In this document: positions 1 to 64,000 of the stretch, in pieces | Position numbering within the stretch: position 1 is the first letter of the stretch | How the letters are laid out: every line of letters begins with the position of its first letter | NCBI GenBank assembly: GCA_035512495.1 | Contig: DATKDW010000017.1 | Coordinates: 1-64,000 of the forward strand | Origin: Acidimicrobiales bacterium | GTDB lineage: Bacteria; Actinomycetota; Acidimicrobiia; Acidimicrobiales; CADCSY01 | Direction of reading: 5' to 3' | Length of the DNA stretch: 64,000 nt | Program-made: the position numbers and the translations under genes | Notes under the pieces: generated by a model | Seen by the model: only the letters and a program-made list of their open reading frames with translations | Told to the model about the DNA's origin: nothing | Database searches by the model: none

Positions 1-217
1 GCCTCCGCAGGCTCCGGCGGCGGGCCCCTCCCCTCGGTGCCACCCGCCGCCTGGCGCTGTGGGGCGCCCCGCTCCCGCTCCGGGCTCGGCTCGTGTCCTC
101 TAGGCGGTGGGGCGGCGGGCCCCTTCCATCGGTGCCACCCGCCGCCTCGTCCTCGACGGTCCACGGTCGACTCCTTGGTGGCTGGGGGGCGCACCCGCCG
201 CCTCGTTCTCGGCGGTC
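1..217. repeat. Gene-free leader with degenerate family-C repeat units
   Basis: No credible gene is seen before the hydantoinase start at 231. The stretch holds two or three diverged units containing the words CTCCGCAGGCTCCGG, GGGCCCC and TCGGTGCCACCCGCCGCC (near 3-53, 110-155 and 185-213). The same words recur in the intergenic repeats near 8483, 20318 and 63022, so this is part of one dispersed family. The short open frames here are out of coding character. Confidence 0.55.
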
Positions 218-223
218 TACGTT
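218..223 (+). promoter_or_regulatory. Leaderless-type -10 hexamer of hyuA
   Basis: The hexamer TACGTT lies 7 nt before the ATG at 231 and there is no Shine-Dalgarno sequence. This spacing recurs before many genes in the window and implies a transcript beginning at or next to the start codon. It supports 231 over the upstream in-frame ATG at 93. Confidence 0.5.
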
Positions 224-230
224 CGGGTGG

Positions 231-2084
231 ATGCGGGTTGGGGTGGATACGGGCGGGACGTTCACTGATGTCGTCTCTGAGGACGGGACTGTTGTGAAGG
301 TTCCCTCCACTCCATCGGATCCTGGTCTGGCTGTTCGGTCTGGGGTCTTGTCGGCCGTCGCTGGTTCGCCTTCGTTGTTGGCGCATGGGACCACGGTGGC
401 TACCAATGCGTTGTTGGAGCGGCGGGGGGCGGCGGTGGGGCTGGTCACCACCGAGGGGTTGGCCGACGTGATCGAGATCGCCCGCCAGGACCGCCCGTCG
501 CTGTACGACCCCGACGCCGTCCGGCCCGAGCCGCTGGTCCCGCGGGCGTGGCGCTACGAGGTGGGTGGCCGACTCGCTGCCGACGGCTCGGAGCTGGCCC
601 CGGTCCCCGTCGACGACGGCATCCCGATCATCGACCCGGCGGTGGCGTCGGTGGCGGTGGTGCTGCTCCACGCCGACCTCGACCCTGCCCACGAGCGGGC
701 GGTGGCCGAGGTCCTGGCCGCCCGCGGGCACGACGTGACCTGCTCGAGCGACGTGTCGCCGGAGTTCCGCGAGTACGAGCGCACGGTCACCACCGTGGTC
801 AACGCCTACCTGCGCCCGGCGTGCCGGGACTACCTGCGGGGCCTCGACGGCGTGGCCGACGAGGTGCTGGTGATGACCTCGGCCGGTGGGCTGGTCCCCG
901 CCTCCGGCGCGGCCGAGCTGCCGGTGGCGCTCCTGCTCTCCGGCCCGGCCGGCGGCGTCCGCGCCGGCGCGGCGGTGGCGGCCGCCTGCGGGTGGGCCGA
1001 CGCCCTCACCTTCGACATGGGCGGCACCAGCACCGACGTGTGCCTGGTGCGCGGCGGTCTGCCCGAGCCAGCGCCCGGCCGGGAGGCGGCGGGCTTTCCC
1101 ATCCGCCTGCCCAGCCTCGACATCCGCACCATCGGTGCGGGCGGCGGCTCGATCGCCCGCATCGACCCGGGGGGCGCCCTGGTCGTGGGCCCGGAGTCGG
1201 CCGGGGCCGAGCCGGGACCGGCCTGCTACGGCCGGGGCGGCACCCGCCCGACGGTCACCGACGCCGACTTGGTCCTCGGGCGCATCCTGTCGGGGGCCGA
1301 GCTCCCTGGCCTCGGCGCCCTCGACGACCGGGCCGCCCGGGCCGCCCTCGACGACGCCGGGGTGACGGCGGAGGGGGTCGTCGCCGTGGTCGATGAGGCG
1401 ATGGAGCGGGCGCTGCGCCAGGTGTCGGTGGCCAAGGGGGTCGACCCGTCGACCCTGGCGCTGGTGGCGTTCGGCGGCGCCGGACCGCTCCACGCCTGCG
1501 CCCTCGCCGACGCCCTCGGGATGCCCGCGGTGATCGTTCCGCCCCGAGCCGGGGTCTTCTCGGCGGTGGGGCTCCTGTGCTCCCCGGTGGCGCACGATGC
1601 CGTCGCCTCCTGGCCCACCCCGTCGGACCACGGAGGCCTGGCGGCGGCGCTCGACGCTCTCGCCGCCGACGCTGCGGCCGCCGTCGCTGCCTCCGCGCGC
1701 TCGACCACCCAGGAGGGGGCCGGGCGCGCGCAATCGGGAGGCGGCAGGGGTGCGGAGGTCGAGGTGAGCACCGCCGTCGACTGCCGCTACGCCGGGCAGA
1801 GCCACGAGCTGACGGTGCCGACCGTGGCGGATTTCGAGGCCGAGCACCGCCGCCGCAACGGCTTCACCCGCCCCGGCGCGCCGATCGAGGTGGTGGCCCT
1901 TCGTGCACGGGCCGTGCGGCCGGCCCCGCTGGAGGTCGTCGACCTGCCGGCGCCGCCGGAACGCACCGCTGCGGTGGGGCCGGCGGTGATCGCCGAGGCC
2001 GACTGCACGATCTGGGTCGCCGACGGCTGGCGGGCCGACCCCGGCCCCGTCGGCGTCCTCATCCTGACGCGGGTCGGGACGTGA
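231..2084 (+). CDS. Hydantoinase/oxoprolinase family subunit A
   Basis: 617 residues. HyuA/OplaH-type ATP-dependent hydrolase of cyclic amides (hydantoins, 5-oxoproline) or acetone/acetophenone-carboxylase-like subunit. The ATPase (actin-like) signature GVDTGGTFTD is at residues 3-12 and a second nucleotide motif, FDMGGTSTDV, is near residue 262; the tail holds the usual FGGAGPLHAC segment. An upstream in-frame ATG at 93 exists, but the GVDTGGTFTD start is universal in the family. The next gene encodes subunit B, so a heteromeric enzyme is expected. The true substrate cannot be read from sequence. Oddity: the first ~65 codons are rich in T-ending codons, unlike the rest of the gene and window. 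Confidence 0.92.
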   Translation: MRVGVDTGGTFTDVVSEDGTVVKVPSTPSDPGLAVRSGVLSAVAGSPSLLAHGTTVATNALLERRGAAVGLVTTEGLADVIEIARQDRPSLYDPDAVRPEPLVPRAWRYEVGGRLAADGSELAPVPVDDGIPIIDPAVASVAVVLLHADLDPAHERAVAEVLAARGHDVTCSSDVSPEFREYERTVTTVVNAYLRPACRDYLRGLDGVADEVLVMTSAGGLVPASGAAELPVALLLSGPAGGVRAGAAVAAACGWADALTFDMGGTSTDVCLVRGGLPEPAPGREAAGFPIRLPSLDIRTIGAGGGSIARIDPGGALVVGPESAGAEPGPACYGRGGTRPTVTDADLVLGRILSGAELPGLGALDDRAARAALDDAGVTAEGVVAVVDEAMERALRQVSVAKGVDPSTLALVAFGGAGPLHACALADALGMPAVIVPPRAGVFSAVGLLCSPVAHDAVASWPTPSDHGGLAAALDALAADAAAAVAASARSTTQEGAGRAQSGGGRGAEVEVSTAVDCRYAGQSHELTVPTVADFEAEHRRRNGFTRPGAPIEVVALRARAVRPAPLEVVDLPAPPERTAAVGPAVIAEADCTIWVADGWRADPGPVGVLILTRVGT

Positions 2085-2172
2085 CGACCCTCGATTGCGG
2101 AGCGCACCCGGCGTTCTCGGTACGCCAGGCGGCTCAGGGGAGCAGCGGACGTGCCGAGAACGGGAGCGTGCG

Positions 2173-3708
2173 ATGACCCTCGACCCCGCAGCCCTCCAGA
2201 TCCTGGTCTCGCGGCTCACCGGCGTGGCCGAGGAGATGGGCGCGGTGCTCCGCCGCGCCGCGTCGAGCCCGAACATCAAGGAGCGGGCCGACTGCTCGGC
2301 CGCTCTGTTCACCCCCGAGGGCGAGCTGCTCGTCCAGGCCGAGCACATCCCGGTGCACCTCGGCTCCATGCCGGCATCGGTGGCCGCCGCCATTGACGCC
2401 TTCGGGCCCGACGGGGTGCCGCCGGGCGGGCAGGTGATCCTCAACGACCCCTTCGCCGGCGGCACCCACCTCAACGACATCACCCTCGTGGCCCCGTGTC
2501 GCGTGGACGGCCGCCTCGTCGGATGGGCCGCCAACCGCGCCCACCACGCCGACGTGGGCGGGATGGTCCCAGGCTCGATCCCGCCGGAGGCGACCGAGAT
2601 CCACCAGGAGGGTCTGCGCCTCCCGCCGGTGCTCCTCACCGAGGGTGTGGAGGCGATCCTCCTGGCGTCGTCTCGCACCCCCGAGGAGCGGCGGGGCGAC
2701 CTCGCCGCCCAGGTGGGCGCCAACGTGCTCGGGGTCGGGCGCCTCTCCGCCTTCGCCGGCGCGCCGCTCGACGAGGTCACCGCCTACGGCGAGCGGCGCA
2801 TGCGAGCGGCGCTTGCCGGCGTGGCCGACGGCACCTGGCGGTTCAGCGACGTGCTCGACTCCACCGGACCCGCCCCCGAGCAGCAGCGCCCGGCCACCGT
2901 CGCCCTCACCCTCACCATCCACGGCGAGGAGGCGACCTTCGACTTCACCGGCACCGATCCCCAGCGACGGGGCAACGTCAACGCCGTCGAGGCGGTGACG
3001 GTCAGCGCCGTGGCCTTCGCTCTGCGGGCAGCCCTCGACCCGACCATCCCGGCCAACGGTGGGGCCATGCGGCCGGTGACGGTGGTGGCGCCGGCCGGCA
3101 GCATCGTCGCCGCCCGCCCGCCGGCCGCGGTGGGCGCCGGCAATGTAGAGGTCAGCCAGCGGGTGGCCGACGTGTGCCAGGGGGCCCTCGCCCTGGCCCG
3201 GCCGGGACGGGTGGGCGCGGCCGGCCAGGGGACGATGAACAACCTCCTCATCGGCGGCGCCGGGTGGGTCTACTACGAGACGGTGGCCGGCGGACAGGGC
3301 GGCGGCCCCGCCCGCCCCGGCATGAGCGGTGTGCACACCGCCATGACCAACACGAAGAACACGCCCATCGAGGCCCTCGAGCGGGCCTTCCCCCTGCGGG
3401 TCGTCCGCTACCGGCTGCGGGAGGGCAGCGGGGGGGTGGGCGCACACCCCGGCGGTGAGGGGATCGAGCGCGACCTGCTGATGCTCGAGGATGTGACGGT
3501 GTCGTTGATCACCGAGCGGCGGGTGTCGCAGCCCTGGGGCATCGACGGAGGCGGACCGGGGGCCGCCGGTGAGGGTTGGCTCCTGCCGCAGGGTGACGAG
3601 ACCCGGGCGGAGCGCCTGCTCGACAAGTGCACGATCCGGATGCAGGCGGGCGACGTGCTGCGGATGCTCACACCGGGCGGCGGCGGATGGGGGGCGTCAC
3701 GGGGGTGA
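2173..3708 (+). CDS. Hydantoinase/oxoprolinase family subunit B
   Basis: 511 residues, HyuB family, slightly short of the usual 520-580. Conserved stretches visible are the N-terminal SSPNIKERADCSAALF, the NDPFAGGTHLNDI segment, and the Gly-rich C-terminal part with GGGPGAAGEG and TPGGGGWG. The ATG at 2173 is preceded by GGGAGC; a TTG at 2095 would add 26 unconserved residues. It lies 88 bp after subunit A on the same strand and presumably forms the catalytic partner that receives the phosphorylated ring-opened intermediate. Its last 12 bases overlap the end of the convergent gene at 3697. Confidence 0.9.
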   Translation: MTLDPAALQILVSRLTGVAEEMGAVLRRAASSPNIKERADCSAALFTPEGELLVQAEHIPVHLGSMPASVAAAIDAFGPDGVPPGGQVILNDPFAGGTHLNDITLVAPCRVDGRLVGWAANRAHHADVGGMVPGSIPPEATEIHQEGLRLPPVLLTEGVEAILLASSRTPEERRGDLAAQVGANVLGVGRLSAFAGAPLDEVTAYGERRMRAALAGVADGTWRFSDVLDSTGPAPEQQRPATVALTLTIHGEEATFDFTGTDPQRRGNVNAVEAVTVSAVAFALRAALDPTIPANGGAMRPVTVVAPAGSIVAARPPAAVGAGNVEVSQRVADVCQGALALARPGRVGAAGQGTMNNLLIGGAGWVYYETVAGGQGGGPARPGMSGVHTAMTNTKNTPIEALERAFPLRVVRYRLREGSGGVGAHPGGEGIERDLLMLEDVTVSLITERRVSQPWGIDGGGPGAAGEGWLLPQGDETRAERLLDKCTIRMQAGDVLRMLTPGGGGWGASRG

Positions 3709-3993
3709 GATCACCAGCACGCCGTCGACCACGATGCTGTCGCGCACCGGGCCGGCGAAGAGCACCTGGGAAGCAGCGAGGGGGCAACTGGGGCGGGCCG
3801 CCGGGGGAGCGGCGGTGCGCTGGAGCGCCGCGGTCGTCGCTGGCGGCACCGACCGCCGGGGGATGGCCGGAGGGCCGACGCTGTCGAAGGGCCGGGACGT
3901 CATCGCCGGCTCCGCGGTGGCGGCCATGTGTGAGCCCACCAGCCAGGCGATCACGCCGACCAGAGCGAGAGCCAAGAGGGGGGCGAGGGCCAT
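3697..3993 (-). CDS. Small membrane-anchored hypothetical protein
   Basis: 98 residues. A hydrophobic N-terminal segment (ALAPLLALALVGVIAWLVG, about residues 2-20) is followed by a Pro/Ala-rich external tail; there is no lipobox, so a signal anchor is likely. The start is convincing because AGGAGG sits 6 nt before the ATG. It begins 9 nt after the lipocalin-like gene stop at 4003 and so looks like the third gene of a thioesterase-lipocalin operon. The function is not recognised. Its 3' end overlaps the end of hyuB by 12 bp in convergent orientation. Confidence 0.6.
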   Translation of the reverse strand: MALAPLLALALVGVIAWLVGSHMAATAEPAMTSRPFDSVGPPAIPRRSVPPATTAALQRTAAPPAARPSCPLAASQVLFAGPVRDSIVVDGVLVISPP

Positions 3994-4002
3994 GTCATCC
4001 TC

Positions 4003-4461
4003 CTAGCCGGCGCGGGCCCAGAACAACCGGTTGACCACGACCTTCCCCGTGCGGCTGGTCTCGGGCAGGGCGGTCAGCACCAGCTCGTCTCCCTGCCACG
4101 AGACCTCTCGCACGAGGTCGGTCCCGATCCAGTCGGGGAAGAGGGCGTAGGCCACGTGGTGGACCACGACGTCGCCGCGCAGCTCGTAGGTGCCGCCGTA
4201 GGAGACGTAGGTGAGCGCAGCAACCTCCCGCTGCTCGGGCGTGCCCTGGTGGAACTGGGGCTGGTCGAAGGCCGGGCGCTGGGCCTGCATCAAGATGGCC
4301 GACATGTGGCCCTCGGGCGAGTAGATGATCTGGCCCTCTGCGTCCTCCCCGAGGGGGAACCCCCGAGGTTCTCCGTCGACCGTGTAGTCCCACCTGGTCA
4401 GGGTCCAGGCGCCGACGAGCTCGCCGGCCGCACCGGGGCCCGTCGAGGGCACGGCCGTCAT
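4003..4461 (-). CDS. Lipocalin-like domain protein
   Basis: 152 residues matching the bacterial lipocalin-like family (Lipocalin_5 type): GELVGAWTLTRWDY near the N-terminus, then GQIIYSPEGHMSAILMQ, a TYVSYGGTYEL strand and an HHVAYALFPDWIGTDLVR strand. Family members are found near polyketide or fatty-acid type genes; the ligand is unknown. Its ATG overlaps the stop of the upstream thioesterase gene by 4 bp, so translation is probably coupled. No signal peptide, so cytoplasmic. Confidence 0.75.
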   Translation of the reverse strand: MTAVPSTGPGAAGELVGAWTLTRWDYTVDGEPRGFPLGEDAEGQIIYSPEGHMSAILMQAQRPAFDQPQFHQGTPEQREVAALTYVSYGGTYELRGDVVVHHVAYALFPDWIGTDLVREVSWQGDELVLTALPETSRTGKVVVNRLFWARAG

Positions 4462-4985
4462 CCCCGCGCTCCTGCACCGTCGCGCTCGCCGTCAGGGCTG
4501 GCGGAGGCGGCGGCCGCGGTCGACGTCATGGCCGAGTCCTTCTGGTCGAACGACACGCGGATGCCGGTGGCGGTGAACTTGCCGACGCACTCGCCGTCGG
4601 CCATGAGGTCGCACTCGGCCCACATGATGAGGCGACCCGACTTCACCACCCGCGCCTCGGCGCGAAGCGACTTCACCTTCTTGGCGTTGATCGGCTTGAG
4701 GAACCGGGAGAAGAGGTCGGCGGTGGTCACGGCGCTGACGCGCATCTCGTCGTTGGTGAGCATGGTGGTGGTGGCCATGGCCATGGCGGCATCGGCCATG
4801 ATCGCGGCGATGCCGCCCTGGACCATGCCCATGGGGTTGGTGTGGTCCTTGCGCACCTCGAGCTCGTAGCAGGCGGCACCTCGGTCGAAGTCCACCAGGC
4901 GCATGCCGATCAGGCGCTCGACGGGGGACTCGATGTCTCCGTCGCGCAGCGCGGCCATCATCTTGTCGACGAACGTGTGGCTCAT
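4458..4985 (-). CDS. PaaI-family hotdog thioesterase
   Basis: 175 residues. Hotdog-fold acyl-CoA thioesterase of the PaaI/YdiI type: the segment NPMGMVQGGIAAIMADAAM contains the Gly-rich loop and the acidic residue (Asp) on the central helix used in catalysis, followed by TTADLFSRFLKPI and the strand CVGKFTATGI. Start chosen at 4985 (MSHTF), preceded by GAGGGGAAC; an ATG 15 codons upstream (5030) gives an unconserved extension. Overlaps the downstream lipocalin-like gene by 4 bp. The acyl substrate is unknown. Confidence 0.8.
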   Translation of the reverse strand: MSHTFVDKMMAALRDGDIESPVERLIGMRLVDFDRGAACYELEVRKDHTNPMGMVQGGIAAIMADAAMAMATTTMLTNDEMRVSAVTTADLFSRFLKPINAKKVKSLRAEARVVKSGRLIMWAECDLMADGECVGKFTATGIRVSFDQKDSAMTSTAAAASASPDGERDGAGARG

Positions 4986-5103
4986 GGTTCCCCTCGGTTC
5001 TGCGGTCCCCTTTGCTGTGCCCTCTGTCACACCGACGAAACCAGTGGAGGGCTGCCGCCAGTAGGGTGACGCCGCTGTCAGTCACGAGACCGGGCGAGCT
5101 GCC

Positions 5104-5223
5104 ATGCGCGCTGCGCTGCTGGAGGGGATCGACGCGCTCGAGGTCGTCGATGACGTCGAGATCAGCGCACCGCCGTGGTCACGGTGGTGCGCGGCTGAAC
5201 CCGTCTGCCATTCGGATTGGTAG
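5104..5223 (+). pseudogene. Remnant of a zinc-dependent alcohol dehydrogenase
   Basis: The reading frame opens with MRAALLEGIDALEVVDDVEI, typical of the N-terminus of medium-chain Zn-dependent alcohol dehydrogenases, and ends in PVCHSDW, matching the family GVCHSDL motif that carries the catalytic-zinc Cys. Between the two the conserved PGPGEVLVRV-type region is garbled, and a TAG stop follows at 5221. The remaining ~320 residues of a normal enzyme are absent. It directly abuts the decayed VapB reading frame, so this looks like a deletion or recombination scar. Confidence 0.6.
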
Positions 5224-5227
5224 TGTG

Positions 5228-5466
5228 ATGGTACGCGAGCAACCATCGACAAGGCAGGACGGCTGGTCATCCCCAAGCCACTGCGCGACCGGCTCGGGAT
5301 CAGGCCTGGTGCGGTGGAGCTGACTGCCGACGGTTCGGCGCTTCGCATCGAGCCGGTCTCCGCCGAAGCCGTCGAGGAGCGCGGAGGTCGACTGGTGATC
5401 CCGGCCTCGGGCGAACCGATCACCGTCGCGGAGGTCGAGGCGCTGCGCGATGCCGACCGGCGCTAG
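5228..5466 (+). pseudogene. AbrB/MazE-type antitoxin (VapB), apparently lost its start
   Basis: From 5239 the frame encodes ATIDKAGRLVIPKPLRDRLG, a textbook AbrB/SpoVT swapped-hairpin DNA-binding domain, running to a stop at 5464-5466. The only ATG at the right distance (5228) is in another frame; removing two bases near 5237 would give the expected MVRATIDKAG. In the correct frame there is a TAG at 5221 and no ATG, GTG or TTG before the domain. Hence a 2-nt frameshift at codon 4 is inferred; use of a rare start codon is the alternative. Confidence 0.6.
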
Positions 5467-5788
5467 CCAGCCAGACCTGCTCGTCGACACCAGCGTCGCG
5501 GTGGCCCTGACCCTTGGCGACCACGAGCTCCACGAGCGCACCGTGGAGGCGCTCGACGGCCTGGTGCTGGGCCTCGCTGGCCACGCCGCCTTCGAGACCT
5601 TCTCGGTGCTGACCCGCTTGCCTCCACCTGCGCGGCGCCCGCCCGCCGTCGTCGCCCGGCTGATGGCACAGAACTTCTCCCAGACCAGGTACTTGTCGAT
5701 CGATGGGGCCGCCCAGCTCATGGTCCGGCTCGTTCGAGGTCGAGGCTACCAACCGTCGATGGGCCCGACACGAGGTTCCCACCCGTAG
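5450..5788 (+). pseudogene. Truncated VapC-type PIN toxin
   Basis: The frame begins MPTGASQPDLLVDTSVAVAL, the first PIN-domain strand with the catalytic Asp, and continues through HAAFETFSVLTRL, which holds the conserved Glu. After about residue 85 the sequence no longer resembles a PIN domain (LVRGRGYQPSMGP) and the third and fourth acidic residues found in the usual ~130-residue proteins are missing. It overlaps the antitoxin frame by 17 bp, as in a real vapBC operon. Probably inactive. The 3' end runs into the promoter of the transporter gene. Confidence 0.65.
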
Positions 5789-5791
5789 CCT
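5786..5791 (+). promoter_or_regulatory. Leaderless-type -10 hexamer of EamA gene
   Basis: TAGCCT, 10 nt before the ATG at 5802, with no Shine-Dalgarno sequence between. It lies inside the 3' end of the truncated toxin frame. Confidence 0.5.
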
Positions 5792-5801
5792 GAGCGGGCC
5801 C

Positions 5802-6767
5802 ATGTCGCCCCTCGAGCACCTCCCATCCGGCGGACCGACCGGAGCCGGTGCGCGCCTCGCCGCCGCCGGCGCGCGCCGGCCGGTGGCCCTCGTCTGGCTG
5901 GGCGTGCTCCTCTACAGCACCGGGCCGGTCATGGTCGGCGCCTCGTCGGTGTCGGGCCCCGTGCTGTCGTTCTGGCGGCTCTGGATCGGCGTCGTGGTCA
6001 TGGGCGCGGCCACGCTCGTCCACGTTCGCGTCAGCGGCCGGGTCCCCGACCGGACCGGCTGGTCGTGGGCGGCGCGGGCCGGTGTGGCCTTCGGGCTCCA
6101 CCAGCTGGCGTTCATGTCGGCCATCAAGGCCACTTCGGTGGTCGACGTCACGCTCATGCAGGTCCTGGCCCCGATGTTCGTCGCCGTGCTCGCCATCCCG
6201 CTCTTCGGGGAGCGCCCGGGCGTGACCTTCCGCCTCTGGTCCCTGGTCGCCGTGCTGGGAGCGGCCACCGTGGTGCTCGCCGGCGCCTCGGGGCCCGAGG
6301 GGGCGCCGCTCGGCATGGCGCTGGCGGTGCTCAACGTGGGCTTCTTCGCGGTGTACTTCGTGTGGTCGAAGCGGGCCCGCGACCACATCGACGTGGTGCC
6401 GTTCCTGCTCGGCGTCGTGGTGGCCGCCGGCCTCACCGTCACCGCCTACGTGGTGGTGGCGGGGGAGGCACCCGGGTCGGCGACGGGTCGCGACCTGGCG
6501 CTCGCCGCCGCCATCGCCCTGGTGCCGGGCGCCCTCGGCCACTTCGTGTCGACGTGGCCCCTGCGGTGGCTGGGCGCCAACGTGCCGCCCGTCATCCAGC
6601 TGACCATGCCGTTCCTCGCCGGCGGCCTGGCCTGGCTCGTGCTCGGCCAGGTCATCACCCCCCTGCACCTGCTCGGAGGCCTGGTCACCGTGGCCGGGGT
6701 CGCCGGAGCCGTGCTCTCACCCTCCGGGCGTCGCCTGGCGGCAGCCAGGCCGCTGCACCGGCCGTAG
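5802..6767 (+). CDS. EamA/DMT family transporter
   Basis: 321 residues with about ten hydrophobic segments in two EamA repeats, the normal size for the drug/metabolite transporter superfamily. Segments include VALVWLGVLLYSTGPVMVG, HQLAFMSAIKATSVVDVTLM (the conserved amphipathic region ending the first repeat) and NVPPVIQLTMPFLAGGLAW in the second. Acts in the cytoplasmic membrane as an exporter of a small metabolite that cannot be named. The start at 5802 is chosen from the -10 hexamer and because upstream in-frame codons overlap the decayed toxin. Confidence 0.85.
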   Translation: MSPLEHLPSGGPTGAGARLAAAGARRPVALVWLGVLLYSTGPVMVGASSVSGPVLSFWRLWIGVVVMGAATLVHVRVSGRVPDRTGWSWAARAGVAFGLHQLAFMSAIKATSVVDVTLMQVLAPMFVAVLAIPLFGERPGVTFRLWSLVAVLGAATVVLAGASGPEGAPLGMALAVLNVGFFAVYFVWSKRARDHIDVVPFLLGVVVAAGLTVTAYVVVAGEAPGSATGRDLALAAAIALVPGALGHFVSTWPLRWLGANVPPVIQLTMPFLAGGLAWLVLGQVITPLHLLGGLVTVAGVAGAVLSPSGRRLAAARPLHRP

Positions 6768-6770
6768 GTT
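6765..6770 (+). promoter_or_regulatory. Leaderless-type -10 hexamer of HugZ-like gene
   Basis: TAGGTT, 7 nt before the ATG at 6778. Its first three bases are also the stop codon of the transporter gene. Confidence 0.45.
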
Positions 6771-6777
6771 GGTGGCC

Positions 6778-7605
6778 ATGTCGCAGCGACCCGCAGGCCA
6801 CGACGTCCCCGCAGGCACCGAGGGCGGCGCCCCCGCCGACGGGCCCCCCGGGCCGCCGGCGCCCGAGCCGACCCACGCCGAGCGTTGCCGCACCCTCGTG
6901 GCCTCGCAGTCGCGCGGCGCCCTGTGCACCCTGGCGTCGGCACCCGAGGGCTACCCCTACGGGTCGGTGGCCAGCTACGCCCTCGACGCCGCCGGCGACC
7001 CGCTGTTCTTCGTGAGCCTCATGGCCGAGCACACCCAGAACGCCATCCGCGACCCGCGCGCCAGCCTCCTGGTGGCCGAGCCCGTCCCCGACGGAGCCGA
7101 CCCGCTGGCCAGCGGGAGGGCCACGCTGCTCGGCGACCTCACCGAGGTGGCCGACGCCGACCGGGACGAGGTCCGCCAGCGCTACCTCGAGGCCAACCCC
7201 ACCGCCGCCTACTACATCGACTTCGGCGACTTCGCCTTCTACCGCCTCGCCGTGCGCGACATCCGCTACGTCGGCGGCTACGGCCGCATGAGCTGGGTGG
7301 ACGCGGCCGGCTACGCGGCGGCCGAGCCCGACCCGCTGGCGGGTGCGGCGGCGGGGATCATCGCCCACATGAACGACGACCACGCCGAGGCCCAGGTGCT
7401 GTTCTGCCGCCACTTGGCCGGCCGGCCCGAGACCACCGAGGCCACGATGTCGGCCGTCGACCGGTACGGCTTCGAGATGATCGCGGTCGCTCCCTCCGGC
7501 CGTGCCGCCGTCCGACTCGGCTTCCCCGAGCCGTGCGCCACCGGCGACGAGGTGCGCCGGGCCATGGTCGCCATGGTGGCCGAGGCTCGGCGTCGCGCCG
7601 GGTGA
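6778..7605 (+). CDS. HugZ-like FMN-binding split-barrel protein with DUF2470 domain
   Basis: 275 residues. Residues ~35-180 form a pyridoxamine-phosphate-oxidase-like split barrel (TLVASQSRGALCTLAS, PLFFVSLMAEHTQN, DPRASLLVAEP, YYIDFGDFAFYRL). The C-terminal ~85 residues are a DUF2470 domain with the heme-iron-use motif IIAHMNDDHAEAQ. This two-domain order is that of HugZ/HutZ proteins, which degrade or handle heme; whether this one is a heme oxygenase is inference. Start at 6778 rather than the ATG at 6769, based on promoter spacing. No iron-uptake genes adjoin it. Confidence 0.8.
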   Translation: MSQRPAGHDVPAGTEGGAPADGPPGPPAPEPTHAERCRTLVASQSRGALCTLASAPEGYPYGSVASYALDAAGDPLFFVSLMAEHTQNAIRDPRASLLVAEPVPDGADPLASGRATLLGDLTEVADADRDEVRQRYLEANPTAAYYIDFGDFAFYRLAVRDIRYVGGYGRMSWVDAAGYAAAEPDPLAGAAAGIIAHMNDDHAEAQVLFCRHLAGRPETTEATMSAVDRYGFEMIAVAPSGRAAVRLGFPEPCATGDEVRRAMVAMVAEARRRAG

Positions 7606-7661
7606 GCCACCCGTCCGACTGACAGGGCCGTCAAGGTTGGTGCGCGGGCCGGTGGCGTCCC

Positions 7662-7667
7662 TAGAGT
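7662..7667 (+). promoter_or_regulatory. Leaderless-type promoter of SDR gene
   Basis: TAGAGT, 6 nt before the ATG at 7674, with a possible -35 TTGGTG at 7637-7642 (19-nt spacer). Confidence 0.45.
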
Positions 7668-7673
7668 CCGGTC

Positions 7674-8456
7674 ATGCTCGATCTCAACGGAACGTCCTCG
7701 ATCGTCACCGGCGGTGGCTCCGGCCTCGGTGAGGCCACCGCCCGCCTCCTCGCCTCGCGCGGGGCCAAGGTCTGCGTCGTCGACCTGCAGGAGGACAAGG
7801 GCCAGGCCGTCGCCGGCGACATCGGTGGCGCCTTCGTCAAGGCTGACGTGGCCGACGCCGAGCAGGTCATCCAGGCGGTCGAGACCGCCAAGGAGATGGG
7901 CCCGCTGCGCAGCCTCGTCACGGCGGCGGGCATCGGCTTCGCCACCCGCACGGTCGGCCGCGACGGCCAGTACGCCTCCGCCCACGACCTGAACATCTTC
8001 AAGAAGGTCGTCGAGGTCAACCTCGTCGGCACCTTCAACTGCATCCGCCTCGCCGCCACCGCCATGAGCCAGACCGACCCCTACGACGACGACGGCCAGC
8101 GCGGCGCCATCGTCACGGTCGCCTCCGTGGCCGCCTTCGACGGCCAGATCGGCCAGGCCAGCTACTCGGCCTCCAAGGGCGGGGTGGTCGGCATGACGCT
8201 GCCCATCGCCCGCGACCTGGCGGCCATCGGCGTGCGGGTCAACTGCATCGCCCCCGGGCTCATCGACACGCCCATCTACGGCGAGGGCGAGGCGTCGGAG
8301 CAGTTCAAGGACAAGCTCAAGCGCGACGTGCTGTTCCCCAAGCGCCTCGGCACCTCCGACGAGTTCGCCTCGATGGCGCTGGAGTTCATCTCCAACACCT
8401 ACCTCAACGCCGAGACCCTCCGCGTCGACGGCGGCGTGCGGATGCAGCCCAAATGA
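7674..8456 (+). CDS. SDR family oxidoreductase, 3-hydroxyacyl-CoA dehydrogenase-like
   Basis: 260 residues. Classical short-chain dehydrogenase: TGGGSGLG cofactor loop at about residues 13-20, Asp (VVDLQ) after the second strand indicating NAD preference, NAG-equivalent TAAGIG, catalytic Ser in TVASVAAFDGQ, and YSASKGG with the Tyr-Lys pair. The insert after the fourth helix and the segment NCIAPGLIDTPIY resemble the type-10 (HSD17B10-like) 3-hydroxyacyl-CoA dehydrogenases, suggesting fatty-acid or branched-chain acid degradation (inference). Single gene with its own promoter. Confidence 0.88.
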   Translation: MLDLNGTSSIVTGGGSGLGEATARLLASRGAKVCVVDLQEDKGQAVAGDIGGAFVKADVADAEQVIQAVETAKEMGPLRSLVTAAGIGFATRTVGRDGQYASAHDLNIFKKVVEVNLVGTFNCIRLAATAMSQTDPYDDDGQRGAIVTVASVAAFDGQIGQASYSASKGGVVGMTLPIARDLAAIGVRVNCIAPGLIDTPIYGEGEASEQFKDKLKRDVLFPKRLGTSDEFASMALEFISNTYLNAETLRVDGGVRMQPK

Positions 8457-8519
8457 GGCTCGCGGGGCCCGTCAGCGAGCTGGTCCCTCCCACACCCTCC
8501 GCAGGCTCCGGGTCCCTCC
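8457..8519 (+). repeat. 63-bp direct repeat, first copy (family C)
   Basis: This segment begins right after the SDR stop codon and is repeated exactly at 8586-8648, an offset of 129 bp. It contains CTCCGCAGGCTCCGG, shared with the window start and with 63022-63118. Confidence 0.85.
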
Positions 8520-8551
8520 CCTCGCTGCCACCCGCTCGCGGGCGGTTGAGC

Positions 8552-8574
8552 GGTCTCGGCCTTCGGCCGAGGCC
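8552..8574 (+). terminator. Hairpin with cUUCGg tetraloop (family C)
   Basis: GGTCTCGGCC and GGCCGAGGCC form a ten-base-pair stem (one G-T pair) closed by a TTCG loop of the extra-stable cUUCGg class, followed by CTCCTTT. Lies 96 bp after the SDR stop. The same hairpin occurs at 63093 and a variant at 20383. Confidence 0.6.
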
Positions 8575-8585
8575 TCCTTTCCGAG

Positions 8586-8648
8586 GGCTCGCGGGGCCCG
8601 TCAGCGAGCTGGTCCCTCCCACACCCTCCGCAGGCTCCGGGTCCCTCC
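8586..8648 (+). repeat. 63-bp direct repeat, second copy (family C)
   Basis: Identical to 8457-8519. It ends one base before the GTG at 8650, so the start region of the zinc-ribbon gene is repeat-derived. Confidence 0.85.
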
Positions 8649-8649
8649 T

Positions 8650-9024
8650 GTGACCGACCAGGGGCCTTCGAGCACCGAGGGCGAGGGGCGATACGCGCGG
8701 GACGCGTCGGGCCTTGAGCAGCTCCTCGACGGCTTGCGGGCCGACGGGTACACCGGCGACATGACCGCCCTCGAGGGCGGCGACGTCCGTTGCGGCTCCT
8801 GCGGCGCGACCTCGCCGGCCGGGTCGTTCCACGTCGGCGAGCTCCGCCGCACCGAGGGCGCCTCCGACCCTGCCGACATGGCGGCGGTGGTGGGTCTGAC
8901 CTGCCCCCGCTGCGATGCCAAGGGCGCCCTCGTCACCATGTTCGGACCCGAGGCCGACATCGCGGCGGCCGACGTGCTCAGCGCCCTCGGCCCCCCCGAC
9001 GAGATCGACACCGGCGACCGCTAG
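8650..9024 (+). CDS. Zinc-ribbon hypothetical protein
   Basis: 124 residues, acidic. Two Cys pairs, CGSC near residue 48 and CPRC near residue 87, make a probable four-Cys zinc ribbon. Resembles small DUF6510-like actinobacterial proteins only in layout; no function is claimed. The GTG start falls immediately after a repeat copy; an ATG at 8761 (MTALEGGDVRCG) is a plausible shorter start and is better conserved in style. Its stop overlaps the stop of the convergent epimerase gene by 4 bp. Confidence 0.6.
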   Translation: MTDQGPSSTEGEGRYARDASGLEQLLDGLRADGYTGDMTALEGGDVRCGSCGATSPAGSFHVGELRRTEGASDPADMAAVVGLTCPRCDAKGALVTMFGPEADIAAADVLSALGPPDEIDTGDR

Positions 9025-9917
9025 CGGTCGAGGAGGTGGCGCAGGGAGCCCTCGAGCTCGGGCTGGGTGAAGCGGTAGCCGTTGTCGAGCAGGGCGCGGG
9101 GGACGGCTCGGATCGAGCAGTGCAGGAGGCTGTCGGCCAGCTCTTTCCCGAGGACCAGCCGCGGGCCGAGGGAGGGGGTCGGTAGGACCGTCGGGCGGCC
9201 CAGCACCCGGCCGAGCGTGCGGGTGAAGTCGGCGTTGGTGACCACGCCGGGGGCGGTGAGGTTCACCGGCCCGCTCACCTCGGACGTGAGCAGGTGCACG
9301 ATGGCGCCCACCTCGTCGTCGATCGCGATCCATGGCCACCACTGCTTCCCGTCACCGAGCCGGCCGCCGAGGCCGAGCTTGAACAGCGGAAGCTGCTTGG
9401 CCAGCGCCCCGCCCTCGGCGGCGAGCACGATCCCGCTCCGGAGCGCCACGGTGCGGATCCCCGCGTCCGTCGCTGGGGCGGTGGCGGCCTCCCAGTCGAC
9501 GACCACCTCGGTGAGGAACCCCTCGCCGTGGTCGTCGTCCTCGGTGAGCTCCTCGTCGCCGCGGCAGCCGTAGTAGTGGATCCCGGAGCCCGACAGGAGC
9601 ACCGACGGGCGCGGCTCGAGGACGGCGAGGGCCTCGGCGAGCAGTCGCGTGCCCTGAGTCCGGCTCTCGCGGATCCGGCGCTTCTGCTCGTCGGTCCAGC
9701 GCTTCTCGCTGATGCCCTCCCCGGCCAGGTTGACCACGGCGTCGACGCCGGCGAGGGCGTCGGTGTCGATGCGGCCCTCGGTGGGGGACCAGCGCACACG
9801 TCCGGGGCCGCTCGTCCCCGAGCGGACGACCCGGCGGACGGTGTGGCCACCCGCCTCGAGGGCGGTGACGAGGGCGGAGCCGATGAGCCCGCTCGATCCG
9901 GTGATGGCGACGTCCAC
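9021..9917 (-). CDS. TIGR01777 family NAD(P)-dependent epimerase/oxidoreductase
   Basis: 298 residues. Extended-SDR fold: N-terminal VDVAITGSSGLIGSALV nucleotide loop, VVNLAGEGI, KRRIRESRTQGT, and the C-terminal DUF1731 segment (RALLDNGYRFTQPELEGSLRHLL). Related to YfcH/SulA-type proteins and to the Rv2216-like gene that in mycobacteria lies between the E2 and lipB genes; here it is 9 kb away from lipB. Start at the GTG at 9917, supported by GAAGGA upstream. Substrate unknown. Confidence 0.85.
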   Translation of the reverse strand: MDVAITGSSGLIGSALVTALEAGGHTVRRVVRSGTSGPGRVRWSPTEGRIDTDALAGVDAVVNLAGEGISEKRWTDEQKRRIRESRTQGTRLLAEALAVLEPRPSVLLSGSGIHYYGCRGDEELTEDDDHGEGFLTEVVVDWEAATAPATDAGIRTVALRSGIVLAAEGGALAKQLPLFKLGLGGRLGDGKQWWPWIAIDDEVGAIVHLLTSEVSGPVNLTAPGVVTNADFTRTLGRVLGRPTVLPTPSLGPRLVLGKELADSLLHCSIRAVPRALLDNGYRFTQPELEGSLRHLLDR

Positions 9918-10028
9918 GGTCCTTCGCTCCTCGTTCGGGTGTGCGCAGCACCAGTGCGCGCGACACCAGTGTGCGCTGGCCCTCGGTCTGGTGCGACATC
10001 TCGTTCCGTGCCGGTCGCGGGTGGGCCG

Positions 10029-10034
10029 TAGGGT
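10029..10034 (+). promoter_or_regulatory. Leaderless-type -10 hexamer of argS
   Basis: TAGGGT, 9 nt before the ATG at 10044; no Shine-Dalgarno sequence. Confidence 0.5.
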
Positions 10035-10043
10035 TGTCCGCCC

Positions 10044-11807
10044 ATGGCCGAGCCCCTGCTGACCCTCCTCGCCGACCGGGTGGCCGACGCGGTGCGCACC
10101 GCATTCGGTCCCGAGGTCGCGGTCCCCGACGCCCCCGTGCTGCCCACCAAGGACCCCCGCCACGGCGACTACTCCGTGCCGGTGGCGATGTCGCTGGCCA
10201 AGGTGCTGGGCGCCCCGCCGCCGGAGCTTGCCGAGCGCCTGGCGGCGGCGCTGCGGGTCGACGACGTGTGCGAGGCGCCCGAGGTGGTGCGACCGGGCTT
10301 CGTGAACCTCCGGCTGCGTCCCGAGTGGCTGGCGGCACGCCTGTCCGCCCAGGTCGGCGACGACCGCCTCGGCATCGAGCCCACCCCGTCGCCGGTCACG
10401 GTGGTCGTCGACTACGCCGGGCCCAACATGGCCAAGGAGATGCACGTCGGGCACCTGCGCTCCACGATCATCGGGGACGCACTGGCCAACGTCGACGCCT
10501 TCCTCGGCAACACGGTGCGGCGCATCAACCACATCGGTGACTACGGCACCCAGTTCGGCCTCCTCGTCGCCCACCTCGAGGACACCCACCCCGAGGCACT
10601 CGAGCTCGGCGGCGACGCCGACCTCGGCGACGTGGTTGCGTTCTACCGGGAGGCCAACGCCCGCTTCACCGCCGACGACGAGTTCAAGGAGCGGGCCCGG
10701 CGACGGGTCGTCGACCTCCAGACCAAGGAGCCCACCGCCCGCGCGGCGTGGGCGGTGCTCGTCGGGATGTCGCGGCGCGAGAACGAGCGGGTCTATGGCC
10801 TGCTGGGCATCGAGGGGCTCGAGGAGCACGGCGAGTCCAGCTACGAGGACGAGCTCGCCGACGTGGTCGCCGACCTCGACGCCGCCGGCCTCACGGTGGA
10901 GGATGCCGGCGCCACCTGCGTGTTCGTCCCGGGCTTCACCAACCGCGAGGGCGACCCCCTGCCGCTCATCGTGCGCAAGGCCGACGGCGGCTACAACTAC
11001 GCCACCACCGACCTCGCCGCCGTGCGCCGCCGGGTGGCCGACATCGGGGCCCGCCGCATCCTCTACGTGGTGGCCGCCGACCAGGCCCAACACCTCGAGA
11101 TGGTCTTCGCCGTCGCCCGCATGGCCGGGTGGGTCGACGACTCGGTCCACATCGTGCACGTGCCCTTCGGTCTGGTCCTGGGCGAGGGGGGCAAGCGGCT
11201 GCGCACCCGCTCCGGCGACAACGTCCGCCTGGCCGAGCTGCTGGGCGAGGCCGTCGAGCGGGCCCGGGCGTTCCTGGTCGACCGGGCAGAGGAGCGCGAC
11301 CAGCCCTTGCCCGACGACATCGACGTCATCGGCGAGGTGGTGGGCATCGGCGCCGTGAAGTACGCCGACCTCAGCCAGAACCGCCAGAGCAACTACGTGT
11401 TCTCCTTCGACAAGATGCTCAGCCTCAAGGGCAACACCGCGCCCTACCTGCAGTACGCCTACGCCCGCATCCACTCGATCCTGCGCGAGGCGGGCTGGAC
11501 CGACGGCCCGCCGCCCGGTGCCGAGCTGGCGATCCGGCTCGAGGCGCCCCAGGAGCTCGAGCTGGCCAAGCGGTTGGTGGAGGCGTCCGACGTGGTCGGG
11601 CGGGTGCGCGACGACCTGGCGCCCAACCACCTCTGCGCCTACCTCTTCGACCTCTCCCAGGCCTACAACCAGCTCTACGAGCACTGTCCGGTGCTGCGGG
11701 TCGAGGAGCCGCTGCGGACCTCGAGGCTGGCGCTGTGCGAGCGCACCGCCGCCACGCTGCGCCAGGGACTGGCCCTGCTCGGCATCGAGGTCCTCGACCG
11801 CATGTGA
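10044..11807 (+). CDS. argS: Arginyl-tRNA synthetase
   Basis: 587 residues, near the usual 550-590. Class I synthetase charging tRNA-Arg. The N-terminal ~100 residues are the ArgRS additional domain (GDYSVPVAMSLAK), the HIGH signature is HVGHLR at about residue 139 in the context NMAKEMHVGHLRST, and the C-terminal DALR domain ends with the family-typical ...IEVLDRM, where the terminal Met is part of the active fold. KMSK is degenerate, as is common in ArgRS. Own promoter; a microprotein gene follows 35 bp downstream. Confidence 0.97.
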   Translation: MAEPLLTLLADRVADAVRTAFGPEVAVPDAPVLPTKDPRHGDYSVPVAMSLAKVLGAPPPELAERLAAALRVDDVCEAPEVVRPGFVNLRLRPEWLAARLSAQVGDDRLGIEPTPSPVTVVVDYAGPNMAKEMHVGHLRSTIIGDALANVDAFLGNTVRRINHIGDYGTQFGLLVAHLEDTHPEALELGGDADLGDVVAFYREANARFTADDEFKERARRRVVDLQTKEPTARAAWAVLVGMSRRENERVYGLLGIEGLEEHGESSYEDELADVVADLDAAGLTVEDAGATCVFVPGFTNREGDPLPLIVRKADGGYNYATTDLAAVRRRVADIGARRILYVVAADQAQHLEMVFAVARMAGWVDDSVHIVHVPFGLVLGEGGKRLRTRSGDNVRLAELLGEAVERARAFLVDRAEERDQPLPDDIDVIGEVVGIGAVKYADLSQNRQSNYVFSFDKMLSLKGNTAPYLQYAYARIHSILREAGWTDGPPPGAELAIRLEAPQELELAKRLVEASDVVGRVRDDLAPNHLCAYLFDLSQAYNQLYEHCPVLRVEEPLRTSRLALCERTAATLRQGLALLGIEVLDRM

Positions 11808-11827
11808 GCCACGCGCCGGGCGCTCCG

Positions 11828-11833
11828 TAGGAT
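11828..11833 (+). promoter_or_regulatory. Leaderless-type -10 hexamer of the 29-residue microprotein
   Basis: TAGGAT, 9 nt before the ATG at 11843; supports the small gene as a real transcription unit. Confidence 0.5.
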
Positions 11834-11842
11834 GCCGTGCCC

Positions 11843-11932
11843 ATGAGCACCCGTGCGCTGATCGTCGCCGCCCTGCTGTGCGGGCTCGCCATCCTGGTCG
11901 CCTTCACCCTCCAGGTGCTGCTGGTCCGCTGA
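11843..11932 (+). CDS. 29-residue single-span membrane microprotein
   Basis: A short frame starting MSTRALIVAALLCGLAILVA and ending in LVR-stop. The whole chain is one transmembrane helix flanked by Arg residues at both ends. It sits between argS and the ATP-grasp operon, has its own TAGGAT hexamer at the spacing used by neighbouring genes, and is too short for ordinary gene callers. The function is not known; a membrane partner of a neighbouring protein is a guess. Confidence 0.5.
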   Translation: MSTRALIVAALLCGLAILVAFTLQVLLVR

Positions 11933-11966
11933 GAACCCCTGGCGGCAGGCTGTCCGGTCGCGCCCC

Positions 11967-11972
11967 TAAGGT
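11967..11972 (+). promoter_or_regulatory. Leaderless-type -10 hexamer of the ATP-grasp operon
   Basis: TAAGGT, 6 nt before the ATG at 11979, no Shine-Dalgarno sequence. Confidence 0.5.
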
Positions 11973-11978
11973 TCCCCC

Positions 11979-13439
11979 ATGCCCGCAGACCTCTTCGACG
12001 GCTACGCCCACGAGGGGTTCTTCGACGAGGCGTTCACCGCGAGCGGCGAGGTTCGGCCCCACTACCGCGACCTCTTCGCCCGCCTCGGCGACATCACCCA
12101 CGAGGACCTGGCCCGGCGCGAGCGGCTCCGCGACGCCGCCTTCCGGTCGGCCGGGATCACCTTCACGGTCTACGGCGAGGCACAGGGCGTGGAGCGCACG
12201 TTCCCGATGGACCTGCTGCCGCGCATCATCCCGGCCGACGAGTGGGACCACATCGAGACGGGTCTGATCCAGCGGGTCACGGCCCTGAACCGCTTCCTCA
12301 ACGACCTCTACCTCGGCGACCGAGCGGTCCTCCACGACCGCATCGTCCCCAGCTGGCTGCTGCTGAGCGCCAGCGGCTTCTGCCGTCAGGCGTTCGGCGT
12401 GCCCGTCCCGCAGGCGGCGCACTGCCTGGTGGCGGGCATCGACCTGGTGCGCGACGCCGAGGGCACCTACCGGGTGCTCGAGGACAACCTGCGCAACCCC
12501 AGCGGCATCTCCTACGTGCTCGAGAACCGGGCCGCCATGACCCGGGTGCTGCCGCGGGTCTTCGGGAAGATGGCGGTGCGCCCCGTCGACCACTACGGGG
12601 CTTCGCTCCTGCGGGCGCTGCGCCACACCGCACCGCCGTCGGCCGGCAACCCCAACGTGGTGGTCCTCACCCCGGGCTCCTACAACAGCGCGTTCTTCGA
12701 ACACGCCTTCCTCGCCCGCCAGATGGGTGTGGAGCTGGTGGAGGGCCGCGACCTCGTGGTCGACGAGCACGTCGTCTACATGCGCACCACCAGGGGCCTC
12801 GAGCGCGTCGACGCCATCTACCGGCGGATCGACGACGACTTCCTCGACCCGGTGGTCTTCCGGCGCGACTCCACCCTCGGCGTGCCGGGGCTCATGGCGG
12901 CGGCGCGTGCCGGGAACGTGACAATCTCCAACGCCATGGGCAACGGCGTGGCCGACGACAAGGCCGTCTACGCCTTCGTCCCCGAGCTCATCCGCTACTA
13001 CCTGGGAGAGGAGCCCATCCTCGCCAACTGCGAGACCTACCTCCTGTGGGACGCCGACCAGCGCAAGGCGGTGCTCGACCGCCTCGACGAGCTGGTGGTC
13101 AAGCCGGTGGCCGAATCGGGTGGCTACGGCATGTGCATCGGCCCGCACGCCACCGACGAGGAGCTCGCCACCATCGCCAAGCGGATCGAGGCCGACCCGC
13201 GCGGCTACATCGCCCAGGAGGTGGTGTCGCTGTCGAGGCACCCCACGCTCATCGACGACCACCTCGAGGGCCGCCACATCGACCTGCGGCCCTTCGTCAT
13301 CTCCGGCGACCGGGTCGAGGTCATCCCCGGGGGGCTCACCCGGGTGGCGCTTCGCAAGGGCTCGCTCGTGGTCAACTCCAGCCAGGGCGGCGGCTCGAAG
13401 GACACCTGGGTCCTCGCCGGGGACGGGGGGTCGCGCTGA
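11979..13439 (+). CDS. Circularly permuted ATP-grasp type 2 protein
   Basis: 486 residues, the normal size for the DUF404/DUF407 family. Recognised by FTVYGEAQGVERTFPMDLLPRII near residue 65, YRVLEDNLRNPSGISYVLENR near residue 165, NAMGNGVADDKAVYAFVP and KPVAESGGYGMCIGP. ATP-grasp enzymes of this group are predicted to form amide bonds on peptides or glutamate-like substrates. It is first in a three-gene operon with an alpha-E protein and a transglutaminase, a set conserved across many bacteria and predicted from gene context to make or modify a peptide; the product is unknown. Stop and next ATG overlap (TGATG). Confidence 0.92.
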   Translation: MPADLFDGYAHEGFFDEAFTASGEVRPHYRDLFARLGDITHEDLARRERLRDAAFRSAGITFTVYGEAQGVERTFPMDLLPRIIPADEWDHIETGLIQRVTALNRFLNDLYLGDRAVLHDRIVPSWLLLSASGFCRQAFGVPVPQAAHCLVAGIDLVRDAEGTYRVLEDNLRNPSGISYVLENRAAMTRVLPRVFGKMAVRPVDHYGASLLRALRHTAPPSAGNPNVVVLTPGSYNSAFFEHAFLARQMGVELVEGRDLVVDEHVVYMRTTRGLERVDAIYRRIDDDFLDPVVFRRDSTLGVPGLMAAARAGNVTISNAMGNGVADDKAVYAFVPELIRYYLGEEPILANCETYLLWDADQRKAVLDRLDELVVKPVAESGGYGMCIGPHATDEELATIAKRIEADPRGYIAQEVVSLSRHPTLIDDHLEGRHIDLRPFVISGDRVEVIPGGLTRVALRKGSLVVNSSQGGGSKDTWVLAGDGGSR

Positions 13440-14404
13440 TGCTGGCCCGCCACGCCGAGAGCCTCTTCTGGGCCGGGCGCTACGTCGAGCGCGCCAGCGA
13501 CACCGCCCGCATGCTCGACGTGACCTACCACGGCCTGCTCGAGTCGCCTCCCCAGGAGGTCCAGCGCGCCTGGCTCGACCTGCTGGAGGTGCTCGGTACC
13601 GGCCCGTCGTTCGCCGCCCGCCACGCCGACGACGTGAGCGAGGCCACGGTCAGCCGGTTCCTCGCCATCGACACCGACAACCCCGGCTCGGTGGTCTCGC
13701 TGGTGGGGCGGGCCCGCGAGAACGTGCGGTCGGTGCGGGAGCTGGTCTCTACCGAGATGTGGGAGGCGGTCAACGCCTTCTACCTCGAGCTCGGTGGCCA
13801 CGACCTGACCTACGACATCGAGAACCAGCCATCGCAGCTGTACTCCATGGTCAAGGGTCGCTGCCAGGCGGTGGCCGGCTCGGCGGTCGAGACCATGCCC
13901 CACGACGACGCCTGGCGGTTCATGATGCTCGGCTGGATGATCGAGCGGGCGGAGATGACGCTGCGCCTGCTCGACGTGCGCTACCTCCAGCTGGCCGACC
14001 TCGACCCCCAGTCCGGCTTCCACCACTGGATCGGTGTGCTCAAGTCGGCCTCCGCGGCAGAGGCCTACCGACGCGCCTACTCGCTGTCGATGGACCGCGC
14101 CGACGTGGTCGAGTTCCTGTTGCTCTCCGAGGGCTTCCCCCGCAGCGTGCTGTGGTGCCTGCGATCGGCGGAGGAGAACCTCGGTCTCCTCTGCAACCCC
14201 GGGCGCCTCTCCCGGGCCCAGCGCGTGCTCGGCCGCATCCGGGCCGACCTCGAGTACTGCGACGTCCACGAGCTCATCAGCGGTGACCTCAACGCCTTCC
14301 TGCGCGCCACCCTCGGCCACGTCCGGCGGGTGGCCGAGCTGCTCGCCCTCGAGCTGTTCCGCAACGCCGACGAGTTCGACCTCCACGCCCTGGAGCACTC
14401 CTAG
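13439..14404 (+). CDS. Alpha-E domain protein (DUF403)
   Basis: 321 residues, almost entirely helical by composition. The opening MLARHAESLFWAGRYVERA is diagnostic of the family, followed by YDIENQPSQLYSMVKGR and FLLLSEGFPRSVLWCL. No catalytic motif is obvious; family members always sit next to the permuted ATP-grasp gene and may act as its acceptor or scaffold (inference). ATG overlaps the previous stop by one base and its own stop directly abuts the next ATG, so the three proteins are probably made in fixed ratio. Confidence 0.92.
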   Translation: MLARHAESLFWAGRYVERASDTARMLDVTYHGLLESPPQEVQRAWLDLLEVLGTGPSFAARHADDVSEATVSRFLAIDTDNPGSVVSLVGRARENVRSVRELVSTEMWEAVNAFYLELGGHDLTYDIENQPSQLYSMVKGRCQAVAGSAVETMPHDDAWRFMMLGWMIERAEMTLRLLDVRYLQLADLDPQSGFHHWIGVLKSASAAEAYRRAYSLSMDRADVVEFLLLSEGFPRSVLWCLRSAEENLGLLCNPGRLSRAQRVLGRIRADLEYCDVHELISGDLNAFLRATLGHVRRVAELLALELFRNADEFDLHALEHS

Positions 14405-15385
14405 ATGCGCCTCGACATCCGCTACCGCTGCACCTTCGAGTACGCCGACCTCGTCCGCCACAGCCAGAACGAGCTGCGCGCCTGCCCGGCGTCCGACCCC
14501 CACCAGAGCCTGGTGAGCTACCGGGTCACGACGACGCCCTCGGCGCGCGTCTACTCCTTCGACGACTACTGGGGGACCAGGGTCGACACCTTCGGGATCC
14601 GCGAGCCGCACATCCTCCTCGAGGTGGTGGCCGAGGCGTCGGTGGAGACCCGGCCGATGCCGCTGCTCACGTCGTCGCCCCGGATGGACCGGCTCCTCGA
14701 CCCCACCTTCCTCGACGAGCACCTGGAGTACCTCCAGCCCACCGCCCACGCCGACTGGGGCGCCGGCGTGGCCGGGGAGGCCCGCCGCCAGCAGGAGCTG
14801 ATGGGCTCCGACGTGATCAGCGTGGTCCTGGCCCTGCACCGCCGGGTGGGCGGCACCATGACCTACGTCCCCGGCTCCACCTACGTGGGGGTCGGTGTCG
14901 AGGAGGTGATGGCCACCGGGGAGGGCGTCTGCCAGGACTTCGCCCACCTCGCGGTGGCCATGTGCCGCAGCGTCGGCATCCCCGCCCGCTACGTCTCGGG
15001 CTACCTCTTCACCCGGTCCGACGAGACCGGGGCCGACACCGATGCCGACGTGGTGGAGGTGCAGACGCACGCCTGGTTCGAGGCGGCTGTCCCCGGCGTG
15101 GGGTGGCTGGCCCTCGACCCGACCAACGGACTCGAGGTGGGCATGCGCCACGTGAAGATCGGCCACGGGCGCGACTACGACGACGTCCCCCCGCTGCGGG
15201 GGATGTACTCCGGAGGGGGGGCCGCCCAGCTGGAGGTGGCGGTGGAGATGCGACGGCCGCCATCCAACGTCATGCCCCAGCCGTCGCCGTGGGCGCCGCA
15301 CACCACCATCAGCAGCCAGCAGGAACAGCAGCAACAGCAGATCGGCACCCGCTCCTCGACGCGGTCGGGTTCGCGCCGGCGGTGA
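14405..15385 (+). CDS. Transglutaminase-like cysteine protease-fold protein
   Basis: 326 residues. N-terminal bacterial transglutaminase beta domain (RLDIRYRCTFEYADLV, ~1-85), then the papain-like core with the full triad: Cys176 in GEGVCQDFAH, His222 in THAWFEA and Asp238 in LDPTNG. The last ~45 residues are Gln/Ser/Arg-rich low complexity. Third gene of the ATP-grasp/alpha-E operon; predicted to cleave or cross-link the peptide product. No signal peptide, so cytoplasmic. Confidence 0.92.
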   Translation: MRLDIRYRCTFEYADLVRHSQNELRACPASDPHQSLVSYRVTTTPSARVYSFDDYWGTRVDTFGIREPHILLEVVAEASVETRPMPLLTSSPRMDRLLDPTFLDEHLEYLQPTAHADWGAGVAGEARRQQELMGSDVISVVLALHRRVGGTMTYVPGSTYVGVGVEEVMATGEGVCQDFAHLAVAMCRSVGIPARYVSGYLFTRSDETGADTDADVVEVQTHAWFEAAVPGVGWLALDPTNGLEVGMRHVKIGHGRDYDDVPPLRGMYSGGGAAQLEVAVEMRRPPSNVMPQPSPWAPHTTISSQQEQQQQQIGTRSSTRSGSRRR

Positions 15386-15425
15386 AGGGGTACACCCAAG
15401 GCACTCCTACGAAGGGAACCGTGCC

Positions 15426-15578
15426 ATGGGAATCGTCGTCCTCCTGCTGATCCTCGCCTTGATCTTCGGAGGCGTCGGTCTGCTCGTCGAGGGGCTGTTC
15501 TGGCTCCTCGTCATCTCCCTCGTGCTGCTCGTCGTCGGCGCCGTGTTCGGCTTCCGAGGACGCGGCTCCGCCGTCTGA
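15426..15578 (+). CDS. 50-residue two-span hydrophobic protein
   Basis: Starts MGIVVLLLILALIFGGVGLL and ends in a basic FRGRGSAV tail. Two hydrophobic stretches separated by VEGLFW give a hairpin in the membrane; short 'hydrophobic protein' genes of this pattern are frequent in actinobacteria and unassigned. GAAGGGA precedes the ATG by 8 nt. Lies 40 bp after the transglutaminase gene and is followed by a strong hairpin, so it may close that operon. Confidence 0.6.
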   Translation: MGIVVLLLILALIFGGVGLLVEGLFWLLVISLVLLVVGAVFGFRGRGSAV

Positions 15579-15605
15579 CCACCTCACCGTCCGACCGCAG
15601 ACGTT

Positions 15606-15625
15606 GCCGGGCCCTCGGGCCCGGC
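15606..15625 (+). terminator. Perfect 9-bp GC hairpin
   Basis: GCCGGGCCC and GGGCCCGGC flank a minimal loop, 28 bp after the stop of the small hydrophobic protein. No U-run follows, as usual in high-GC actinobacteria. Probably ends the 11.98-15.58 kb transcript. Confidence 0.55.
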
Positions 15626-15693
15626 AGCGTCGCGTCCGGGATCGTCTTGCACGTCCGTGGCGGCCGCCCGGCAGGGAGCCGCGGGCGGCCGGG

Positions 15694-15699
15694 TACCCT
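15694..15699 (+). promoter_or_regulatory. -10 hexamer of lpdA-E2-lipBA operon
   Basis: TACCCT, 39 nt before the GTG start at 15739. Here a normal leader with a GGAGG ribosome site (15723-15727) separates promoter and start, unlike the leaderless genes nearby. Confidence 0.4.
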
Positions 15700-15738
15700 G
15701 AGCCGCGAGCCGAGACGAGTCCGGGAGGCAGGCGCAGC

Positions 15739-17142
15739 GTGGCCGAGCAGTTCGATGTCGTGATCATCGGTGGTGGCCCCGGTGGGTACGCCGCCGCCCT
15801 CTACGGCGCCGCCGCCGACCTCCGGATCGCCATGATCGAGAAGGACAAGGTCGGGGGGACCTGCCTCAACCGCGGCTGCATCCCCGCCAAGGAGCTCCTC
15901 GAGACCGCCAACGTCTTCCGCCAGGTGGCCGGCGCGTCGGCGTTCGGCGTCGAGGCCGGCGAGCCCACCGTCGACTACGCCGCCACCATGGCCCGCAAGA
16001 CCAAGATCGTCGACGGGCTGGTGAAGGGCCTCACCGGCCTCCTCGAGGCCAAGAAGGTCACCACCTTCGCCGGCACCGGGACCTTCGAGGGCGGCGGCAA
16101 GGTCACCGTCACCGCCGACGACGGCACCACCACCGACCTCGTCGGCAACAGCGTGGTCCTCGCCAGCGGCTCGGTGCCCCGCACCATCCCCGGCTTCGAG
16201 GTCGACGGCCGCTTCGTGCTCACCTCCGACGAGCTCACCCAGGACATGGTCGACCTGCCCCGCTCGGCGGCGGTGATCGGCGGCGGCGCCATCGGCTGCG
16301 AGTTCGCCTCCTACCTGAGCGACCTCGGCGTGTCGGTCACCGTGCTCGAGGGGCTGCCGAAGATCCTCCCCGGCTGCGACGTCGACGTGGCCAACGTGGT
16401 GCTGCGCAGCTTCAAGAAGCGCAAGATCGACGTGCGCACCGGCGCCAAGGTCACCGGCCACACCCCCGGCACCGACACCACCACCGTCCACCTCGACGGC
16501 GCCGACGACGTCGAGGTCGAGCGGGTGATCGTGTCGGTGGGCCGCCGCCCCCTCTCGGACAGCCTGGGCCTCGACGGCACCGGCGTCGAGGTCGACGAGC
16601 GCGGCTTCGTCAAGGTCGACGGCAGCTGCCGCACCACCGTTGAGGGCGTGTGGGCGGTGGGCGACCTGGTCGCCACCCCTCAGCTGGCCCACATCGGCTT
16701 CATCGAGGGCATCAACGCCATCAAGGACATCCTCGGCGAGCGCCCCGCGCCGGTGGAGTACGACAAGGTCCCGTGGTGCATCTACTGCCACCCCGAGGTC
16801 AGCTTCGTCGGCCACTCCGAGGAGTCGGCCCGGGAGGCCGGCTTCGACGTGGTGGTGAGCAAGCACCAGTACCGCGGCAACGGCCGGGCCCTGATCGTGG
16901 GCGAGACCGACGGCCTGGTGAAGGTGATCGCCGCCAAGGGTCCCGACGGCCGCGCCGGGCAGATCCTCGGCGTGCACATGGTCGGACCGTGGGTGACCGA
17001 GCAGCTCGGTCAGGCGTACCTGGCGGTCAACTGGGAGGCGTCGGTCGACGAGGTCGCCGAGCTGATCCAGCCCCATCCGACGCTGTCCGAGCTCTTCGGC
17101 GAGACCGTGCTCTCGCTGACCGGCCGGGCCCTGCACGGCTAG
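15739..17142 (+). CDS. lpdA: Dihydrolipoyl dehydrogenase (E3)
   Basis: 467 residues. Flavoprotein that reoxidises dihydrolipoyl groups of 2-oxoacid dehydrogenase complexes with NAD. Visible are the FAD loop VVIIGGGPGGYAAA, the redox-active disulfide in GGTCLNRGCIPAKE, the NAD loop AVIGGGAIGCEFAS, the second FAD motif VWAVGDLV and the C-terminal His-Glu pair in HPTLSE. GTG start chosen from the GGAGG site; earlier codons are not conserved. It heads an operon with an E2 and the fused lipBA gene. No E1 gene is in the window, so pyruvate versus 2-oxoglutarate use is open. Confidence 0.95.
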   Translation: MAEQFDVVIIGGGPGGYAAALYGAAADLRIAMIEKDKVGGTCLNRGCIPAKELLETANVFRQVAGASAFGVEAGEPTVDYAATMARKTKIVDGLVKGLTGLLEAKKVTTFAGTGTFEGGGKVTVTADDGTTTDLVGNSVVLASGSVPRTIPGFEVDGRFVLTSDELTQDMVDLPRSAAVIGGGAIGCEFASYLSDLGVSVTVLEGLPKILPGCDVDVANVVLRSFKKRKIDVRTGAKVTGHTPGTDTTTVHLDGADDVEVERVIVSVGRRPLSDSLGLDGTGVEVDERGFVKVDGSCRTTVEGVWAVGDLVATPQLAHIGFIEGINAIKDILGERPAPVEYDKVPWCIYCHPEVSFVGHSEESAREAGFDVVVSKHQYRGNGRALIVGETDGLVKVIAAKGPDGRAGQILGVHMVGPWVTEQLGQAYLAVNWEASVDEVAELIQPHPTLSELFGETVLSLTGRALHG

Positions 17143-17183
17143 CCCGCCACACCCGACACGCGCAGAGGAGAGGACCCGGTCCG

Positions 17184-18614
17184 ATGGCCGACATCACGAT
17201 GCCCCAGCTGGGGGAGACCGTCACCGAGGGGACGATCACCCGTTGGTTCAAGGAGGTGGGCGACCAGGTCGAGGAGGACGAGGTCCTCTTCGAGGTCTCC
17301 ACCGACAAGGTCGACTCCGAGGTGCCGTCCTCGGCCGCCGGCACCCTCACCGAGATCCTGGTGCAGGAGGGTGACACCGTCGACGTGGGCACCCGCCTCG
17401 CCGTCATCTCCGACGGCGACGGGGGTGGCGGCGAGTCGGCTGCCGCCGGAGCCGCCGGGTCCGGGGACGCCCCGGCCGAGGATGGCGGCGCCGACGACGA
17501 GGCGCCGACGGACGACGCCGCGGTGGCTCCGGCCGCCGAAGCCGCAGAGAAGACCGAGGGCGAAGACGATGCCCCGTCCGCCACGAGCACCGCCGGTGAG
17601 CAGGCACCGGCGAGCGACGCCGCCACCGGTGAGCCCGACGGGTCGGCCGCCGGCCGCCTCCTGTCGCCGGTCGTCCGGCGCCTGGTCGCCGAGCACGGCC
17701 TCGACCCCTCCTCGATCGAGGGCACCGGCGCCGGTGGGCGGATCACCCGCAACGACGTGCTCGCCGTCGTCGAGCGCGAGGGCGGAGGCGCCGCCGAGCC
17801 CAAGAGGGCCGCTCCCTCGGCCACGCCCGCGCCGGCGGCCACCGAGCCGGGCGCCGGCCCGCGACGGGCCGAGCCCATGCCCCTGGCAACGGCTGGCGAG
17901 CGCGACGAGGTCGTGCCGCTGTCCAACATCCGCCGCCGCACCGGTGAGCACCTGGTCCGCTCCCTGGCCACCTCGGCCCACACCCTGGTGGCCATCGAGG
18001 TCGACTACGACAACCTCGACAAGGTGCGCCAGCCGGCCCGGGCCTCGTTCAAGGACGAGGAGGGCATCAGCCTCACCTACCTGCCCTTCATCACCCGGGC
18101 TCTCGTCGACGCCATCCGCGAATTCCCCCACGTCAACTCGTCGGTGGGCGACGGCGAGCTGATCGTCCACCACGACGTCAACGTCGGCATCGCCGTCGAC
18201 ATGGACTTCGAGGGCCTCATGGTGCCGGTCGTCCGCGGCGCCGACGGCAAGCGGCTGCGGGCGCTGGCGCGCGAGATCGCCGAGCTCGCCGCCCGCACCC
18301 GGGACAAGCGCCTGGGTCCCGACGACATCGCCGGCGGCACGTTCACCATCACCAACCCCGGCCCGTTCGGCACCTTCGTCACCTACCCGATCATCAACCA
18401 GCCCCAGGTGGCGATCCTGTCCACCGACGGGGTCAAGAAGCGCCCCGTCGTGGTCGAGGCGGCCGACGGCAGCGACGCGATCGGCATCCACCCGACGGGC
18501 ACCCTGGCGCTGTCGTTCGACCACAGGGCCTTCGACGGCGCGTACGCGGCAGCGTTCCTCGCCAAGGTGAAGGAGATCCTCGAGACGCGGGACTGGGCGG
18601 CGGAGCTCACGTAG
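17184..18614 (+). CDS. Dihydrolipoamide acyltransferase (E2)
   Basis: 476 residues. One lipoyl domain (residues ~1-78) with the lipoylated Lys42 in the sequence STDKVDSE, a long Ala/Glu/Asp-rich linker (~80-150), a peripheral-subunit-binding domain (~153-190, LLSPVVRRLVAEHGLD ... GGRITRNDV) and the C-terminal catalytic domain ending with DHRAFDG, which carries the active-site His and Asp. Core of the pyruvate or 2-oxoglutarate dehydrogenase complex. AGGAGAGG precedes the ATG. The stop TAG shares one base with the GTG of lipBA, placing lipoate assembly under the same translation. Confidence 0.93.
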   Translation: MADITMPQLGETVTEGTITRWFKEVGDQVEEDEVLFEVSTDKVDSEVPSSAAGTLTEILVQEGDTVDVGTRLAVISDGDGGGGESAAAGAAGSGDAPAEDGGADDEAPTDDAAVAPAAEAAEKTEGEDDAPSATSTAGEQAPASDAATGEPDGSAAGRLLSPVVRRLVAEHGLDPSSIEGTGAGGRITRNDVLAVVEREGGGAAEPKRAAPSATPAPAATEPGAGPRRAEPMPLATAGERDEVVPLSNIRRRTGEHLVRSLATSAHTLVAIEVDYDNLDKVRQPARASFKDEEGISLTYLPFITRALVDAIREFPHVNSSVGDGELIVHHDVNVGIAVDMDFEGLMVPVVRGADGKRLRALAREIAELAARTRDKRLGPDDIAGGTFTITNPGPFGTFVTYPIINQPQVAILSTDGVKKRPVVVEAADGSDAIGIHPTGTLALSFDHRAFDGAYAAAFLAKVKEILETRDWAAELT

Positions 18615-20380
18615 TGCTGCGCGCCCGCTGGCTCGGCACCGTTCCGTACCGGGAGGCCCTCGACCTCCAGCGGGGGCTGGTGGCGTCGTCGGCCGACGAT
18701 CACCTCCTCCTGCTCGAGCACCCGCACGTCTTCACCCTCGGTGTGCGCGCCGATGCTGCCAACGTGCTCGTGCCGCCGGCGTCGGTCGGCGCCGACCTCG
18801 TTCACGCCGACCGGGGTGGCGACGTCACCTACCACGGCCCCGGCCAGCTGGTGGGCTACCCGCTCCTGCACGTGCCGGGCAAGCGGGGCGGCGGGATGGC
18901 CGACACCGTCGCCTACGTGGCGTCGGTCGAGCAGCTGGTCATCGACGTGCTCGGTGACCTGGGCCTGCCTGGGGCGGGCCGCTTGCGGGGGCTGCCCGGC
19001 GTCTGGGTCGACCCCGACAGCGACGCGCCTCGCAAGGTGGCCGCCATCGGGGTGCGGCTGTCGCGGGGGCGCTCCATGCACGGCTTCGCCGTCAACGTCG
19101 ACCCCGACCTGGCCATGTTCGGCCACATCGTCCCGTGCGGCATCAGCGACCGAGCGGTGACCTCCCTGGCGGTCGAGGGGCTCGACGTGGCCATGCGCGA
19201 GGTCGTCGACGCCGTGGTGGCGCGGGCGGCCGAGCGGTGGGGCGGAGGGGTCGTCGAGCGCCAGGACGTGGTGTGGCGCCACCTCGACACCGACCTGTCG
19301 GCGTTCTCGCGGGGGCTCGGCCCCGGCCCGGTGGCCGCCGCGGTCGACCCTGAGGCCGCCCCGGCCGCGCCCGCACCCGGAGCCCCGGTGCGCATCGGCC
19401 GCCGGCTGGCGGAGGCCGGCGTGGTGCAGGGCCTCACCATCGGGGAGCGCAAGCCCGCCTGGCTGCGGGCCAAGGCCAGGATCGGGCCCGACTACCTCCG
19501 GTTGGAGCAGACCATGCGCGAACTCTCGCTGGTCACCGTCTGCGAGGAGGCGGGCTGTCCCAACATCTACGAGTGCTGGGCCGACGGCACCGCCACGTTC
19601 ATGATCAACGGCGAGCGCTGCACGCGGAAGTGCGGGTTCTGCCTGGTCGACACCCGACACCCCGAGCCGCCCGACCTCGGGGAGCCCGAGCGGGTGGCCG
19701 AGGCCGTGGCGCGCATGGGGCTGGCCCACGCGGTGGTGACCACCGTGGCCCGCGACGACCTCGACGACGGCGGCGCCGCCGGCTTCGCCGCCACCATCGA
19801 GGCCATCCGCCGCCGCTCACCCGCCTGCGCGGTCGAGGTCCTGATATCCGACCTGCAGGGCGACGCCACTTCGCTCCAGGCCGTCCTCGACGCCCGGCCC
19901 GACGTGGTCAACCACAACCTCGAGACCGTGGCACGCCTCCAGCGGGCGGTGCGGCCCTCCGCCGGCTACGCCCGCTCGCTGACGGTGCTGGCCCGCGCCA
20001 AGGCGGCGGGCCTCACCACCAAGTCCAGCCTCATCGTGGGCATGGGGGAGACCGACGACGAGGTGGTGGGCGCCCTCGGCGACCTCGCCGGCGTGGGGAC
20101 CGACATCGTCACCATCGGCCAGTACCTCCGGCCCACCGCCAACCACCTCCCGGTGGCGAGGTGGGTCGAGCCCGCCACCTTCGAGACGCTGGCGGCGGCG
20201 GGGGAGTCGCTCGGCATCGGTCACGTGGAGGCGTCGCCCCTCACCCGGTCGAGCTACCACGCCCGTCAATCGGCAGCCGCCGTGGGGCTCGACGGGACCC
20301 GTCGCCGATCGGATCCTTCCCAGCCCTCCTCCGTCGGGCCGGGCCCCTTCCATCGGCGCCACCCGCTCGCGGGCGTGTAG
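18614..20380 (+). CDS. LipB-LipA fusion: octanoyltransferase plus lipoyl synthase
   Basis: 588 residues in one frame. Residues ~1-225 are LipB: HPHVFTLG, RGGDVTYHGPGQLVGYPL, the catalytic pair Lys141 (RKVAAIGV) and Cys175 (IVPCGI). After an Ala/Pro linker (~236-258), residues ~260-553 are LipA: auxiliary cluster Cys310-Cys315-Cys321 (CEEAGCPNIYEC), radical-SAM Cys336-Cys340-Cys343 (CTRKCGFC) and the serine ligand motif RSSYHA. So both steps of de novo lipoate assembly (octanoyl transfer from ACP, then insertion of two sulfurs) reside in one chain, coupled by a 1-bp overlap to the E2 acceptor gene. These are normally separate, adjacent proteins. The last ~35 residues (20273 on) are not LipA and run into a family-C repeat. 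Confidence 0.95.
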   Translation: MLRARWLGTVPYREALDLQRGLVASSADDHLLLLEHPHVFTLGVRADAANVLVPPASVGADLVHADRGGDVTYHGPGQLVGYPLLHVPGKRGGGMADTVAYVASVEQLVIDVLGDLGLPGAGRLRGLPGVWVDPDSDAPRKVAAIGVRLSRGRSMHGFAVNVDPDLAMFGHIVPCGISDRAVTSLAVEGLDVAMREVVDAVVARAAERWGGGVVERQDVVWRHLDTDLSAFSRGLGPGPVAAAVDPEAAPAAPAPGAPVRIGRRLAEAGVVQGLTIGERKPAWLRAKARIGPDYLRLEQTMRELSLVTVCEEAGCPNIYECWADGTATFMINGERCTRKCGFCLVDTRHPEPPDLGEPERVAEAVARMGLAHAVVTTVARDDLDDGGAAGFAATIEAIRRRSPACAVEVLISDLQGDATSLQAVLDARPDVVNHNLETVARLQRAVRPSAGYARSLTVLARAKAAGLTTKSSLIVGMGETDDEVVGALGDLAGVGTDIVTIGQYLRPTANHLPVARWVEPATFETLAAAGESLGIGHVEASPLTRSSYHARQSAAAVGLDGTRRRSDPSQPSSVGPGPFHRRHPLAGV

Positions 20381-20401
20381 AAGGTCGGCCTTCGGCCGGC
20401 C
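20318..20401 (+). repeat. Family-C intergenic repeat copy
   Basis: Contains CCATCGGCGCCACCCGCTCGCGGGCG and the terminal hairpin, matching the copies near 8483 and 63022. It overlaps the last 20 codons of lipBA, which therefore reads through into repeat sequence. Confidence 0.65.
20383..20401 (+). terminator. Hairpin with TTCG loop and T-rich tail after lipBA
   Basis: GGTCGGCC and GGCCGGCC pair around a TTCG turn, followed by TCTTCTTC. It starts 2 bp after the lipBA stop codon and is the best candidate for a factor-independent terminator in the window. Confidence 0.65.
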
Positions 20402-20466
20402 TCTTCTTCAGGGGCTCGACGGGGCCCGTGCCGCCGTAGACGCGGTCTGACCGGCACCCCCCCGGC

Positions 20467-20517
20467 GTTCGGGCACCAGAACCGCGCCGGAAGGTGGCGC
20501 GATCCTGGTGCCAGAAC
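20467..20517. repeat. 51-bp palindromic element, family A copy 1
   Basis: Arms GTTCGGGCACCAGAACCGCG and (reverse) TTCTGGCACCAGGATCGCGCC pair almost completely; each arm holds a near-palindrome TTCTGGCACCAGAA. Lies between the convergent lipBA and channel genes, 8 bp past the channel stop codon, so a bidirectional terminator role fits. Confidence 0.8.
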
Positions 20518-20525
20518 GATGTGTC

Positions 20526-21236
20526 TCAGGGTGTGGCTGCCTCCTCGGCGGTGGCGCGCTCGGCGCGGGACTCGATGAAGAAGGCGCCGAGGGTGGCGGC
20601 CACCGAGGCGAAGACCACCACGGCGTAGGCGCCGAGCACGAGGCTGAGCAACCGGCCGAGGAGGGTGGCGGGGTCGAGGACGAGGTTGCCGCTGATGGCG
20701 ATGTTGGCCGCCCACCAGAGGGAGTCGCCGAGGGAGGCGCCGCCCTCACCCGCCCCGCCCTCGATGAGGTAGTGGAGCTGGCCGCCGGAGAAGACCACCA
20801 CGGCCGAGACGACCGAGAGGAACGAGATCCGGCCGCCGAGGAGCGACTGGGCGGTGCCGATGGCCCGGTACGAGGAGCCGACCACGCGCGCCGCCGGCAG
20901 CGCCCGCAGGACGCGCACGGCCCGAACCACGCGCAGGACCCGCAGGATGGGAAGGAGGAGGAAGATGATCGAGGGCCAGCGCCGCCGCAGGAAGCGCAGG
21001 GGGTGCCCCGAGACCACCAGCTTCAGGACGAGCTCGACGACGAAGAGGCCCCAGATGATGTTGCCCGCCAGCGTCAGGTCGTCGCGCTGTCGGGCCGGCG
21101 CCACAAGCTCGTAGGCCACCAGGCCCGCCCACACGATGGCCAGCACCGCCATGGGGATGTCGAGGCGCCGCTCGAGGATCGCGGCGAGGCGCTCCCGGTT
21201 GGTGGCCTCCTCGTCGGGGTCCGGGTCGATGGTCAT
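20526..21236 (-). CDS. Voltage-gated ion-channel-like protein without a K+ filter motif
   Basis: 236 residues with five to six hydrophobic segments. A clear S4 voltage-sensor-like helix, RVLRVVRAVRVLRALPAARV (about residues 95-114), places it in the ion transport protein superfamily. The expected pore follows S5, but where potassium channels have T-V-G-Y-G-D this protein reads LWWAANIAISGNLVLD; no GYG is present. It may conduct another ion or have lost selectivity. ATG at 21236; no obvious promoter hexamer. Stands alone between two family-A elements. Confidence 0.8.
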   Translation of the reverse strand: MTIDPDPDEEATNRERLAAILERRLDIPMAVLAIVWAGLVAYELVAPARQRDDLTLAGNIIWGLFVVELVLKLVVSGHPLRFLRRRWPSIIFLLLPILRVLRVVRAVRVLRALPAARVVGSSYRAIGTAQSLLGGRISFLSVVSAVVVFSGGQLHYLIEGGAGEGGASLGDSLWWAANIAISGNLVLDPATLLGRLLSLVLGAYAVVVFASVAATLGAFFIESRAERATAEEAATP

Positions 21237-21347
21237 CGGCGTGCCCACGTTGACGACACTGCCCGCCAAACGGCCGCAGGACGCGGATCCCAGTGTCCGG
21301 TCCTGGGAGACTGGGCGGTGGAACTCGTGACCACCGCACCCCAGCGT

Positions 21348-21398
21348 GTTCTGGCACCAGAACCGCGCTGCTTTCCGGCGCGATCCTGGTGCCAGAAC
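21348..21398. repeat. 51-bp palindromic element, family A copy 2
   Basis: GTTCTGGCACCAGAACCGCG ... CGATCCTGGTGCCAGAAC, same length and layout as copy 1. Ends 8 bp before the stop codon of the PNPOx-like gene (its downstream side). Confidence 0.85.
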
Positions 21399-21406
21399 GA
21401 TGGTGT

Positions 21407-21976
21407 CTACGTGGTGGAGGGGCAGACGTCGGCGGGGGTGACCGCGGGGAGGCCGTCGATGCTGGCGGCGTTGCGGGTGGCGTGGTACTCGGCGACACCC
21501 TCGGGCCCGCGCTTCTCGGCCCACTCCACGAGCTGCTCCCGCTCACCCTCGTAGGAGTAGAGCGGGATGCTGAAGCCGCAGGAGCTGGAGATCCGGTCGA
21601 GGTGCACGACGATCACGGCGCGGGTCCCGGGCAGGGTGGGGAACCGCGCTGCCAGCGCCTCGAAGGCGTCGTCGGCCGGCAGGACGGCTTCGCCCCGGCC
21701 CTGGAGGCGGACGATCTTGGGCTGGCCCTCGAACGCGCAGAACATCAAGGTGATGCGGCCGTTCTCCCGTACGTGGGCGATGGTCTCCACGCCACTGCCG
21801 GTGAGGTCGAGGTAGGCCACCGTGTGCTCGTCGATCACCCGGAAGCTGTCGTAGCCCTTGGGCGACAGGTTGACGTGGCCGTCAGCGGCCAGCGGCGCGG
21901 TGGCGACGAAGAACAGGTGCTGGGCCTCCACGAAGTCGCGGTGGGCGGCGGTCAGCTGGTCGTAGGACTTCCCCAT
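21407..21976 (-). CDS. Pyridoxamine 5'-phosphate oxidase family protein
   Basis: 189 residues. FMN-binding split-barrel protein: FFVATAPLAADGHVNLSPKG near residue 22, VAYLDLTGSGVETIAHVRENGRI near residue 53 and RAVIVVHLDRISSSCGFSIP near residue 118. The variant with the SSSCGFSIPLY segment is a common stand-alone actinobacterial/proteobacterial flavoprotein of unknown substrate, not PdxH. Own leaderless-type promoter; 71 bp separates it from the divergent M24 gene. Confidence 0.82.
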   Translation of the reverse strand: MGKSYDQLTAAHRDFVEAQHLFFVATAPLAADGHVNLSPKGYDSFRVIDEHTVAYLDLTGSGVETIAHVRENGRITLMFCAFEGQPKIVRLQGRGEAVLPADDAFEALAARFPTLPGTRAVIVVHLDRISSSCGFSIPLYSYEGEREQLVEWAEKRGPEGVAEYHATRNAASIDGLPAVTPADVCPSTT

Positions 21977-21982
21977 GCCGAA

Positions 21983-21988
21983 AGGCTA
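21983..21988 (-). promoter_or_regulatory. Leaderless-type -10 hexamer of PNPOx-like gene
   Basis: TAGCCT on the minus strand, 6 nt before the ATG at 21976. Confidence 0.5.
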
Positions 21989-22041
21989 CGACGGACCGGT
22001 CGGTGGCGACGGCACGTTCGGTGGGCGGCAGGGCACGACCG

Positions 22042-22047
22042 TAGGCT
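22042..22047 (+). promoter_or_regulatory. Leaderless-type -10 hexamer of M24 peptidase gene
   Basis: TAGGCT, 7 nt before the ATG at 22055; divergent from the hexamer at 21983-21988. Confidence 0.5.
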
Positions 22048-22054
22048 GGCCGCC

Positions 22055-23152
22055 ATGTACGCCGAGCGCCAGGTCCGGGCACGGGAGCGGATGGAGGCTC
22101 TCGGCATCGACACCCTCCTGATCAGCGTGGGGGCCGACCTCCCGTGGCTCACCGGGTACGAGGCCATGCCCCTCGAGCGCCTCACCATGCTGGTGGTGCC
22201 ACGCGAGGGCGACGCCACCCTCGTGGTCCCCCGCCTCGAGGCGGCACGGGTGGAGGGGCGCCCCGAGGCGTTCACCCTCCTGCCGTGGGGCGAGACCGAC
22301 GACCCCATCGAGATCGTCGCTGGGCTGTGCGGCCGGCCGGCGACCGCGGCCGTCGGCGATCGCACCTGGGCCCGTTTCCTCGTCGACCTGCAGGCCTCGA
22401 TGCCGGGCACCGCCTGGCGCAAGGCCAGCGAGGTCACCAGCCCGCTCCGCTCGATCAAGGACGCCGCCGAGGTGACGGCCCTGCGCCGGGCTGCGGCCAC
22501 CGCCGACCGGGTGGTCGCCCAGCTGCAGGCGGGCGAGGTGCCCCTCGTCGGTCGGACCGAGCACGAGGTCGCCACCGAGATCCGCCGCCGGCTGGTGGAG
22601 GAGGGTCACGTCCGCCCCAACTTCGCGATCGTGGCCGCCGGCGCCAACGCCGCCAGCCCCCATCACGAGCCCGGCGACCGGGTCATCGCCGCGGGCGAGG
22701 TGGTGCTGTTCGACATCGGGGGGACGATGCCCGACGGCTACTGCTCCGACATCTCCCGCTGCGTCTGGACCGGGGGCGAGCCCGACCCCCAGTTCCGCGA
22801 CCTCTACGCCGTGCTGCAGGCGGCGCAGTCCGAGGCGGTCGACGCCGCCACCGTCGGCACGCCGTGCGAGGACGTCGACGGCGTGGCCCGCCGGCTCATC
22901 ACCGAGGGCGGCTACGGACCCCAGTTCATCCACCGCACCGGCCACGGCATCGGCCTCGAGGAGCATGAGGACCCCTACCTGGTGGGCGGCAACTGCGAGG
23001 CGCTCGCCCCCGGCCACGCCTTCTCCATCGAGCCGGGCATCTACGTCGAGGGCCGCTGGGGGGCACGCATCGAGGACATCGTGGTGGCCGCCGAGTCCGG
23101 GCCCGAGCCGCTCAACCGGTGCTCACACGACCTGATCGTGGTGGACGCCTGA
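22055..23152 (+). CDS. M24 family Xaa-Pro peptidase
   Basis: 365 residues. N-terminal creatinase-like domain (~1-130) and C-terminal pita-bread metallopeptidase domain. Metal ligands are visible: Asp in VLFDIGG, Asp in YCSDISR, His in HRTGHGIGLEEHE, Glu in SIEPGIY and Glu in RIEDIVV. Expected to cleave X-Pro dipeptides or N-terminal residues before Pro with Mn or Co. The stop codon overlaps an ATG (TGATG at 23150-23154) that is the original-looking start of the following SDR. Confidence 0.92.
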   Translation: MYAERQVRARERMEALGIDTLLISVGADLPWLTGYEAMPLERLTMLVVPREGDATLVVPRLEAARVEGRPEAFTLLPWGETDDPIEIVAGLCGRPATAAVGDRTWARFLVDLQASMPGTAWRKASEVTSPLRSIKDAAEVTALRRAAATADRVVAQLQAGEVPLVGRTEHEVATEIRRRLVEEGHVRPNFAIVAAGANAASPHHEPGDRVIAAGEVVLFDIGGTMPDGYCSDISRCVWTGGEPDPQFRDLYAVLQAAQSEAVDAATVGTPCEDVDGVARRLITEGGYGPQFIHRTGHGIGLEEHEDPYLVGGNCEALAPGHAFSIEPGIYVEGRWGARIEDIVVAAESGPEPLNRCSHDLIVVDA

Positions 23153-23181
23153 TGGACCTAGGGATCGAGGGCCGGGTGGCG
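23149..23181 (+). repeat. 33-bp direct repeat copy 1 (duplicated SDR start)
   Basis: Matches 23247-23279 at 31 of 33 positions (differences at 23160 and 23172). It includes the M24 stop, an ATG and the first nine or ten codons of the SDR. A 51-bp family-A element lies between the two copies. Confidence 0.9.
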
Positions 23182-23250
23182 GGCTTCTGGCACCAGGATC
23201 GCGCCGGATCTCGCAGCGTTTCTGGTGCCAGAACGAGGGAGGAGCGCTGA
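23152..23250 (+). CDS. 32-codon leader frame created by repeat insertion
   Basis: Starts at the ATG overlapping the M24 stop and reads MDLGIEGRVAGFWHQ, that is, the first ten residues of the SDR and then family-A repeat sequence. It ends in a TGA that again overlaps the real SDR start (TGATG at 23248-23252). Translational coupling from the M24 gene to the SDR could thus pass through this small frame. Whether the peptide is stable or useful is unknown. Confidence 0.4.
   Translation: MDLGIEGRVAGFWHQDRAGSRSVSGARTREER
23184..23234. repeat. 51-bp palindromic element, family A copy 3
   Basis: CTTCTGGCACCAGGATCGCG ... GTTTCTGGTGCCAGAAC. The outer 14-bp near-palindromes are kept but the inner part is more degenerate than in copies 1, 2 and 4. 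Only this copy is flanked by a direct repeat. Confidence 0.8.
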
Positions 23251-23279
23251 TGGACCTCGGGATCGAGGGGCGGGTGGCG
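23247..23279 (+). repeat. 33-bp direct repeat copy 2 (functional SDR start)
   Basis: Second copy of the segment at 23149-23181, in frame with the complete SDR. GGGAGGAG lies 7 nt before the ATG at 23250. Confidence 0.9.
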
Positions 23280-23987
23280 CTGGTCACCGCATCGTCGAAG
23301 GGCCTCGGCCGGGCGTCGGCCGAGGCGCTGGCCGCCGACGGGGCGCGGATGGTCATCTGCGCCCGGGGCCGTGAGGCGCTCGACGAGACGGCGTCGGCCA
23401 TCACCGCCGCCGGCGGCGAGGTGCTGCCGATCGTGGCCGACGTGACCGATCCGGCGGTGCCGGCCGAGCTGGTGGCGGCCGCCGTCGAGCGCTGGGGTCG
23501 GCTCGACATCGTGGTGGGCAACGCCGGAGGCCCGCCGCCCGGTGCCGCCCTCGACGTCGACGACGATGCCCTTGGCGCAGCCATCAACGCCAACCTGCTC
23601 ACGTCGGTGCGGCTGGTGCGCGCCGCGGTGCCCCACCTGCGGGCCAACGGCTGGGGCCGGATCTGCCTGATCACGTCGTCGTCGGTCCGCCAGCCCATCC
23701 CGTTCCTGGCACTGTCGAACACCGCCCGCGCCGGGCTCTGGGGGTGGGCCAAGACCGCGGCGCAAGACCTGGTTTCCGACGGCATCACCCTCAACCTGGC
23801 CTGTCCCGGCCTCCACGCCACCGACCGCGTCCGCCAGCTCGGGGGCGGCTCCGACGGCGGCGGCCGCCCCATTGGCGACCCGGGAGACTTCGGCAAGGTC
23901 GTGGCCTTCCTCTGCTCCGAGCCCGCTGGCTACATCAGCGGCACCGCGGTGGGCGTCGACGGCGCCTCGGTGGCCGGCCTGCTCTGA
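23250..23987 (+). CDS. SDR family protein with atypical active site
   Basis: 245 residues. Short-chain dehydrogenase fold: TASSKGLGRASAE cofactor loop, CARG after strand 2 (NADP-like), VGNAGGPPPG and a C-terminal GTAVGVDGA. The Ser is present in ITSSSVRQP, but the usual Tyr-x3-Lys reads SNTARAGLWGWAK, so the catalytic Tyr is replaced (Ser/Asn region) while a Lys remains. A subgroup of actinobacterial SDRs shares this LALSNTxRAG sequence, so it is a family trait, not damage. Substrate unknown. Coupled to the M24 gene through the duplicated start. Confidence 0.85.
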   Translation: MDLGIEGRVALVTASSKGLGRASAEALAADGARMVICARGREALDETASAITAAGGEVLPIVADVTDPAVPAELVAAAVERWGRLDIVVGNAGGPPPGAALDVDDDALGAAINANLLTSVRLVRAAVPHLRANGWGRICLITSSSVRQPIPFLALSNTARAGLWGWAKTAAQDLVSDGITLNLACPGLHATDRVRQLGGGSDGGGRPIGDPGDFGKVVAFLCSEPAGYISGTAVGVDGASVAGLL

Positions 23988-24025
23988 GGGGCGCGGGTGG
24001 GGCGGCGTGCGGTCCCCCCCCAGGG

Positions 24026-24076
24026 CTTCTGGCACCAGAACCGCGCTGCCTGACGGCGCGGTTCTGGTGCCAGAAC
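24026..24076. repeat. 51-bp palindromic element, family A copy 4
   Basis: CTTCTGGCACCAGAACCGCG ... CGGTTCTGGTGCCAGAAC, the most perfect copy. Lies between the convergent SDR and GerMN genes, a terminator position. A short G-rich run (GGGGTGGGGTGGGGAGG) follows it. Confidence 0.85.
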
Positions 24077-24104
24077 GGGGTGGGGTGGGGAGGGGGGGCT
24101 CCGG

Positions 24105-25601
24105 TCAGGCGGCGTCGGCGCGGGTGATGATCGTGCAGCTGGACTGGAGCCACTCGAAGAAGGCGTCGCAGCTGCCGCCGAGGCGGTACTCGACCTCGTC
24201 GACGGTACCGAACTGGAACACCGTGGCGTTGAGCTCGGCCAGCAGGGCGGCGCTGCCGGCGCTGGTGCTGGCGTTGGGGATGAGGTCGGGCAGCGACGGG
24301 TCGAGGTCGACCACCGCCCGGCCGTCGGCCACGGTGACACCGAGCAGGGCGCCCGCCGTCTCCTCGGAGAACCAGGAGCTGAAGCCGTCGGCGCGCTCGT
24401 CGGCGGTGGGGCCGGCCAGCAGCGCATCGAGCGAGGCGCGTAGGACGCCGGGTGACGCCGGCACCGCCCGCAGGGTGACGGCCACCTCGCCCGGCTCCTC
24501 GCAGGTGAAGAACACCTCGACCACCATCTGGTCGCTCGTCACGGCGGCATCGGAGGCCGGGCAGGACGCCTCGTTGGCAGGCACGGTGGTCGCCGACGGG
24601 TCCGAGCCGGGCACATCGTCATCGTCGACACCAGCGACCTCGCCGTCGTCGAAGGTCATGCGAACAACCGTGGCCTCCTGGACGGTGCCGTCCTTGGCGG
24701 AGTCGGTGAAGACCACAAGTGCACCGCCCGGCGCGGTGGGCCGCTCGATGGTGAACGTGGCCTCGAATGGCCCGAGCTCGCCCATGGAGCCGCCGGTGGT
24801 GAAGGTGGCGCCGAGCGACTCGCCGGCCCCCATGCCGTGCTGACGGACCTCCAGCTGGATGGTGCCCTCGAAGGCGGTCGACGTGCCGGTCGCAGTCACC
24901 TCTCGGTCGACGGCCGCTCGGTCCCCGGCGGTGAAGAACACCGTGGTCGTGACGCGCACCTCGGGGATGCTGGCGGCGCGAGCGCCGGTCACGAACCACC
25001 CGCCCTGGTCGAGACGCCGCATCCCCACGGTGGTCTTCAAGGGCGAGTCGGGCTGGGAGCGGAGGACCACCCCGCCGGCCTCAGACGTCTCGCGCTCGCC
25101 CACCGGGACGGACCAGGGTCCTTCGAAGCCCTCCTCCACCACCGGGTCGGGGAAGCCGAGGTAGGTGCGGGCGAAGTCGACGGCGGTGGCCTCGGGGTCG
25201 GTGTAGTCGACCTCCGCGCTGCCGTGGAAGCCGTCTCCGGGGCCGACGCCCGGCTCGTACCTCGCCGCCGCCTCGCGGGTGGTGAAGGGCCAGATGCCGT
25301 CGAAGCGCTCGCCAGTGGGCTCGCCGGTCGCGGGCGGCGGGACCTCCACCCCGGACGTGGGCGAGGTGGCCACCGGGCCGGTCTCGACCGAGGTCGGGTC
25401 GTCGCCGATCATCGGCACGGCCACGAAGGCGACGGCGGCCATCGCGGCGACGGCGAGGCCAGCCCACCCGGCGGTGCGGAACCGGCGGCGTCGCTGTGCG
25501 GCGGCCACGCCGGACTGGATCGCCGCCCAGCTGTCGTGGCCGGGCTCGACCCGGTCGGCTCGGGCGCGCAGAGCGCGTCGGAGGCGGTCGTCGGTGCTCA
25601 T
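24105..25601 (-). CDS. Membrane-anchored Gmad2/GerMN domain protein, probable ECF partner
   Basis: 498 residues. A short cytoplasmic N-terminus (DDRLRRALRARADRVEPGHDS) precedes one membrane span (~44-65, GLAVAAMAAVAFVAVPM). Outside the membrane are a Thr/Pro linker, a Gmad2 immunoglobulin-like region (~235-315) and a C-terminal GerMN domain (~390-485, LRASLDALLAGPTADERADG ... LLGVTVADGRAVVDLD). The gene overlaps the ECF sigma gene by 4 bp and the cytoplasmic segment is in the place of an anti-sigma domain, so it probably senses an envelope signal and holds the sigma factor. No zinc-binding HxxxCxxC is seen. The ligand is unknown. Confidence 0.78.
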   Translation of the reverse strand: MSTDDRLRRALRARADRVEPGHDSWAAIQSGVAAAQRRRRFRTAGWAGLAVAAMAAVAFVAVPMIGDDPTSVETGPVATSPTSGVEVPPPATGEPTGERFDGIWPFTTREAAARYEPGVGPGDGFHGSAEVDYTDPEATAVDFARTYLGFPDPVVEEGFEGPWSVPVGERETSEAGGVVLRSQPDSPLKTTVGMRRLDQGGWFVTGARAASIPEVRVTTTVFFTAGDRAAVDREVTATGTSTAFEGTIQLEVRQHGMGAGESLGATFTTGGSMGELGPFEATFTIERPTAPGGALVVFTDSAKDGTVQEATVVRMTFDDGEVAGVDDDDVPGSDPSATTVPANEASCPASDAAVTSDQMVVEVFFTCEEPGEVAVTLRAVPASPGVLRASLDALLAGPTADERADGFSSWFSEETAGALLGVTVADGRAVVDLDPSLPDLIPNASTSAGSAALLAELNATVFQFGTVDEVEYRLGGSCDAFFEWLQSSCTIITRADAA

Positions 25602-26128
25602 CGCTGGTCCTCCAGCATGGTCTCGAGTGCGGCGAGGCCGCGGTGCACGTGGGTCTTGATCGAGCCGCGGCTGACGACCATGGCGTCGGCCATCTCGGCT
25701 TCGGAGAGGTCGAGGTAGAAGCGCAGCACCAGCGCCTCGCGCTGGCGCTCGGGGAGCAGCGCCAGCGCGGCGAGCACCCGGTCGTGCTCGCGGGCCTCCA
25801 TGGCGCCGGCCTCGGCCGAGGGAGCGGTGCCGGGCGCGGGGGCAGGGTGGCGGGCGGCGGACTGGCGGCGGCGCATCCGCGACCGGGCCCCGTTGAGCAC
25901 GGCGGTGCGCAACCAGGCGTCGGCGGCCTCGACCCGGCGCAGGCGGCCCCAGCCGACCTGGAGCGAGACGAAGGCGTCCTGGACGACCTCCTCGCTGGCG
26001 CCCACGTCGTCGAGCAGGAGGGCGGCCAGGCGGACCAGGTCGCGGTAGTGGGCCTCGTGGAGGGCGGCCACGGCCGAGGCGGCCGAGGTCTCCTCGCTCA
26101 CCCCTCGTAGTGCCATCGCGTCCATCAT
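25598..26128 (-). CDS. SigE-family ECF RNA polymerase sigma factor
   Basis: 176 residues. Region 2 (HEAHYRDLVRLAALLLDDVG ... VVQDAF) and region 4 (LPERQREALVLRFYLDLSEAE ... SRGSIKTHVHRGL) are intact, joined by an Ala/Pro/Arg-rich linker. Directs transcription of a small regulon, likely including itself: an ECF-type promoter lies just upstream. The start could be the ATG at 26128 or 26125, or a GTG at 26131 that would be nearly leaderless. Overlaps the downstream membrane protein gene by 4 bp. Confidence 0.9.
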   Translation of the reverse strand: MMDAMALRGVSEETSAASAVAALHEAHYRDLVRLAALLLDDVGASEEVVQDAFVSLQVGWGRLRRVEAADAWLRTAVLNGARSRMRRRQSAARHPAPAPGTAPSAEAGAMEAREHDRVLAALALLPERQREALVLRFYLDLSEAEMADAMVVSRGSIKTHVHRGLAALETMLEDQR

Positions 26129-26138
26129 CACCCCTACA

Positions 26139-26162
26139 GACGCCGTGACCCCGGATCCGGTT
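26139..26162 (-). promoter_or_regulatory. Candidate autoregulatory ECF promoter
   Basis: On the minus strand AACC (26162-26159) and CGTC (26142-26139) are separated by 16 nt, the spacing and sequence typical of ECF sigma promoters (AAC...CGTC). The start codon follows about 7-10 nt later. Suggests the sigma factor transcribes its own operon. Confidence 0.5.
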
Positions 26163-26206
26163 GACACGCCCGCCCCGGCGACTTCGCGGCCGTCGGAGCG
26201 CGCCGG

Positions 26207-26212
26207 TACCGT
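26207..26212 (+). promoter_or_regulatory. Leaderless-type -10 hexamer of membrane protein gene
   Basis: TACCGT, 6 nt before the GTG at 26219. Confidence 0.45.
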
Positions 26213-26218
26213 CGTCGC

Positions 26219-27070
26219 GTGATCCGCCTCGACGCCGCCACCGTGCTGCTCCAGTGGTCGGTCGGCGGGCTGTTCTTCCTCTGGGTCACGACCCGGCACC
26301 GGGAGGTGGGCCTCGGCTACGGCTGGCTGATGCGGGCGACGTTCCTGGTGCTGGCGCTGGGCGCGGTGGCCGCCGGGACCGCCTTCCACCCCCTCGCCCT
26401 GCGCGACGCCGCCGCCGTCGGGGTGGCGGTTGCCGCCGGCGTGGCCCTAGTCGTCTCGGTGGTCCGCCGCCGGGCCGGGGTGGCCGGCCAGCACGAGCAC
26501 ACGGAGCGCCGTGAGGCCCGGGTGGCGGCCATGACCGGCATCGACCGGGCCGCGACCACGCGCGACCCGGAGGCGGCGGAGTTCCCGCCGTGGCTCGACC
26601 TGGTGGCGCCCGCCATCGGCGTCGTCGGCCTCGCCGCGGCGGCCGTCGACGCCGGTGACCCGGCCCTGGCCCTGCTGCGCACCTTCGTGGGCGCCCTGTT
26701 CCTCGGCGCCGTCACCGATGCCATGCTCCTCGGGCACTGGTACCTCGTGCAGCCGGGGATGAGCCGGACCCCGCTGCTCGAGCAGGTGCGGTGGCTCACC
26801 GTCATCTGGCCGCTCGAGGTGATCGCCCTCCTGCTGCCCACCGGGATGCTGTCGGTCCTGAACGGCACCATCGCCGACGGCTACAACGGCCTGCTCGGGT
26901 GGTTCTGGGTGGCGTGCGCCGTCGCCACGATCGTCCTGTGCGTCGCCACCAGGGCGGCGCTGCGGGAGCGCTACTACTCGGCGGTGATGGCCGCCACCGG
27001 CCTGCTCTACCTGGCCATCCTCACCGCGTTCGGGACCGACCTGGTGGCCCGGATCCTCCTCTCGCCCTGA
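26219..27070 (+). CDS. Polytopic membrane protein of unknown function
   Basis: 283 residues with about eight hydrophobic segments, a short charged loop near residues 85-120 (RRRAGVAGQHEHTERREAR) and a conserved-looking LLGHWYLVQPGMSRTPL stretch. The GHWYLVQP stretch after a membrane span could hold a metal or heme ligand, but no family is recognised with certainty. GTG start supported by its promoter hexamer. It is divergent from the ECF sigma operon with a 90-bp shared control region, so it may belong to that regulon (inference). Confidence 0.7.
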   Translation: MIRLDAATVLLQWSVGGLFFLWVTTRHREVGLGYGWLMRATFLVLALGAVAAGTAFHPLALRDAAAVGVAVAAGVALVVSVVRRRAGVAGQHEHTERREARVAAMTGIDRAATTRDPEAAEFPPWLDLVAPAIGVVGLAAAAVDAGDPALALLRTFVGALFLGAVTDAMLLGHWYLVQPGMSRTPLLEQVRWLTVIWPLEVIALLLPTGMLSVLNGTIADGYNGLLGWFWVACAVATIVLCVATRAALRERYYSAVMAATGLLYLAILTAFGTDLVARILLSP

Positions 27071-27124
27071 CCCTGGCGCCCGGCGCACCCGTGGCGCCCG
27101 GACGGTTCGCCGGGCCCGAGCCGA

Positions 27125-27130
27125 TAGCCT
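27125..27130 (+). promoter_or_regulatory. Leaderless-type -10 hexamer of the NAGGN locus
   Basis: TAGCCT, 10 nt before the ATG at 27141. Confidence 0.5.
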
Positions 27131-27140
27131 CGACGGCGAC

Positions 27141-28931
27141 ATGTGTGGCTTCGCCGGAGAGCTCCGACTCGACCACCAGCCCGCCGACGCGGCGGTGGTT
27201 GCCCGCATGGCGGGCACCATGACCGACCGGGGCCCCGACGGCGTGGGCCTCTGGCAGCAGGGCCCGATCGCCATCGGGCACCGGCGCCTCAAGGTGATCG
27301 ACCTCACCGACCACGCCGCCCAGCCGATGGTCGACGCCGAGCTCGGGCTCACCATCGCCTTCAACGGCTGCATCTACAACTACCCGAAGCTGCGCGACGA
27401 GCTCCGCCAGGCGGGCTACCGGTTCTTCTCCACCGGCGACACCGAGGTGCTCCTCAAGGCCTACCACCACTGGGGCGACCGCTTCGTCGACCACCTCCAC
27501 GGCATGTTCGCCTTCTGCATCGTCGAGCGCGACAGCGGCCGGGTGCTCCTCGGCCGCGACCGCCTCGGCATCAAGCCGCTCTACACCGCCGAGGTCGGCC
27601 GGTCGCTGCGCTTCGCCTCCACCCTGCCGGCGCTGGTGGAGGGCGGCGGCGTCGACACCACCGTCGACAAGGTGGCGCTGCACCACTACCTGAGCTTCCA
27701 CGCGGTGGTGCCCGCGCCTCACACGATCATCGAGGGCGTCCGCAAGGTGCCGCCGGCCACGATCCTCGCCATCGAGCCCGACGGCCGACAGCACGCGACC
27801 ACCTACTGGGAGCCGTCGCACCGCCGCCGCTCCGAGCACGCCGGCATGAGCGAGCGCGACTGGGAGGACGCGATCCTCGACGCCCTGCGCCTGGCGGTGC
27901 AGCGCCGGCTGGTGTCCGACGTCCCCGTCGGCGTCCTGCTCTCCGGGGGGCTCGACTCGAGCCTCATCGTCGGTCTCCTGGCCGAGGAGGGCCAGCACGG
28001 CCTCAACACCTTCAGCATCGGCTTCGAGGCGGTCGGCGGGCGCTCGGGCGACGAGTTCGTCTACTCCGACGTGGTGGCCCAGCGCTTCGAGACCGACCAC
28101 CACCAGCTCCGCATCACCGACCGCATGCTGCCCGCCCTCGACGGCGCCATCGCGGCGATGAGCGAGCCCATGGTGAGCCACGACGCGGTGGCGTTCTACC
28201 TCCTGTCGCAGGAGGTGGCCAAGCACGTCAAGGTCGTGCAGTCCGGACAGGGCGCCGACGAGGTCTTCGCCGGCTACCACTGGTACCCGCCCATGACCGA
28301 GGTGGCCGACGGCGACCTCGAGGCGACCATCGACACCTACGCCCGGGCCTTCGTCGACCGGCCCCACGAGGCCATGGCCGAGCTGGTGGCGCCCGAGTGG
28401 CAGGTCGAGCTCGACGCCAGCCGGGCCTTCCTCGCCCAGCACCTGGGCAAGGGCGATGCCGACACCGCCGTCGACGCCGCCCTCCGGCTCGACACCCAGA
28501 TCATGCTGGTCGACGACCCCGTGAAGCGGGTCGACAACATGACCATGGCGTGGGGGCTCGAGGCCCGGGTGCCCTTCCTCGACCACGAGCTCGTCGAGCT
28601 GGCCGCCGCCTGCCCGCCCGGCCTCAAGCTGGCCCACGAGGGCAAGGGCGTGCTCAAGGAGGCGGCCCGCCGCGTCATCCCCCACGAGGTGATCGACCGG
28701 CCCAAGGGCTACTTCCCCGTGCCGGCCCTCACCCACCTCGAGGGCCCGTACCTCGAGCTGGTGACCGAGGCCCTGCGCGCGCCGGCCGCCCAGGACCGCG
28801 GGCTGTTCCAGGCCGACGCGGTCGACGCCCTCCTCCGCAACCCGAACGACGAGCTGACGCCGCTGCGGGGGAACAAGCTGTGGCAGCTCGCCCTCCTCGA
28901 GCTCTGGTTCCAGTCCCACGGCATCAAGTAG
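27141..28931 (+). CDS. asnO: N-acetylglutaminylglutamine amidotransferase
   Basis: 596 residues. Class II glutamine amidotransferase domain with Cys2 as nucleophile (MCGFAGELRL), DRGPDGVGL and FNGCIYNYPKL, followed by an asparagine-synthetase-type domain with the ATP loop LLSGGLDSSLI near residue 270 and SGQGADEVFAGY. By itself it would be called AsnB, but the length, VDNMTMAWGLEARVPF region and above all the next two genes identify it as the enzyme that amidates the C-terminal carboxyl of N-acetylglutaminylglutamine, giving the osmolyte NAGGN. Must start at this ATG because Cys2 has to be N-terminal after Met removal. Confidence 0.9.
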   Translation: MCGFAGELRLDHQPADAAVVARMAGTMTDRGPDGVGLWQQGPIAIGHRRLKVIDLTDHAAQPMVDAELGLTIAFNGCIYNYPKLRDELRQAGYRFFSTGDTEVLLKAYHHWGDRFVDHLHGMFAFCIVERDSGRVLLGRDRLGIKPLYTAEVGRSLRFASTLPALVEGGGVDTTVDKVALHHYLSFHAVVPAPHTIIEGVRKVPPATILAIEPDGRQHATTYWEPSHRRRSEHAGMSERDWEDAILDALRLAVQRRLVSDVPVGVLLSGGLDSSLIVGLLAEEGQHGLNTFSIGFEAVGGRSGDEFVYSDVVAQRFETDHHQLRITDRMLPALDGAIAAMSEPMVSHDAVAFYLLSQEVAKHVKVVQSGQGADEVFAGYHWYPPMTEVADGDLEATIDTYARAFVDRPHEAMAELVAPEWQVELDASRAFLAQHLGKGDADTAVDAALRLDTQIMLVDDPVKRVDNMTMAWGLEARVPFLDHELVELAAACPPGLKLAHEGKGVLKEAARRVIPHEVIDRPKGYFPVPALTHLEGPYLELVTEALRAPAAQDRGLFQADAVDALLRNPNDELTPLRGNKLWQLALLELWFQSHGIK

Positions 28932-28986
28932 CCACTCCCGCGGGTAGCACCGCTCCCACACGCCGCCGACCCAGGACGCATCACCG

Positions 28987-30768
28987 ATGACACCTCCCAC
29001 GGTCTCGGACGCCGACAGCGACGACCACCCCGGCGGCGAGGCGGTGACGGCTCACGACGTCGCGCTCGAGTGCGGCTGGGGCCGTCTGGTCTTCGGCCAG
29101 ACCTTCGACGACGGCGACGCGCTGGCGGCGGTGCTGCGCAGCGAGGAGCTCGGCCAGCGCGACATCTGCCTGTACCACCCCGAGCCCCACGTGCTGGTCA
29201 GCCGCGACCCCGGCCAGCTCTTCGTCGACCCCTCCCACACCTACCGCCGTCGGCTCGACATCGTGGCCGACGAGGTCGAGCGGTGTGACGCCCCGGGGGT
29301 GCGGGTGCGCCTCTTCGAGGGTCACGACGACGCCGAGGCAATCAACCGCATCTACACCGCGGCGGGCATGGTCACCGCCCCGCCCGGCGTGATGGAGGCC
29401 AACCACACCTCGCCGGCGTTCCACTACCTGGTGGCGGAGGACACCCTCACCGGCGAGGTGATCGGCACCGTCACCGGCATCGACCACCACGAGGTCTTCG
29501 GCGACCCCGAGCACGGCACCAGCCTCTGGTGCCTCGCCGTCGACCCCCAGTGCCTCCGGGCGGGCGTGGGCGAGGCCCTGACCCGGGAGCTGCTCGTCGA
29601 GCTCCAGTCGAGGGGCCGGCGCTTCTGCGACCTCTCGGTGATGCACGACAACCTTCCCGCCATTCGCCTCTACGAGAAGCTGGGCTTCGAGCGGGTGCCG
29701 GTCTTCGTGGTCAAGCGGAAGAACCCGATCAACGAGCCGCTCTTCGTGGGGCCCGTCCCCGGCGACATCGAGGCGCTCAACCCCTACGCCCGCATCATCG
29801 CCGACGAGGCCCGGCGCCGGGGGATCTTCGTCGACGTGATCGACGCCGAGGGCGGGTTCCTGCGCCTCAGCTACGGCGGGCGCGAGGTGGTGACGCGCGA
29901 GTCGCTGTCCGAGCTGACGTCGGGCGTGGCGGTGAGCTGGTGCGACGACAAGCGGGTCACCCGGCGGATGCTCGACCGCGCCGGCCTGTCGATCCCCGAA
30001 GGCGTGTCGGCCTCCACGCCCGAGGACGACGCCGCCTTCCTCGACAAGGTGGGCGAGGTCGTGGTCAAGCCGGCCCGCGGCGAACAGGGCCGGGGCATCA
30101 CGGTGGGCGTGACCGACCCCGACCACCTCGAGCGCGCCGTGGTGGCGGCCCGGTCGCACTGCCCCGAGGTGCTCATCGAGCGTCGCCACCACGGAGAGGA
30201 CGTGCGGGTGGTGGTCATCGGCCACGAGGTGGTCGCCGCCTCCGTCCGGCGCCCGGCCACCGTCATCGGCGACGGTCGTCACACCGTCGAAGAGCTCATC
30301 AAGGCGCAGAGCCGGCGGCGGGCCTCTGCCACGGGGGGCGAGTCGACCATCCCTCTCGACGACAGCACGGTCGAGACCGTTGTGGCGGCCGGCTGGTCGC
30401 TCGACCACGTGCTGCCCGAGTCGATGCCCCTCGAGGTGCGCCGCACCGCCAACCTCCACACCGGCGGGACCATCCACGACGTCACCGCCGACCTCCACCC
30501 CGCGCTGGCCGAGGCCGCGGTCACCGCCAGCCGGGTGCTCGACCTGCCGGTGACCGGCCTCGACCTGCTGGTGACCGCCGTCGACCAGCCCGAGTACGTG
30601 ATCATCGAGGCCAACGAGCGACCCGGCCTCGCCAACCACGAGCCCCAGCCCACCGCCGAGCGCTTCGTCGACCTGCTCTTCCCCTCCACCCGTGCCCTGC
30701 CGCGGGGGTGGGACCCGTCCAACCACGGTCGCACCGTCGCCGGCCAGCAGCGCCACCACGCCGGTTGA
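28987..30768 (+). CDS. ngg: N-acetylglutaminylglutamine synthetase (GNAT plus ATP-grasp)
   Basis: 593 residues with two enzymes in one chain. Residues ~60-245 are a GNAT acetyltransferase (LWCLAVDPQCLRAGVGEALT is the acetyl-CoA loop, DNLPAIRLYEKLGFERVPVF the closing part). Residues ~265-580 are an ATP-grasp ligase of the cyanophycin-synthetase/glutathione-synthetase-like kind (VVVKPARGEQGRGITVGV, RHHGEDVRVVVIGHEVVAAS, EANERPGL). Together they make N-acetylglutaminylglutamine from two Gln, acetyl-CoA and ATP. Follows asnO by 55 bp. Confidence 0.9.
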   Translation: MTPPTVSDADSDDHPGGEAVTAHDVALECGWGRLVFGQTFDDGDALAAVLRSEELGQRDICLYHPEPHVLVSRDPGQLFVDPSHTYRRRLDIVADEVERCDAPGVRVRLFEGHDDAEAINRIYTAAGMVTAPPGVMEANHTSPAFHYLVAEDTLTGEVIGTVTGIDHHEVFGDPEHGTSLWCLAVDPQCLRAGVGEALTRELLVELQSRGRRFCDLSVMHDNLPAIRLYEKLGFERVPVFVVKRKNPINEPLFVGPVPGDIEALNPYARIIADEARRRGIFVDVIDAEGGFLRLSYGGREVVTRESLSELTSGVAVSWCDDKRVTRRMLDRAGLSIPEGVSASTPEDDAAFLDKVGEVVVKPARGEQGRGITVGVTDPDHLERAVVAARSHCPEVLIERRHHGEDVRVVVIGHEVVAASVRRPATVIGDGRHTVEELIKAQSRRRASATGGESTIPLDDSTVETVVAAGWSLDHVLPESMPLEVRRTANLHTGGTIHDVTADLHPALAEAAVTASRVLDLPVTGLDLLVTAVDQPEYVIIEANERPGLANHEPQPTAERFVDLLFPSTRALPRGWDPSNHGRTVAGQQRHHAG

Positions 30769-30783
30769 CGCCCGGCCGCCGCC

Positions 30784-30789
30784 TACCAT
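30784..30789 (+). promoter_or_regulatory. Leaderless-type -10 hexamer before the M42 gene
   Basis: TACCAT, 8 nt before the ATG at 30798. It could give a separate transcript within the osmolyte locus. Confidence 0.4.
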
Positions 30790-30797
30790 CGGGCGTG

Positions 30798-31955
30798 ATG
30801 CCCCCCAAGCTGCTCCCGATCGACATGGACTACGTGCAGGAGATCATGGTCCACCTCCTGCGGACGCCCTCCCCCAGCGGGCGCACCGACGCCGTGATGC
30901 AGTTCATCGGCGACGAGATCAAGCGCCTGGGCATGCCCTTCGTGCTCACCCGGCGGGGAGTCCTCCAAGCCGAGCTGGCGGGCGAGGCGGGGGCGGCCAC
31001 CGCCGACCGGGCCGTCGTCGTCCACGCCGACACGATCGGGTGCATGGTGTGCCGCCTCAAGGAGAACGGCCGCCTCGAGGTGGTGCCGATCGGCACCCAC
31101 AGCTCCCGCTTCGCCGAGGGGGCACGGGTCACGATCTTCGTCGACGACCTCGAGACCACCTACAGCGGCACGATCCTGCCGCTCAAGGCCAGCGGCCACC
31201 GCTACGGCGACGAGGTCGACACCCAGCCCGTCGGGTGGGACCACGTCGAGGTCCGCATCGACGAGCAGGTGTCGACCGCCGCCGACGTCGCCGCCCTCGG
31301 CATCCACGTCGGCGACTTCGTGGCCTTCGAGGCTCACCCCTCGATCACGCCCTCGGGCTACGTCCGCTCCCGCCACCTCGACGACAAGGCGGGCATCGCC
31401 GGCGCCCTCGGCGCGTTCAAGGCGCTCATCGACCACGGCATCCGCCCGCCGGTCAACGCCCACCTGGTGGTGACCATCGCCGAGGAGGTCGGCCTCGGCG
31501 CCAGCTCGGGCCTCGACGCCGACATGGCCGAGATGCTCTCCATCGACACCGCCGTGGTGGCCCCCGGGCAGACCTCCACCGAGCACACGGTCAACATCTC
31601 CATGGGCGACTCCACCGGGCCGTTCGACTACCACCTGGCCCGGCGCCTGCTCCACCTGTGCCGGGAGCACGAGATCGACCACCGCCGCGACGTCTATGGC
31701 CATTACCGCTCCGACGCCGCCTCGGCCCTGGAGGCCGGCGCCGAGACCCGCGCCGTCCTCATCGGCTTCGGCATCGACGCCAGCCACGGCTGGGAGCGCA
31801 CCCACCTCGACGGCATCCGCCGCATGGCCGAGCTCGTCGCCGTCTACCTCCAGACCGACCTCACCTTCGAGGCCTGGGACGCCAGTCGCACCGGCATCCT
31901 CGAGGACTTCCCCAGCACCAGCGTCCAGCCCGCCGAGGAGCAGCCCCCGGTCTGA
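30798..31955 (+). CDS. NAGGN-system M42 family peptidase
   Basis: 385 residues. Zinc peptidase of the M42 (endoglucanase M/PepA-like) family: VVVHADTIGCMV with the first metal His-Asp pair, HLDDKAGIAGALGAF with the bridging Asp, TIAEEVGLGAS with catalytic and metal Glu residues, and GIDASHGWERTH near the end. This M42 variant always accompanies asnO and ngg and is thought to hydrolyse or recycle the dipeptide (role inferred from context). An upstream extension in the same frame is not coding. Confidence 0.88.
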   Translation: MPPKLLPIDMDYVQEIMVHLLRTPSPSGRTDAVMQFIGDEIKRLGMPFVLTRRGVLQAELAGEAGAATADRAVVVHADTIGCMVCRLKENGRLEVVPIGTHSSRFAEGARVTIFVDDLETTYSGTILPLKASGHRYGDEVDTQPVGWDHVEVRIDEQVSTAADVAALGIHVGDFVAFEAHPSITPSGYVRSRHLDDKAGIAGALGAFKALIDHGIRPPVNAHLVVTIAEEVGLGASSGLDADMAEMLSIDTAVVAPGQTSTEHTVNISMGDSTGPFDYHLARRLLHLCREHEIDHRRDVYGHYRSDAASALEAGAETRAVLIGFGIDASHGWERTHLDGIRRMAELVAVYLQTDLTFEAWDASRTGILEDFPSTSVQPAEEQPPV

Positions 31956-31970
31956 GGGCGGGTGTGGGCT

Positions 31971-32036
31971 TCTCATGGCGGTTTCTTTCGGTTCGGGAGC
32001 CCACGCGGCCCAGGAGCGGAAGGAACCGCCACGAGA
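31971..32036. repeat. 66-bp hairpin element, family B copy 1
   Basis: TCTCATGGCGGTTTCTTTCG and AGCGGAAGGAACCGCCACGA arms form a ~22-bp stem with several G-T pairs. Lies between the convergent M42 and lipoprotein genes, 15 bp from each stop; a bidirectional terminator is likely. Confidence 0.8.
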
Positions 32037-32050
32037 CCGAGCGTCCGAGA

Positions 32051-32860
32051 TCAGGACGGGTGGGTCACCGGTTGGCCGTCGTCGGGGGCTTGGTCCCTGG
32101 CCATGGCGTCGGTGCCCATGGCCTCGTAGCGGCCCCACTCCGATGCCAGCGACCAGCGGAGCTGGCGGGCGCCGCCGAGGTGATCGCGGGGGAAGCGCAC
32201 CACGAGCTCGGCGCCGACGTGGGTGATGTCGACCCCGTCGTCGTCGCCGAAGCGGGCGCCGGTGGGACCGAAGTACCCCGGCCCCCACCCGCCGTCGCCC
32301 AGGTTGAGCCAGATCTCGTAGTCGATCCGGCCGTCGCCGTCGACGTCGAAGAAGCTGGCCACGTTCATGGTGTGCTCGTCGTCGGGTGCGGTGGCGGGCA
32401 CCTCGGCGGCCAGGCGGATGCGCAGGTCGACGGCGTCGCCGGCGATGGTGAGGGTGCCGCCGGCCAGGTCGGCCCACGCCGGCCGCGGGGCGGTGGTCAC
32501 CGCCGGGGTCGGGTCGCGCACCGGGTCGGTCATCGACGACGTGGTCGCCGGCCGCTCCGCCCGCGCCGCGGTGTCATCACCTGGGTCCCCGGGCAGGAGC
32601 TCGCTCGGGTCCTCGCCGTCGTCGCCGGGCGGAGGCGCCGTCGAACCGGCGTCGGGAGCACTCGGGTCCTCGGACGGCCCGTCGTTCCCGGACCCCGACC
32701 CATCGGGATCGTCGTCCGGCGTCGACTGCCCTTCTGAGCCGGCCGGTTCGTAGGTCGGGGTGAGGGCGTCCCGCGGGTCGGCGAGCTGTTCGTCGTCGCC
32801 ACCTGGCGAGCACGCCGACAGGACGGCGAGGAGCACGACCACCAGCGCTCGACCTCTCAT
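32051..32860 (-). CDS. Secreted lipoprotein, hypothetical
   Basis: 269 residues. Lipoprotein signal peptide with lipobox LSAC (Cys16), then a ~90-residue Asp/Pro/Ser/Thr-rich linker, and a C-terminal ~150-residue globular domain containing SFFDVDGDGRIDYEIWLNLG (an acidic, calcium-loop-like segment) and VVRFPRDHLGGARQLRW. The domain looks like a surface beta-sandwich that reads a modelled 'DxDxDG' loop; no function is assigned. Own promoter; 50 bp downstream of metH. Confidence 0.75.
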   Translation of the reverse strand: MRGRALVVVLLAVLSACSPGGDDEQLADPRDALTPTYEPAGSEGQSTPDDDPDGSGSGNDGPSEDPSAPDAGSTAPPPGDDGEDPSELLPGDPGDDTAARAERPATTSSMTDPVRDPTPAVTTAPRPAWADLAGGTLTIAGDAVDLRIRLAAEVPATAPDDEHTMNVASFFDVDGDGRIDYEIWLNLGDGGWGPGYFGPTGARFGDDDGVDITHVGAELVVRFPRDHLGGARQLRWSLASEWGRYEAMGTDAMARDQAPDDGQPVTHPS

Positions 32861-32867
32861 CGGCCAG

Positions 32868-32873
32868 ACCGTA
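32868..32873 (-). promoter_or_regulatory. Leaderless-type -10 hexamer of lipoprotein gene
   Basis: TACGGT on the minus strand, 7 nt before the ATG at 32860. Confidence 0.45.
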
Positions 32874-32910
32874 ACCGGCGCCCCGCTCGGTGACAGGACC
32901 CGTGAGCCCC

Positions 32911-35900
32911 TTACCGTGCTACGAAGTACTTGGCCCTCGGGTGGTGGCAGATGATGGCCGAGGTGGTCTGCTCGGGGTGGAACTGGTAGCCCGTCTCCTC
33001 GCTCACCTCGAGGCCGATGCGGTCGGCGCCGAGGAGCTCGGCGACCTTGACGTTGTCCTCGAGGTCGGGACACGCCGGGTAGCCCCACGAGTAGCGCCCG
33101 CCGCGGTACTGCTGGCGGAACAGACCCTGGAGGCTGGGCCCGTCCTCGTCTGCGAAGCCCCACTCCTCGCGGATGCGGCGGTGCCACAGCTCGGCGAGGG
33201 CCTCGGCCATCTCGACCCCGATGCCATGGAGCAGCAGGTACTCGGTGTAGGCGTCGGTGGCGAACAGCTCGGCGGTGGCCTCGGAGACCGCGGCGCCCAT
33301 GGTCACGATGTGGAACGCCGCGTAGTCGGCCTCGCCGGACGACACCGGCCGGAAGAAGTCGGCGATGCAGAGGAACGGGTCCTCGCGCTGGCGGGGGAAC
33401 GAGAAGCGTGTCTGCTCCTCGGTGCGGGTGTCGTCGGTGTAGAGCACCAGGTCGTCGCCATCGGCGTTGGCGGCGAACCAGCCGTAGACCACCTGGGGCA
33501 CGAGCACGCCCGACGCCTTGGCCTCGGCCAGCTTCTCGCGCAGGATCGGCCGGACGCGGTCCTTGAAGGCGGCGTCGTCCTCGCCCTTCTGGGGCCGGAA
33601 CATCCACTGGTTGCGGAACAGCGCCGTCTCGTTGATGTAGTCGGCGATCTCGTCGATGGCGATGCCCTTGACGACGCGGGAGCCCAGGAACGGCGGCTTG
33701 AACACCTCGTTGTCGACGGCGACCTCGGGCGAGCGCTCGGGGACCTCGACGTCGGGGATGACCCGTTGGCTGCGCCGCGGGGGCAGGTTGCGCCCACCGG
33801 GCTCGCGGCCGAAGGCGGGGTCGTCGGTGCCGCTGCGGGTCATGTCGCGCAGCTGGTCGAGGGTGCGCAGGCCCTCGAAGGCGTCCTTGCCGTAGAACAG
33901 GCGGCCGTCGTAGACCTCGCGCAGGTCGCGCTCGACGTAGGTGCGGGTGAGCGCCGCCCCGCCGAGCAGCACGGGGATCTCGGCCATGCCCCGGGTGTTG
34001 AGCTCCTCGAGGTTCTCGCGCATGACCAGCGTCGACTTCACGAGCAGGCCGCTCATCCCGATGGCGTCGGCCTTGACCTCGGCGGCCTTGGTGATCATCT
34101 CGGCGATGGGGATCTTGATGCCGAGGTTGTGCACGTCGTAGCCGTTGTTGGTGAGGATGATGTCGACCAGGTTCTTGCCGATGTCGTGGACGTCGCCCTT
34201 CACCGTGGCCAGCACGATCGTGCCCTTGCCGCCCTGGTCGGCCTTCTCCATGTGGGGCTCGAGGTGGGCGACGGCGGCCTTCATGGTCTCGGCCGACTGG
34301 AGCACGAACGGCAGCTGCATCTCGCCGGCGCCGAAGCGGTCGCCCACCACCTTCATGCCCGCCAGCAGCACGTCGTTGACGATGGTCAGGGCGGTGAGCC
34401 CACCGGTGAGGGCCTCGTCGAGCTCGGCCTCCAGCCCGTCGCGGTCGCCGTCGATGATGCGCGACTCCAGTCGCCGCTCGATCGACCAGCCGGTCTTGTC
34501 CTCGCCGCTGCCGCGCAGCTCGGCGGCGGTCACGCCCTCGAACAGGGCGAGCAGCTCCTGGAGGGGGTCGTAGGCGTCTTCTCCGTTCGCCACGGAGGCG
34601 GGGCGCCGACGGTCGTAGATGAGGTCGAGGCAGATCTCCTTGGCCCGCTCGTCGATCTTGGCCATGGGGAGGATGCGGGCGGCGTGGACGATGGCGGCGT
34701 CGAGGCCGGCCTGGACGCACTCGTGGAGGAAGACCGAGTTGAGGACGTGGCGTGCGGCGGGGGTGAGCCCGAAGCTGACGTTGGAGAGTCCGAGGATGGT
34801 GGACACCCCGGGCAGCTCGGCCTTGATGCGGCGGATGCCCTCGATGGTCTCGATGCCGTCGCGGCGGCTCTCGTCCATGCCGGTCGACAGCGGCAGGGCC
34901 AGCGGGTCGAAGATCAGGTCGCTCGGCTCGAGGCCGTAGCGCTCCACCGCGAGGTCGTGGATGGCCTTTGCCGCCCGCAGCTTCCACTCGGCGGTGCGGG
35001 CCTGGCCCTCGGTGTCGATGCAGGTGGCCACCACGGCGGCGCCGTACTCGCGCGCCAGGGTGAGGAAGCGGTCGAAGCGGGTGCCGGGCGCGTCGCCGTC
35101 CTCGAGGTTGACCGAGTTGAGGATGGCCTTGCCGCCCAGCCACTGCAGGCCGACCTCGATGACCTCGGGCTCGGTGGAGTCGAGCATCAGGGGCAGGCTG
35201 GCCTGGGTGGCGAAGCGCGACGCCACCTCCTCCATGTCGGCGGAGCCGTCGGCGCCGGTGTAGTCGACGCACACGTCGAGCACGTGGGCGCCCTCGCGCA
35301 CCTGCTCCTTGGCCATGGCCACGGTGGTGTCCCAGTCGCCGGCGAGCATGGCTTCGCGGAACATCTTCGAGCCGTTGGCGTTGGTGCGCTCGCCCACCAC
35401 CAGGAAGCTGGCGTCCTGGCGGAAGGGGACCGCGGTGTACAGCGACGTTGCCCCCGGTTCGTGGCGGGGCTCGCGGGCGGCGGGGGTGAGGCCGGCGCAG
35501 CGCTCGACCACGGCGGCGAGGTGCGCCGGCGTGGTGCCGCAGCAGCCGCCGATCACGCTCACGCCGAGGTCCGAGACGAAGTGCTCGAGGTGGTCGGCCA
35601 GGCCCTCGGGGGTGAGGTCGTAGTGGACCGCCCCGTCGACGACCTCGGGCAGGCCGGCGTTGGGCAGCGCCGAGATCGGCATGCGGGCGTGCGCGCTGAG
35701 GTGGCGGAGGTGCTCGTGCATCTCCGTGGGGCCGGTGGCGCAGTTGAGGCCGATGACGTCGGGGCGCATGGCATCGAGGGCCAGCAGGGCGGCGCCGATC
35801 TCGGTGCCGGGGAGCATGCGGCCGGTGAGCTCGATGGTGACCTGCACCTGGATGGGTACCTGGCGCTGCAGCGTGGCCATGGCCCGGCGGCAGCCGATCA

Positions 35901-36408
35901 TCGCCGCCTTGACGCCGAGCAGGTCGAACTGCGTCTCGACGAGGAACAGGTCGACCCCGCCCTCGAGCAGGCCGTGGGCCATCTCCTCGTAGCGGTCGCG
36001 CAGCTCGGCGAACCGGATGTGGCCGAGGGTGGGCATCTTGGTGCCGGGACCGATGGAGCCCGCCACCCAGCGGGGCCGGTCGGGGGTCGACGCCGTATCG
36101 GCCGCCTCCCGGGCGATCTGCGCCGACTTCAGCGACAGCTCGTGGGCCCGGTTGGCGATGCCGTACTCCGCCAGCGGCACGGCGAAGGACCCGAAGCTCG
36201 CCGTCTCGATGGCGTCGACGCCGACCGCGAGGAACTCGTCGTGCATGGTGCGGATGACGTCGGGGCGGGTGTCGACGAGGATCTCGTTGCAGCCCTCGAA
36301 GGCCGGGCCGCCGAAGTCGTCGGCGGTGAGGTCGCGGTCCTGCACCCAGGTGCCGAAGGCGCCGTCGAAGATGACGACCCGCTCGCGTGCCGCATCGAGG
36401 AAGTCCAC
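32911..36408 (-). CDS. metH: Cobalamin-dependent methionine synthase
   Basis: 1165 residues, full-length. Homocysteine-binding domain (~1-320) with zinc ligands in GLNCATGPTE and GGCCGTTPAHL; methyltetrahydrofolate-binding domain (~335-620, ERTNANGSKMFREAM ... DYTGADGSADMEE); cobalamin domain with DVHDIGKNLVDIILTNNGYD, whose His binds cobalt; and the C-terminal AdoMet reactivation domain (~850 on). Transfers methyl from methyl-THF to homocysteine. The GTG at 36408 is preferred over the ATG at 36447 because TAGCCT sits 7 nt upstream and VDFLDAARERVVIFDGA is the usual beginning. A beta-propeller gene precedes it. Confidence 0.97.
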   Translation of the reverse strand: MDFLDAARERVVIFDGAFGTWVQDRDLTADDFGGPAFEGCNEILVDTRPDVIRTMHDEFLAVGVDAIETASFGSFAVPLAEYGIANRAHELSLKSAQIAREAADTASTPDRPRWVAGSIGPGTKMPTLGHIRFAELRDRYEEMAHGLLEGGVDLFLVETQFDLLGVKAAMIGCRRAMATLQRQVPIQVQVTIELTGRMLPGTEIGAALLALDAMRPDVIGLNCATGPTEMHEHLRHLSAHARMPISALPNAGLPEVVDGAVHYDLTPEGLADHLEHFVSDLGVSVIGGCCGTTPAHLAAVVERCAGLTPAAREPRHEPGATSLYTAVPFRQDASFLVVGERTNANGSKMFREAMLAGDWDTTVAMAKEQVREGAHVLDVCVDYTGADGSADMEEVASRFATQASLPLMLDSTEPEVIEVGLQWLGGKAILNSVNLEDGDAPGTRFDRFLTLAREYGAAVVATCIDTEGQARTAEWKLRAAKAIHDLAVERYGLEPSDLIFDPLALPLSTGMDESRRDGIETIEGIRRIKAELPGVSTILGLSNVSFGLTPAARHVLNSVFLHECVQAGLDAAIVHAARILPMAKIDERAKEICLDLIYDRRRPASVANGEDAYDPLQELLALFEGVTAAELRGSGEDKTGWSIERRLESRIIDGDRDGLEAELDEALTGGLTALTIVNDVLLAGMKVVGDRFGAGEMQLPFVLQSAETMKAAVAHLEPHMEKADQGGKGTIVLATVKGDVHDIGKNLVDIILTNNGYDVHNLGIKIPIAEMITKAAEVKADAIGMSGLLVKSTLVMRENLEELNTRGMAEIPVLLGGAALTRTYVERDLREVYDGRLFYGKDAFEGLRTLDQLRDMTRSGTDDPAFGREPGGRNLPPRRSQRVIPDVEVPERSPEVAVDNEVFKPPFLGSRVVKGIAIDEIADYINETALFRNQWMFRPQKGEDDAAFKDRVRPILREKLAEAKASGVLVPQVVYGWFAANADGDDLVLYTDDTRTEEQTRFSFPRQREDPFLCIADFFRPVSSGEADYAAFHIVTMGAAVSEATAELFATDAYTEYLLLHGIGVEMAEALAELWHRRIREEWGFADEDGPSLQGLFRQQYRGGRYSWGYPACPDLEDNVKVAELLGADRIGLEVSEETGYQFHPEQTTSAIICHHPRAKYFVAR

Positions 36409-36415
36409 CGCGCCA

Positions 36416-36421
36416 AGGCTA
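36416..36421 (-). promoter_or_regulatory. Leaderless-type -10 hexamer of metH
   Basis: TAGCCT on the minus strand, 7 nt before the GTG at 36408. It decides the metH start. No cobalamin riboswitch is visible upstream. Confidence 0.5.
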
Positions 36422-36451
36422 CCGAGGGCCCTGGTCGGCCCCGCCATCGAT

Positions 36452-37693
36452 TCACGGCCGGGCGCCCGCCAGGTACCACGGGGCGGCGACGGGGATCTGC
36501 ACCCGGACGGGCAGCTCCATCACCTCGCCGGCGTGCACGTCGTAGGCGAACAGGCGTGAGTCGGTCCCCCGCCCGCCCCGCGGTGTGGGTGAGGCGACGA
36601 AGTGGCTCCCATCGGCCGACCAGGCCACCTCCGGCCCGACCGTCACCTCGGTCACCCGGCTGCGGGCGGTGGCGAGGTCGGTGACGACGTAGCGGGGGCG
36701 GGGGTCGGCGCCGTCGGTCGACGACGCCACGTGGACCATCCAGCGACCACCGGGCGCCACCGAGCCCGGCGCCAGCCGGGCCCCGGCGCCGTCGGGTGCG
36801 GGCACCCGCCGCTCGACGCGGTTGGCCAGGTCGACCAGCACCACCTCGCAGCTGGGGCTGCACTCGTCGAGCTGGACCACGGCGAGGGTCCCGCCGCCGG
36901 CCGCCAGGACCATGGCCGGGCGGGCGACGGTGGCCACCGGCACCTGGCCGTGGGTGTCGGGGTCGACCAGCACGTAGGTGAGGCCGTCGTCGCCGGCGTC
37001 GACGGTCGTCACCAGCCGGTGCTCGTCGTCGCCGCTGTCGGCGAAGGGCGGCGCCTCGCGCGGAAAGGTGCCGGTCGTTCGGGTGAGGACGGAGCCGTCG
37101 ACGCCACGCTCCTCGAGCGCCACCTCCCTGCCGGTGGCCGGGCCGGCTCCGTGGTCGTCGTCGACGTCGGTTACCACCCACACCGCGCCGTCCCGGGCAG
37201 AGGCGAAGACGGCGGGCTGGGGGACGTCGGAGGCCACCGGGCCGAGGTCGACCGTCGGGCCGCCGGCGAGGGGCACGGCGTGGACCCGGCCCGACCACGA
37301 GGCCACGAGGTGGCCGCCGGTGACGGCGCCGAGGCGGGGCAGCGTCGTGCCACCCGCCAGGTCGGGCAGCAACCGCGACGTGACGCGGCCGGCGTCGACG
37401 TCCACCACCCACAGGTCACCGCCGGCGACGACCAGGGCCACGACGAGGCCGGCCTCGCCCGCCGGCCACGGTGCCTCCCGCAGGGCGACCACCTCGACCT
37501 CGGGTGCCTCGGTGGTGGTGGTCACCGGAGGTACCCGTTGCTCGGGGTCGTCGTCGTCCTCGTTCCCTTCGTCATCGCCGAGGGTGACCATGGCGGCGAT
37601 CGCCACGAGGGCGACCAGCGCAAGCACCGCCATCGGGCTCCGGCGCCGGTCGAGCGCGGGGTCCCGGTCGGCGGGCGGGCGGGTCGTCGGCAC
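36452..37693 (-). CDS. Membrane-anchored beta-propeller-like protein
   Basis: 413 residues. Short basic N-terminus, one membrane span (~20-38, MAVLALVALVAIAAMVTLG), an acidic DDEGNEDDDDPEQ stretch and then repeated strands of the type GDLWVVDVDAGRV, GGHLVASWSGRVHAV, GAVWVVTDV, TYVLVDP and EVAWSADGSHFVAS, about six to seven blades. No enzyme motif; probably an extracellular scaffold or sensor. GTG start supported by TAGCCT. Lies just upstream of metH (44 bp to its GTG) without clear functional link. Confidence 0.7.
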   Translation of the reverse strand: MPTTRPPADRDPALDRRRSPMAVLALVALVAIAAMVTLGDDEGNEDDDDPEQRVPPVTTTTEAPEVEVVALREAPWPAGEAGLVVALVVAGGDLWVVDVDAGRVTSRLLPDLAGGTTLPRLGAVTGGHLVASWSGRVHAVPLAGGPTVDLGPVASDVPQPAVFASARDGAVWVVTDVDDDHGAGPATGREVALEERGVDGSVLTRTTGTFPREAPPFADSGDDEHRLVTTVDAGDDGLTYVLVDPDTHGQVPVATVARPAMVLAAGGGTLAVVQLDECSPSCEVVLVDLANRVERRVPAPDGAGARLAPGSVAPGGRWMVHVASSTDGADPRPRYVVTDLATARSRVTEVTVGPEVAWSADGSHFVASPTPRGGRGTDSRLFAYDVHAGEVMELPVRVQIPVAAPWYLAGARP

Positions 37694-37701
37694 TGCGGCC
37701 G

Positions 37702-37707
37702 AGGCTA
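37702..37707 (-). promoter_or_regulatory. Leaderless-type -10 hexamer of beta-propeller gene
   Basis: TAGCCT on the minus strand, 8 nt before the GTG at 37693. Confidence 0.5.
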
Positions 37708-37729
37708 CGCACCCCCGGTGCGAGTCCGT

Positions 37730-37795
37730 TCTCGTGACGCTTGCTGCCGCTGCTGACGGTCCGCGCCCGCCGGAGCGGAAGGAACCGCCACGAGA
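37730..37795. repeat. 66-bp hairpin element, family B copy 2
   Basis: TCTCGTGACGCTTGCTGCCG pairs imperfectly with AGCGGAAGGAACCGCCACGA. One arm is identical to copy 1; the other has drifted. Lies 18 bp beyond the pepA stop codon. Confidence 0.75.
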
Positions 37796-37813
37796 GCGCG
37801 GTGTGGGCCGGGC

Positions 37814-39346
37814 TCAGGCCCGGGTGGGCTCCTGGCGGGCGGTCTGGCCCCGGCCCTTCGGCTTGGCGAAGCCGGCGAGGGCCTCGATGAGGGTCCGCAC
37901 ACCGAAGCCGGTGCCGCCCTTGGGCACGTGGGGCTGGTCCTCCTCGACTGACGCCGGCCCGGCGATGTCGAGGTGGACCCACGGCACGTCGCCGACGAAC
38001 TCCTGCAGGAACAGCCCGGCGGGGAGGGCACCGGCGTGCTTGCCGCCGATGTTCTTGAGGTCGGCGATGTCGGAGTCGAGCATCTTGCGGTAGTCGCCGG
38101 GCAGCGGCAGGTGCCACACCGTCTCCCCGGCCCGCCCGGCCGCCTCGCCGACGGCGTCGACCCAGCCGTCGTGGTTGCCCATGAGGCCGGCGATGGTCGG
38201 GCCCAGGGCCACCAGGCACGCCCCGGTGAGGGTGGCGAGGTCGACGATGGCGTCGACGCCCTCCTCGGCGGCCAGGGAGAGGCCGTCGGCCAGCACCAGT
38301 CGCCCCTCGGCGTCGGTGTTGAGCACCTCCACGGTGGTGCCGTTGCGGATCTTGAGGACGTCGCCGGGGCGGATGGCGCTGCCGCTCGGCATGTTCTCGG
38401 CCAGGCACAGGAAGGCGGTGACCGCGACCTTGGGGGCGAGGGCGGGCAGGATCGACATGGTGGCGAGCACGGCGGCGGCGCCACTCATGTCGGTCTTCAT
38501 GGTCATCATCCCCTCGCCCGTCTTGAGCGACAGCCCGCCGGAGTCGAAGGTGATGCCCTTGCCCACCAGGGCCACGTGGCCGCGGGCCTTGCCCTCGGGG
38601 GTGTAGGTCAGCTTCACCAGGCGGGGCGGGTTGTCCGAGCCCTGACCGACGCCGGCGATGCCGCCGAGGCCCATCTTCGCCGCCTGCTTCTCGTCGATCA
38701 CCTCGACCTCGATGCCCGCGGCGCCGGCCGTCTCGACAGCGATGTCGGCGAAGGCGACGGGGGAGAGGTGGCCGGGCGGGGTGTTGACGAGGTCGCGGGC
38801 GAGCGCCACGCCGCCGGCGATGGTGGCGCCGCGCTCGACGCCGGCGGCCACCGGCTTGCCGCCCTTGCCCACCACGGTCACGGCCTCGATCGTGCAGGCG
38901 TCGGGGTCGGACTTGAAGCGGGTGAAGCGATAGGCGGCCAGCGCCGCGCCCTCGGCGACGGCCTGGGCGGCCGAGCCCCGGTGCAGCTCGGCCGGTGCCG
39001 CGTCGAGGACGAGGGTGGCCACCGAGGTGCGCTTCCATGCGGCGCGCACGACCGCGGCGGAGGCACGGCGGAGGACGTCGAGGGTGAGCGCGGAGGTGTC
39101 GCCCATCCCGACGGCGATCACGCTCGGGGCGTCGTCGTCGCCCAGGCCGGCCACGAGGGCGGTGGCGCCGACCTTCGGGTCGAACGACTCGGCGACGAGG
39201 CGGGCGATGAGAGCGTCGACGTCGACCCCGGCGGCGGCCGCCCCGCCGCCCACCACCTCGGGCCCGTTGCTGCCCTCGGCGACGGGGACGCCGACGACCT
39301 CGGCGTCGTCGGGGACGGCGTTGGCGGCGGTGATCGTGATCGGCAT
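37814..39346 (-). CDS. pepA: Leucyl aminopeptidase, M17 family
   Basis: 510 residues. N-terminal macrodomain-like part (~1-165) and catalytic C-terminal domain with the two-zinc site: VALVGKGITFDSGGLSLK, MKTDMSGAAAVL and the signature NTDAEGRLVLADGL. Removes N-terminal amino acids from peptides; forms hexamers in the cytoplasm. The ATG at 39346 shares one base with the stop of the adenosyltransferase gene (TGATG), indicating coupled translation. Usual family length is 480-510. Confidence 0.94.
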   Translation of the reverse strand: MPITITAANAVPDDAEVVGVPVAEGSNGPEVVGGGAAAAGVDVDALIARLVAESFDPKVGATALVAGLGDDDAPSVIAVGMGDTSALTLDVLRRASAAVVRAAWKRTSVATLVLDAAPAELHRGSAAQAVAEGAALAAYRFTRFKSDPDACTIEAVTVVGKGGKPVAAGVERGATIAGGVALARDLVNTPPGHLSPVAFADIAVETAGAAGIEVEVIDEKQAAKMGLGGIAGVGQGSDNPPRLVKLTYTPEGKARGHVALVGKGITFDSGGLSLKTGEGMMTMKTDMSGAAAVLATMSILPALAPKVAVTAFLCLAENMPSGSAIRPGDVLKIRNGTTVEVLNTDAEGRLVLADGLSLAAEEGVDAIVDLATLTGACLVALGPTIAGLMGNHDGWVDAVGEAAGRAGETVWHLPLPGDYRKMLDSDIADLKNIGGKHAGALPAGLFLQEFVGDVPWVHLDIAGPASVEEDQPHVPKGGTGFGVRTLIEALAGFAKPKGRGQTARQEPTRA

Positions 39347-39909
39347 CAGCTCTCCCGGGAGTTGGTCAGGTTGGTCTGGTCCTTGCTCAGCACGGCGCCG
39401 CCCTCCTGCCACCGGGCCATGGCCCACAGCAGCGAGGAGAGGCGGTTCAGGTAGGGCACCACCGACGACCCATCGGCCGCCGCCGGCACCGCCGCCCGCT
39501 CGGCCCGGCGCACGACGGTGCGCGCCACCTCGAGCAGGGCCGAGGTGCGGTTGCCACCGGGCAGGACGAAGTCGGTCGGCATCTCGAAGCGGGTGGCGAG
39601 GTCGTCGGTGCGGGCCTCGACGGCGAGCACCATCTCCGGCGTCACCAGCGTCTGGCCGGGGGCCAGCTTGCGGCGGTTCTCGACCGCGGTGGCCAGCTCG
39701 GCCATGAGCACGTAGAGGTCGCGCTCGACGTGGAGGCACAGCTCGTCGAGCTCGGAGCCGGTCTCGGCCTCGGCTCGGGCCAGCCCGATGGCGGCCTGGG
39801 CCTCGTCGACGGTGCCGAACGCCTCGGGGGCGGCGCTGTCCTTGCGCACACGACCGCCGAAGAACAGCCCGGTCGTGCCGTCGTCGCCCTTCCGCGTGTA
39901 GAAGCTCAC
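39346..39909 (-). CDS. PduO-type cob(I)alamin adenosyltransferase
   Basis: 187 residues. The N-terminal ATP-binding motif YTRKGDDGTTGLFFGGRVRKD, the central FVLPGGNRTSALLEVARTVVRRAER helix and the C-terminal YLNRLSSLLWAMAR are diagnostic of the PduO/MMAB family. Transfers adenosyl from ATP to corrinoid to make coenzyme B12 or recycles it. GTG start, supported by its promoter hexamer. Operon with pepA. MetH nearby needs methyl- rather than adenosyl-cobalamin, so the link is only shared cofactor supply. Confidence 0.92.
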   Translation of the reverse strand: MSFYTRKGDDGTTGLFFGGRVRKDSAAPEAFGTVDEAQAAIGLARAEAETGSELDELCLHVERDLYVLMAELATAVENRRKLAPGQTLVTPEMVLAVEARTDDLATRFEMPTDFVLPGGNRTSALLEVARTVVRRAERAAVPAAADGSSVVPYLNRLSSLLWAMARWQEGGAVLSKDQTNLTNSRES

Positions 39910-39916
39910 CCCGCCG

Positions 39917-39922
39917 ACACTA
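39917..39922 (-). promoter_or_regulatory. Leaderless-type -10 hexamer of adenosyltransferase-pepA operon
   Basis: TAGTGT on the minus strand, 7 nt before the GTG at 39909. Confidence 0.5.
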
Positions 39923-39977
39923 CCGAGGCCGCCACCTCCGGGTCCCCGAAGCGGTGTGGGACGGGCGGGGGGCGCTG

Positions 39978-40043
39978 TCTGATGCCGGTTTCTTCCGCTT
40001 CGGCACCTCGGAGGGCCTTCAAGCGACAGAAACCGTCATGAGA
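39978..40043. repeat. 66-bp hairpin element, family B copy 3
   Basis: TCTGATGCCGGTTTCTTCCG and CGACAGAAACCGTCATGAGA arms. The stop codon of the neighbouring minus-strand gene (40036-40038) is inside the element, so the last codons of that gene are element-derived. Confidence 0.8.
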
Positions 40044-40962
40044 CCGGTGGGCGGGCAGCGATGGCGGCGCGCACCACCCCTGCGGTGTCGGCGGGGTGGC
40101 AGGTCACGTCCTCCCAGGTGAAGCGGAGGACGGTCCAGCCCAGCGTCACCAGGGCGTTCTGGCGGCCCCGGTCGTGCTGGAAGGCGCGGCGGTCGTGGTG
40201 GTGCTCCCAGCTGTCGAGCTCGATGAGCACGCGGTGCGACGGGTACGCGAGATCGGCCCGGGCGATGAAGCGACCGCCGGCGTCACGAACCTGGTGCTGA
40301 CGGATGGGATCCGGCAGGCCCCCGGCGCGGACGCATTGCACGAAGAGCGTCTCGAGCATGCTCTCCGTCGGTGGACCCGGAGGACGCCGATCGAGGACGA
40401 GTCGGAGCTGCGGCGGGCCGCTCCGGCCGCTGCGGGCGAGGGCCTCGATGCGCCATCGCAGTCGGGGGAGGGAGGTGAGCCGTCGGCGCAACGCCGACTC
40501 GAGCGCCTGTTCCACCACGTCGAGGGAGCACACCGCGCCCAGGTCGCAGAGGGTTCGCGTGGCGTCGGTCGTCCGCAGCCCGCCGACGACGATGACCTCG
40601 TGCGACGCGAGGTCGGCGCTGCGGTGGACCCCATCAGCGCGCAGGTGGGTGGAGGGTGGGACCGTCACCTCGGCGTGGGACCCGTCGACCCCGTCCAGCT
40701 CGAGGACGCGGGCCGCACCCCGATGCGACAGGACGGCGGCTGGGCAGGCCAGCAGGATGGCCGTGGCCGCGGTGAGCTCGTCGGCGAGGTCGGGGAGCTG
40801 GTAGACGCCGGCGTGCCGTCGCTCGAGCCGGCCCGATCGCACCCGTCGGCTGAGGGCCGCTGGGCTGGCGCCGGCGGCTCGCGCCTGCGCCAGGGTGACG
40901 CAGCCGTGCTGGCGCCGGGCCACCCGACGCAGCCCATCGTCGATGATCGCCCGTGCACCCAC
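40036..40962 (-). CDS. AbiEi-like winged-helix protein with DUF559/Vsr-like domain
   Basis: 308 residues. N-terminal winged-helix (~8-60, GCVTLAQARAAGASPAALSRRVRSGRL) as in AbiEi-type antitoxins, a middle region with DATRTLCDLGAV, and a C-terminal very-short-patch-repair-like nuclease fold (ARADLAYPSHRVLIELDS ... QHDRGRQNALVTLGWTVLRFTWEDV). No AbiEii nucleotidyltransferase toxin gene adjoins it. Such orphans are numerous in actinobacteria and are of unknown role. GTG start at 40962; an ATG at 41025 would lie inside a family-B repeat. Confidence 0.75.
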   Translation of the reverse strand: MGARAIIDDGLRRVARRQHGCVTLAQARAAGASPAALSRRVRSGRLERRHAGVYQLPDLADELTAATAILLACPAAVLSHRGAARVLELDGVDGSHAEVTVPPSTHLRADGVHRSADLASHEVIVVGGLRTTDATRTLCDLGAVCSLDVVEQALESALRRRLTSLPRLRWRIEALARSGRSGPPQLRLVLDRRPPGPPTESMLETLFVQCVRAGGLPDPIRQHQVRDAGGRFIARADLAYPSHRVLIELDSWEHHHDRRAFQHDRGRQNALVTLGWTVLRFTWEDVTCHPADTAGVVRAAIAARPPVS

Positions 40963-41029
40963 TCTCGTGGCGGTTCCTTCCGCTTTGGGGCGGCGCGATG
41001 GCGCTGGACCGTGAGGAAGCGCCATGAGA
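40963..41029. repeat. 66-67-bp hairpin element, family B copy 4
   Basis: TCTCGTGGCGGTTCCTTCCG and GTGAGGAAGCGCCATGAGA arms. Immediately upstream of the AbiEi-like gene start and 80 bp past the stop of the AST-repeat gene. Confidence 0.8.
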
Positions 41030-41109
41030 ACTGGTGTGGTGGCGCTGGGGCTGGGGAGAGGCGACCCTGCGCCCGGTGCCGAGGGGGAGGCGCCGGGCGC
41101 AGGGTGCGA

Positions 41110-42021
41110 TCAGGCGGCAGCCGGACCGTCGGGCCTGACCGGTTGGTCGGCGTCCGCCGGCGAGGTGGGAAGCGCCCGGACGGTGAGGCTGTCGTCGGGC
41201 ACGCTCGCGGTCGCGGTCGCGGCCGAAGCCGGGACGCGCGCCGTGCTCGCCGCGGGGCTGGCCTCGCTCGCTGCGCTCGCCCTGCTCGCTGTGCTCGCCT
41301 CGGTGCTCGCCTGGCTCGCCTCGGTGCTCGCTGTGCTCGCGGTGCTCGCGGTGCTCGCGGTGCTCGCTGTGCTCGCCTCGGCGCCGGCCTTGCTCGCCTT
41401 GCTCGCCTTGGCGCTGGCGGCGGCGCGGGCGTCGCAGTGGCGGTCCCACGCCCAGCGGGCGGACTCGTGGCAGAGCGAGGGGTGGAAGCGCCAGCGCAGC
41501 AGCTGGCGCTCGGTCTCCTCCAGGGTCTCGCCCAGCTCGAGGAGGGAGAGGGCGAGGCGGCGGGAGCGCCGGCGCATCTTCTCGAGCGGGGGCGTGGCCA
41601 GGTCGGCCTCGACGTGGCGCTGGTGGGCGAGCTGGACCGACTCGGGCAGGCGGACCAGCTGGCGCCGGGTGAGCGGCGGCAGCCGCCGGCGCACCGCCAG
41701 CATGTCGTCGCCGTCGGGATGAGCCAGGTCGAACTGCACACAGCGCCCGAGGGCCCGCACGAACGGGGAGTGCCGCCCCTCGCCGCCGAGGCCGAGCGAG
41801 CGGGCGGTGTCGCCGAGGGGCAGGTCGAAGCCCTCCGGTGCCTCGTCGAGGCCGGCGGCCAGGCGACGGATCAACCAGGTGGTGCTGGGGCCGAGGACGC
41901 CCAGCCAGAAGGTCTCGACGTAGGCCGACCGCGGATCGTGCCCGACGGCATCGATCACGGGATCGGACCAGGCCACGATGCGGAGGTGGTCGGTGGTCGG
42001 CTCGGGCAGGGCGGCACGCAT
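41110..42021 (-). CDS. Conserved actinobacterial protein with Ala-Ser-Thr repeat tail
   Basis: 303 residues. Residues ~1-205 form a globular domain recognised as a conserved actinobacterial protein of unknown function (SAYVETFWLGVLGPSTTWLIRR, LGDTARSLGLGGEGRHSPF, RLPESVQLAHQ). It is followed by a low-complexity tail of AST, ASTE and ASKASK units (~210-265) and a Pro/Asp-rich end. The middle helices LPPLTRRQLVRLPESVQ may bind DNA, but no standard motif is clear. The ATG at 42021 has a perfect GGAGG 6 nt upstream, which decides the start over an ATG at 42072. Confidence 0.75.
   Translation of the reverse strand: MRAALPEPTTDHLRIVAWSDPVIDAVGHDPRSAYVETFWLGVLGPSTTWLIRRLAAGLDEAPEGFDLPLGDTARSLGLGGEGRHSPFVRALGRCVQFDLAHPDGDDMLAVRRRLPPLTRRQLVRLPESVQLAHQRHVEADLATPPLEKMRRRSRRLALSLLELGETLEETERQLLRWRFHPSLCHESARWAWDRHCDARAAASAKASKASKAGAEASTASTASTASTASTASTEASQASTEASTASRASAASEASPAASTARVPASAATATASVPDDSLTVRALPTSPADADQPVRPDGPAAA
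41255..41425. repeat. Trinucleotide-frame tandem repeat encoding AST units
   Basis: Irregular repeats of GCTCGCGGTGCTCGC-type 9-15-bp units inside the coding region above. They encode the AST/ASKA tail and are likely to change length by slippage. Confidence 0.8.
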
Positions 42022-42067
42022 GGGGTTCCTCCAACGGCGGTGGGGGCGAGGCGGCGGGGAAGCGGCG

Positions 42068-42086
42068 TTCATGTCATTTCATGTTC
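42068..42086. promoter_or_regulatory. AT-rich direct repeat, candidate operator
   Basis: TTCATGTCATTTCATGTTC contains two TTCATGT half-sites one helical turn apart in an otherwise GC-rich region, 47-65 bp upstream of the AST-repeat gene. A regulator site is plausible; the regulator is unknown. Confidence 0.35.
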
Positions 42087-42138
42087 TTCTAGTGCTGACC
42101 ATGCCACCGGTCGCCGTCGCCGTCAAGGGGTCCGTCGA

Positions 42139-42186
42139 CCCCCTGCTTGCCCGACCCCCTGCTCGCCCGACCCCCTGCTCGCCCGA
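42139..42186. repeat. Three tandem 16-bp units
   Basis: Three head-to-tail copies of CCCCCTGCTCGCCCGA (the first has T for C at position 10), downstream of the lipoprotein gene's stop codon. Function unknown. Confidence 0.85.
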
Positions 42187-42196
42187 CGGCGGAGGG

Positions 42197-42583
42197 TCAG
42201 CTGCCGTCGCCCATCTCCTCGATCTCGCGGCGCACCTCGTCCCAGGCGGTGTCGTCATCGGCGTCGCGGATCTCGTCGCAGAGGCTCTGGAGCCGATCGG
42301 CACCGGGGTCCTCGGCCTTGCGGAGCTCCTGGAGGGAGTCGCGGCACTGGGCGAGCAGCTCGTCCCGGGCCTCGTCGTCGCCAGTCGCCGCCTTGTCGAT
42401 CAGGCGCTCGGCGTTGGTCCGCAGGCTGGCCCACGCGTCGTTGGCCACGTCCCGCAGGTCGTCGCCGACGTCCTCGAGGTCGTCTGTGGTCACGTCGGCG
42501 TCGCCGTCGCCGTCGTCGCCGCAGCCGGCAAGGAGGCCCAGGGCCAGCATGAGCGTCAGCAGGGTTCTCAGCAGGTTTCTCAT
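42197..42583 (-). CDS. Small acidic helical lipoprotein
   Basis: 128 residues. Lipoprotein signal peptide with lipobox LLAGC (Cys21), then a strongly acidic, helix-rich mature part (DDLEDVGDDLRDVANDAWASL ... WDEVRREIEEM) with two Cys that could form a disulfide. Coiled-coil-like heptads are visible but no family is recognised. Divergent from the sirtuin gene with a 74-bp gap. Confidence 0.75.
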   Translation of the reverse strand: MRNLLRTLLTLMLALGLLAGCGDDGDGDADVTTDDLEDVGDDLRDVANDAWASLRTNAERLIDKAATGDDEARDELLAQCRDSLQELRKAEDPGADRLQSLCDEIRDADDDTAWDEVRREIEEMGDGS

Positions 42584-42657
42584 GGCTCCGCGCTACCCGC
42601 CCACAGGCTCCGCAAACGCGACGAGCGGGCGCGGGGCGCCTCTGCGATGCTCGACGG

Positions 42658-43473
42658 ATGGACGGTGAGGCGACGGAGCCGGACGACCACGGCGTGGACG
42701 AGGCGGCGCTGGCCCGGGCGCGGGCGCTGGTGGACGGCGCCGAGAGCATCACGGTGCTCACCGGCGCCGGCATCTCCACCGACTCGGGGATCCCCGACTT
42801 CCGGGGTCCGAAGGGGCTCTGGACCCGCAACCCCAAGGCCGAGGCGACCTCGAACATCGCCTACTACGTCCGCGACCCCGAGGTGCGGCGGCTGGCGTGG
42901 CGGAGCCGCCTCGACTCGACGGCGTGGTCGGCGGAGCCCAACGCCGGCCACCTGGCCCTGGTTGCGCTCGAGCGGCGGGGCACGCTGCGCGCCCTCATCA
43001 CCCAGAACGTCGACGGGCTGCACCATGCCGCCGGCAACGACCCGGACCTGGTCATCGAGGCCCACGGCACCATGCGTCGGTGGGTGTGCCTCTCCTGCGA
43101 CGCGGGCGGCCCCATGGCCGAGGCCCTCGACCGGGTCCGCCTCGGTGAGGACGACCCGGCCTGCCGGGCACCGGTCGGGTCCGACGGCGAGGCCTGCGGG
43201 GGCATCCTCAAGTCGGCGACGGTCTCGTACGGCCAGCAGCTCGACCCGGTCGACCTCGAGCGGGCCGACGAGGCGGCGGCCGACTGCGACCTGTTCCTCG
43301 CCGTCGGGTCCACCCTCTCGGTGTACCCCATCGCCCAGGTGGTGTCGGTGGCCCACCACCACGGGGCGCCGGTGGTGATCGTCAACGCCCAGCCGACGCC
43401 CTACGACCCCATCGCCGCCGAGGTGCTGCGGGGCCAGATCGGCCGGGTGCTCCCGACGCTGGTGGGCGTCTAG
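42658..43473 (+). CDS. cobB: SIR2-family NAD-dependent protein deacylase
   Basis: 271 residues. Rossmann-fold NAD site [32 protein letters not shown], catalytic His in [11 protein letters not shown], four zinc Cys (VCLSC ... AC ... CGG), and the closing [11 protein letters not shown]. Removes acetyl or other acyl groups from lysines using NAD. It lacks the Tyr/Arg pair (YxxR) typical of class III desuccinylases as far as can be seen, so deacetylase activity is likeliest. Stands alone, convergent with the CAP/SLH gene. Confidence 0.93.
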
Positions 43474-43519
43474 GAGAGCCGCCGTCGCTCAGGGCCCTCA
43501 GGTCCGGATCAGGGCTCGC

Positions 43520-44581
43520 TCAGACGGTGGGGGTGCCGGCCGCCCGCCACAGGAAGGTGACCGACTGGCCGCGGGTGACGCCGCTCATGGGGTTGAACTG
43601 GGTGGGCGTGGCGCCGGTGGTGATGCCCTGCTCCGCCGCCCACGCCACCGCCGGCTCGTAGTAGGAGCCCGCCTCGACGTCGGTGAAGGGGTGCGAGCCG
43701 GAGGCCGGCTGGCCTGCCGCCCGCCACTGGAAGGTCACCATCTGGGCCCTGCTCACCGTCAGGTGGGGCCCGAAGGTGGTCGGCGAGGTGCCGGTGGTGA
43801 TGCCGGCCGTCGATGCCCAGGCCACGGCCTGGTCGTAGTAGGAGCCGGGGACCACGTCGGTGAAGCCGTGCGTGCCCGACGTCGGGCTGCCGGCGGCCCG
43901 CCAGAGGAAGGTCACGGCCTGGGCCCGGGTGACGCCCCCGTTGGGGCTGAAGGTGGTGTCGGTGGTGCCGGTGGTGATCGAGACCTTCCACGCCCAGTCG
44001 ACCGCGCCGTAGAAGTAGGCGTCCTGGGCCACGTCGGTGAAGGTCGGGTGGGTGGGGCTGACGGCGGCAGTCTCGGCCAGGGCCGGGCCCTCGAGGAAGT
44101 TGAAGGTGACCCAGATGGTCGAGCCGCTCAGGACCACGCCGACGCCGAGGCGGTTGTAGCGCCCGACGACGTTGTCGTAGTGGGTGGGCGAGTCCATGAA
44201 GGCTTGGTGGAGGGTGGCCACCGACCCGCCGCGACCCACGTTCTCGCCGATGCGGGTCCACTCCGTGGTGACGCGGGCCTCGACCTGCTCGAGGAGGTCG
44301 GGGCGGTGGTGGAGGTGGGTGGTCGACATCACGCCCGACCAGTCGTGTGCGATCCCGGCCATCCCGGAATCGGCGTCGAGGGCCGCCAGGCCCCTGGCGG
44401 TGCGCTCGTCGTTGAGGAGGGTGAAGAACTCGTGCTCCATCTCGGAGGCGGTGGAGCTCTGGGCCTCGGCCACGGTCGTGTCCGCCCCCAGCAGGCCGGT
44501 GGTGGCGATGGCGAGGGTGGCGACGAGGACGAGCAGCCGCCGTGCGAGCACGTTGCGGGGGCTGCGGGCCAAGATCCTCAT
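43520..44581 (-). CDS. Secreted CAP-domain protein with three SLH repeats
   Basis: 353 residues. Signal peptide (~1-40, RRLLVLVATLAIATTGLLGAD), a CAP/SCP1 domain (~45-165, FFTLLNDERTARGLAALDAD ... IAHDWSGVM ... RIGENVG ... WVTFNFLEG) and three S-layer-homology-type repeats (FTDVAQDAYFYGAVDWAW, FTDVVPGSYYDQAVAWAS, FTDVEAGSYYEPAVAWAA, each ending VTRxQxVTFLWRAAG). Exported and non-covalently held on the cell wall by the repeats. CAP domains in bacteria are often linked to wall or lipid binding; activity unknown. Confidence 0.88.
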   Translation of the reverse strand: MRILARSPRNVLARRLLVLVATLAIATTGLLGADTTVAEAQSSTASEMEHEFFTLLNDERTARGLAALDADSGMAGIAHDWSGVMSTTHLHHRPDLLEQVEARVTTEWTRIGENVGRGGSVATLHQAFMDSPTHYDNVVGRYNRLGVGVVLSGSTIWVTFNFLEGPALAETAAVSPTHPTFTDVAQDAYFYGAVDWAWKVSITTGTTDTTFSPNGGVTRAQAVTFLWRAAGSPTSGTHGFTDVVPGSYYDQAVAWASTAGITTGTSPTTFGPHLTVSRAQMVTFQWRAAGQPASGSHPFTDVEAGSYYEPAVAWAAEQGITTGATPTQFNPMSGVTRGQSVTFLWRAAGTPTV

Positions 44582-44663
44582 ACAGTCTCATCGTCGGATT
44601 CGGCCACCTCCTTGAGTGGTGAGACGCCCGCTCTCGGTGGTTTCTGGGCCTGAGGGTCCGGGC

Positions 44664-44696
44664 TTGAGCAAATCCCGACCTACTGGGTAGGATTTG
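44664..44696 (+). promoter_or_regulatory. Promoter with embedded inverted repeat before rhodanese-MoeB
   Basis: TTGAGC (44664-44669), an 18-nt spacer and TAGGAT (44688-44693), 7 nt before the ATG at 44701. The inverted repeat CAAATCC ... GGATTTG (44669-44696) with inner CGACCTACTGGGTA overlaps both boxes, so a bound protein would block the polymerase. The layout resembles Rrf2-family (IscR/CymR-type) sites that control sulfur genes. Confidence 0.5.
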
Positions 44697-44700
44697 TGCC

Positions 44701-45876
44701 ATGGCCAGCTTCAGGGACCTTCTCGCCAAGACCAAGACCGAGATCACCGAGGTCGACACCGAGGGGGCGGCGGCCGCCATCGCCGATGGAGCGGTCGTCC
44801 TCGACGTCCGGGAGCCCGACGAGTACGAGCAGGGCGCCATCCCCGGCGCCGTCCACATCGCCCGTGGCAACCTCGAGGCCCAGGTGGAGGACCGCATCGC
44901 CGACCGCGACGCCAAGGTCGTGGTCCACTGCGCCGGCGGCGCCCGCTCCGCCTTCGCCGCCAAGACCCTCGCCGAGCTCGGCTACACCGATGTCGTCTCC
45001 ATGGCCGGCGGCTTCAACCGCTGGAAGGACGAGGGCCGCGACTGGAAGGCCCCGCGCACGCTCTCGGCCGAGCAGCGCAACCGCTACCAGCGCCACCTGC
45101 TGCTGCCCGAGGTCGGCCCCGCCGGCCAGCAGCGCCTGCTGGACTCCTCGGCGCTGCTCCTCGGCGCCGGCGGCCTCGGCTCACCCGCGGCGCTCTACCT
45201 GGCGGCGGCCGGCGTGGGCACCATCGGCATCATCGACATGGACGTCGTCGACGACTCCAACCTGCAGCGCCAGATCCTGCACAACGTCGACCGCATCGGC
45301 GACCGCAAGGTCGACTCGGCCAAGAAGACCCTCACCCTGCTCAATCCCGACGTCGACGTCGTCACCTACGACACCCGCCTCGGGGCCGACAACGTCCTCG
45401 ACATCATCGACGGCTACGACGTCATCGTCGACGGCACCGACAACTTCCCCACCCGCTACCTGGTCAACGACGCCTCGCTGCTCAAGCGCATCCCCGTCGT
45501 GCACGGTTCGATCTTCCGCTTCGAGGGCCAGGCCACGGTGTTCCACCCCTACGAGGGGCCCTGCTACCGCTGCATGATCCCCGAGCCGCCCCCCGCCGAG
45601 CTGGCGCCGAGCTGCGCCGAGGCGGGCGTGCTGGGCGTGCTGCCCGGCATCATCGGCTCCATCCAGGCCATGGAGGCCATCAAGCTGCTCCTCGGCCTCG
45701 GCGACAGCCTGGCCGGCCGGCTGCTGGCCTACGACGCCATGGAGGAGTCGTTCCGGACCTTCAAGGTCAACCGCGACCCCGCCTGCGCGGCGTGCGGGCC
45801 CGACGCCGGCGAGATCGTCATCGCCGAGTACGACGAGCTCTGCATGCCCCACCCCACCCAGCCCCCCGTCGAGTAG
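44701..45876 (+). CDS. Rhodanese-MoeB/ThiF fusion, sulfur-carrier activating enzyme
   Basis: 391 residues. Residues ~15-110 form a rhodanese domain with active Cys77 (VVVHCAGGARSA); residues ~120-385 form a MoeB/ThiF/E1-like adenylating domain (RYQRHLLLPEVG, GAGGLGSPAALYLAAAG, DGTDNFPTRYLVND, CYRCMIP and CAAC zinc Cys, APSCAEAG). Activates small sulfur-carrier proteins for molybdopterin, thiamine, cysteine or thio-tRNA synthesis. In the well-known MoeZ the rhodanese is C-terminal; here it is N-terminal. No carrier or cofactor gene is adjacent. Confidence 0.9.
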   Translation: MASFRDLLAKTKTEITEVDTEGAAAAIADGAVVLDVREPDEYEQGAIPGAVHIARGNLEAQVEDRIADRDAKVVVHCAGGARSAFAAKTLAELGYTDVVSMAGGFNRWKDEGRDWKAPRTLSAEQRNRYQRHLLLPEVGPAGQQRLLDSSALLLGAGGLGSPAALYLAAAGVGTIGIIDMDVVDDSNLQRQILHNVDRIGDRKVDSAKKTLTLLNPDVDVVTYDTRLGADNVLDIIDGYDVIVDGTDNFPTRYLVNDASLLKRIPVVHGSIFRFEGQATVFHPYEGPCYRCMIPEPPPAELAPSCAEAGVLGVLPGIIGSIQAMEAIKLLLGLGDSLAGRLLAYDAMEESFRTFKVNRDPACAACGPDAGEIVIAEYDELCMPHPTQPPVE

Positions 45877-45895
45877 GGGTTCGTTCGTCTGGCTG

Positions 45896-46903
45896 CTAGG
45901 AGCCTGCGAGGGCCTCCCGGGCACCGGCGGGGGCGTTGGTGGCGCGCCCGAGCACGCTGCGGGCCAGGTCGGTGAAGCCGAAGGCGGTGGCGGCACAGGC
46001 GTCGCGCACGGCCTGGTCCCAGGTGGGGGTGGTGGCCCCGGGGAAGGCCAGGTCGGCCGCCACGAAGTAGGCGTGGCCCCAGAAGAGCTGTCCGCCGTGG
46101 CCGGCCACCTCCACCGGCGCCGAATCGAAGAACTGCCGGTCGGGAAGCTCGACGGCGGCGGCGTCGGCGTCGGGCAGCCCGTAGTGGACGAGCTGCTGGA
46201 GCCGCCACAGCACGAAGCCGCGGGCGCGGAGGAAGCGGTCGACGTCACCGAAGAGGGGCTGGCCCTCGTAGATCTCGTTGAACTCGACCTCGACCTCGAG
46301 GAGGCGCACCCCCGCCAGGGTGGCCTCGGCGCCCTCGAGCACGCCGAGCTCGGAGCCCTGGGTGTCGAGCTTCATCACGTCGACCCGGTCGACGCCAGCG
46401 TCCCTCGACCACAGGTCGAGGGTGGTCATGGCGACCTCGGCGGTGCCGGCGGGGGCGATCACCGACAGCTCGGGACGCTGCCTGACCAGGGCTTCCACCG
46501 GCGGGTAGAGCGACGAGCAGGCCGGCTCGACGGTGAGGTGGAGGGTGGCGGTGTCGGCCTCCCGGCCCAGGGCGACGGGCTCGTAGACGACCCGTGGGCC
46601 CGAGGTCTCACCCTCGACCTGAGGTCGAGCCAGGGCGTTGAGGCGGGCGCACTCGCCCTCGTCGGGGTCGAAGCCGATGACCGAGACGTTGGCGCCGAAC
46701 GGCGCCCACCGGTCGCCCACCCCCCACCGGGCCCCGACGTCGACCACCACCAGCTCGGTGGCGAGCCAGGTCCGCAGGAGGGCGGCGAGGCGGTCGGCGT
46801 CGGTGGGCACGGGGCGCGAGCGTAGGCGTCCCGCCGCCCGCACGGCGCCGTAGACCAGGAGCCAGACCTCGGCGCCACCGACCGCCGTGGGATGATGGCC
46901 CAC
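45896..46903 (-). CDS. FkbM family methyltransferase
   Basis: 335 residues. SAM-dependent O-methyltransferase: VVVDVGARWGVGDRW (motif I), VSVIGFDPDEGECARL, MTTLDLWSRDAGVDRVDVMKLDTQGSELGVLEGA (the FkbM hallmark DVxKxDxxGxE) and LLEVEVEFNEIYEGQPLF. Often methylates sugars of surface glycans. GTG start at 46903; the first ~30 residues are not conserved, so a downstream start is possible. Probably part of the surface-polysaccharide region that follows. Confidence 0.85.
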   Translation of the reverse strand: MGHHPTAVGGAEVWLLVYGAVRAAGRLRSRPVPTDADRLAALLRTWLATELVVVDVGARWGVGDRWAPFGANVSVIGFDPDEGECARLNALARPQVEGETSGPRVVYEPVALGREADTATLHLTVEPACSSLYPPVEALVRQRPELSVIAPAGTAEVAMTTLDLWSRDAGVDRVDVMKLDTQGSELGVLEGAEATLAGVRLLEVEVEFNEIYEGQPLFGDVDRFLRARGFVLWRLQQLVHYGLPDADAAAVELPDRQFFDSAPVEVAGHGGQLFWGHAYFVAADLAFPGATTPTWDQAVRDACAATAFGFTDLARSVLGRATNAPAGAREALAGS

Positions 46904-46950
46904 CCCCTCATCCGCCGGAGACCGCCATCCTCACCGCGCTCCACGTCTGT

Positions 46951-49017
46951 GTGTTCGCTGCGCTGCTCGCCGTGCCCGGCGTGCCGTTGGCGATCCTCCT
47001 CGCCCGGGGTCACGCGCGGTCGTTGTCGAGCCTGCTGGTGCAGGGCCAGCTGCTCGGCCTCGGCCTGGTCCTGGCGGTGGCGCTCTCCACCGCGCACTCG
47101 GTGGGCATCAGCCGGGTCAGCGTGGGGCTGCCGGTGGCGGCGATCGCCGTCGCCGGATGGGTGGCGGTCGTCGTCAGCGGCCAGCTCCGGCCGCTTCCGC
47201 GACCCCGGCTGACGTGGCCGGGGGCGGCGATGGCCGTGGTGCTGATCGGCGCCCTGGCCCTGCGCCTGCACCCGGTGTACTTCCTGGCCCAGACGGCGGA
47301 CTTCGGGGAGTACGTGAACCGGGGCAACGTCGTCGCCGATGGCGGTCCGTTCATCCAGTGGTTCCTCCAGCTGTTCAGCATCGCCCTGGCGCTGTCGAAG
47401 CTGGTGGTCGGCCAGGCCGCCGTGGTCGACCTCGTCCCCTTCCTCGGGATGCTCCTGATCGCCGGCCTCGTCACCATCGCCTACGAGCTGGGCTTCCGGC
47501 CGGTGGTGCGCACCGCCCTGGCGGCGGTCGTGGCGCTGCACGTGGGGCCGGTGTGGTTCTCGCTGCTGCCGACGTCGGAGTCGCTCTACGCCGTCCTGCT
47601 CGTCGCCCTCCTGCTGTTCGTGCTGCTGGCCCTCCAGCGCGGTCACCACGCCGAGGCGGCCGTGGCCGGGGGGTTCGTCGGGTTGCAGATGGTGACCAGG
47701 GGCAACGCCCTGCTCCTCCTGCCCGTCCTCGTCGTGGGGGTGGCGGTGGCCGCCGTGCTCGTGCCTCGCGACCACGCCCGGCGGCTGGCGACGTTCCTGG
47801 CCGCGGCCACGGTCGCCACCTACGTCGGGTTCGCCTACAACACCCGGTTCTCGCACCCGTACTTCGTCGAGCACAACCTGCGCAGCTACCTCCAGCGCGA
47901 GGTGGTCGACGTGGTGGAGGAGGTCGGCCGCGGCGCTGCCTTCGTCGTCGGCCTCGCGGTGGTCCTGGTGGCTACGGCCGCCCTCGTGGTGGCGCTCGAC
48001 GGGCTCAACCGACTCATGGGCCCGCCCCGGTCGTCGCCGGTGCTGGCGGCGGTGCGCGTTGGGGTGGTGCCGGCCGCACTGGCCGGCTGTGTCGTCGCCG
48101 TGGTGGTGCTGGGCCCGGCCGGCATGGGCGCCGGCCTGGGGACCTACGGGATCGCCCTGGGCCTGGTGGCGGCCGCCGGGGCGGTGGCCGTGCTGCGCTC
48201 GCTGCCCACCGAGCCCGCGCCCACCCGGGCACTGCTGGCGCCGGCGGTGCTGGTGGCCGGGGCCTTCGCCGTGCTCTTCGCCTACCGGATCCCCGAGATG
48301 CGCGAGTCGTTCACCTACCTGTACTGGGAGCGCTACCTCTTCAGCGAGGTGTTCCCGGTGGTGGCCATCCTGTCGCTGTGGGGGCTGGCGCTCGGGGAGC
48401 GGGCGGTCCGGGCCGGCCTCCGGCGTCTCGAGGGGCGGCGGGGCGGGCGGGTCGTGGGTGGAGCCGTGGTGGTCGTGGTGGTCGTGGTGGCGCTCGCCGA
48501 GCTGACCGCCAGCACCGCCCTGGTGCGCCAGGACACCTACTTCGCCGGGTTCCACGACCACATGGCCGAGCTCGACCGGCTGACGACCGGCCCGGATGGC
48601 GAGCCCGAGCTGCTCCTCTTCGTGGGGATGCAGTCCGACCTGCCCGAGGGCTGGTTCCACCTCAACACCCACCGGGTCTTCTCCCTGCCGATGATCGAGT
48701 CGTTCGACCGGCGGATCCTCAACGGCCGCCAACCGGCCTTCCAGTTCGGCGACCGACCCGTCGACGTGGCCCGGGTGGGCGAGCTGCTGGAGGAGGCGGG
48801 TGAAGCGCGGGCGCTCGCGGTGGAGGTGGTGGCCCCCGGCGCCCACGCGGTGATCCGTCCCGGCGCCGGTCGCCGCGTGCGCGGCGTGGCGGTGGGGCGG
48901 CGGGTCGGGGTGGTGGAGGTCGAGCTGCCCGTGCTCGCCGATCACCCGCGTGGCGACCGGTCGTGGCGGCGCTTGCGGGTCGACCTGGTGGTGACCGAGG
49001 TGCGCCGGACCCGCTGA
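46951..49017 (+). CDS. Polytopic GT-C-like membrane glycosyltransferase
   Basis: 688 residues, about twelve or more membrane segments in the first ~520 residues and a ~150-residue extracytoplasmic end. The loop after the first spans carries acidic residues (AQTADFGEYVNRGNVV), where GT-C enzymes keep their catalytic Asp. Probably transfers a sugar from a polyprenyl-phosphate donor outside the membrane. The GTG at 46951 is the first in-frame start, but hydrophobic sequence (ILTALHVCV) continues upstream without a start codon, so the 5' end is uncertain. Confidence 0.7.
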   Translation: MFAALLAVPGVPLAILLARGHARSLSSLLVQGQLLGLGLVLAVALSTAHSVGISRVSVGLPVAAIAVAGWVAVVVSGQLRPLPRPRLTWPGAAMAVVLIGALALRLHPVYFLAQTADFGEYVNRGNVVADGGPFIQWFLQLFSIALALSKLVVGQAAVVDLVPFLGMLLIAGLVTIAYELGFRPVVRTALAAVVALHVGPVWFSLLPTSESLYAVLLVALLLFVLLALQRGHHAEAAVAGGFVGLQMVTRGNALLLLPVLVVGVAVAAVLVPRDHARRLATFLAAATVATYVGFAYNTRFSHPYFVEHNLRSYLQREVVDVVEEVGRGAAFVVGLAVVLVATAALVVALDGLNRLMGPPRSSPVLAAVRVGVVPAALAGCVVAVVVLGPAGMGAGLGTYGIALGLVAAAGAVAVLRSLPTEPAPTRALLAPAVLVAGAFAVLFAYRIPEMRESFTYLYWERYLFSEVFPVVAILSLWGLALGERAVRAGLRRLEGRRGGRVVGGAVVVVVVVVALAELTASTALVRQDTYFAGFHDHMAELDRLTTGPDGEPELLLFVGMQSDLPEGWFHLNTHRVFSLPMIESFDRRILNGRQPAFQFGDRPVDVARVGELLEEAGEARALAVEVVAPGAHAVIRPGAGRRVRGVAVGRRVGVVEVELPVLADHPRGDRSWRRLRVDLVVTEVRRTR

Positions 49018-49045
49018 GCGACGTCGCCGGCGCCTCGCCCGAGGA

Positions 49046-50113
49046 TCAGGAGCGGGCGGCCATCCGGGCTCCGACGACCTCGTCGAGCAGCTCGCGGTAC
49101 CACGTCGAGACGTCGACCTTGTCGCCGAGCACGGCGGCCCGGCGCTCGGTCCACCGGTCCCTGGCGCCGGCGTCGTCGGCCAGGGTGATGGTGCGTTCGA
49201 TGAGGGCGTCGGCCTCCGTCGGGGCGAACGACTCGACCAGGCCGTAGCGCGCCTCGAGGTCGACGAGGTAGGGGACCCGGCCGTGGAAGGCGCTGAGGTA
49301 GAGGGCAGGCGTGCCGAGCAGTGCCGCCTCGGCCGTCATGGTCTGGGAGTCGCCGACGCAGAGCTGGGCGAAGGCGAGGGCGTCGTGGAGCCGGTGCGGT
49401 CCCACGGGCAGGCGCAGATCGTCGAGCCCGGGCGGGAGTCCACCCTCCATGGAGATGAAGACCTTGCCCCGGGACCGCAGCTCCTTGATGATCCGGTCGC
49501 GGTCGCCGGGGGCGAGACCGGTGATCTGGCGGTCGTGGGAGGCGTGGAGAGCCACGATCCGCACGATGGAGAAGGGTTCGCCCGGCGCCACCCCCAGCTC
49601 GTCGAGCACCGCGGGGTCGGGCGTGAAGTGGTCGGGGTGCAGGTAGGCGAGCGCCTTGTAGCCGGGATAGGTGCGCTGCTTGGGCCCGAGGGGCGGCAGG
49701 CAGTCGGGGGTGGTGATGATGTCGGCGAAGGGGGCGGCGGTCTTCCAGTGGATGCCCACGGCGGGGCCGTCATCGGTGTCGAACACCCCGGGGATGCGCA
49801 AGATGGTCGCGGCCTGCACGCCGCTGGGGTTTCGGGTGAGGACGACGTCGGCGTCCATCTCCCTGCCTTCGCGCACCAGCGCCGTCACCCTGGTGACGAG
49901 CTCCCGGGCCTGGTGGAGGCGGCCGGAGCCGGCTCGCCCGACGATGCGGTGGGGGATCTCGAAGCGCTCGAGCAGGGCGCAGGTGACGTCCTTCTCCCGG
50001 GCGATCACCCGCGTCTCGTGGCCCTCGTCCTCGAGCTGGGCTCGCAGGTGGCGGTAGAAGTGGACGTGGGCAGGGTGAGCGATGTCGAACAGCACCCGCA
50101 TGGGGCGGTCCAT
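49046..50113 (-). CDS. DUF354 family glycosyltransferase-B-fold protein
   Basis: 355 residues. VLFDIAHPAHVHFYRHLRAQL at the N-terminus and GDSQTMTAEAALLGTPALYLS near residue 260 are diagnostic of DUF354, related to UDP-GlcNAc epimerase/glycosyltransferase B folds and found in surface-polysaccharide clusters. Its ATG shares one base with the stop of the upstream methyltransferase, so it belongs to the minus-strand operon 51.8-49.0 kb. Donor and acceptor sugars are unknown. Confidence 0.85.
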   Translation of the reverse strand: MDRPMRVLFDIAHPAHVHFYRHLRAQLEDEGHETRVIAREKDVTCALLERFEIPHRIVGRAGSGRLHQARELVTRVTALVREGREMDADVVLTRNPSGVQAATILRIPGVFDTDDGPAVGIHWKTAAPFADIITTPDCLPPLGPKQRTYPGYKALAYLHPDHFTPDPAVLDELGVAPGEPFSIVRIVALHASHDRQITGLAPGDRDRIIKELRSRGKVFISMEGGLPPGLDDLRLPVGPHRLHDALAFAQLCVGDSQTMTAEAALLGTPALYLSAFHGRVPYLVDLEARYGLVESFAPTEADALIERTITLADDAGARDRWTERRAAVLGDKVDVSTWYRELLDEVVGARMAARS

Positions 50114-50856
50114 CAGGCGGCCGGCCGGTGGGCCACGTAGATGAGCGAGGGCAGCACGGGCACGGCCCGCAGCGCACGCTCGGGGGCGGTGAGCAGCCGC
50201 CGGGCCACGGGGCCTGCCGTCTCCACCTCAGCCATCAGGCGCATGGCCTCGATGGTGGCGTCCTCCCAGTCGAGGCCCGAGCCGTCGAGCAGGCGCCGCA
50301 TCGTGGCCCCGCTGGGCGGCACCACGTCGTACCACTCGCCCTTGCGGGTGGCGCGCACGTAGCGGTCGGCCAGCGCCGAGGGCAGCCACGACAGCAGCGG
50401 GAGGTGGAGGTGAGGCTCGATCACCCTCCACCGGTTGGGCACCGCCACGTAGGCGACCCCGCCGGGTCGCAGCACCCGGCGGATCTCGGCGAGGTGGTGG
50501 GCCTGGTCATCGACGGTGCCCACGTGCTCGAGCACGTGGTTGGAGACCGCGGCGTCGAAGGCGGCGTCGTCGAAGGGGAGGGTGGTGCCGTCGACCTTGG
50601 TGAACTCGTAGCCGGCGGTGGACTCGCGCACGTCGTTGGCATCGACGGAGCGAACCCGGCCTTCGGGCCCCACGGCGTCGGCGAAGGCGCCCGCCATGTA
50701 CCCCGAACCGGTGCCCACCTCGAGCAGGTCGGCGCCGAGGAGATCGAGGCGGCGGCCGAGCATCATCACGATCTTGCGCGACTTCTCGAGGCGAAGGCCG
50801 GCCTCGACGTCGTGGTGGGGACGGCGGGTGCCGTCGTCGTGGGAGGGGCCGTCCAT
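50113..50856 (-). CDS. SAM-dependent class I methyltransferase
   Basis: 247 residues. Motif I LLEVGTGSGYMAGAFADAVG, acidic RSVDAND, LPFDDAAFDAAVSNHVLEHV and VLRPGGVAYVAVPN place it in the Methyltransf_11/25 type group. Likely modifies a sugar or lipid of the surface polymer. One-base overlaps join it to both the flippase-like gene upstream and the DUF354 gene downstream. Confidence 0.88.
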   Translation of the reverse strand: MDGPSHDDGTRRPHHDVEAGLRLEKSRKIVMMLGRRLDLLGADLLEVGTGSGYMAGAFADAVGPEGRVRSVDANDVRESTAGYEFTKVDGTTLPFDDAAFDAAVSNHVLEHVGTVDDQAHHLAEIRRVLRPGGVAYVAVPNRWRVIEPHLHLPLLSWLPSALADRYVRATRKGEWYDVVPPSGATMRRLLDGSGLDWEDATIEAMRLMAEVETAGPVARRLLTAPERALRAVPVLPSLIYVAHRPAA

Positions 50857-51797
50857 CAGGGGATCTTCGCACCTGGGCCTGGGCCGGGCACGCCAGGGTC
50901 GGCGTCGCCGGCGTCGCCGGTGTCCGGGCGCCCGGTGGTGGCCAGCACGACAGCGCTGCAGAGGGCGAGCACGGCGTAGCCGACGATGCGGTCGACCGCT
51001 GCCATCAGGGCGCCGGCCGCGGCCGGGAGGCCGACGACGGCGCCTACGGCGGCGCTGAGCACTTCCCGGATCCCGATGCCGCCGGGGAAGATGCCCGCGG
51101 CGCTGGCGACGATGGCGGCGCCGAGGAGGGCGGCCGCCTCGGCCAGGCCGGCGTCGAAGCCGAGGGCGCGCAGGACCACCCAGGTGCGAGCGATCCCGAC
51201 GGCCACCGAGGCCATCTCCACGGCCGCCACCCGGGGGAGGGCCCTGCGGGTGCCGGCGGTGCCCACCTGGCGCAGCAGCAGGATGACGGCGACCCCCCAG
51301 CCGACGACGCCGGCGGCGAGTGCCAGGCCGCCGACCAGCGCCTGCGCTGAGGGAACGAGCAGGGCACCGGCGACCAGGGCGCCGGTGGCGACCCAGGCGA
51401 GGCCGATCACCGCGGTGGCCGAGAGGGCCTGCCGGTAGCCGAGGCCGAGGCGCTTGAGGGCCTGGGTGCGCACCAGGGCGGCACCAGGGATGGGCATCAC
51501 GTTGGCGGCACTGGCAAGGATGCTGACGCGCAACGAATCGGCCACGCCGGGGCGCACGCCGAGGAACAGTGCCGACACCGCGAACTCGGCGGCGTTGACC
51601 CCGAAGGTCACCAGCGAGAGGCCGGCGGCGACGAGCAGCCAGAGGTACCAGTCGTCGGCGAGGGGGATGCCGTCGAGGGCTCGGATGGCGAGCACCCCGC
51701 TCACGACGAAGACCGCCAGCGCCGCGCCGAGGAGGAGGCGCTGCGCCCGTGGCGAGCGGGCGGTGCCGCGCTCGCCCAGTCGGCTCAGCCGAGACAC
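50856..51797 (-). CDS. Flippase-like (LPG synthase TM / UPF0104) membrane protein
   Basis: 313 residues, about eight hydrophobic segments. The segment SILASAANVMPIPGAALVRTQALKRLGLGYRQAL and the GIFPGGIGIREVLSAAVGAVVGLP helix are typical of the lysylphosphatidylglycerol synthetase TM family, members of which are candidate lipid or polyprenyl-sugar flippases. Second gene of the minus-strand operon behind a GT2 enzyme that makes polyprenyl-phosphate sugar, which supports a role in moving that donor (inference). Confidence 0.82.
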   Translation of the reverse strand: MSRLSRLGERGTARSPRAQRLLLGAALAVFVVSGVLAIRALDGIPLADDWYLWLLVAAGLSLVTFGVNAAEFAVSALFLGVRPGVADSLRVSILASAANVMPIPGAALVRTQALKRLGLGYRQALSATAVIGLAWVATGALVAGALLVPSAQALVGGLALAAGVVGWGVAVILLLRQVGTAGTRRALPRVAAVEMASVAVGIARTWVVLRALGFDAGLAEAAALLGAAIVASAAGIFPGGIGIREVLSAAVGAVVGLPAAAGALMAAVDRIVGYAVLALCSAVVLATTGRPDTGDAGDADPGVPGPGPGAKIP

Positions 51798-51807
51798 CGG
51801 GTGTCGC

Positions 51808-52743
51808 CTACAGCGACGCCGGCTCGACCTCGTCGACCGGCTTGTCCAGGCGCACCACCAGGTCGGCGAGCAGCCCGATGGCGAGCACCTGGAAGGCGGC
51901 GAAGAGGATCACCAGCGTGTTGGTGGCGACTCGGAAGTCCTTGGTGACGAAGTCGAAGCCGAGCTTCCCGATCCCGAAGGCGGCCAGGGCGAGGCCGATG
52001 GGCAGGAAGATCTTCAGCGGGTTGTACGACAGGATCAGGCGGATCACCTGGGTGACGTAGCGCTTGGTGTCCTTCCACCAGTGGAACTTGCTCTTGCCGG
52101 CCCGGGGGGCGTAGTCGATGTCGACGTACTTCACCGAGTAGCCGTTGGCCAGGAACGCCATGGTGATGGTGGTGACGCAGCTGAACCCGGGCGGCAGCAG
52201 GTGGAGGTACTGGCGGGCCACGTCGGCCCGGAAGGCCCGCAGGCCCGAGTTGAGGTCGGGGATCTTGGTCTCGGCCAGGAACGACGCCAGCTTGCGGATC
52301 AGCCACTTGGCCGGGATGCGGAAGACCTTGGCGGTGCCCTGCTCGGAGGTGCGGGCGCCCACCACCTGGTCGTAGCCCTCGAGCTCCTTGACGATCCGGG
52401 GGATCTCGTCGTTGGGGTAGGTCATGTCGGCGTCGGTCCACACCACCACCCGGCCGCGGGCGGCCCGGGTGCCGGCCTTGCGGGCCGAGCCCGAGCCCCG
52501 GTTCTGGGCGAAGCGGATGAGGCGGATCCCCTCGAGCTCGAGGAGCTGCTCGGAGCTGCCGTCGTCGGAGCCGTCGTCGACCACCACGATCTCGTAGGAG
52601 TAGGGCGAGGCGTCGAGGGCGGCCCGGATGCGGGCGACCTCGTCGCGAAGGTGGCCCTTCTCGTTGTAGACCGGCAGCACGACGGTGACGTCGAGCTCGT
52701 CGTGGGCAGTGGGCTCGGCGGCGGTGGTCTCGGCGGCGCTCAT
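51808..52743 (-). CDS. GT2 glycosyltransferase, polyprenyl-phosphate-sugar synthase type
   Basis: 311 residues. GT-A domain: TVVLPVYNEKGHLRDEVARI, VVDDGSDDGS, the DxD-like VVWTDADMTYPNDEI and FHWWKDTKRYVTQVIRLI (amphipathic helix), then two membrane spans at the C-terminus (~235-300), the GtrB/DPMS pattern. Charges polyprenyl phosphate with a sugar on the inner face. First gene of the operon ending at 49.0 kb; its promoter lies directly upstream. The two neighbouring GT-C-like proteins are natural users of the product. Confidence 0.9.
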   Translation of the reverse strand: MSAAETTAAEPTAHDELDVTVVLPVYNEKGHLRDEVARIRAALDASPYSYEIVVVDDGSDDGSSEQLLELEGIRLIRFAQNRGSGSARKAGTRAARGRVVVWTDADMTYPNDEIPRIVKELEGYDQVVGARTSEQGTAKVFRIPAKWLIRKLASFLAETKIPDLNSGLRAFRADVARQYLHLLPPGFSCVTTITMAFLANGYSVKYVDIDYAPRAGKSKFHWWKDTKRYVTQVIRLILSYNPLKIFLPIGLALAAFGIGKLGFDFVTKDFRVATNTLVILFAAFQVLAIGLLADLVVRLDKPVDEVEPASL

Positions 52744-52753
52744 GGGTGGGCTC

Positions 52754-52759
52754 AGCGTA
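52754..52759 (-). promoter_or_regulatory. Leaderless-type -10 hexamer of GT2 gene
   Basis: TACGCT on the minus strand, 10 nt before the ATG at 52743. Confidence 0.45.
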
Positions 52760-52772
52760 GACCCGCGGGCCG

Positions 52773-54932
52773 TCAGGGGCCGAGGCGCCAGACGGTGAAG
52801 TGGAAGGGAAGGGCGGCGGCGCGCGACGGACGCTCGTCGTAGGTGAGCTCCCACAGCGGCAGGCTGCGCCGGACGCGCAGCACCTCTTCGGCGTCGAGGC
52901 CGGCGAGCGGGCCGGGGAGGGCGTCGCCGTCGGCGACGAGGAAGGTGGTCCTCCCGGGCAGCGCCTCCTGCCAGACCCCGACGTCGGCGGGGGTGGCGCC
53001 GGCCGGCAGGCGGGTCACCGCCGCGCCCGTCCGGTAGAGCACGGGGGAGGCGAAGGCGTTGGCCGAGCCCGCCGCCGGCCCCTCGGCCATCGACCACAGG
53101 AAGAGGGCCTCACCGTCGGGGTCGAGGGCGACGACTTCGTCGATGGTGGTGAGCGAGCCCGCCAGCTCGTGGTGGTCGCGCAGGGGCAGCGACATGGCGA
53201 GCATCGACCCGACGAGGGCCACGGTCGCCACGGCGCTGGCGGCCCGCAGGGGGAGGGCGCCCCGTCCCCGGTAGACCAGGCCGGCGGCCAGGGCGACGGC
53301 GATGAGGATGGTCAGGCCGGTGAGGTTGTAGGGGAGGAAGCGGCGAGTCCACCAGATCAAGCGGGTGGCGATGCGGGGGTTCTGCAGGTACAGCGGCAGC
53401 AGGAGCAGGGCGGGCCCCACCGCCACCCACCGGCTCAGCCGCCACGGACGCAGGGCGGTGACGGCCACGCCCACCAGGGCGAGGGCGATCCCCGGCCAGG
53501 TGAGGAACATCGCCAGGCGCTCCAGCGACCGCCGGGCGTAGAAGTCGCCGGCGGCGTTGAGGTTGGTCCCGGGCGCCAGCGCGTCGGGGCCGAGGAGCGG
53601 GCGAGCGGCGTTGTAGGCGAGGACCAGCGCGGTCAGCGCCACGGTGCCGCCTCCGAGCGCCAGCCGTCCTCGTCGGGTGCCGGCCCAGCCCACCACCCGG
53701 TCGATCGAGCGCACCGCGGCGCCCACCAGGGCAGACCTCGCTCCCGGGTTGTGTGCGCCAGGCGTCGGCTCCGGACGTCCAGCGCGCACATCTCGGGCCG
53801 GGGTGGTGGCCAGACGGCGGGCGACGGTCACCACGGCCGCGGTGGCGATGGGGAGCGCGAGCGCGCCGATGAGGGTGGGCAGGTCGGGCAGGCCCTGGCC
53901 GGCGGTGTAGTGGCCGGCGAATCGGTACGCCTGGAGCAGGGCGTGGGGCATGACCAGCGCCAGGCCGGCGGCATACCAGGTGGCCCGGCGGTCGAACCGG
54001 CCGGCGATCGCCAGCAGCGACAGGGCGACCACGGCGAGGCCAACCATCACCATGCCGTCGGCCCGGGCCACGAACACCAGCCCGGTGAGCACCCCCGCCA
54101 GGCCGGCGGCGGGTCGCCAGCGCGCCTGGGCGGCGACGACCACGCCCAGCACCGCCCCGACGAGCAGCAGCTGGGTGAGCACCTCGCTGGTGGGGTAGCG
54201 GGCGTGCCAGACACCGATCATGTTGACCGTCGCCACCACGCCGGCGAGGGTGCCGGCCACCGGCCCGAAGGCGCGCCACGCCACCAGGCAGGTGGCCAGG
54301 GCGACCAGCACGCCGAGGACGGGGTTGACGTTGACCACCCCACCGGGCCCGGCGACGTCGCCCGGCGGCGCCAGCAGTGCGGCGTGCAGGTGGTAGAAGC
54401 CCGGGATGCTGCGGCCCTCGTCGAGGGTGCTGGCGGCCAGGCCGGGGAAGCGCACCCGCTCGTCGTTCACCGTCCCGGGGAGGTCGGCGCCGGCGGCCAG
54501 GGCGGGGTCGGGCACGTCGAACGACCCGGTGCGGGGGATGGCGAGGCCGTGGGCCACGTAGACGCCGGGGTCCCAGCCGGCCATGGCCACGGGGAAGCCG
54601 GGGAAGAGGAGCAGCCCGCCGGCCACCACCAGCGCGCCGAGCACCCCGAGCTGCGCGGGGTCGGTGCGCACCACCGGTCGCGCCCGGGAGCGCAGGGCCA
54701 CGAGCACCACCACGCCGAGCAGGGCGGTGGCACCGAGCGCCGTGCCCACGAGGGTCCACACGCGGGCGTGGGCGAGCACGAGCGAGACCTCGGCCACCAC
54801 GGCGACGACCACGATGGCGAGGCCGACGACGATCTCGCCGAGCGTCAGAGAGGCCGCCTCCCGCTCGCTCCGCCGGGCGGGTTGGTCGGGCCGGTCGGTC
54901 GTCCCCGTCGGGGTGGCGTCGGCAGCGCTCAT
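52773..54932 (-). CDS. Large GT-C-like membrane protein
   Basis: 719 residues with about twelve to fourteen membrane spans and a soluble C-terminal ~140 residues. After the third span the external loop reads GFPVAMAGWDPGVYVAHGLA, with an acidic residue where GT39/GT83-type enzymes have their catalytic Asp. Likely a polyprenyl-phosphosugar-dependent glycosyltransferase of the surface polymer. ATG at 54932; the region between it and the next gene (55022) holds no gene. Its start MSAADAT resembles that of the GT2 gene, MSAAETT. Confidence 0.75.
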   Translation of the reverse strand: MSAADATPTGTTDRPDQPARRSEREAASLTLGEIVVGLAIVVVAVVAEVSLVLAHARVWTLVGTALGATALLGVVVLVALRSRARPVVRTDPAQLGVLGALVVAGGLLLFPGFPVAMAGWDPGVYVAHGLAIPRTGSFDVPDPALAAGADLPGTVNDERVRFPGLAASTLDEGRSIPGFYHLHAALLAPPGDVAGPGGVVNVNPVLGVLVALATCLVAWRAFGPVAGTLAGVVATVNMIGVWHARYPTSEVLTQLLLVGAVLGVVVAAQARWRPAAGLAGVLTGLVFVARADGMVMVGLAVVALSLLAIAGRFDRRATWYAAGLALVMPHALLQAYRFAGHYTAGQGLPDLPTLIGALALPIATAAVVTVARRLATTPARDVRAGRPEPTPGAHNPGARSALVGAAVRSIDRVVGWAGTRRGRLALGGGTVALTALVLAYNAARPLLGPDALAPGTNLNAAGDFYARRSLERLAMFLTWPGIALALVGVAVTALRPWRLSRWVAVGPALLLLPLYLQNPRIATRLIWWTRRFLPYNLTGLTILIAVALAAGLVYRGRGALPLRAASAVATVALVGSMLAMSLPLRDHHELAGSLTTIDEVVALDPDGEALFLWSMAEGPAAGSANAFASPVLYRTGAAVTRLPAGATPADVGVWQEALPGRTTFLVADGDALPGPLAGLDAEEVLRVRRSLPLWELTYDERPSRAAALPFHFTVWRLGP

Positions 54933-55021
54933 GGGCGTCAGCAGCCTGCCACCTGTGGGCCCGACGCCCACGCCACCGAGGCTCACTCCCTCGCCTGACG
55001 AGGTCGAAGCAGCGGGTCGGC

Positions 55022-55459
55022 TCAGGAGCCGGCGAGCAGGACCGACTCGGCGTCGGCGGGGTCGATGCGTTCGAGCCCCACCACGGCGTCGAAGGCGCGG
55101 TCGGGGGAGACGATGGTGTCGATCCCCCGGTTCAGGGCGGTGGCGGCGTGGATGCCGTCTCGGACGTCGAGGCGGTCGTCGGCGGCGACCAGGCTCAGGG
55201 CCAGGCGCACGTCGGCGACCTCGACGGCGTGGAGCCGGCACAGGTCGGCTGCCGCGTGCGCATCGGCCATGGCCTGGCGTCGGTCGCCACCGCGCCGGGA
55301 CCGTACGTGGGCCAGCTCCTGCACCAGCTCGACACTCGCGTCCCCGACGAGGAGCCCATCGCCGGCCAGTCGGACGAGCCGGCGGCAGGGCGCTCGGTAC
55401 CGGTGGCCGGTGCCGAGGGCGTAGACGAAGACGGCGGTGTCGTAGAGGAAGCGCCTCAT
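55022..55459 (-). CDS. VapC-type PIN-domain toxin
   Basis: 145 residues, complete PIN domain: Asp7 in FLYDTAVFVYAL, Glu in DASVELVQELAH, Asp in DVRDGIHAATAL and Asp in IVSPDRAFDAVVG, the four acidic residues of a Mg-dependent ribonuclease. Overlaps the antitoxin stop by 4 bp. In contrast to the decayed pair at 5.2-5.8 kb, this module looks functional. It cuts RNA (often tRNA or rRNA) when released from the antitoxin. Confidence 0.85.
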   Translation of the reverse strand: MRRFLYDTAVFVYALGTGHRYRAPCRRLVRLAGDGLLVGDASVELVQELAHVRSRRGGDRRQAMADAHAAADLCRLHAVEVADVRLALSLVAADDRLDVRDGIHAATALNRGIDTIVSPDRAFDAVVGLERIDPADAESVLLAGS

Positions 55460-55713
55460 CCGTAGCGTGCGTCGAGGTCGGCGCCGAGCTGGCCCTTGAC
55501 TTCGTCCCACTCGCCGACGGGCGCGGGCGCAGCGTCGAGCAGGCGATCGGCGGCCAGGCGTCGCAGGGTGACCTCGTCGCTCAGCGACACATCGATGGCC
55601 TGGCGCACCACGGCGGCCACCGACGAGCCCCGGCGCTCCGCCTCCGCCTCGAGTCGGGCGTAGCGCTCGTCGTCCACCAGGATCTGCAGCCGTCGGGTCA
55701 TCGACATGCTCAT
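55456..55713 (-). CDS. VapB-type ribbon-helix-helix antitoxin
   Basis: 85 residues. RRLQILVDDERYARLEAEAERRGSSVAAVVR forms the strand-helix-helix DNA-binding domain; the C-terminal tail (VGEWDEVKGQLGADLDARYG) is the probable toxin-binding part. Three in-frame ATGs lie at 55713, 55707 and 55701; the first follows TACTGT directly. Probably represses its own operon. Confidence 0.8.
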   Translation of the reverse strand: MSMSMTRRLQILVDDERYARLEAEAERRGSSVAAVVRQAIDVSLSDEVTLRRLAADRLLDAAPAPVGEWDEVKGQLGADLDARYG

Positions 55714-55756
55714 ACAGTAGCAGGAGCATGTCGAGCGCCAGCCCGACGCGCCACCC

Positions 55757-57709
55757 TTACGAGGGGGCGGTGGTGGCGCCGGTCTCGATGAGGAGGTCGA
55801 GGGTGCGGGCGATGAAGCTGGCCATCTGGTTGCGGCGCACGGTGGCGTCGGGGCTGAACTTCCCGTCGCCGGTGCCGGCGGCGATGCCGGCCGAGGCGGC
55901 CTTGTTGATGTTCGCCTCGTGGGTGTGGCCGTCGTCGTCGGTGAACCAGTTGCCGGTGGCGACCATGGGCTGGTCGACGATGAGGTCGTGGGCCCGGACG
56001 AGGAAGGTGGCCATGGCGGCACGGCTCACGGTGGCCTCGGGCCAGTAGCGGCCGTCGCCGGAGCCCTTCACCACGCCGACGGCGGCGAGCTGGTTGATCC
56101 GGAGGTGGTGGACCGACGTGCCGTCGTCGCTGAACGCGTCGGGCGGGTCCGCCGGCAGGGCGTGGCCGGCCTCTTCGATGGTCCGGGCGACGAAGGAGGC
56201 CATCTGGGCCCGGCTCACGGTGCCGCTCGGGTCGAAGGTGGTGGCGGTGATGCCCTTGGCGATGCCCCAGGTGGCGACGCAGTCGATGGGGAAGCTGTGC
56301 ACGTCGCTGCTCGGCACGTCGGTGAAGCCGCCCTCGACGACCCAGCCCTCGGGGCAGGAGTCGTCGATCGCGCGGGCGGTGACGCCGGGCTCGTAGTCGA
56401 GCGTGGGCTCGGGCTCGGTGGCGGCAGGCTCGGGCGCCGGCTCGGGCTTGGGCTCCGGCGCGGCGAGCGCGGCGGCGGCGAAGCTGAGGGCGTCGGCGGT
56501 CTGGAGGAGGCCGGCGCCGTACTGCGGGTCCCACCCGGCGGGGCCGAGGTCCTCGGCGCTGCCGACGAGGGCTCGGCGCACGGCGGCGGGGTCGGTGGTC
56601 CCGCCGGCGACGATCATGGCGGCGGCAGCCGACACGTGGGGGACGGCCATCGAGGTGCCGGCCATGAAGCAGTAGCAGAACTTGCCGATCTCCCCGCCCT
56701 GGAGGGTCTGCTGGAGGACGCCGTCGGGGTTCCGGTCCTTGTTCTGGTCGACCGAGAGGTCGCCGCCGGGCCCCACGAGGTCGATCTCTTCGCCGTAGTT
56801 GGAGTACGTGGGGCGGGTCTTGTCGTAGCGGACGGCGCCGACGGCGATGACCTCGGGGAAGGCGGCGGGGTAGGAGACGCTCGAGACGCCCTCGTTGCCG
56901 GTGGAGGCGACGATGACCACGCCCATGCCGCTGGCGTAGGTGACGGCGTCGGCCACCACGGTGGAGCCGGTGGGGCCACCGAGGCTGAGGTTGGCCACCT
57001 TGGCGCCGTTGTCGGCGGCGAAGCGGATGGCCTTGGCCACGTTCCAGTCGGACCCCGAGCCGTTGGCGTCGAGCACCCGGATGGGCATGATCGTCGCCTT
57101 GTGGGACAGGCCGGCGACGCCGACCCCGTTGTCGGTCGACTGGGCGAGGGTCCCGGTCACGTGGGTGCCGTGGCCGTTGCTGTCGTCGGGGGTGGCGTCG
57201 TCCTCGACGAAGTCCCAGCCGGCCACGAACGTGGTGTCGGCCAGGTCGGGGGCGGCGGTGTGCACACCGCGGGTGTGGGAGGCCGCGCCGCTGTCGATCA
57301 CGGCCACGACCACGCCCTTGCCGGCCGCCGGCTGCGCCGTCCACGCCTCGGTCGACTGCACCATGGGGAGGTGCCACTGGCTCGAGTAGAGCGGGTCGTT
57401 GGGCGTGGTGTGGGCCTGCACGGCCACGGTGGGGCTGATCTCTGCCACCGCGCCGCCGGCCGCGGGACGCCGCGAGGTCGTCGGCCGGGCCAGGACGAAG
57501 TCGGTGCCGGGGGCGGTGTCGACCACCTCGAGGCCTCGGGCCACGAGTGCCTGGCTGCGCTCGGCGGCGGGCGTCCCGGCGGCGAAGCGGACCACCACAG
57601 GGTCGCGGTCGGAGCCTGACGCGCTTGCGGCCCCCGCGGGGGCCGTGGTGAGGAGGGTGACGGCGACGAGGACCGCCACCAGCACCGATAGGTTCTTCCG
57701 CCGTGTCAC
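55757..57709 (-). CDS. Secreted S8 subtilisin-like protease with SLH repeats
   Basis: 650 residues from the GTG at 57709. Signal peptide (TRRKNLSVLVAVLVAVTLL ... APAGA), propeptide (~30-100), catalytic domain with Asp139 (AVIDSGAASH), His180 (DSNGHGTHVTG) and Ser in AGTSMAVPHVSAA, a Pro/Glu-rich spacer (PEPKPEPAPEPAATEPEP), then three SLH repeats (SFPIDCVATWGIAKGI, INQLAAVGVVKGSG, INKAASAGIAAGTG). A cell-wall-held protease. A farther ATG at 57796 is disfavoured because a TATACC promoter hexamer falls between the two starts. Confidence 0.9.
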   Translation of the reverse strand: MTRRKNLSVLVAVLVAVTLLTTAPAGAASASGSDRDPVVVRFAAGTPAAERSQALVARGLEVVDTAPGTDFVLARPTTSRRPAAGGAVAEISPTVAVQAHTTPNDPLYSSQWHLPMVQSTEAWTAQPAAGKGVVVAVIDSGAASHTRGVHTAAPDLADTTFVAGWDFVEDDATPDDSNGHGTHVTGTLAQSTDNGVGVAGLSHKATIMPIRVLDANGSGSDWNVAKAIRFAADNGAKVANLSLGGPTGSTVVADAVTYASGMGVVIVASTGNEGVSSVSYPAAFPEVIAVGAVRYDKTRPTYSNYGEEIDLVGPGGDLSVDQNKDRNPDGVLQQTLQGGEIGKFCYCFMAGTSMAVPHVSAAAAMIVAGGTTDPAAVRRALVGSAEDLGPAGWDPQYGAGLLQTADALSFAAAALAAPEPKPEPAPEPAATEPEPTLDYEPGVTARAIDDSCPEGWVVEGGFTDVPSSDVHSFPIDCVATWGIAKGITATTFDPSGTVSRAQMASFVARTIEEAGHALPADPPDAFSDDGTSVHHLRINQLAAVGVVKGSGDGRYWPEATVSRAAMATFLVRAHDLIVDQPMVATGNWFTDDDGHTHEANINKAASAGIAAGTGDGKFSPDATVRRNQMASFIARTLDLLIETGATTAPS

Positions 57710-57744
57710 CTTGTTGTCATCGACGGATGGGGCTCCGCGCTTGA

Positions 57745-57750
57745 GGTATA
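57745..57750 (-). promoter_or_regulatory. -10 hexamer of the subtilase gene
   Basis: TATACC on the minus strand, about 35 nt before the GTG at 57709, in one of the few AT-containing stretches nearby. Leaves a normal short leader. Confidence 0.4.
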
Positions 57751-57811
57751 CCGGGCTGCTCGGGACAACGTAGGCGCAACCGGTCGAACCCGGCACACCT
57801 CCCGCCCCCGC

Positions 57812-59842
57812 CTACAGGGGCAGGCTCGACTCGTGGTTGCGGTAGGCGGCCTGGTTGCCGATGCCCGTCACCGAGCCGGCGGCGATGGCGCCCCGGCGAG
57901 CGGTGCCCATGGCGGCGTAGGCGACCGGGTCGGTGGCGCTGTTCGCGGCGCAGATCACCTGGTGGGGGGTGCCGCCGGCCACCGTGCAGCCGGCCAGGAC
58001 GTGGGGCACGGCGTCGGCGTCGTCGACGGTGAGCACCGCCTCGGCGAGGAGCACCACCGGCCGGTCGAAGCGGTAGACGAGGAGCCGCTCGCTGGCCCCG
58101 TCGCCCACCGGCCGCTGCACCCGGCCCACCCGCACGAGCGTGGGCGCCGCGGTCTGCCCGCTGGCGAAGTGGGCGGTGCGGCCGAGCTCGTCGACCTGGT
58201 TGGTGAGCTCGGGGCGGGCGGCCGACCACACCACGCCCGGCTCGACCGAGGCGCCCTGGGTGAGGTGGTCGATCGAGCCCTCGGGGAAGGTGACGTCGGC
58301 GGCCCGGTTGTCACCCGCGACCGGCTGGGCCTCGGCCGAGCGCACCTCGCTGCCGTCGAGGGCGTAGACCCGCCATGCCGCTTCGGGCTCGGTCGAAGAC
58401 GGCACCACGATCGCCTCGTCGAAGGTGAAGCGCACCACGTCGCGCCCCTCGTCGATGGCGACGGTGACGAGGTCGGGCCCCATGGTGTGCCCTGCCCCGA
58501 CCGCCGGGGCCGCCTGCTGGGGGTTCGTGTCGCCGCCGCCGGCCGCCTCGACCGCCAGGGTCTGCACGTAGCCGCGCTTGACCTCGGCCGCGTCCTCGGC
58601 GGTGAGGGCGAGCGTCACCCGGTGCACAGCGGTGCCACTGCCGCTCACCAAGGTCCCGATGACGACGCGGCCGTCGTCGAGGATCACCCGGTAGCGGTCG
58701 GCGCGCAGCGAGGTGGCCGCCTGGTCGAACACGAAGTCGGCGCTGCCCTCGACCACCCCGACCACAGCGGCGAGGTCGGGGGCGGTGGTGGTGCCCGAGA
58801 CGAGGGTGAGGGCGCCGATGCCGGCGCTGCCCTCGGGCCCGAGGTGGCCGACCTCGTCCTGGACGGCGTTGCGGGCGACGGTGGCGGTGGTGGCGAGGCG
58901 GATGGCCTCGGTGTCGGCGGCGGCGAAGGTGGCGACCACCTGCCGGCGGTCGGTGATGCCCCGGGCCACCTCCTCGGCCCGGACCTGCTCGGCGGCGAAG
59001 GTGTAGGCCCGGAACCGGCTGCTCACGAGCGTGGGGCTCACCTCCTGGTCGAAGGCATAGACCAGGCGGGGCCGTCCGTCCTCGGTGGGCTGGGCCCGCT
59101 CGACGCCCATCAGCTCGGGGCTGGCCAGCGTGGCCGTCACGCCGGTGCGCGCCAGGTCGACCGCCATGTCCTCGGTGAGGGCGTCGAGGGCTCGGGCGAG
59201 GAACAGAGCCATCTGGCCGCGGGTGACGAGCGCGCCGGGGGCGTAGCGGTGGGGGGCGACGCCCACCACCACCCCGAGCTCGGCGAGCTGGTCGATCCGG
59301 CGGGCGTGGGTGCCGCTGACGTCGTCGAATGCCGGTCCGGCGGGCTCGGGCAGGGGAGCGGCGGCGATCACCTCGATGGCGCGGGCCACGAACGAGGCCA
59401 TCTGCTCGCGCGTCACCTCGAGGTCGGGGTGGAAGGTGCGGGGGCCGGTGCCGGTGGTGACGCCGGTCTGGCCGAGCTGATCGATGGCGTCGGCGTGGAC
59501 GCTGCTGGCGATGTCGTCGAAGCCGTACGGCGACCGGGGCTCGGGCACGGCGGCACCGCCCACGCGCATCGACCGCACCAGGAACGAGGCCATCTGCCCG
59601 CGGATGACGGTGAGCTCGGGGGCGTAGTGGCTGTTGGTGGCGCCCCGGGTGATGCCGTAGAAGGCGACGCAGTCGACGGCCTCACCAGTGGCGCCGTCGG
59701 GGCGGTCTGCGAACGAGGAGGTGCCGGCCACCTCGCACGCCTCGGTGGTGGTGCGGGGGACCGCCTCGTCCTCGGCGCTCGCCGGCAGGGCGACGGAGGT
59801 CAGGACCAGGGTCGCAGTGATCGCCGCCGTCACGCCTCGCAC
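57812..59842 (-). CDS. Secreted SLH-repeat surface protein with beta-sandwich region
   Basis: 676 residues from the GTG at 59842. Signal peptide (TAAITATLVLTSVALPASA), three SLH repeats (~35-215, each with a YGITRG/TGVTTG/LGVVVG turn and a RGQMASFLVRS-like end), then ~450 residues of repeated beta strands without a known enzyme motif (RLVYAFDQEVSPTL, VVRFTFDEAIVVPSS, LLVYRFDRPVVLL are internally similar, suggesting three related domains). An ATG at 59896 leaves only 11 bp to the divergent WecB gene, so the GTG is preferred. Confidence 0.8.
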   Translation of the reverse strand: MRGVTAAITATLVLTSVALPASAEDEAVPRTTTEACEVAGTSSFADRPDGATGEAVDCVAFYGITRGATNSHYAPELTVIRGQMASFLVRSMRVGGAAVPEPRSPYGFDDIASSVHADAIDQLGQTGVTTGTGPRTFHPDLEVTREQMASFVARAIEVIAAAPLPEPAGPAFDDVSGTHARRIDQLAELGVVVGVAPHRYAPGALVTRGQMALFLARALDALTEDMAVDLARTGVTATLASPELMGVERAQPTEDGRPRLVYAFDQEVSPTLVSSRFRAYTFAAEQVRAEEVARGITDRRQVVATFAAADTEAIRLATTATVARNAVQDEVGHLGPEGSAGIGALTLVSGTTTAPDLAAVVGVVEGSADFVFDQAATSLRADRYRVILDDGRVVIGTLVSGSGTAVHRVTLALTAEDAAEVKRGYVQTLAVEAAGGGDTNPQQAAPAVGAGHTMGPDLVTVAIDEGRDVVRFTFDEAIVVPSSTEPEAAWRVYALDGSEVRSAEAQPVAGDNRAADVTFPEGSIDHLTQGASVEPGVVWSAARPELTNQVDELGRTAHFASGQTAAPTLVRVGRVQRPVGDGASERLLVYRFDRPVVLLAEAVLTVDDADAVPHVLAGCTVAGGTPHQVICAANSATDPVAYAAMGTARRGAIAAGSVTGIGNQAAYRNHESSLPL

Positions 59843-59907
59843 CGATGGGAGGCTAGGCGACCGTTCGGTGCCCGGGCCGTCGCCGGCGGCTGGCATCCTG
59901 GTGGGCG

Positions 59908-61029
59908 GTGGACCGCCTGCACATCTTCCTCGGGACCAAGGCCCAGTACATCAAGACGGCGCCGGTGCTCCGCCTGCTCGACGACCGCGGGGTCGACTAC
60001 CGCCTGATCGACTCTGGCCAGCACGCCCGCATCAGCGTGGGCATGCGCGGCGACCTGGGCCTGCGCTCGCCCGACCACTTCCTCGGCGGCGAGGACGACA
60101 TCGACTCCATCCCCCAGTTCCTGCGCTGGTCGGGGACCCTGGCCGCCCGCCTGCCGTCGGCCCGCCGGCTGCGCCGCGACGTCTTCGGCGGCGACGGCGG
60201 CATCTGCGTGGTCCACGGCGACACCCCCTCGACCCTGCTCTCGGCCGCCATGGCCCGGCGGGCGGGTCTGCGGGTGGCGCACCTCGAGGCCGGCCTGCGC
60301 TCGCACAACGTGTTCCACCCGTTCCCCGAGGAGGCCATCCGCATCGTGGTGATGCGCCTGGCCCACCTGCTCTTCGCCCCCGACGCCACCGCGGTGCACA
60401 ACCTCGAGTCGATGGGCGTCAAGGGCCGGGTCGTCCCGGTGAGCGGCAACACCTCGGTCGACGCCCTGCGCTCCACCTTCGACCACGTCTTCCCGTCGGG
60501 CATGCCGCCGGGGATGGGGGAGGCCGGCGACGGCCCGGTGGTGGTCACCATGCACCGGGTCGAGAACCTCCACTCCAAGCGCAGCGTGGGCTCGTTCGTC
60601 GAGCTGGTGTCCAACCTGGCCACCCGCCACGACGTGCGCTTCGTCGTCCACGGCCCGACCCGCGAGGTCATCGAGCGGACCCGCGCCGTCGAGCGCCTCA
60701 CCGCCCTCGGCGTCGACCTGCGGCCGCTGTCGAGCCACGCCGACTTCATCGCCGCAGTGGCCCGTGCCCCGTTCGTGATCACCGACGGCGGCTCCATCCA
60801 GGAGGAGTGCGCCCTCCTCGGCGTGCCCACCCTGTTGTGGCGCTACCGGACCGAGCGCCCCGACGGCCTCGGCGCCAACGTGGTGCTCTCGCGCTACGAC
60901 GACGACGTGGTGCGCGACTTCCTCGCCGACCCCGAGCGCCTGCGCCGCAAGCCGGTGCCGCTCGACGCCAGCCCCGCGGCGGAGATCGTCGAGGTCCTGC
61001 TCGAGGAGCTGGCCAACCCCCCGTCCTGA
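59908..61029 (+). CDS. UDP-N-acetylglucosamine 2-epimerase (WecB-like)
   Basis: 373 residues. GT-B-fold epimerase: FLGTKAQYIKTAPVLRLL, VVHGDTPSTLLSAAMARRAG, VAHLEAGLRSHN (catalytic Glu and UDP binding), VVVTMHRVENLHSKRS and FVITDGGSIQEECALLGVPTL. Converts UDP-GlcNAc to UDP-ManNAc for surface polymers. The GTG start is 65 bp from the divergent SLH protein start, and the gene gives a sugar-nucleotide source to the 46-55 kb glycosyltransferase region. Slightly divergent from housekeeping WecB, so related substrates are possible. Confidence 0.9.
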   Translation: MDRLHIFLGTKAQYIKTAPVLRLLDDRGVDYRLIDSGQHARISVGMRGDLGLRSPDHFLGGEDDIDSIPQFLRWSGTLAARLPSARRLRRDVFGGDGGICVVHGDTPSTLLSAAMARRAGLRVAHLEAGLRSHNVFHPFPEEAIRIVVMRLAHLLFAPDATAVHNLESMGVKGRVVPVSGNTSVDALRSTFDHVFPSGMPPGMGEAGDGPVVVTMHRVENLHSKRSVGSFVELVSNLATRHDVRFVVHGPTREVIERTRAVERLTALGVDLRPLSSHADFIAAVARAPFVITDGGSIQEECALLGVPTLLWRYRTERPDGLGANVVLSRYDDDVVRDFLADPERLRRKPVPLDASPAAEIVEVLLEELANPPS

Positions 61030-61092
61030 GGCGCCCGGCCGGGTTCACCTCATCCGGCAAAGGGGCCCCTCACCACGCCCCGGGATAAATCG

Positions 61093-61121
61093 CTCAAGTC
61101 GGACGAGGGTGACGACGAGAC
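61093..61121 (+). promoter_or_regulatory. Possible flagellar-sigma-like promoter of the EAL gene
   Basis: CTCAAGTCG and GACGAGAC (61114-61121) are spaced like the TAAAGTTT and GCCGATAA boxes of FliA-type promoters, but each matches only in part. It lies 63 bp before the GTG. Weak; reported because c-di-GMP enzymes are frequent members of such regulons. Confidence 0.25.
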
Positions 61122-61183
61122 TACCGGGGAGCACGGCTGCGTCGAGCCAGGGCGCCGCCCATCGTCGGAGTTGAGGAGCGCAG

Positions 61184-62443
61184 GTGACGGCGCGACTGGT
61201 GCAAGGGGCAGGACGGCGGGGCGGCCAGCTGGTCGTGTCGTCGGCGGGCGCCCGGGCGAGTAGGACGACCGTGGCGATCCTCGCTCTGCTGGGCGTGGCG
61301 TGGACCATCACCTGGGCCAGCGGTGGCACCACCGGGCCGATGGTCCACCTCTTCTACGTCCCCGTGATGGTGGCCGCCACCCGCTTCGGTGTCCGCGGGG
61401 CGGCGCTTGTGGGGGCGACCGCCGGGATCCTGGCCGGGCCGCTGATGCCGCTCGACGTGGTCGCCGGGCTGGCCCAGGTCCCCACCAACTGGGGGATGCG
61501 CCTCGCGTTCTTCGTCATGATCGGCGTGATCGTGGCCTTCCTCTCCACCCGGTCGCTCACCAACCTCGGGGAGTCGCTGGCGGCGGCGGCGACGAGCGCC
61601 GAGCTGCGACGGGCGCTCGAGCAGCGCGAGCTGCGCGTCGTCTACCAGCCGATCTTCGACATGGGCACCGGCCGCCTCGACGGCGCCGAGGCGCTGGTGC
61701 GCTGGGACCACCCCGATCGTGGGCCGATCTCGCCCGGCGAGTTCATCCCCGATGCCGAGCGCTCGGGGATGATCGTGCCGCTCGGCCTCTACGTGCTCCG
61801 CCAGTCGGTGCGCCAGGCGGCGATGTGGCGGTCGCGGCTGCCCGAGGACTCACCGTTCTCGGTGTCGGTGAACCTCTCGGCCCGCCAGTTGGCCGAGCCC
61901 GACATCGTCGAGCAGATCGCCGCCTGCCTGGAGGTGGCGGGCCTGCCCGGCCACGCCCTCCACGTGGAGGTCACCGAGTCGGCCCTGGTGGAGGACATCG
62001 ACGTGGCCGCGGAGCGGATCGCCGCGATCTCCCAGCTGGGGGTCCTCATCGCCCTCGACGACTTCGGCACCGGCCAGTCGTCGCTGGCCTACCTGCACCG
62101 CTTCCCCGTCGACGTGCTCAAGATCGACCGCAGCTTCGTCTCCACCGTGGAGGACCGCTCCACCGCCCTGCTGGCGGGCATCATCGCCCTCGCCTCGGGC
62201 CTCGGGGCCATCACGGTGGCCGAGGGCATCGAGACCGAGGCCGAGGCCGACACGCTCCGCGTCCTCGGCTGCCACCAGGCCCAGGGCTTCTACTACGCCC
62301 GCCCCCGCGGGGTGTCCGAGCTCGACCGCATCCTGTCACTCGCCGAGGTCATCCGCGTCCCGGAGTTTCGGCTCGTGCCGGTCGAGCCGTCGCCGGGACC
62401 GGTCGGGGCGATGCCGCTCCGGGCCGTGCACCCCATCCCGTAG
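61184..62443 (+). CDS. Membrane-bound EAL-domain c-di-GMP phosphodiesterase
   Basis: 419 residues. N-terminal ~110 residues hold three to four membrane spans; the EAL domain (~140-385) has the catalytic EALVRW, SVNLSARQL, VEVTESALVED, the DDFGTG metal loop, LKIDRSFV and AEGIETEAE, all needed for hydrolysis. No GGDEF domain. So an active PDE is likely. GTG start with GGAG upstream. The C-terminal 25 residues (VEPSPGPVGAMPLRAVHPIP) are encoded by one copy of a 61-bp duplication. Confidence 0.9.
   Translation: MTARLVQGAGRRGGQLVVSSAGARASRTTVAILALLGVAWTITWASGGTTGPMVHLFYVPVMVAATRFGVRGAALVGATAGILAGPLMPLDVVAGLAQVPTNWGMRLAFFVMIGVIVAFLSTRSLTNLGESLAAAATSAELRRALEQRELRVVYQPIFDMGTGRLDGAEALVRWDHPDRGPISPGEFIPDAERSGMIVPLGLYVLRQSVRQAAMWRSRLPEDSPFSVSVNLSARQLAEPDIVEQIAACLEVAGLPGHALHVEVTESALVEDIDVAAERIAAISQLGVLIALDDFGTGQSSLAYLHRFPVDVLKIDRSFVSTVEDRSTALLAGIIALASGLGAITVAEGIETEAEADTLRVLGCHQAQGFYYARPRGVSELDRILSLAEVIRVPEFRLVPVEPSPGPVGAMPLRAVHPIP
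62369..62429 (+). repeat. 61-bp direct repeat copy 1
   Basis: Matches 62447-62507 at 54 of 61 positions. This copy encodes the last residues of the EAL protein and its promoter-like hexamer is lost (reads TGCCGC where copy 2 has TACCGT). Confidence 0.85.
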
Positions 62444-62446
62444 GTC

Positions 62447-62507
62447 CGGCTCGCGCTGGTCGAGCCGTCGCCTGGGCCGGTCGGGGCGGTACCGTTCCGG
62501 GCCGTGC
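62447..62507 (+). repeat. 61-bp direct repeat copy 2
   Basis: Offset of 78 bp from copy 1. Contains the working-looking TACCGT hexamer and the GTG start of the lipoprotein gene. Confidence 0.85.
62490..62495 (+). promoter_or_regulatory. Leaderless-type -10 hexamer of lipoprotein gene
   Basis: TACCGT, 8 nt before the GTG at 62504; present only in the second copy of the duplication. Confidence 0.45.
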
Positions 62508-62992
62508 GCCGCTTCCTGCTCGCGTCCCTGCTGACGGCGCTGCTCGCGCCGGCCTGCGGTGGTGACGACGCCGGTGGCGAGGCCGTGCCCACCGGCCCGG
62601 CGCGCGAGGCGGCGGTGTATGCCGCCATCGTCCTCCACGTGGCCGAGACCATCGAGCTGGAGGAGGGCCGCAATCCCGAGTCCCGGACGGTGTACGTCGA
62701 GCCCTCCGACCCCGACCGCTCCATCCCCCTCGAGGTCCAGGCCGGCGTGGTCCAGTGGGTGGAGGGCCAGGTGACGGTGGACTTCATCGACCAGCGACGC
62801 GCCGCGGTGCTGGTCGACGACCCCGGCCAGCCCGTGCGCGAGGGCACCGCCCTGCTGGCCCTCGGCACCGTGCCCGACGGCCACTTGCGCGTCGACGTCG
62901 ACGTGCGCCGCTACTTCAAAGAGGGCGAGGAGGAGCGGGTCCGCTACGCCCTGCGCCGAGTCGGCCGGGAGTGGCGAGTCAACCAGAGCTAG
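62504..62992 (+). CDS. Small lipoprotein, hypothetical
   Basis: 162 residues. Lipoprotein signal peptide RRFLLASLLTALLAPAC with Cys18, followed by CGGDDAGGEA and a compact alpha/beta domain (AAVYAAIVLHVAETIELEEG ... RTVYVEPSD ... VTVDFIDQRRAAVLVDD ... RVRYALRRVGREWRVNQS). The general form recalls NTF2-like/Mce-associated extracellular domains, but no family is assigned. Confidence 0.75.
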   Translation: MRRFLLASLLTALLAPACGGDDAGGEAVPTGPAREAAVYAAIVLHVAETIELEEGRNPESRTVYVEPSDPDRSIPLEVQAGVVQWVEGQVTVDFIDQRRAAVLVDDPGQPVREGTALLALGTVPDGHLRVDVDVRRYFKEGEEERVRYALRRVGREWRVNQS

Positions 62993-63021
62993 CTCACGGG
63001 TCCTGTCACCGACGGGAGCCC

Positions 63022-63115
63022 TTCCCACCCCCTCCGCAGGCTCCGGGGGCGGGCCCCTTCCGTCGGCGCCACCCGCTCGCGCGCCGTTGAGCGGTCTCGG
63101 CCTTCGGCCGAGGCC
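63022..63115. repeat. Family-C repeat copy with TTCG hairpin
   Basis: CCCTCCGCAGGCTCCGGGG, CGGCGCCACCCGCTCGCGCG and the terminal hairpin GGTCTCGGCC TTCG-type (63093-63115). Lies between convergent genes; the stop codon of the transporter gene (63118) directly follows, and the hairpin probably ends transcription from both sides. Confidence 0.75.
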
Positions 63116-63117
63116 CC

Positions 63118-64000
63118 CTAGTTGGAGCGGGCGTGGGCGATCACTTGGGCGGCGAGGGCGATGGCGAGGCCCGAGTCGCCCTCGTCCATGTCGGCGCTGT
63201 CGACCACGGCCCGGCGGCGCAGATCGGTGAGGTCGTGGCGGGCCGGGGCGTGATCGGCACCGCCGTCGGGGCAGGCGTCGGCGGCGGCTCCGGCCACGAG
63301 GATGGCCTGGTCGTGGAACCCTTCGCCGGCCAGGCCTTCGGCGGTGAGGAGGAGGTGGATGGCCACGGGCGCCTCGTCGGTGACGGCGAGCAGGTCGCGC
63401 ACGTGGGGCGGCTCGCCGCGGCTGGCCGCAGCCCGCAGGCCTGCGACCAGCGCGCCGGCCCCGACGAGGAGGATGGCGGTCAGGGCGAGCATCCCCAGCC
63501 ACGGCGAGGGCAGGAAGACCACCGGTCCCATGGCCCCGAGCACCCAGGCCAGCTGGAAGCGGGTCTCGAAGCTGGCGAAGGCCCGCCCGCGGTCGGCGTC
63601 GGGGGCGTGGTGCTGGAGGAGGCTGTCGAAGGCCTGGCGGCCCACGTTGGCCCCGGCGCCGATGGCCAGTGCGGCCACCATGATCTCCAGGCGAGCGAAG
63701 CTCAGCGCGGCCACCACCGAGAGGGCGGCGGGCACGACCAGGGCGAGGGCGAGCATGTGCTCCTCGCTGAGTCGCCGTCGCAGCGGTGGCGCCACGAAGG
63801 TGCCGAGCAGCCCGCCGGCGCCGCCGACGGCGAGCACGGCGCCGAACACCCAGGCCGGCTCGCCCTCCTGCTTGAGGGCGAAGGCCAGCAGGAACGTGAA
63901 GAAGCCGATGGCCAGGCGCAGCACCGACATGGCCATCGAGGCCAGCACCACCCGGGGGGCGTGCAGCTCGTGGTGCTCGAGGCTGTGGGCGACGGGGCCG
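63118..64000 (-). CDS. MFS transporter, 5' end beyond the window
   Basis: At least 294 residues of the C-terminal part of a major facilitator protein with six visible membrane spans (FFTFLLAFALKQ, WVFGAVLAVGGAGGLLGTFVAPPL, MLALALVVPAALSVVAAL, MVAALAIGAGANVGRQAFD, WVLGAMGPVVFL, LGMLALTAILLVGAGALVAGL) and a cytoplasmic tail of ~85 residues. The reading frame is open to the window edge, so the true start is not seen; the Met at 63951 is internal. Substrate unknown. The tail ends next to a family-C repeat. Confidence 0.75.
   Translation of the reverse strand, partial: GPVAHSLEHHELHAPRVVLASMAMSVLRLAIGFFTFLLAFALKQEGEPAWVFGAVLAVGGAGGLLGTFVAPPLRRRLSEEHMLALALVVPAALSVVAALSFARLEIMVAALAIGAGANVGRQAFDSLLQHHAPDADRGRAFASFETRFQLAWVLGAMGPVVFLPSPWLGMLALTAILLVGAGALVAGLRAAASRGEPPHVRDLLAVTDEAPVAIHLLLTAEGLAGEGFHDQAILVAGAAADACPDGGADHAPARHDLTDLRRRAVVDSADMDEGDSGLAIALAAQVIAHARSN

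Follow-up and report, generated by a model that had tools for sequence, protein, structure and literature searches.

Lipoate assembly involves two enzymes that act in sequence, the octanoyltransferase LipB and the lipoyl synthase LipA, and the original prediction for this locus described them as normally separate proteins. The gene considered here appears to carry both, directly behind the gene for an E2 component of a 2-oxoacid dehydrogenase. The locus therefore raises the question of whether the gene specifies one bifunctional protein, where such a fusion came from, and whether joining the two enzymes does more than place them on one chain. Here, we address this question for the window (the whole 64,000-nucleotide stretch of DNA that was analysed) and for the corresponding loci of other Actinomycetota, and we consider it very probable that the gene encodes one bifunctional LipB-LipA protein, the product of a fusion that arose once and was kept.

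LipB and LipA in one reading frame

The gene translates without a stop into a protein with a predicted mass of 61.7 kDa (Table 1). In a profile search, the fused protein passed the cut-offs of curated equivalog models for both enzymes, namely NF010925 (188.8 bits against a cut-off of 155) and TIGR00214 (131.4 against 83.55) for LipB and TIGR00510 (333.3 against 310.25) for LipA, the matches spanning residues 3-212 and 277-555, respectively. A structure search paired the LipB half with 2qhs (Z 29.8) and 1w66 (Z 29.5), and the LipA half with 5exk (Z 41.6) and human LIAS (Z about 40). A complete LipB and a complete LipA in one uninterrupted frame had been proposed from the DNA, and this is borne out by the 588 stop-free codons and the equivalog scores.

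The catalytic residues named earlier are likewise all in place: Lys141 and Cys175 of LipB, the auxiliary-cluster cysteines Cys310, Cys315 and Cys321, the radical-SAM cysteines Cys336, Cys340 and Cys343, and the RSSYHA motif at residues 545-550. Among 155 fused homologues, H74, K141 and C175 occur in every one, the six Fe-S cysteines of the CX4CX5C and CX3CX2C motifs are invariant, and the serine of RSSY is present in 154. Because all catalytic residues are invariant, we infer both activities. The LipB half would thus load Cys175 with the octanoyl moiety of octanoyl-ACP and then transfer this moiety to a lipoyl-domain lysine, in the E2 encoded by the adjacent gene or in GcvH, after which the LipA half would insert sulfur at C6 and C8 with the help of its two 4Fe-4S clusters.

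Compared with known single-function enzymes, the fused protein shares with Mycobacterium tuberculosis LipB (1w66, 2qhs) a complete domain with the Lys/Cys dyad, at 48-50% identity in structural alignments, but continues at its C-terminus into a linker and LipA. With M. tuberculosis LipA (5exi-5exk) and human LIAS it shares both cluster motifs and RSSY, the LipA half being 51-54% identical to the M. tuberculosis enzyme in Foldseek alignments, whereas the N-terminus that is free in those proteins is here joined to LipB.

The fused gene is the only match to full LipB and full LipA in this Acidimicrobiia MAG, a draft of 97 contigs; with a single LipA and a single true LipB in the genome, de novo synthesis must therefore rely on the fused chain for both of its steps. 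The genome also encodes GcvH and a NifU_N/IscU-type protein. Two LplA/B-type proteins (L121, G000:C62:122877-123389; L122, G000:C27:2219-2698), each adjoining an HNH endonuclease gene, possibly serve in lipoate salvage or transfer, and one of them may be a contaminant.

Table 1. Features of the lipB-lipA locus, in window coordinates
Feature	Position	Strand	Remarks
Dihydrolipoyl dehydrogenase E3	15604..17142	+	ORF as listed
E2 of 2-oxoacid dehydrogenase (SucB-like)	17184..18614	+	476 aa; one lipoyl domain, TDKV Lys42
lipB-lipA fusion gene	18614..20380	+	588 aa; single copy in genome
LipB (octanoyltransferase) domain, residues 1-215	18614..19258	+	Lys141 (19034-19036), Cys175 (19136-19138); profile, Pfam and structure matches
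Interdomain linker, residues 216-273	19259..19432	+	No stop codon; end overlaps LipA N-terminal arm
Candidate internal start GTG, residue 259	19388..19390	+	GGAG (19379-19382) 5 nt before it; not positionally conserved in relatives
LipA (lipoyl synthase, radical SAM) domain, residues 274-556	19433..20281	+	Profile, Pfam and structure matches
C-terminal tail, residues 557-588	20282..20377	+	Low model confidence

The fusion gene closes a series in which the E3 gene stands upstream of the E2 gene and the E2 gene upstream of the fusion. The true start of E3 is probably at about 15739, with domain homology beginning near residue 48 of the listed ORF. The one-base overlap of the fusion GTG with the E2 stop is as described before (...CACGTAGTGCTG..., TAG 18612-18614, GTG 18614-18616). 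Translational coupling to E2 is plausible, since E2 lies directly upstream of the fusion in 76 of the 86 class loci for which 1 kb or more of upstream sequence is available, usually overlapping it or separated by a short gap; a 77th class locus (L088) has E2 about 2.7 kb away. The accompanying proposal, that E2 is the lipoylated acceptor, holds insofar as the E2 gene adjoins and encodes a lipoyl domain, but E2 is not the sole likely acceptor, GcvH being encoded in the same genome.

Several repeats mark the locus and its surroundings. The last codons of the fused gene consist of a G+C-rich repeat (20336-20374), which recurs at 17-55, 112-150, 8505-8543 and 63046-63084, and at about 15 places genome-wide; the end of the protein's C-terminal tail (about residues 575-588) is thus probably repeat-derived. 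A palindromic intergenic repeat (TTCTGGCACCAGRAYCGCGC ... inverted copy) is present in four copies within 3.6 kb (20457-20523, 21338-21404, 23174-23240 and 24016-24082), its half-site having 52 matches genome-wide against 0 for a control pattern. A 69-nt repeat occurs in seven copies with a spacing of 177 nt or larger (43561-43983, 55822-55890, 56200-56268 and 59398-59658), and these copies are possibly repeated protein domains.

Distribution and origin of the fusion

A protein search gave a match in 56 of 59 genomes of relatives and in 142 of 149 genomes of the class, two sets that share 17 genomes and so comprise 181 genomes with a match. When the DNA was read directly, LipB and LipA shared a frame, unbroken by any stop between the two, at all 99 class loci, and the same was found at all of 70 further loci that had been selected for search rows that were split or contained stops. 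The fusion is therefore present in about 178 Acidimicrobiia genomes, that is, those with both halves readable, the three others of the 181 being left unjudged (G008, LipB only; G010, frame breaks; G120, not read). Among these approximately 178 genomes, none has a separate lipB/lipA pair as its sole copy. That the two proteins are normally separate accordingly describes the situation outside Acidimicrobiia, whereas inside the class fusion is the rule; relatives throughout the class align over both domains, in a set that maps to one clade. A plasmid search returned no record in which a single place covered 80% or more of the query.

As the genome is a draft, a sequencing or assembly error might have removed a stop between two genes. 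The identical join, however, is found in every readable genome of the class, including that of a named isolate (L066) and the single-contig genomes G013, G017 and G042, and this class-wide conservation refutes an artefact, which we consider vanishingly improbable. Nor is chance a likely reason for the open frame. The local G+C content of fused loci ranges from 33 to 76%, and at the 33% of the Actinomarina-like loci a randomly open linker is unlikely; the recurrence of stop-free, same-frame joins in every readable Acidimicrobiia genome, these loci included, takes the open frame far beyond chance.

A few loci call for separate comment. L043 and L138 failed the automatic test for fusion, but a stop where LipB has a tryptophan codon or frame breaks account for this, and both loci look like cases of assembly error within LipB rather than of separate genes. 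In another genome of the class, a 5-kb contig bears an additional lipB/lipA pair with the genes separate (L115, G104:C83); this pair groups with the outgroups in the LipA tree, suggesting a contaminant or a transfer. One relative appears to have two fused copies (G002:C85 and G002:C3, 74% and 69% identical to the window protein), which may reflect a paralogue or contamination.

Outside the class, lipB and lipA were separate at 35 of 35 loci of other Actinomycetota whose DNA was read directly (L100-L110, L111-L114 and L197-L216). Two genomes from outside the class, G223 and G273, showed one shared frame in the search table, but their DNA has a stop between the genes, so that open-frame length in that table is by itself no proof of fusion. 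Actinobacterial operons with separate E2, lipB and lipA resemble the fused locus in gene order and neighbours, but differ from it in having a stop and a short gap between the genes. Most outgroup loci have lipB followed by lipA at a short gap, and the ancestral state was therefore probably an adjacent pair. In a LipA tree of 77 rows, a single branch separates the fused rows from all others (SH-aLRT 91), and the same holds for a LipB tree (SH-aLRT 85), each requiring one change of state; both are quick trees of moderate support. With the fused sequences forming a single clade for LipA and likewise for LipB, the simplest reading is a single ancient fusion of neighbouring genes at the base of Acidimicrobiia, such that lipB and lipA would have been joined once in the ancestor of the class and kept since.

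The linker and the products of the gene

Between the two domains, the linker is partly conserved (xDLSxFxRG; RL..AGV), with a middle that is Ala/Pro-rich and poorly ordered. Across lineages, its length varies from about 8 to over 100 residues and the conserved motif is absent from some, so that the linker is in itself no precise device. Its dN/dS is about 0.17, compared with 0.11 for LipB and 0.08 for LipA (17 close pairs), and its pN/pS in close pairs is 0.24, nonsynonymous change being about a quarter of synonymous change. With a dN/dS near the values of both domains, the linker is under purifying selection at the protein level, which supports its translation in frame.

Alongside the full chain, the gene might yield extra free LipA from a start within the linker, giving an excess of LipA. 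The window has a suitable candidate in the GGAG-n5-GTG at 19379-19390, just before LipA, and 57 of 167 linkers contain an in-frame start accompanied by an SD-like motif, the SD fraction of starts being 0.17 there against 0.11 in the domain bodies. Such a surplus could also make sense physiologically, since LipA consumes its auxiliary cluster at each turnover. The positions of these starts are scattered, however, and that of the window is not conserved; a strict SD is found in only 6 of 167 linkers, 13 of 167 have no in-frame ATG, GTG or TTG at all, and predicted LipB starts reach 0.38 by the same measure. Free LipA as an additional product is thus possible in the window but is no feature of the class, and we regard internal initiation as a general account of the gene as quite improbable.

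This bears on the earlier suggestion that fusion fixes the ratio of LipB to LipA, a suggestion that holds only as long as no LipA comes from an internal start. Since each turnover costs LipA sulfur from its auxiliary cluster, a constant 1:1 ratio would depend on efficient repair of that cluster, and this dependence is a real point against a simple argument from an optimal ratio.

Domain packing and the hand-off between active sites

An AlphaFold2 model of the fused protein, built from 70 fused sequences, has a pLDDT of 90 and a pTM of 0.90, with low values in the core of the linker and the last residues. The model of an Actinomarina protein (L093), from 40 sequences in an alignment with no row from the window's order, also reaches a pTM of 0.90. 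Had the two domains, about 215 and 290 residues long, been loosely joined, we would have expected a clearly lower pTM, and the observed value therefore predicts that they pack in a defined way. Lipoate-ligase structures superposed on either model cover the LipB core and finish in one and the same LipA helix (residues 452-464 in the window protein and 435-447 in L093), an indication that LipA is placed against LipB alike in the two, the structure-match tables giving first and last aligned residues only. A fixed LipB-LipA packing is thus predicted from pTM and alignment ranges.

With such a packing, an octanoylated lipoyl domain could pass between the two sites on one molecule. Direct hand-off from LipB to LipA, which the original prediction had put forward as substrate channelling, is plausible, and the predicted geometry is compatible with channelling as a hypothesis. 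Alternatively, the fusion may have been neutral, a stop having been lost between co-transcribed neighbours and the change fixed once and hard to reverse, with two active domains that act independently and without hand-off; such a history would compete with the hand-off step only, and would leave the bifunctional protein as it is. It accords with lipB and lipA being neighbours at short gaps already in most outgroups, with linkers that differ in length and sequence, and with the nature of the LipB product, an entire protein domain, which has to dissociate before it can bind again. It sits less well with zero reversals to separate genes in about 178 genomes, where a new stop and start would suffice, and with the confident packing reproduced from two alignments. 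We take neutral fusion to be a serious contender, if one we stop short of favouring. The most far-reaching form of the hand-off proposal is that all Acidimicrobiia have a two-site enzyme of fixed geometry, with LipA docked on LipB and one lipoyl domain octanoylated and then sulfurated without release, and that this docking may mirror a transient LipB-LipA complex where the enzymes are separate; we advance it tentatively and hold it unlikely.

The closest known architecture is the LplA-LipA fusion of NF053790 (bifunctional lipoate--protein ligase/lipoyl synthase), which likewise places an attachment enzyme N-terminal to LipA but whose first half is named a lipoate ligase, in contrast to LipB in the window protein. 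The latter is no member of that family, scoring 331.4 bits against a cut-off of 800 and matching only profile positions 331-605, the LipA half. In a literature search, no paper describing a LipB-LipA fusion protein was found; the available part of PMC10332631 discusses other fusions of these families, and none there joins LipB to LipA. An NCBIfam profile search with the fused protein surfaced the curated LplA-LipA model and none for LipB-LipA. Such fusions may well have been annotated automatically in databases already.

For annotation, naming the protein only as "lipoyl synthase" or only as "LipB" would make these organisms seem to miss one step of the pathway. For the class itself, the fusion appears to be a clean molecular marker, a shared derived trait of Acidimicrobiia, and as a natural single chain for structure and kinetics it makes physical cooperation between LipB and LipA testable.
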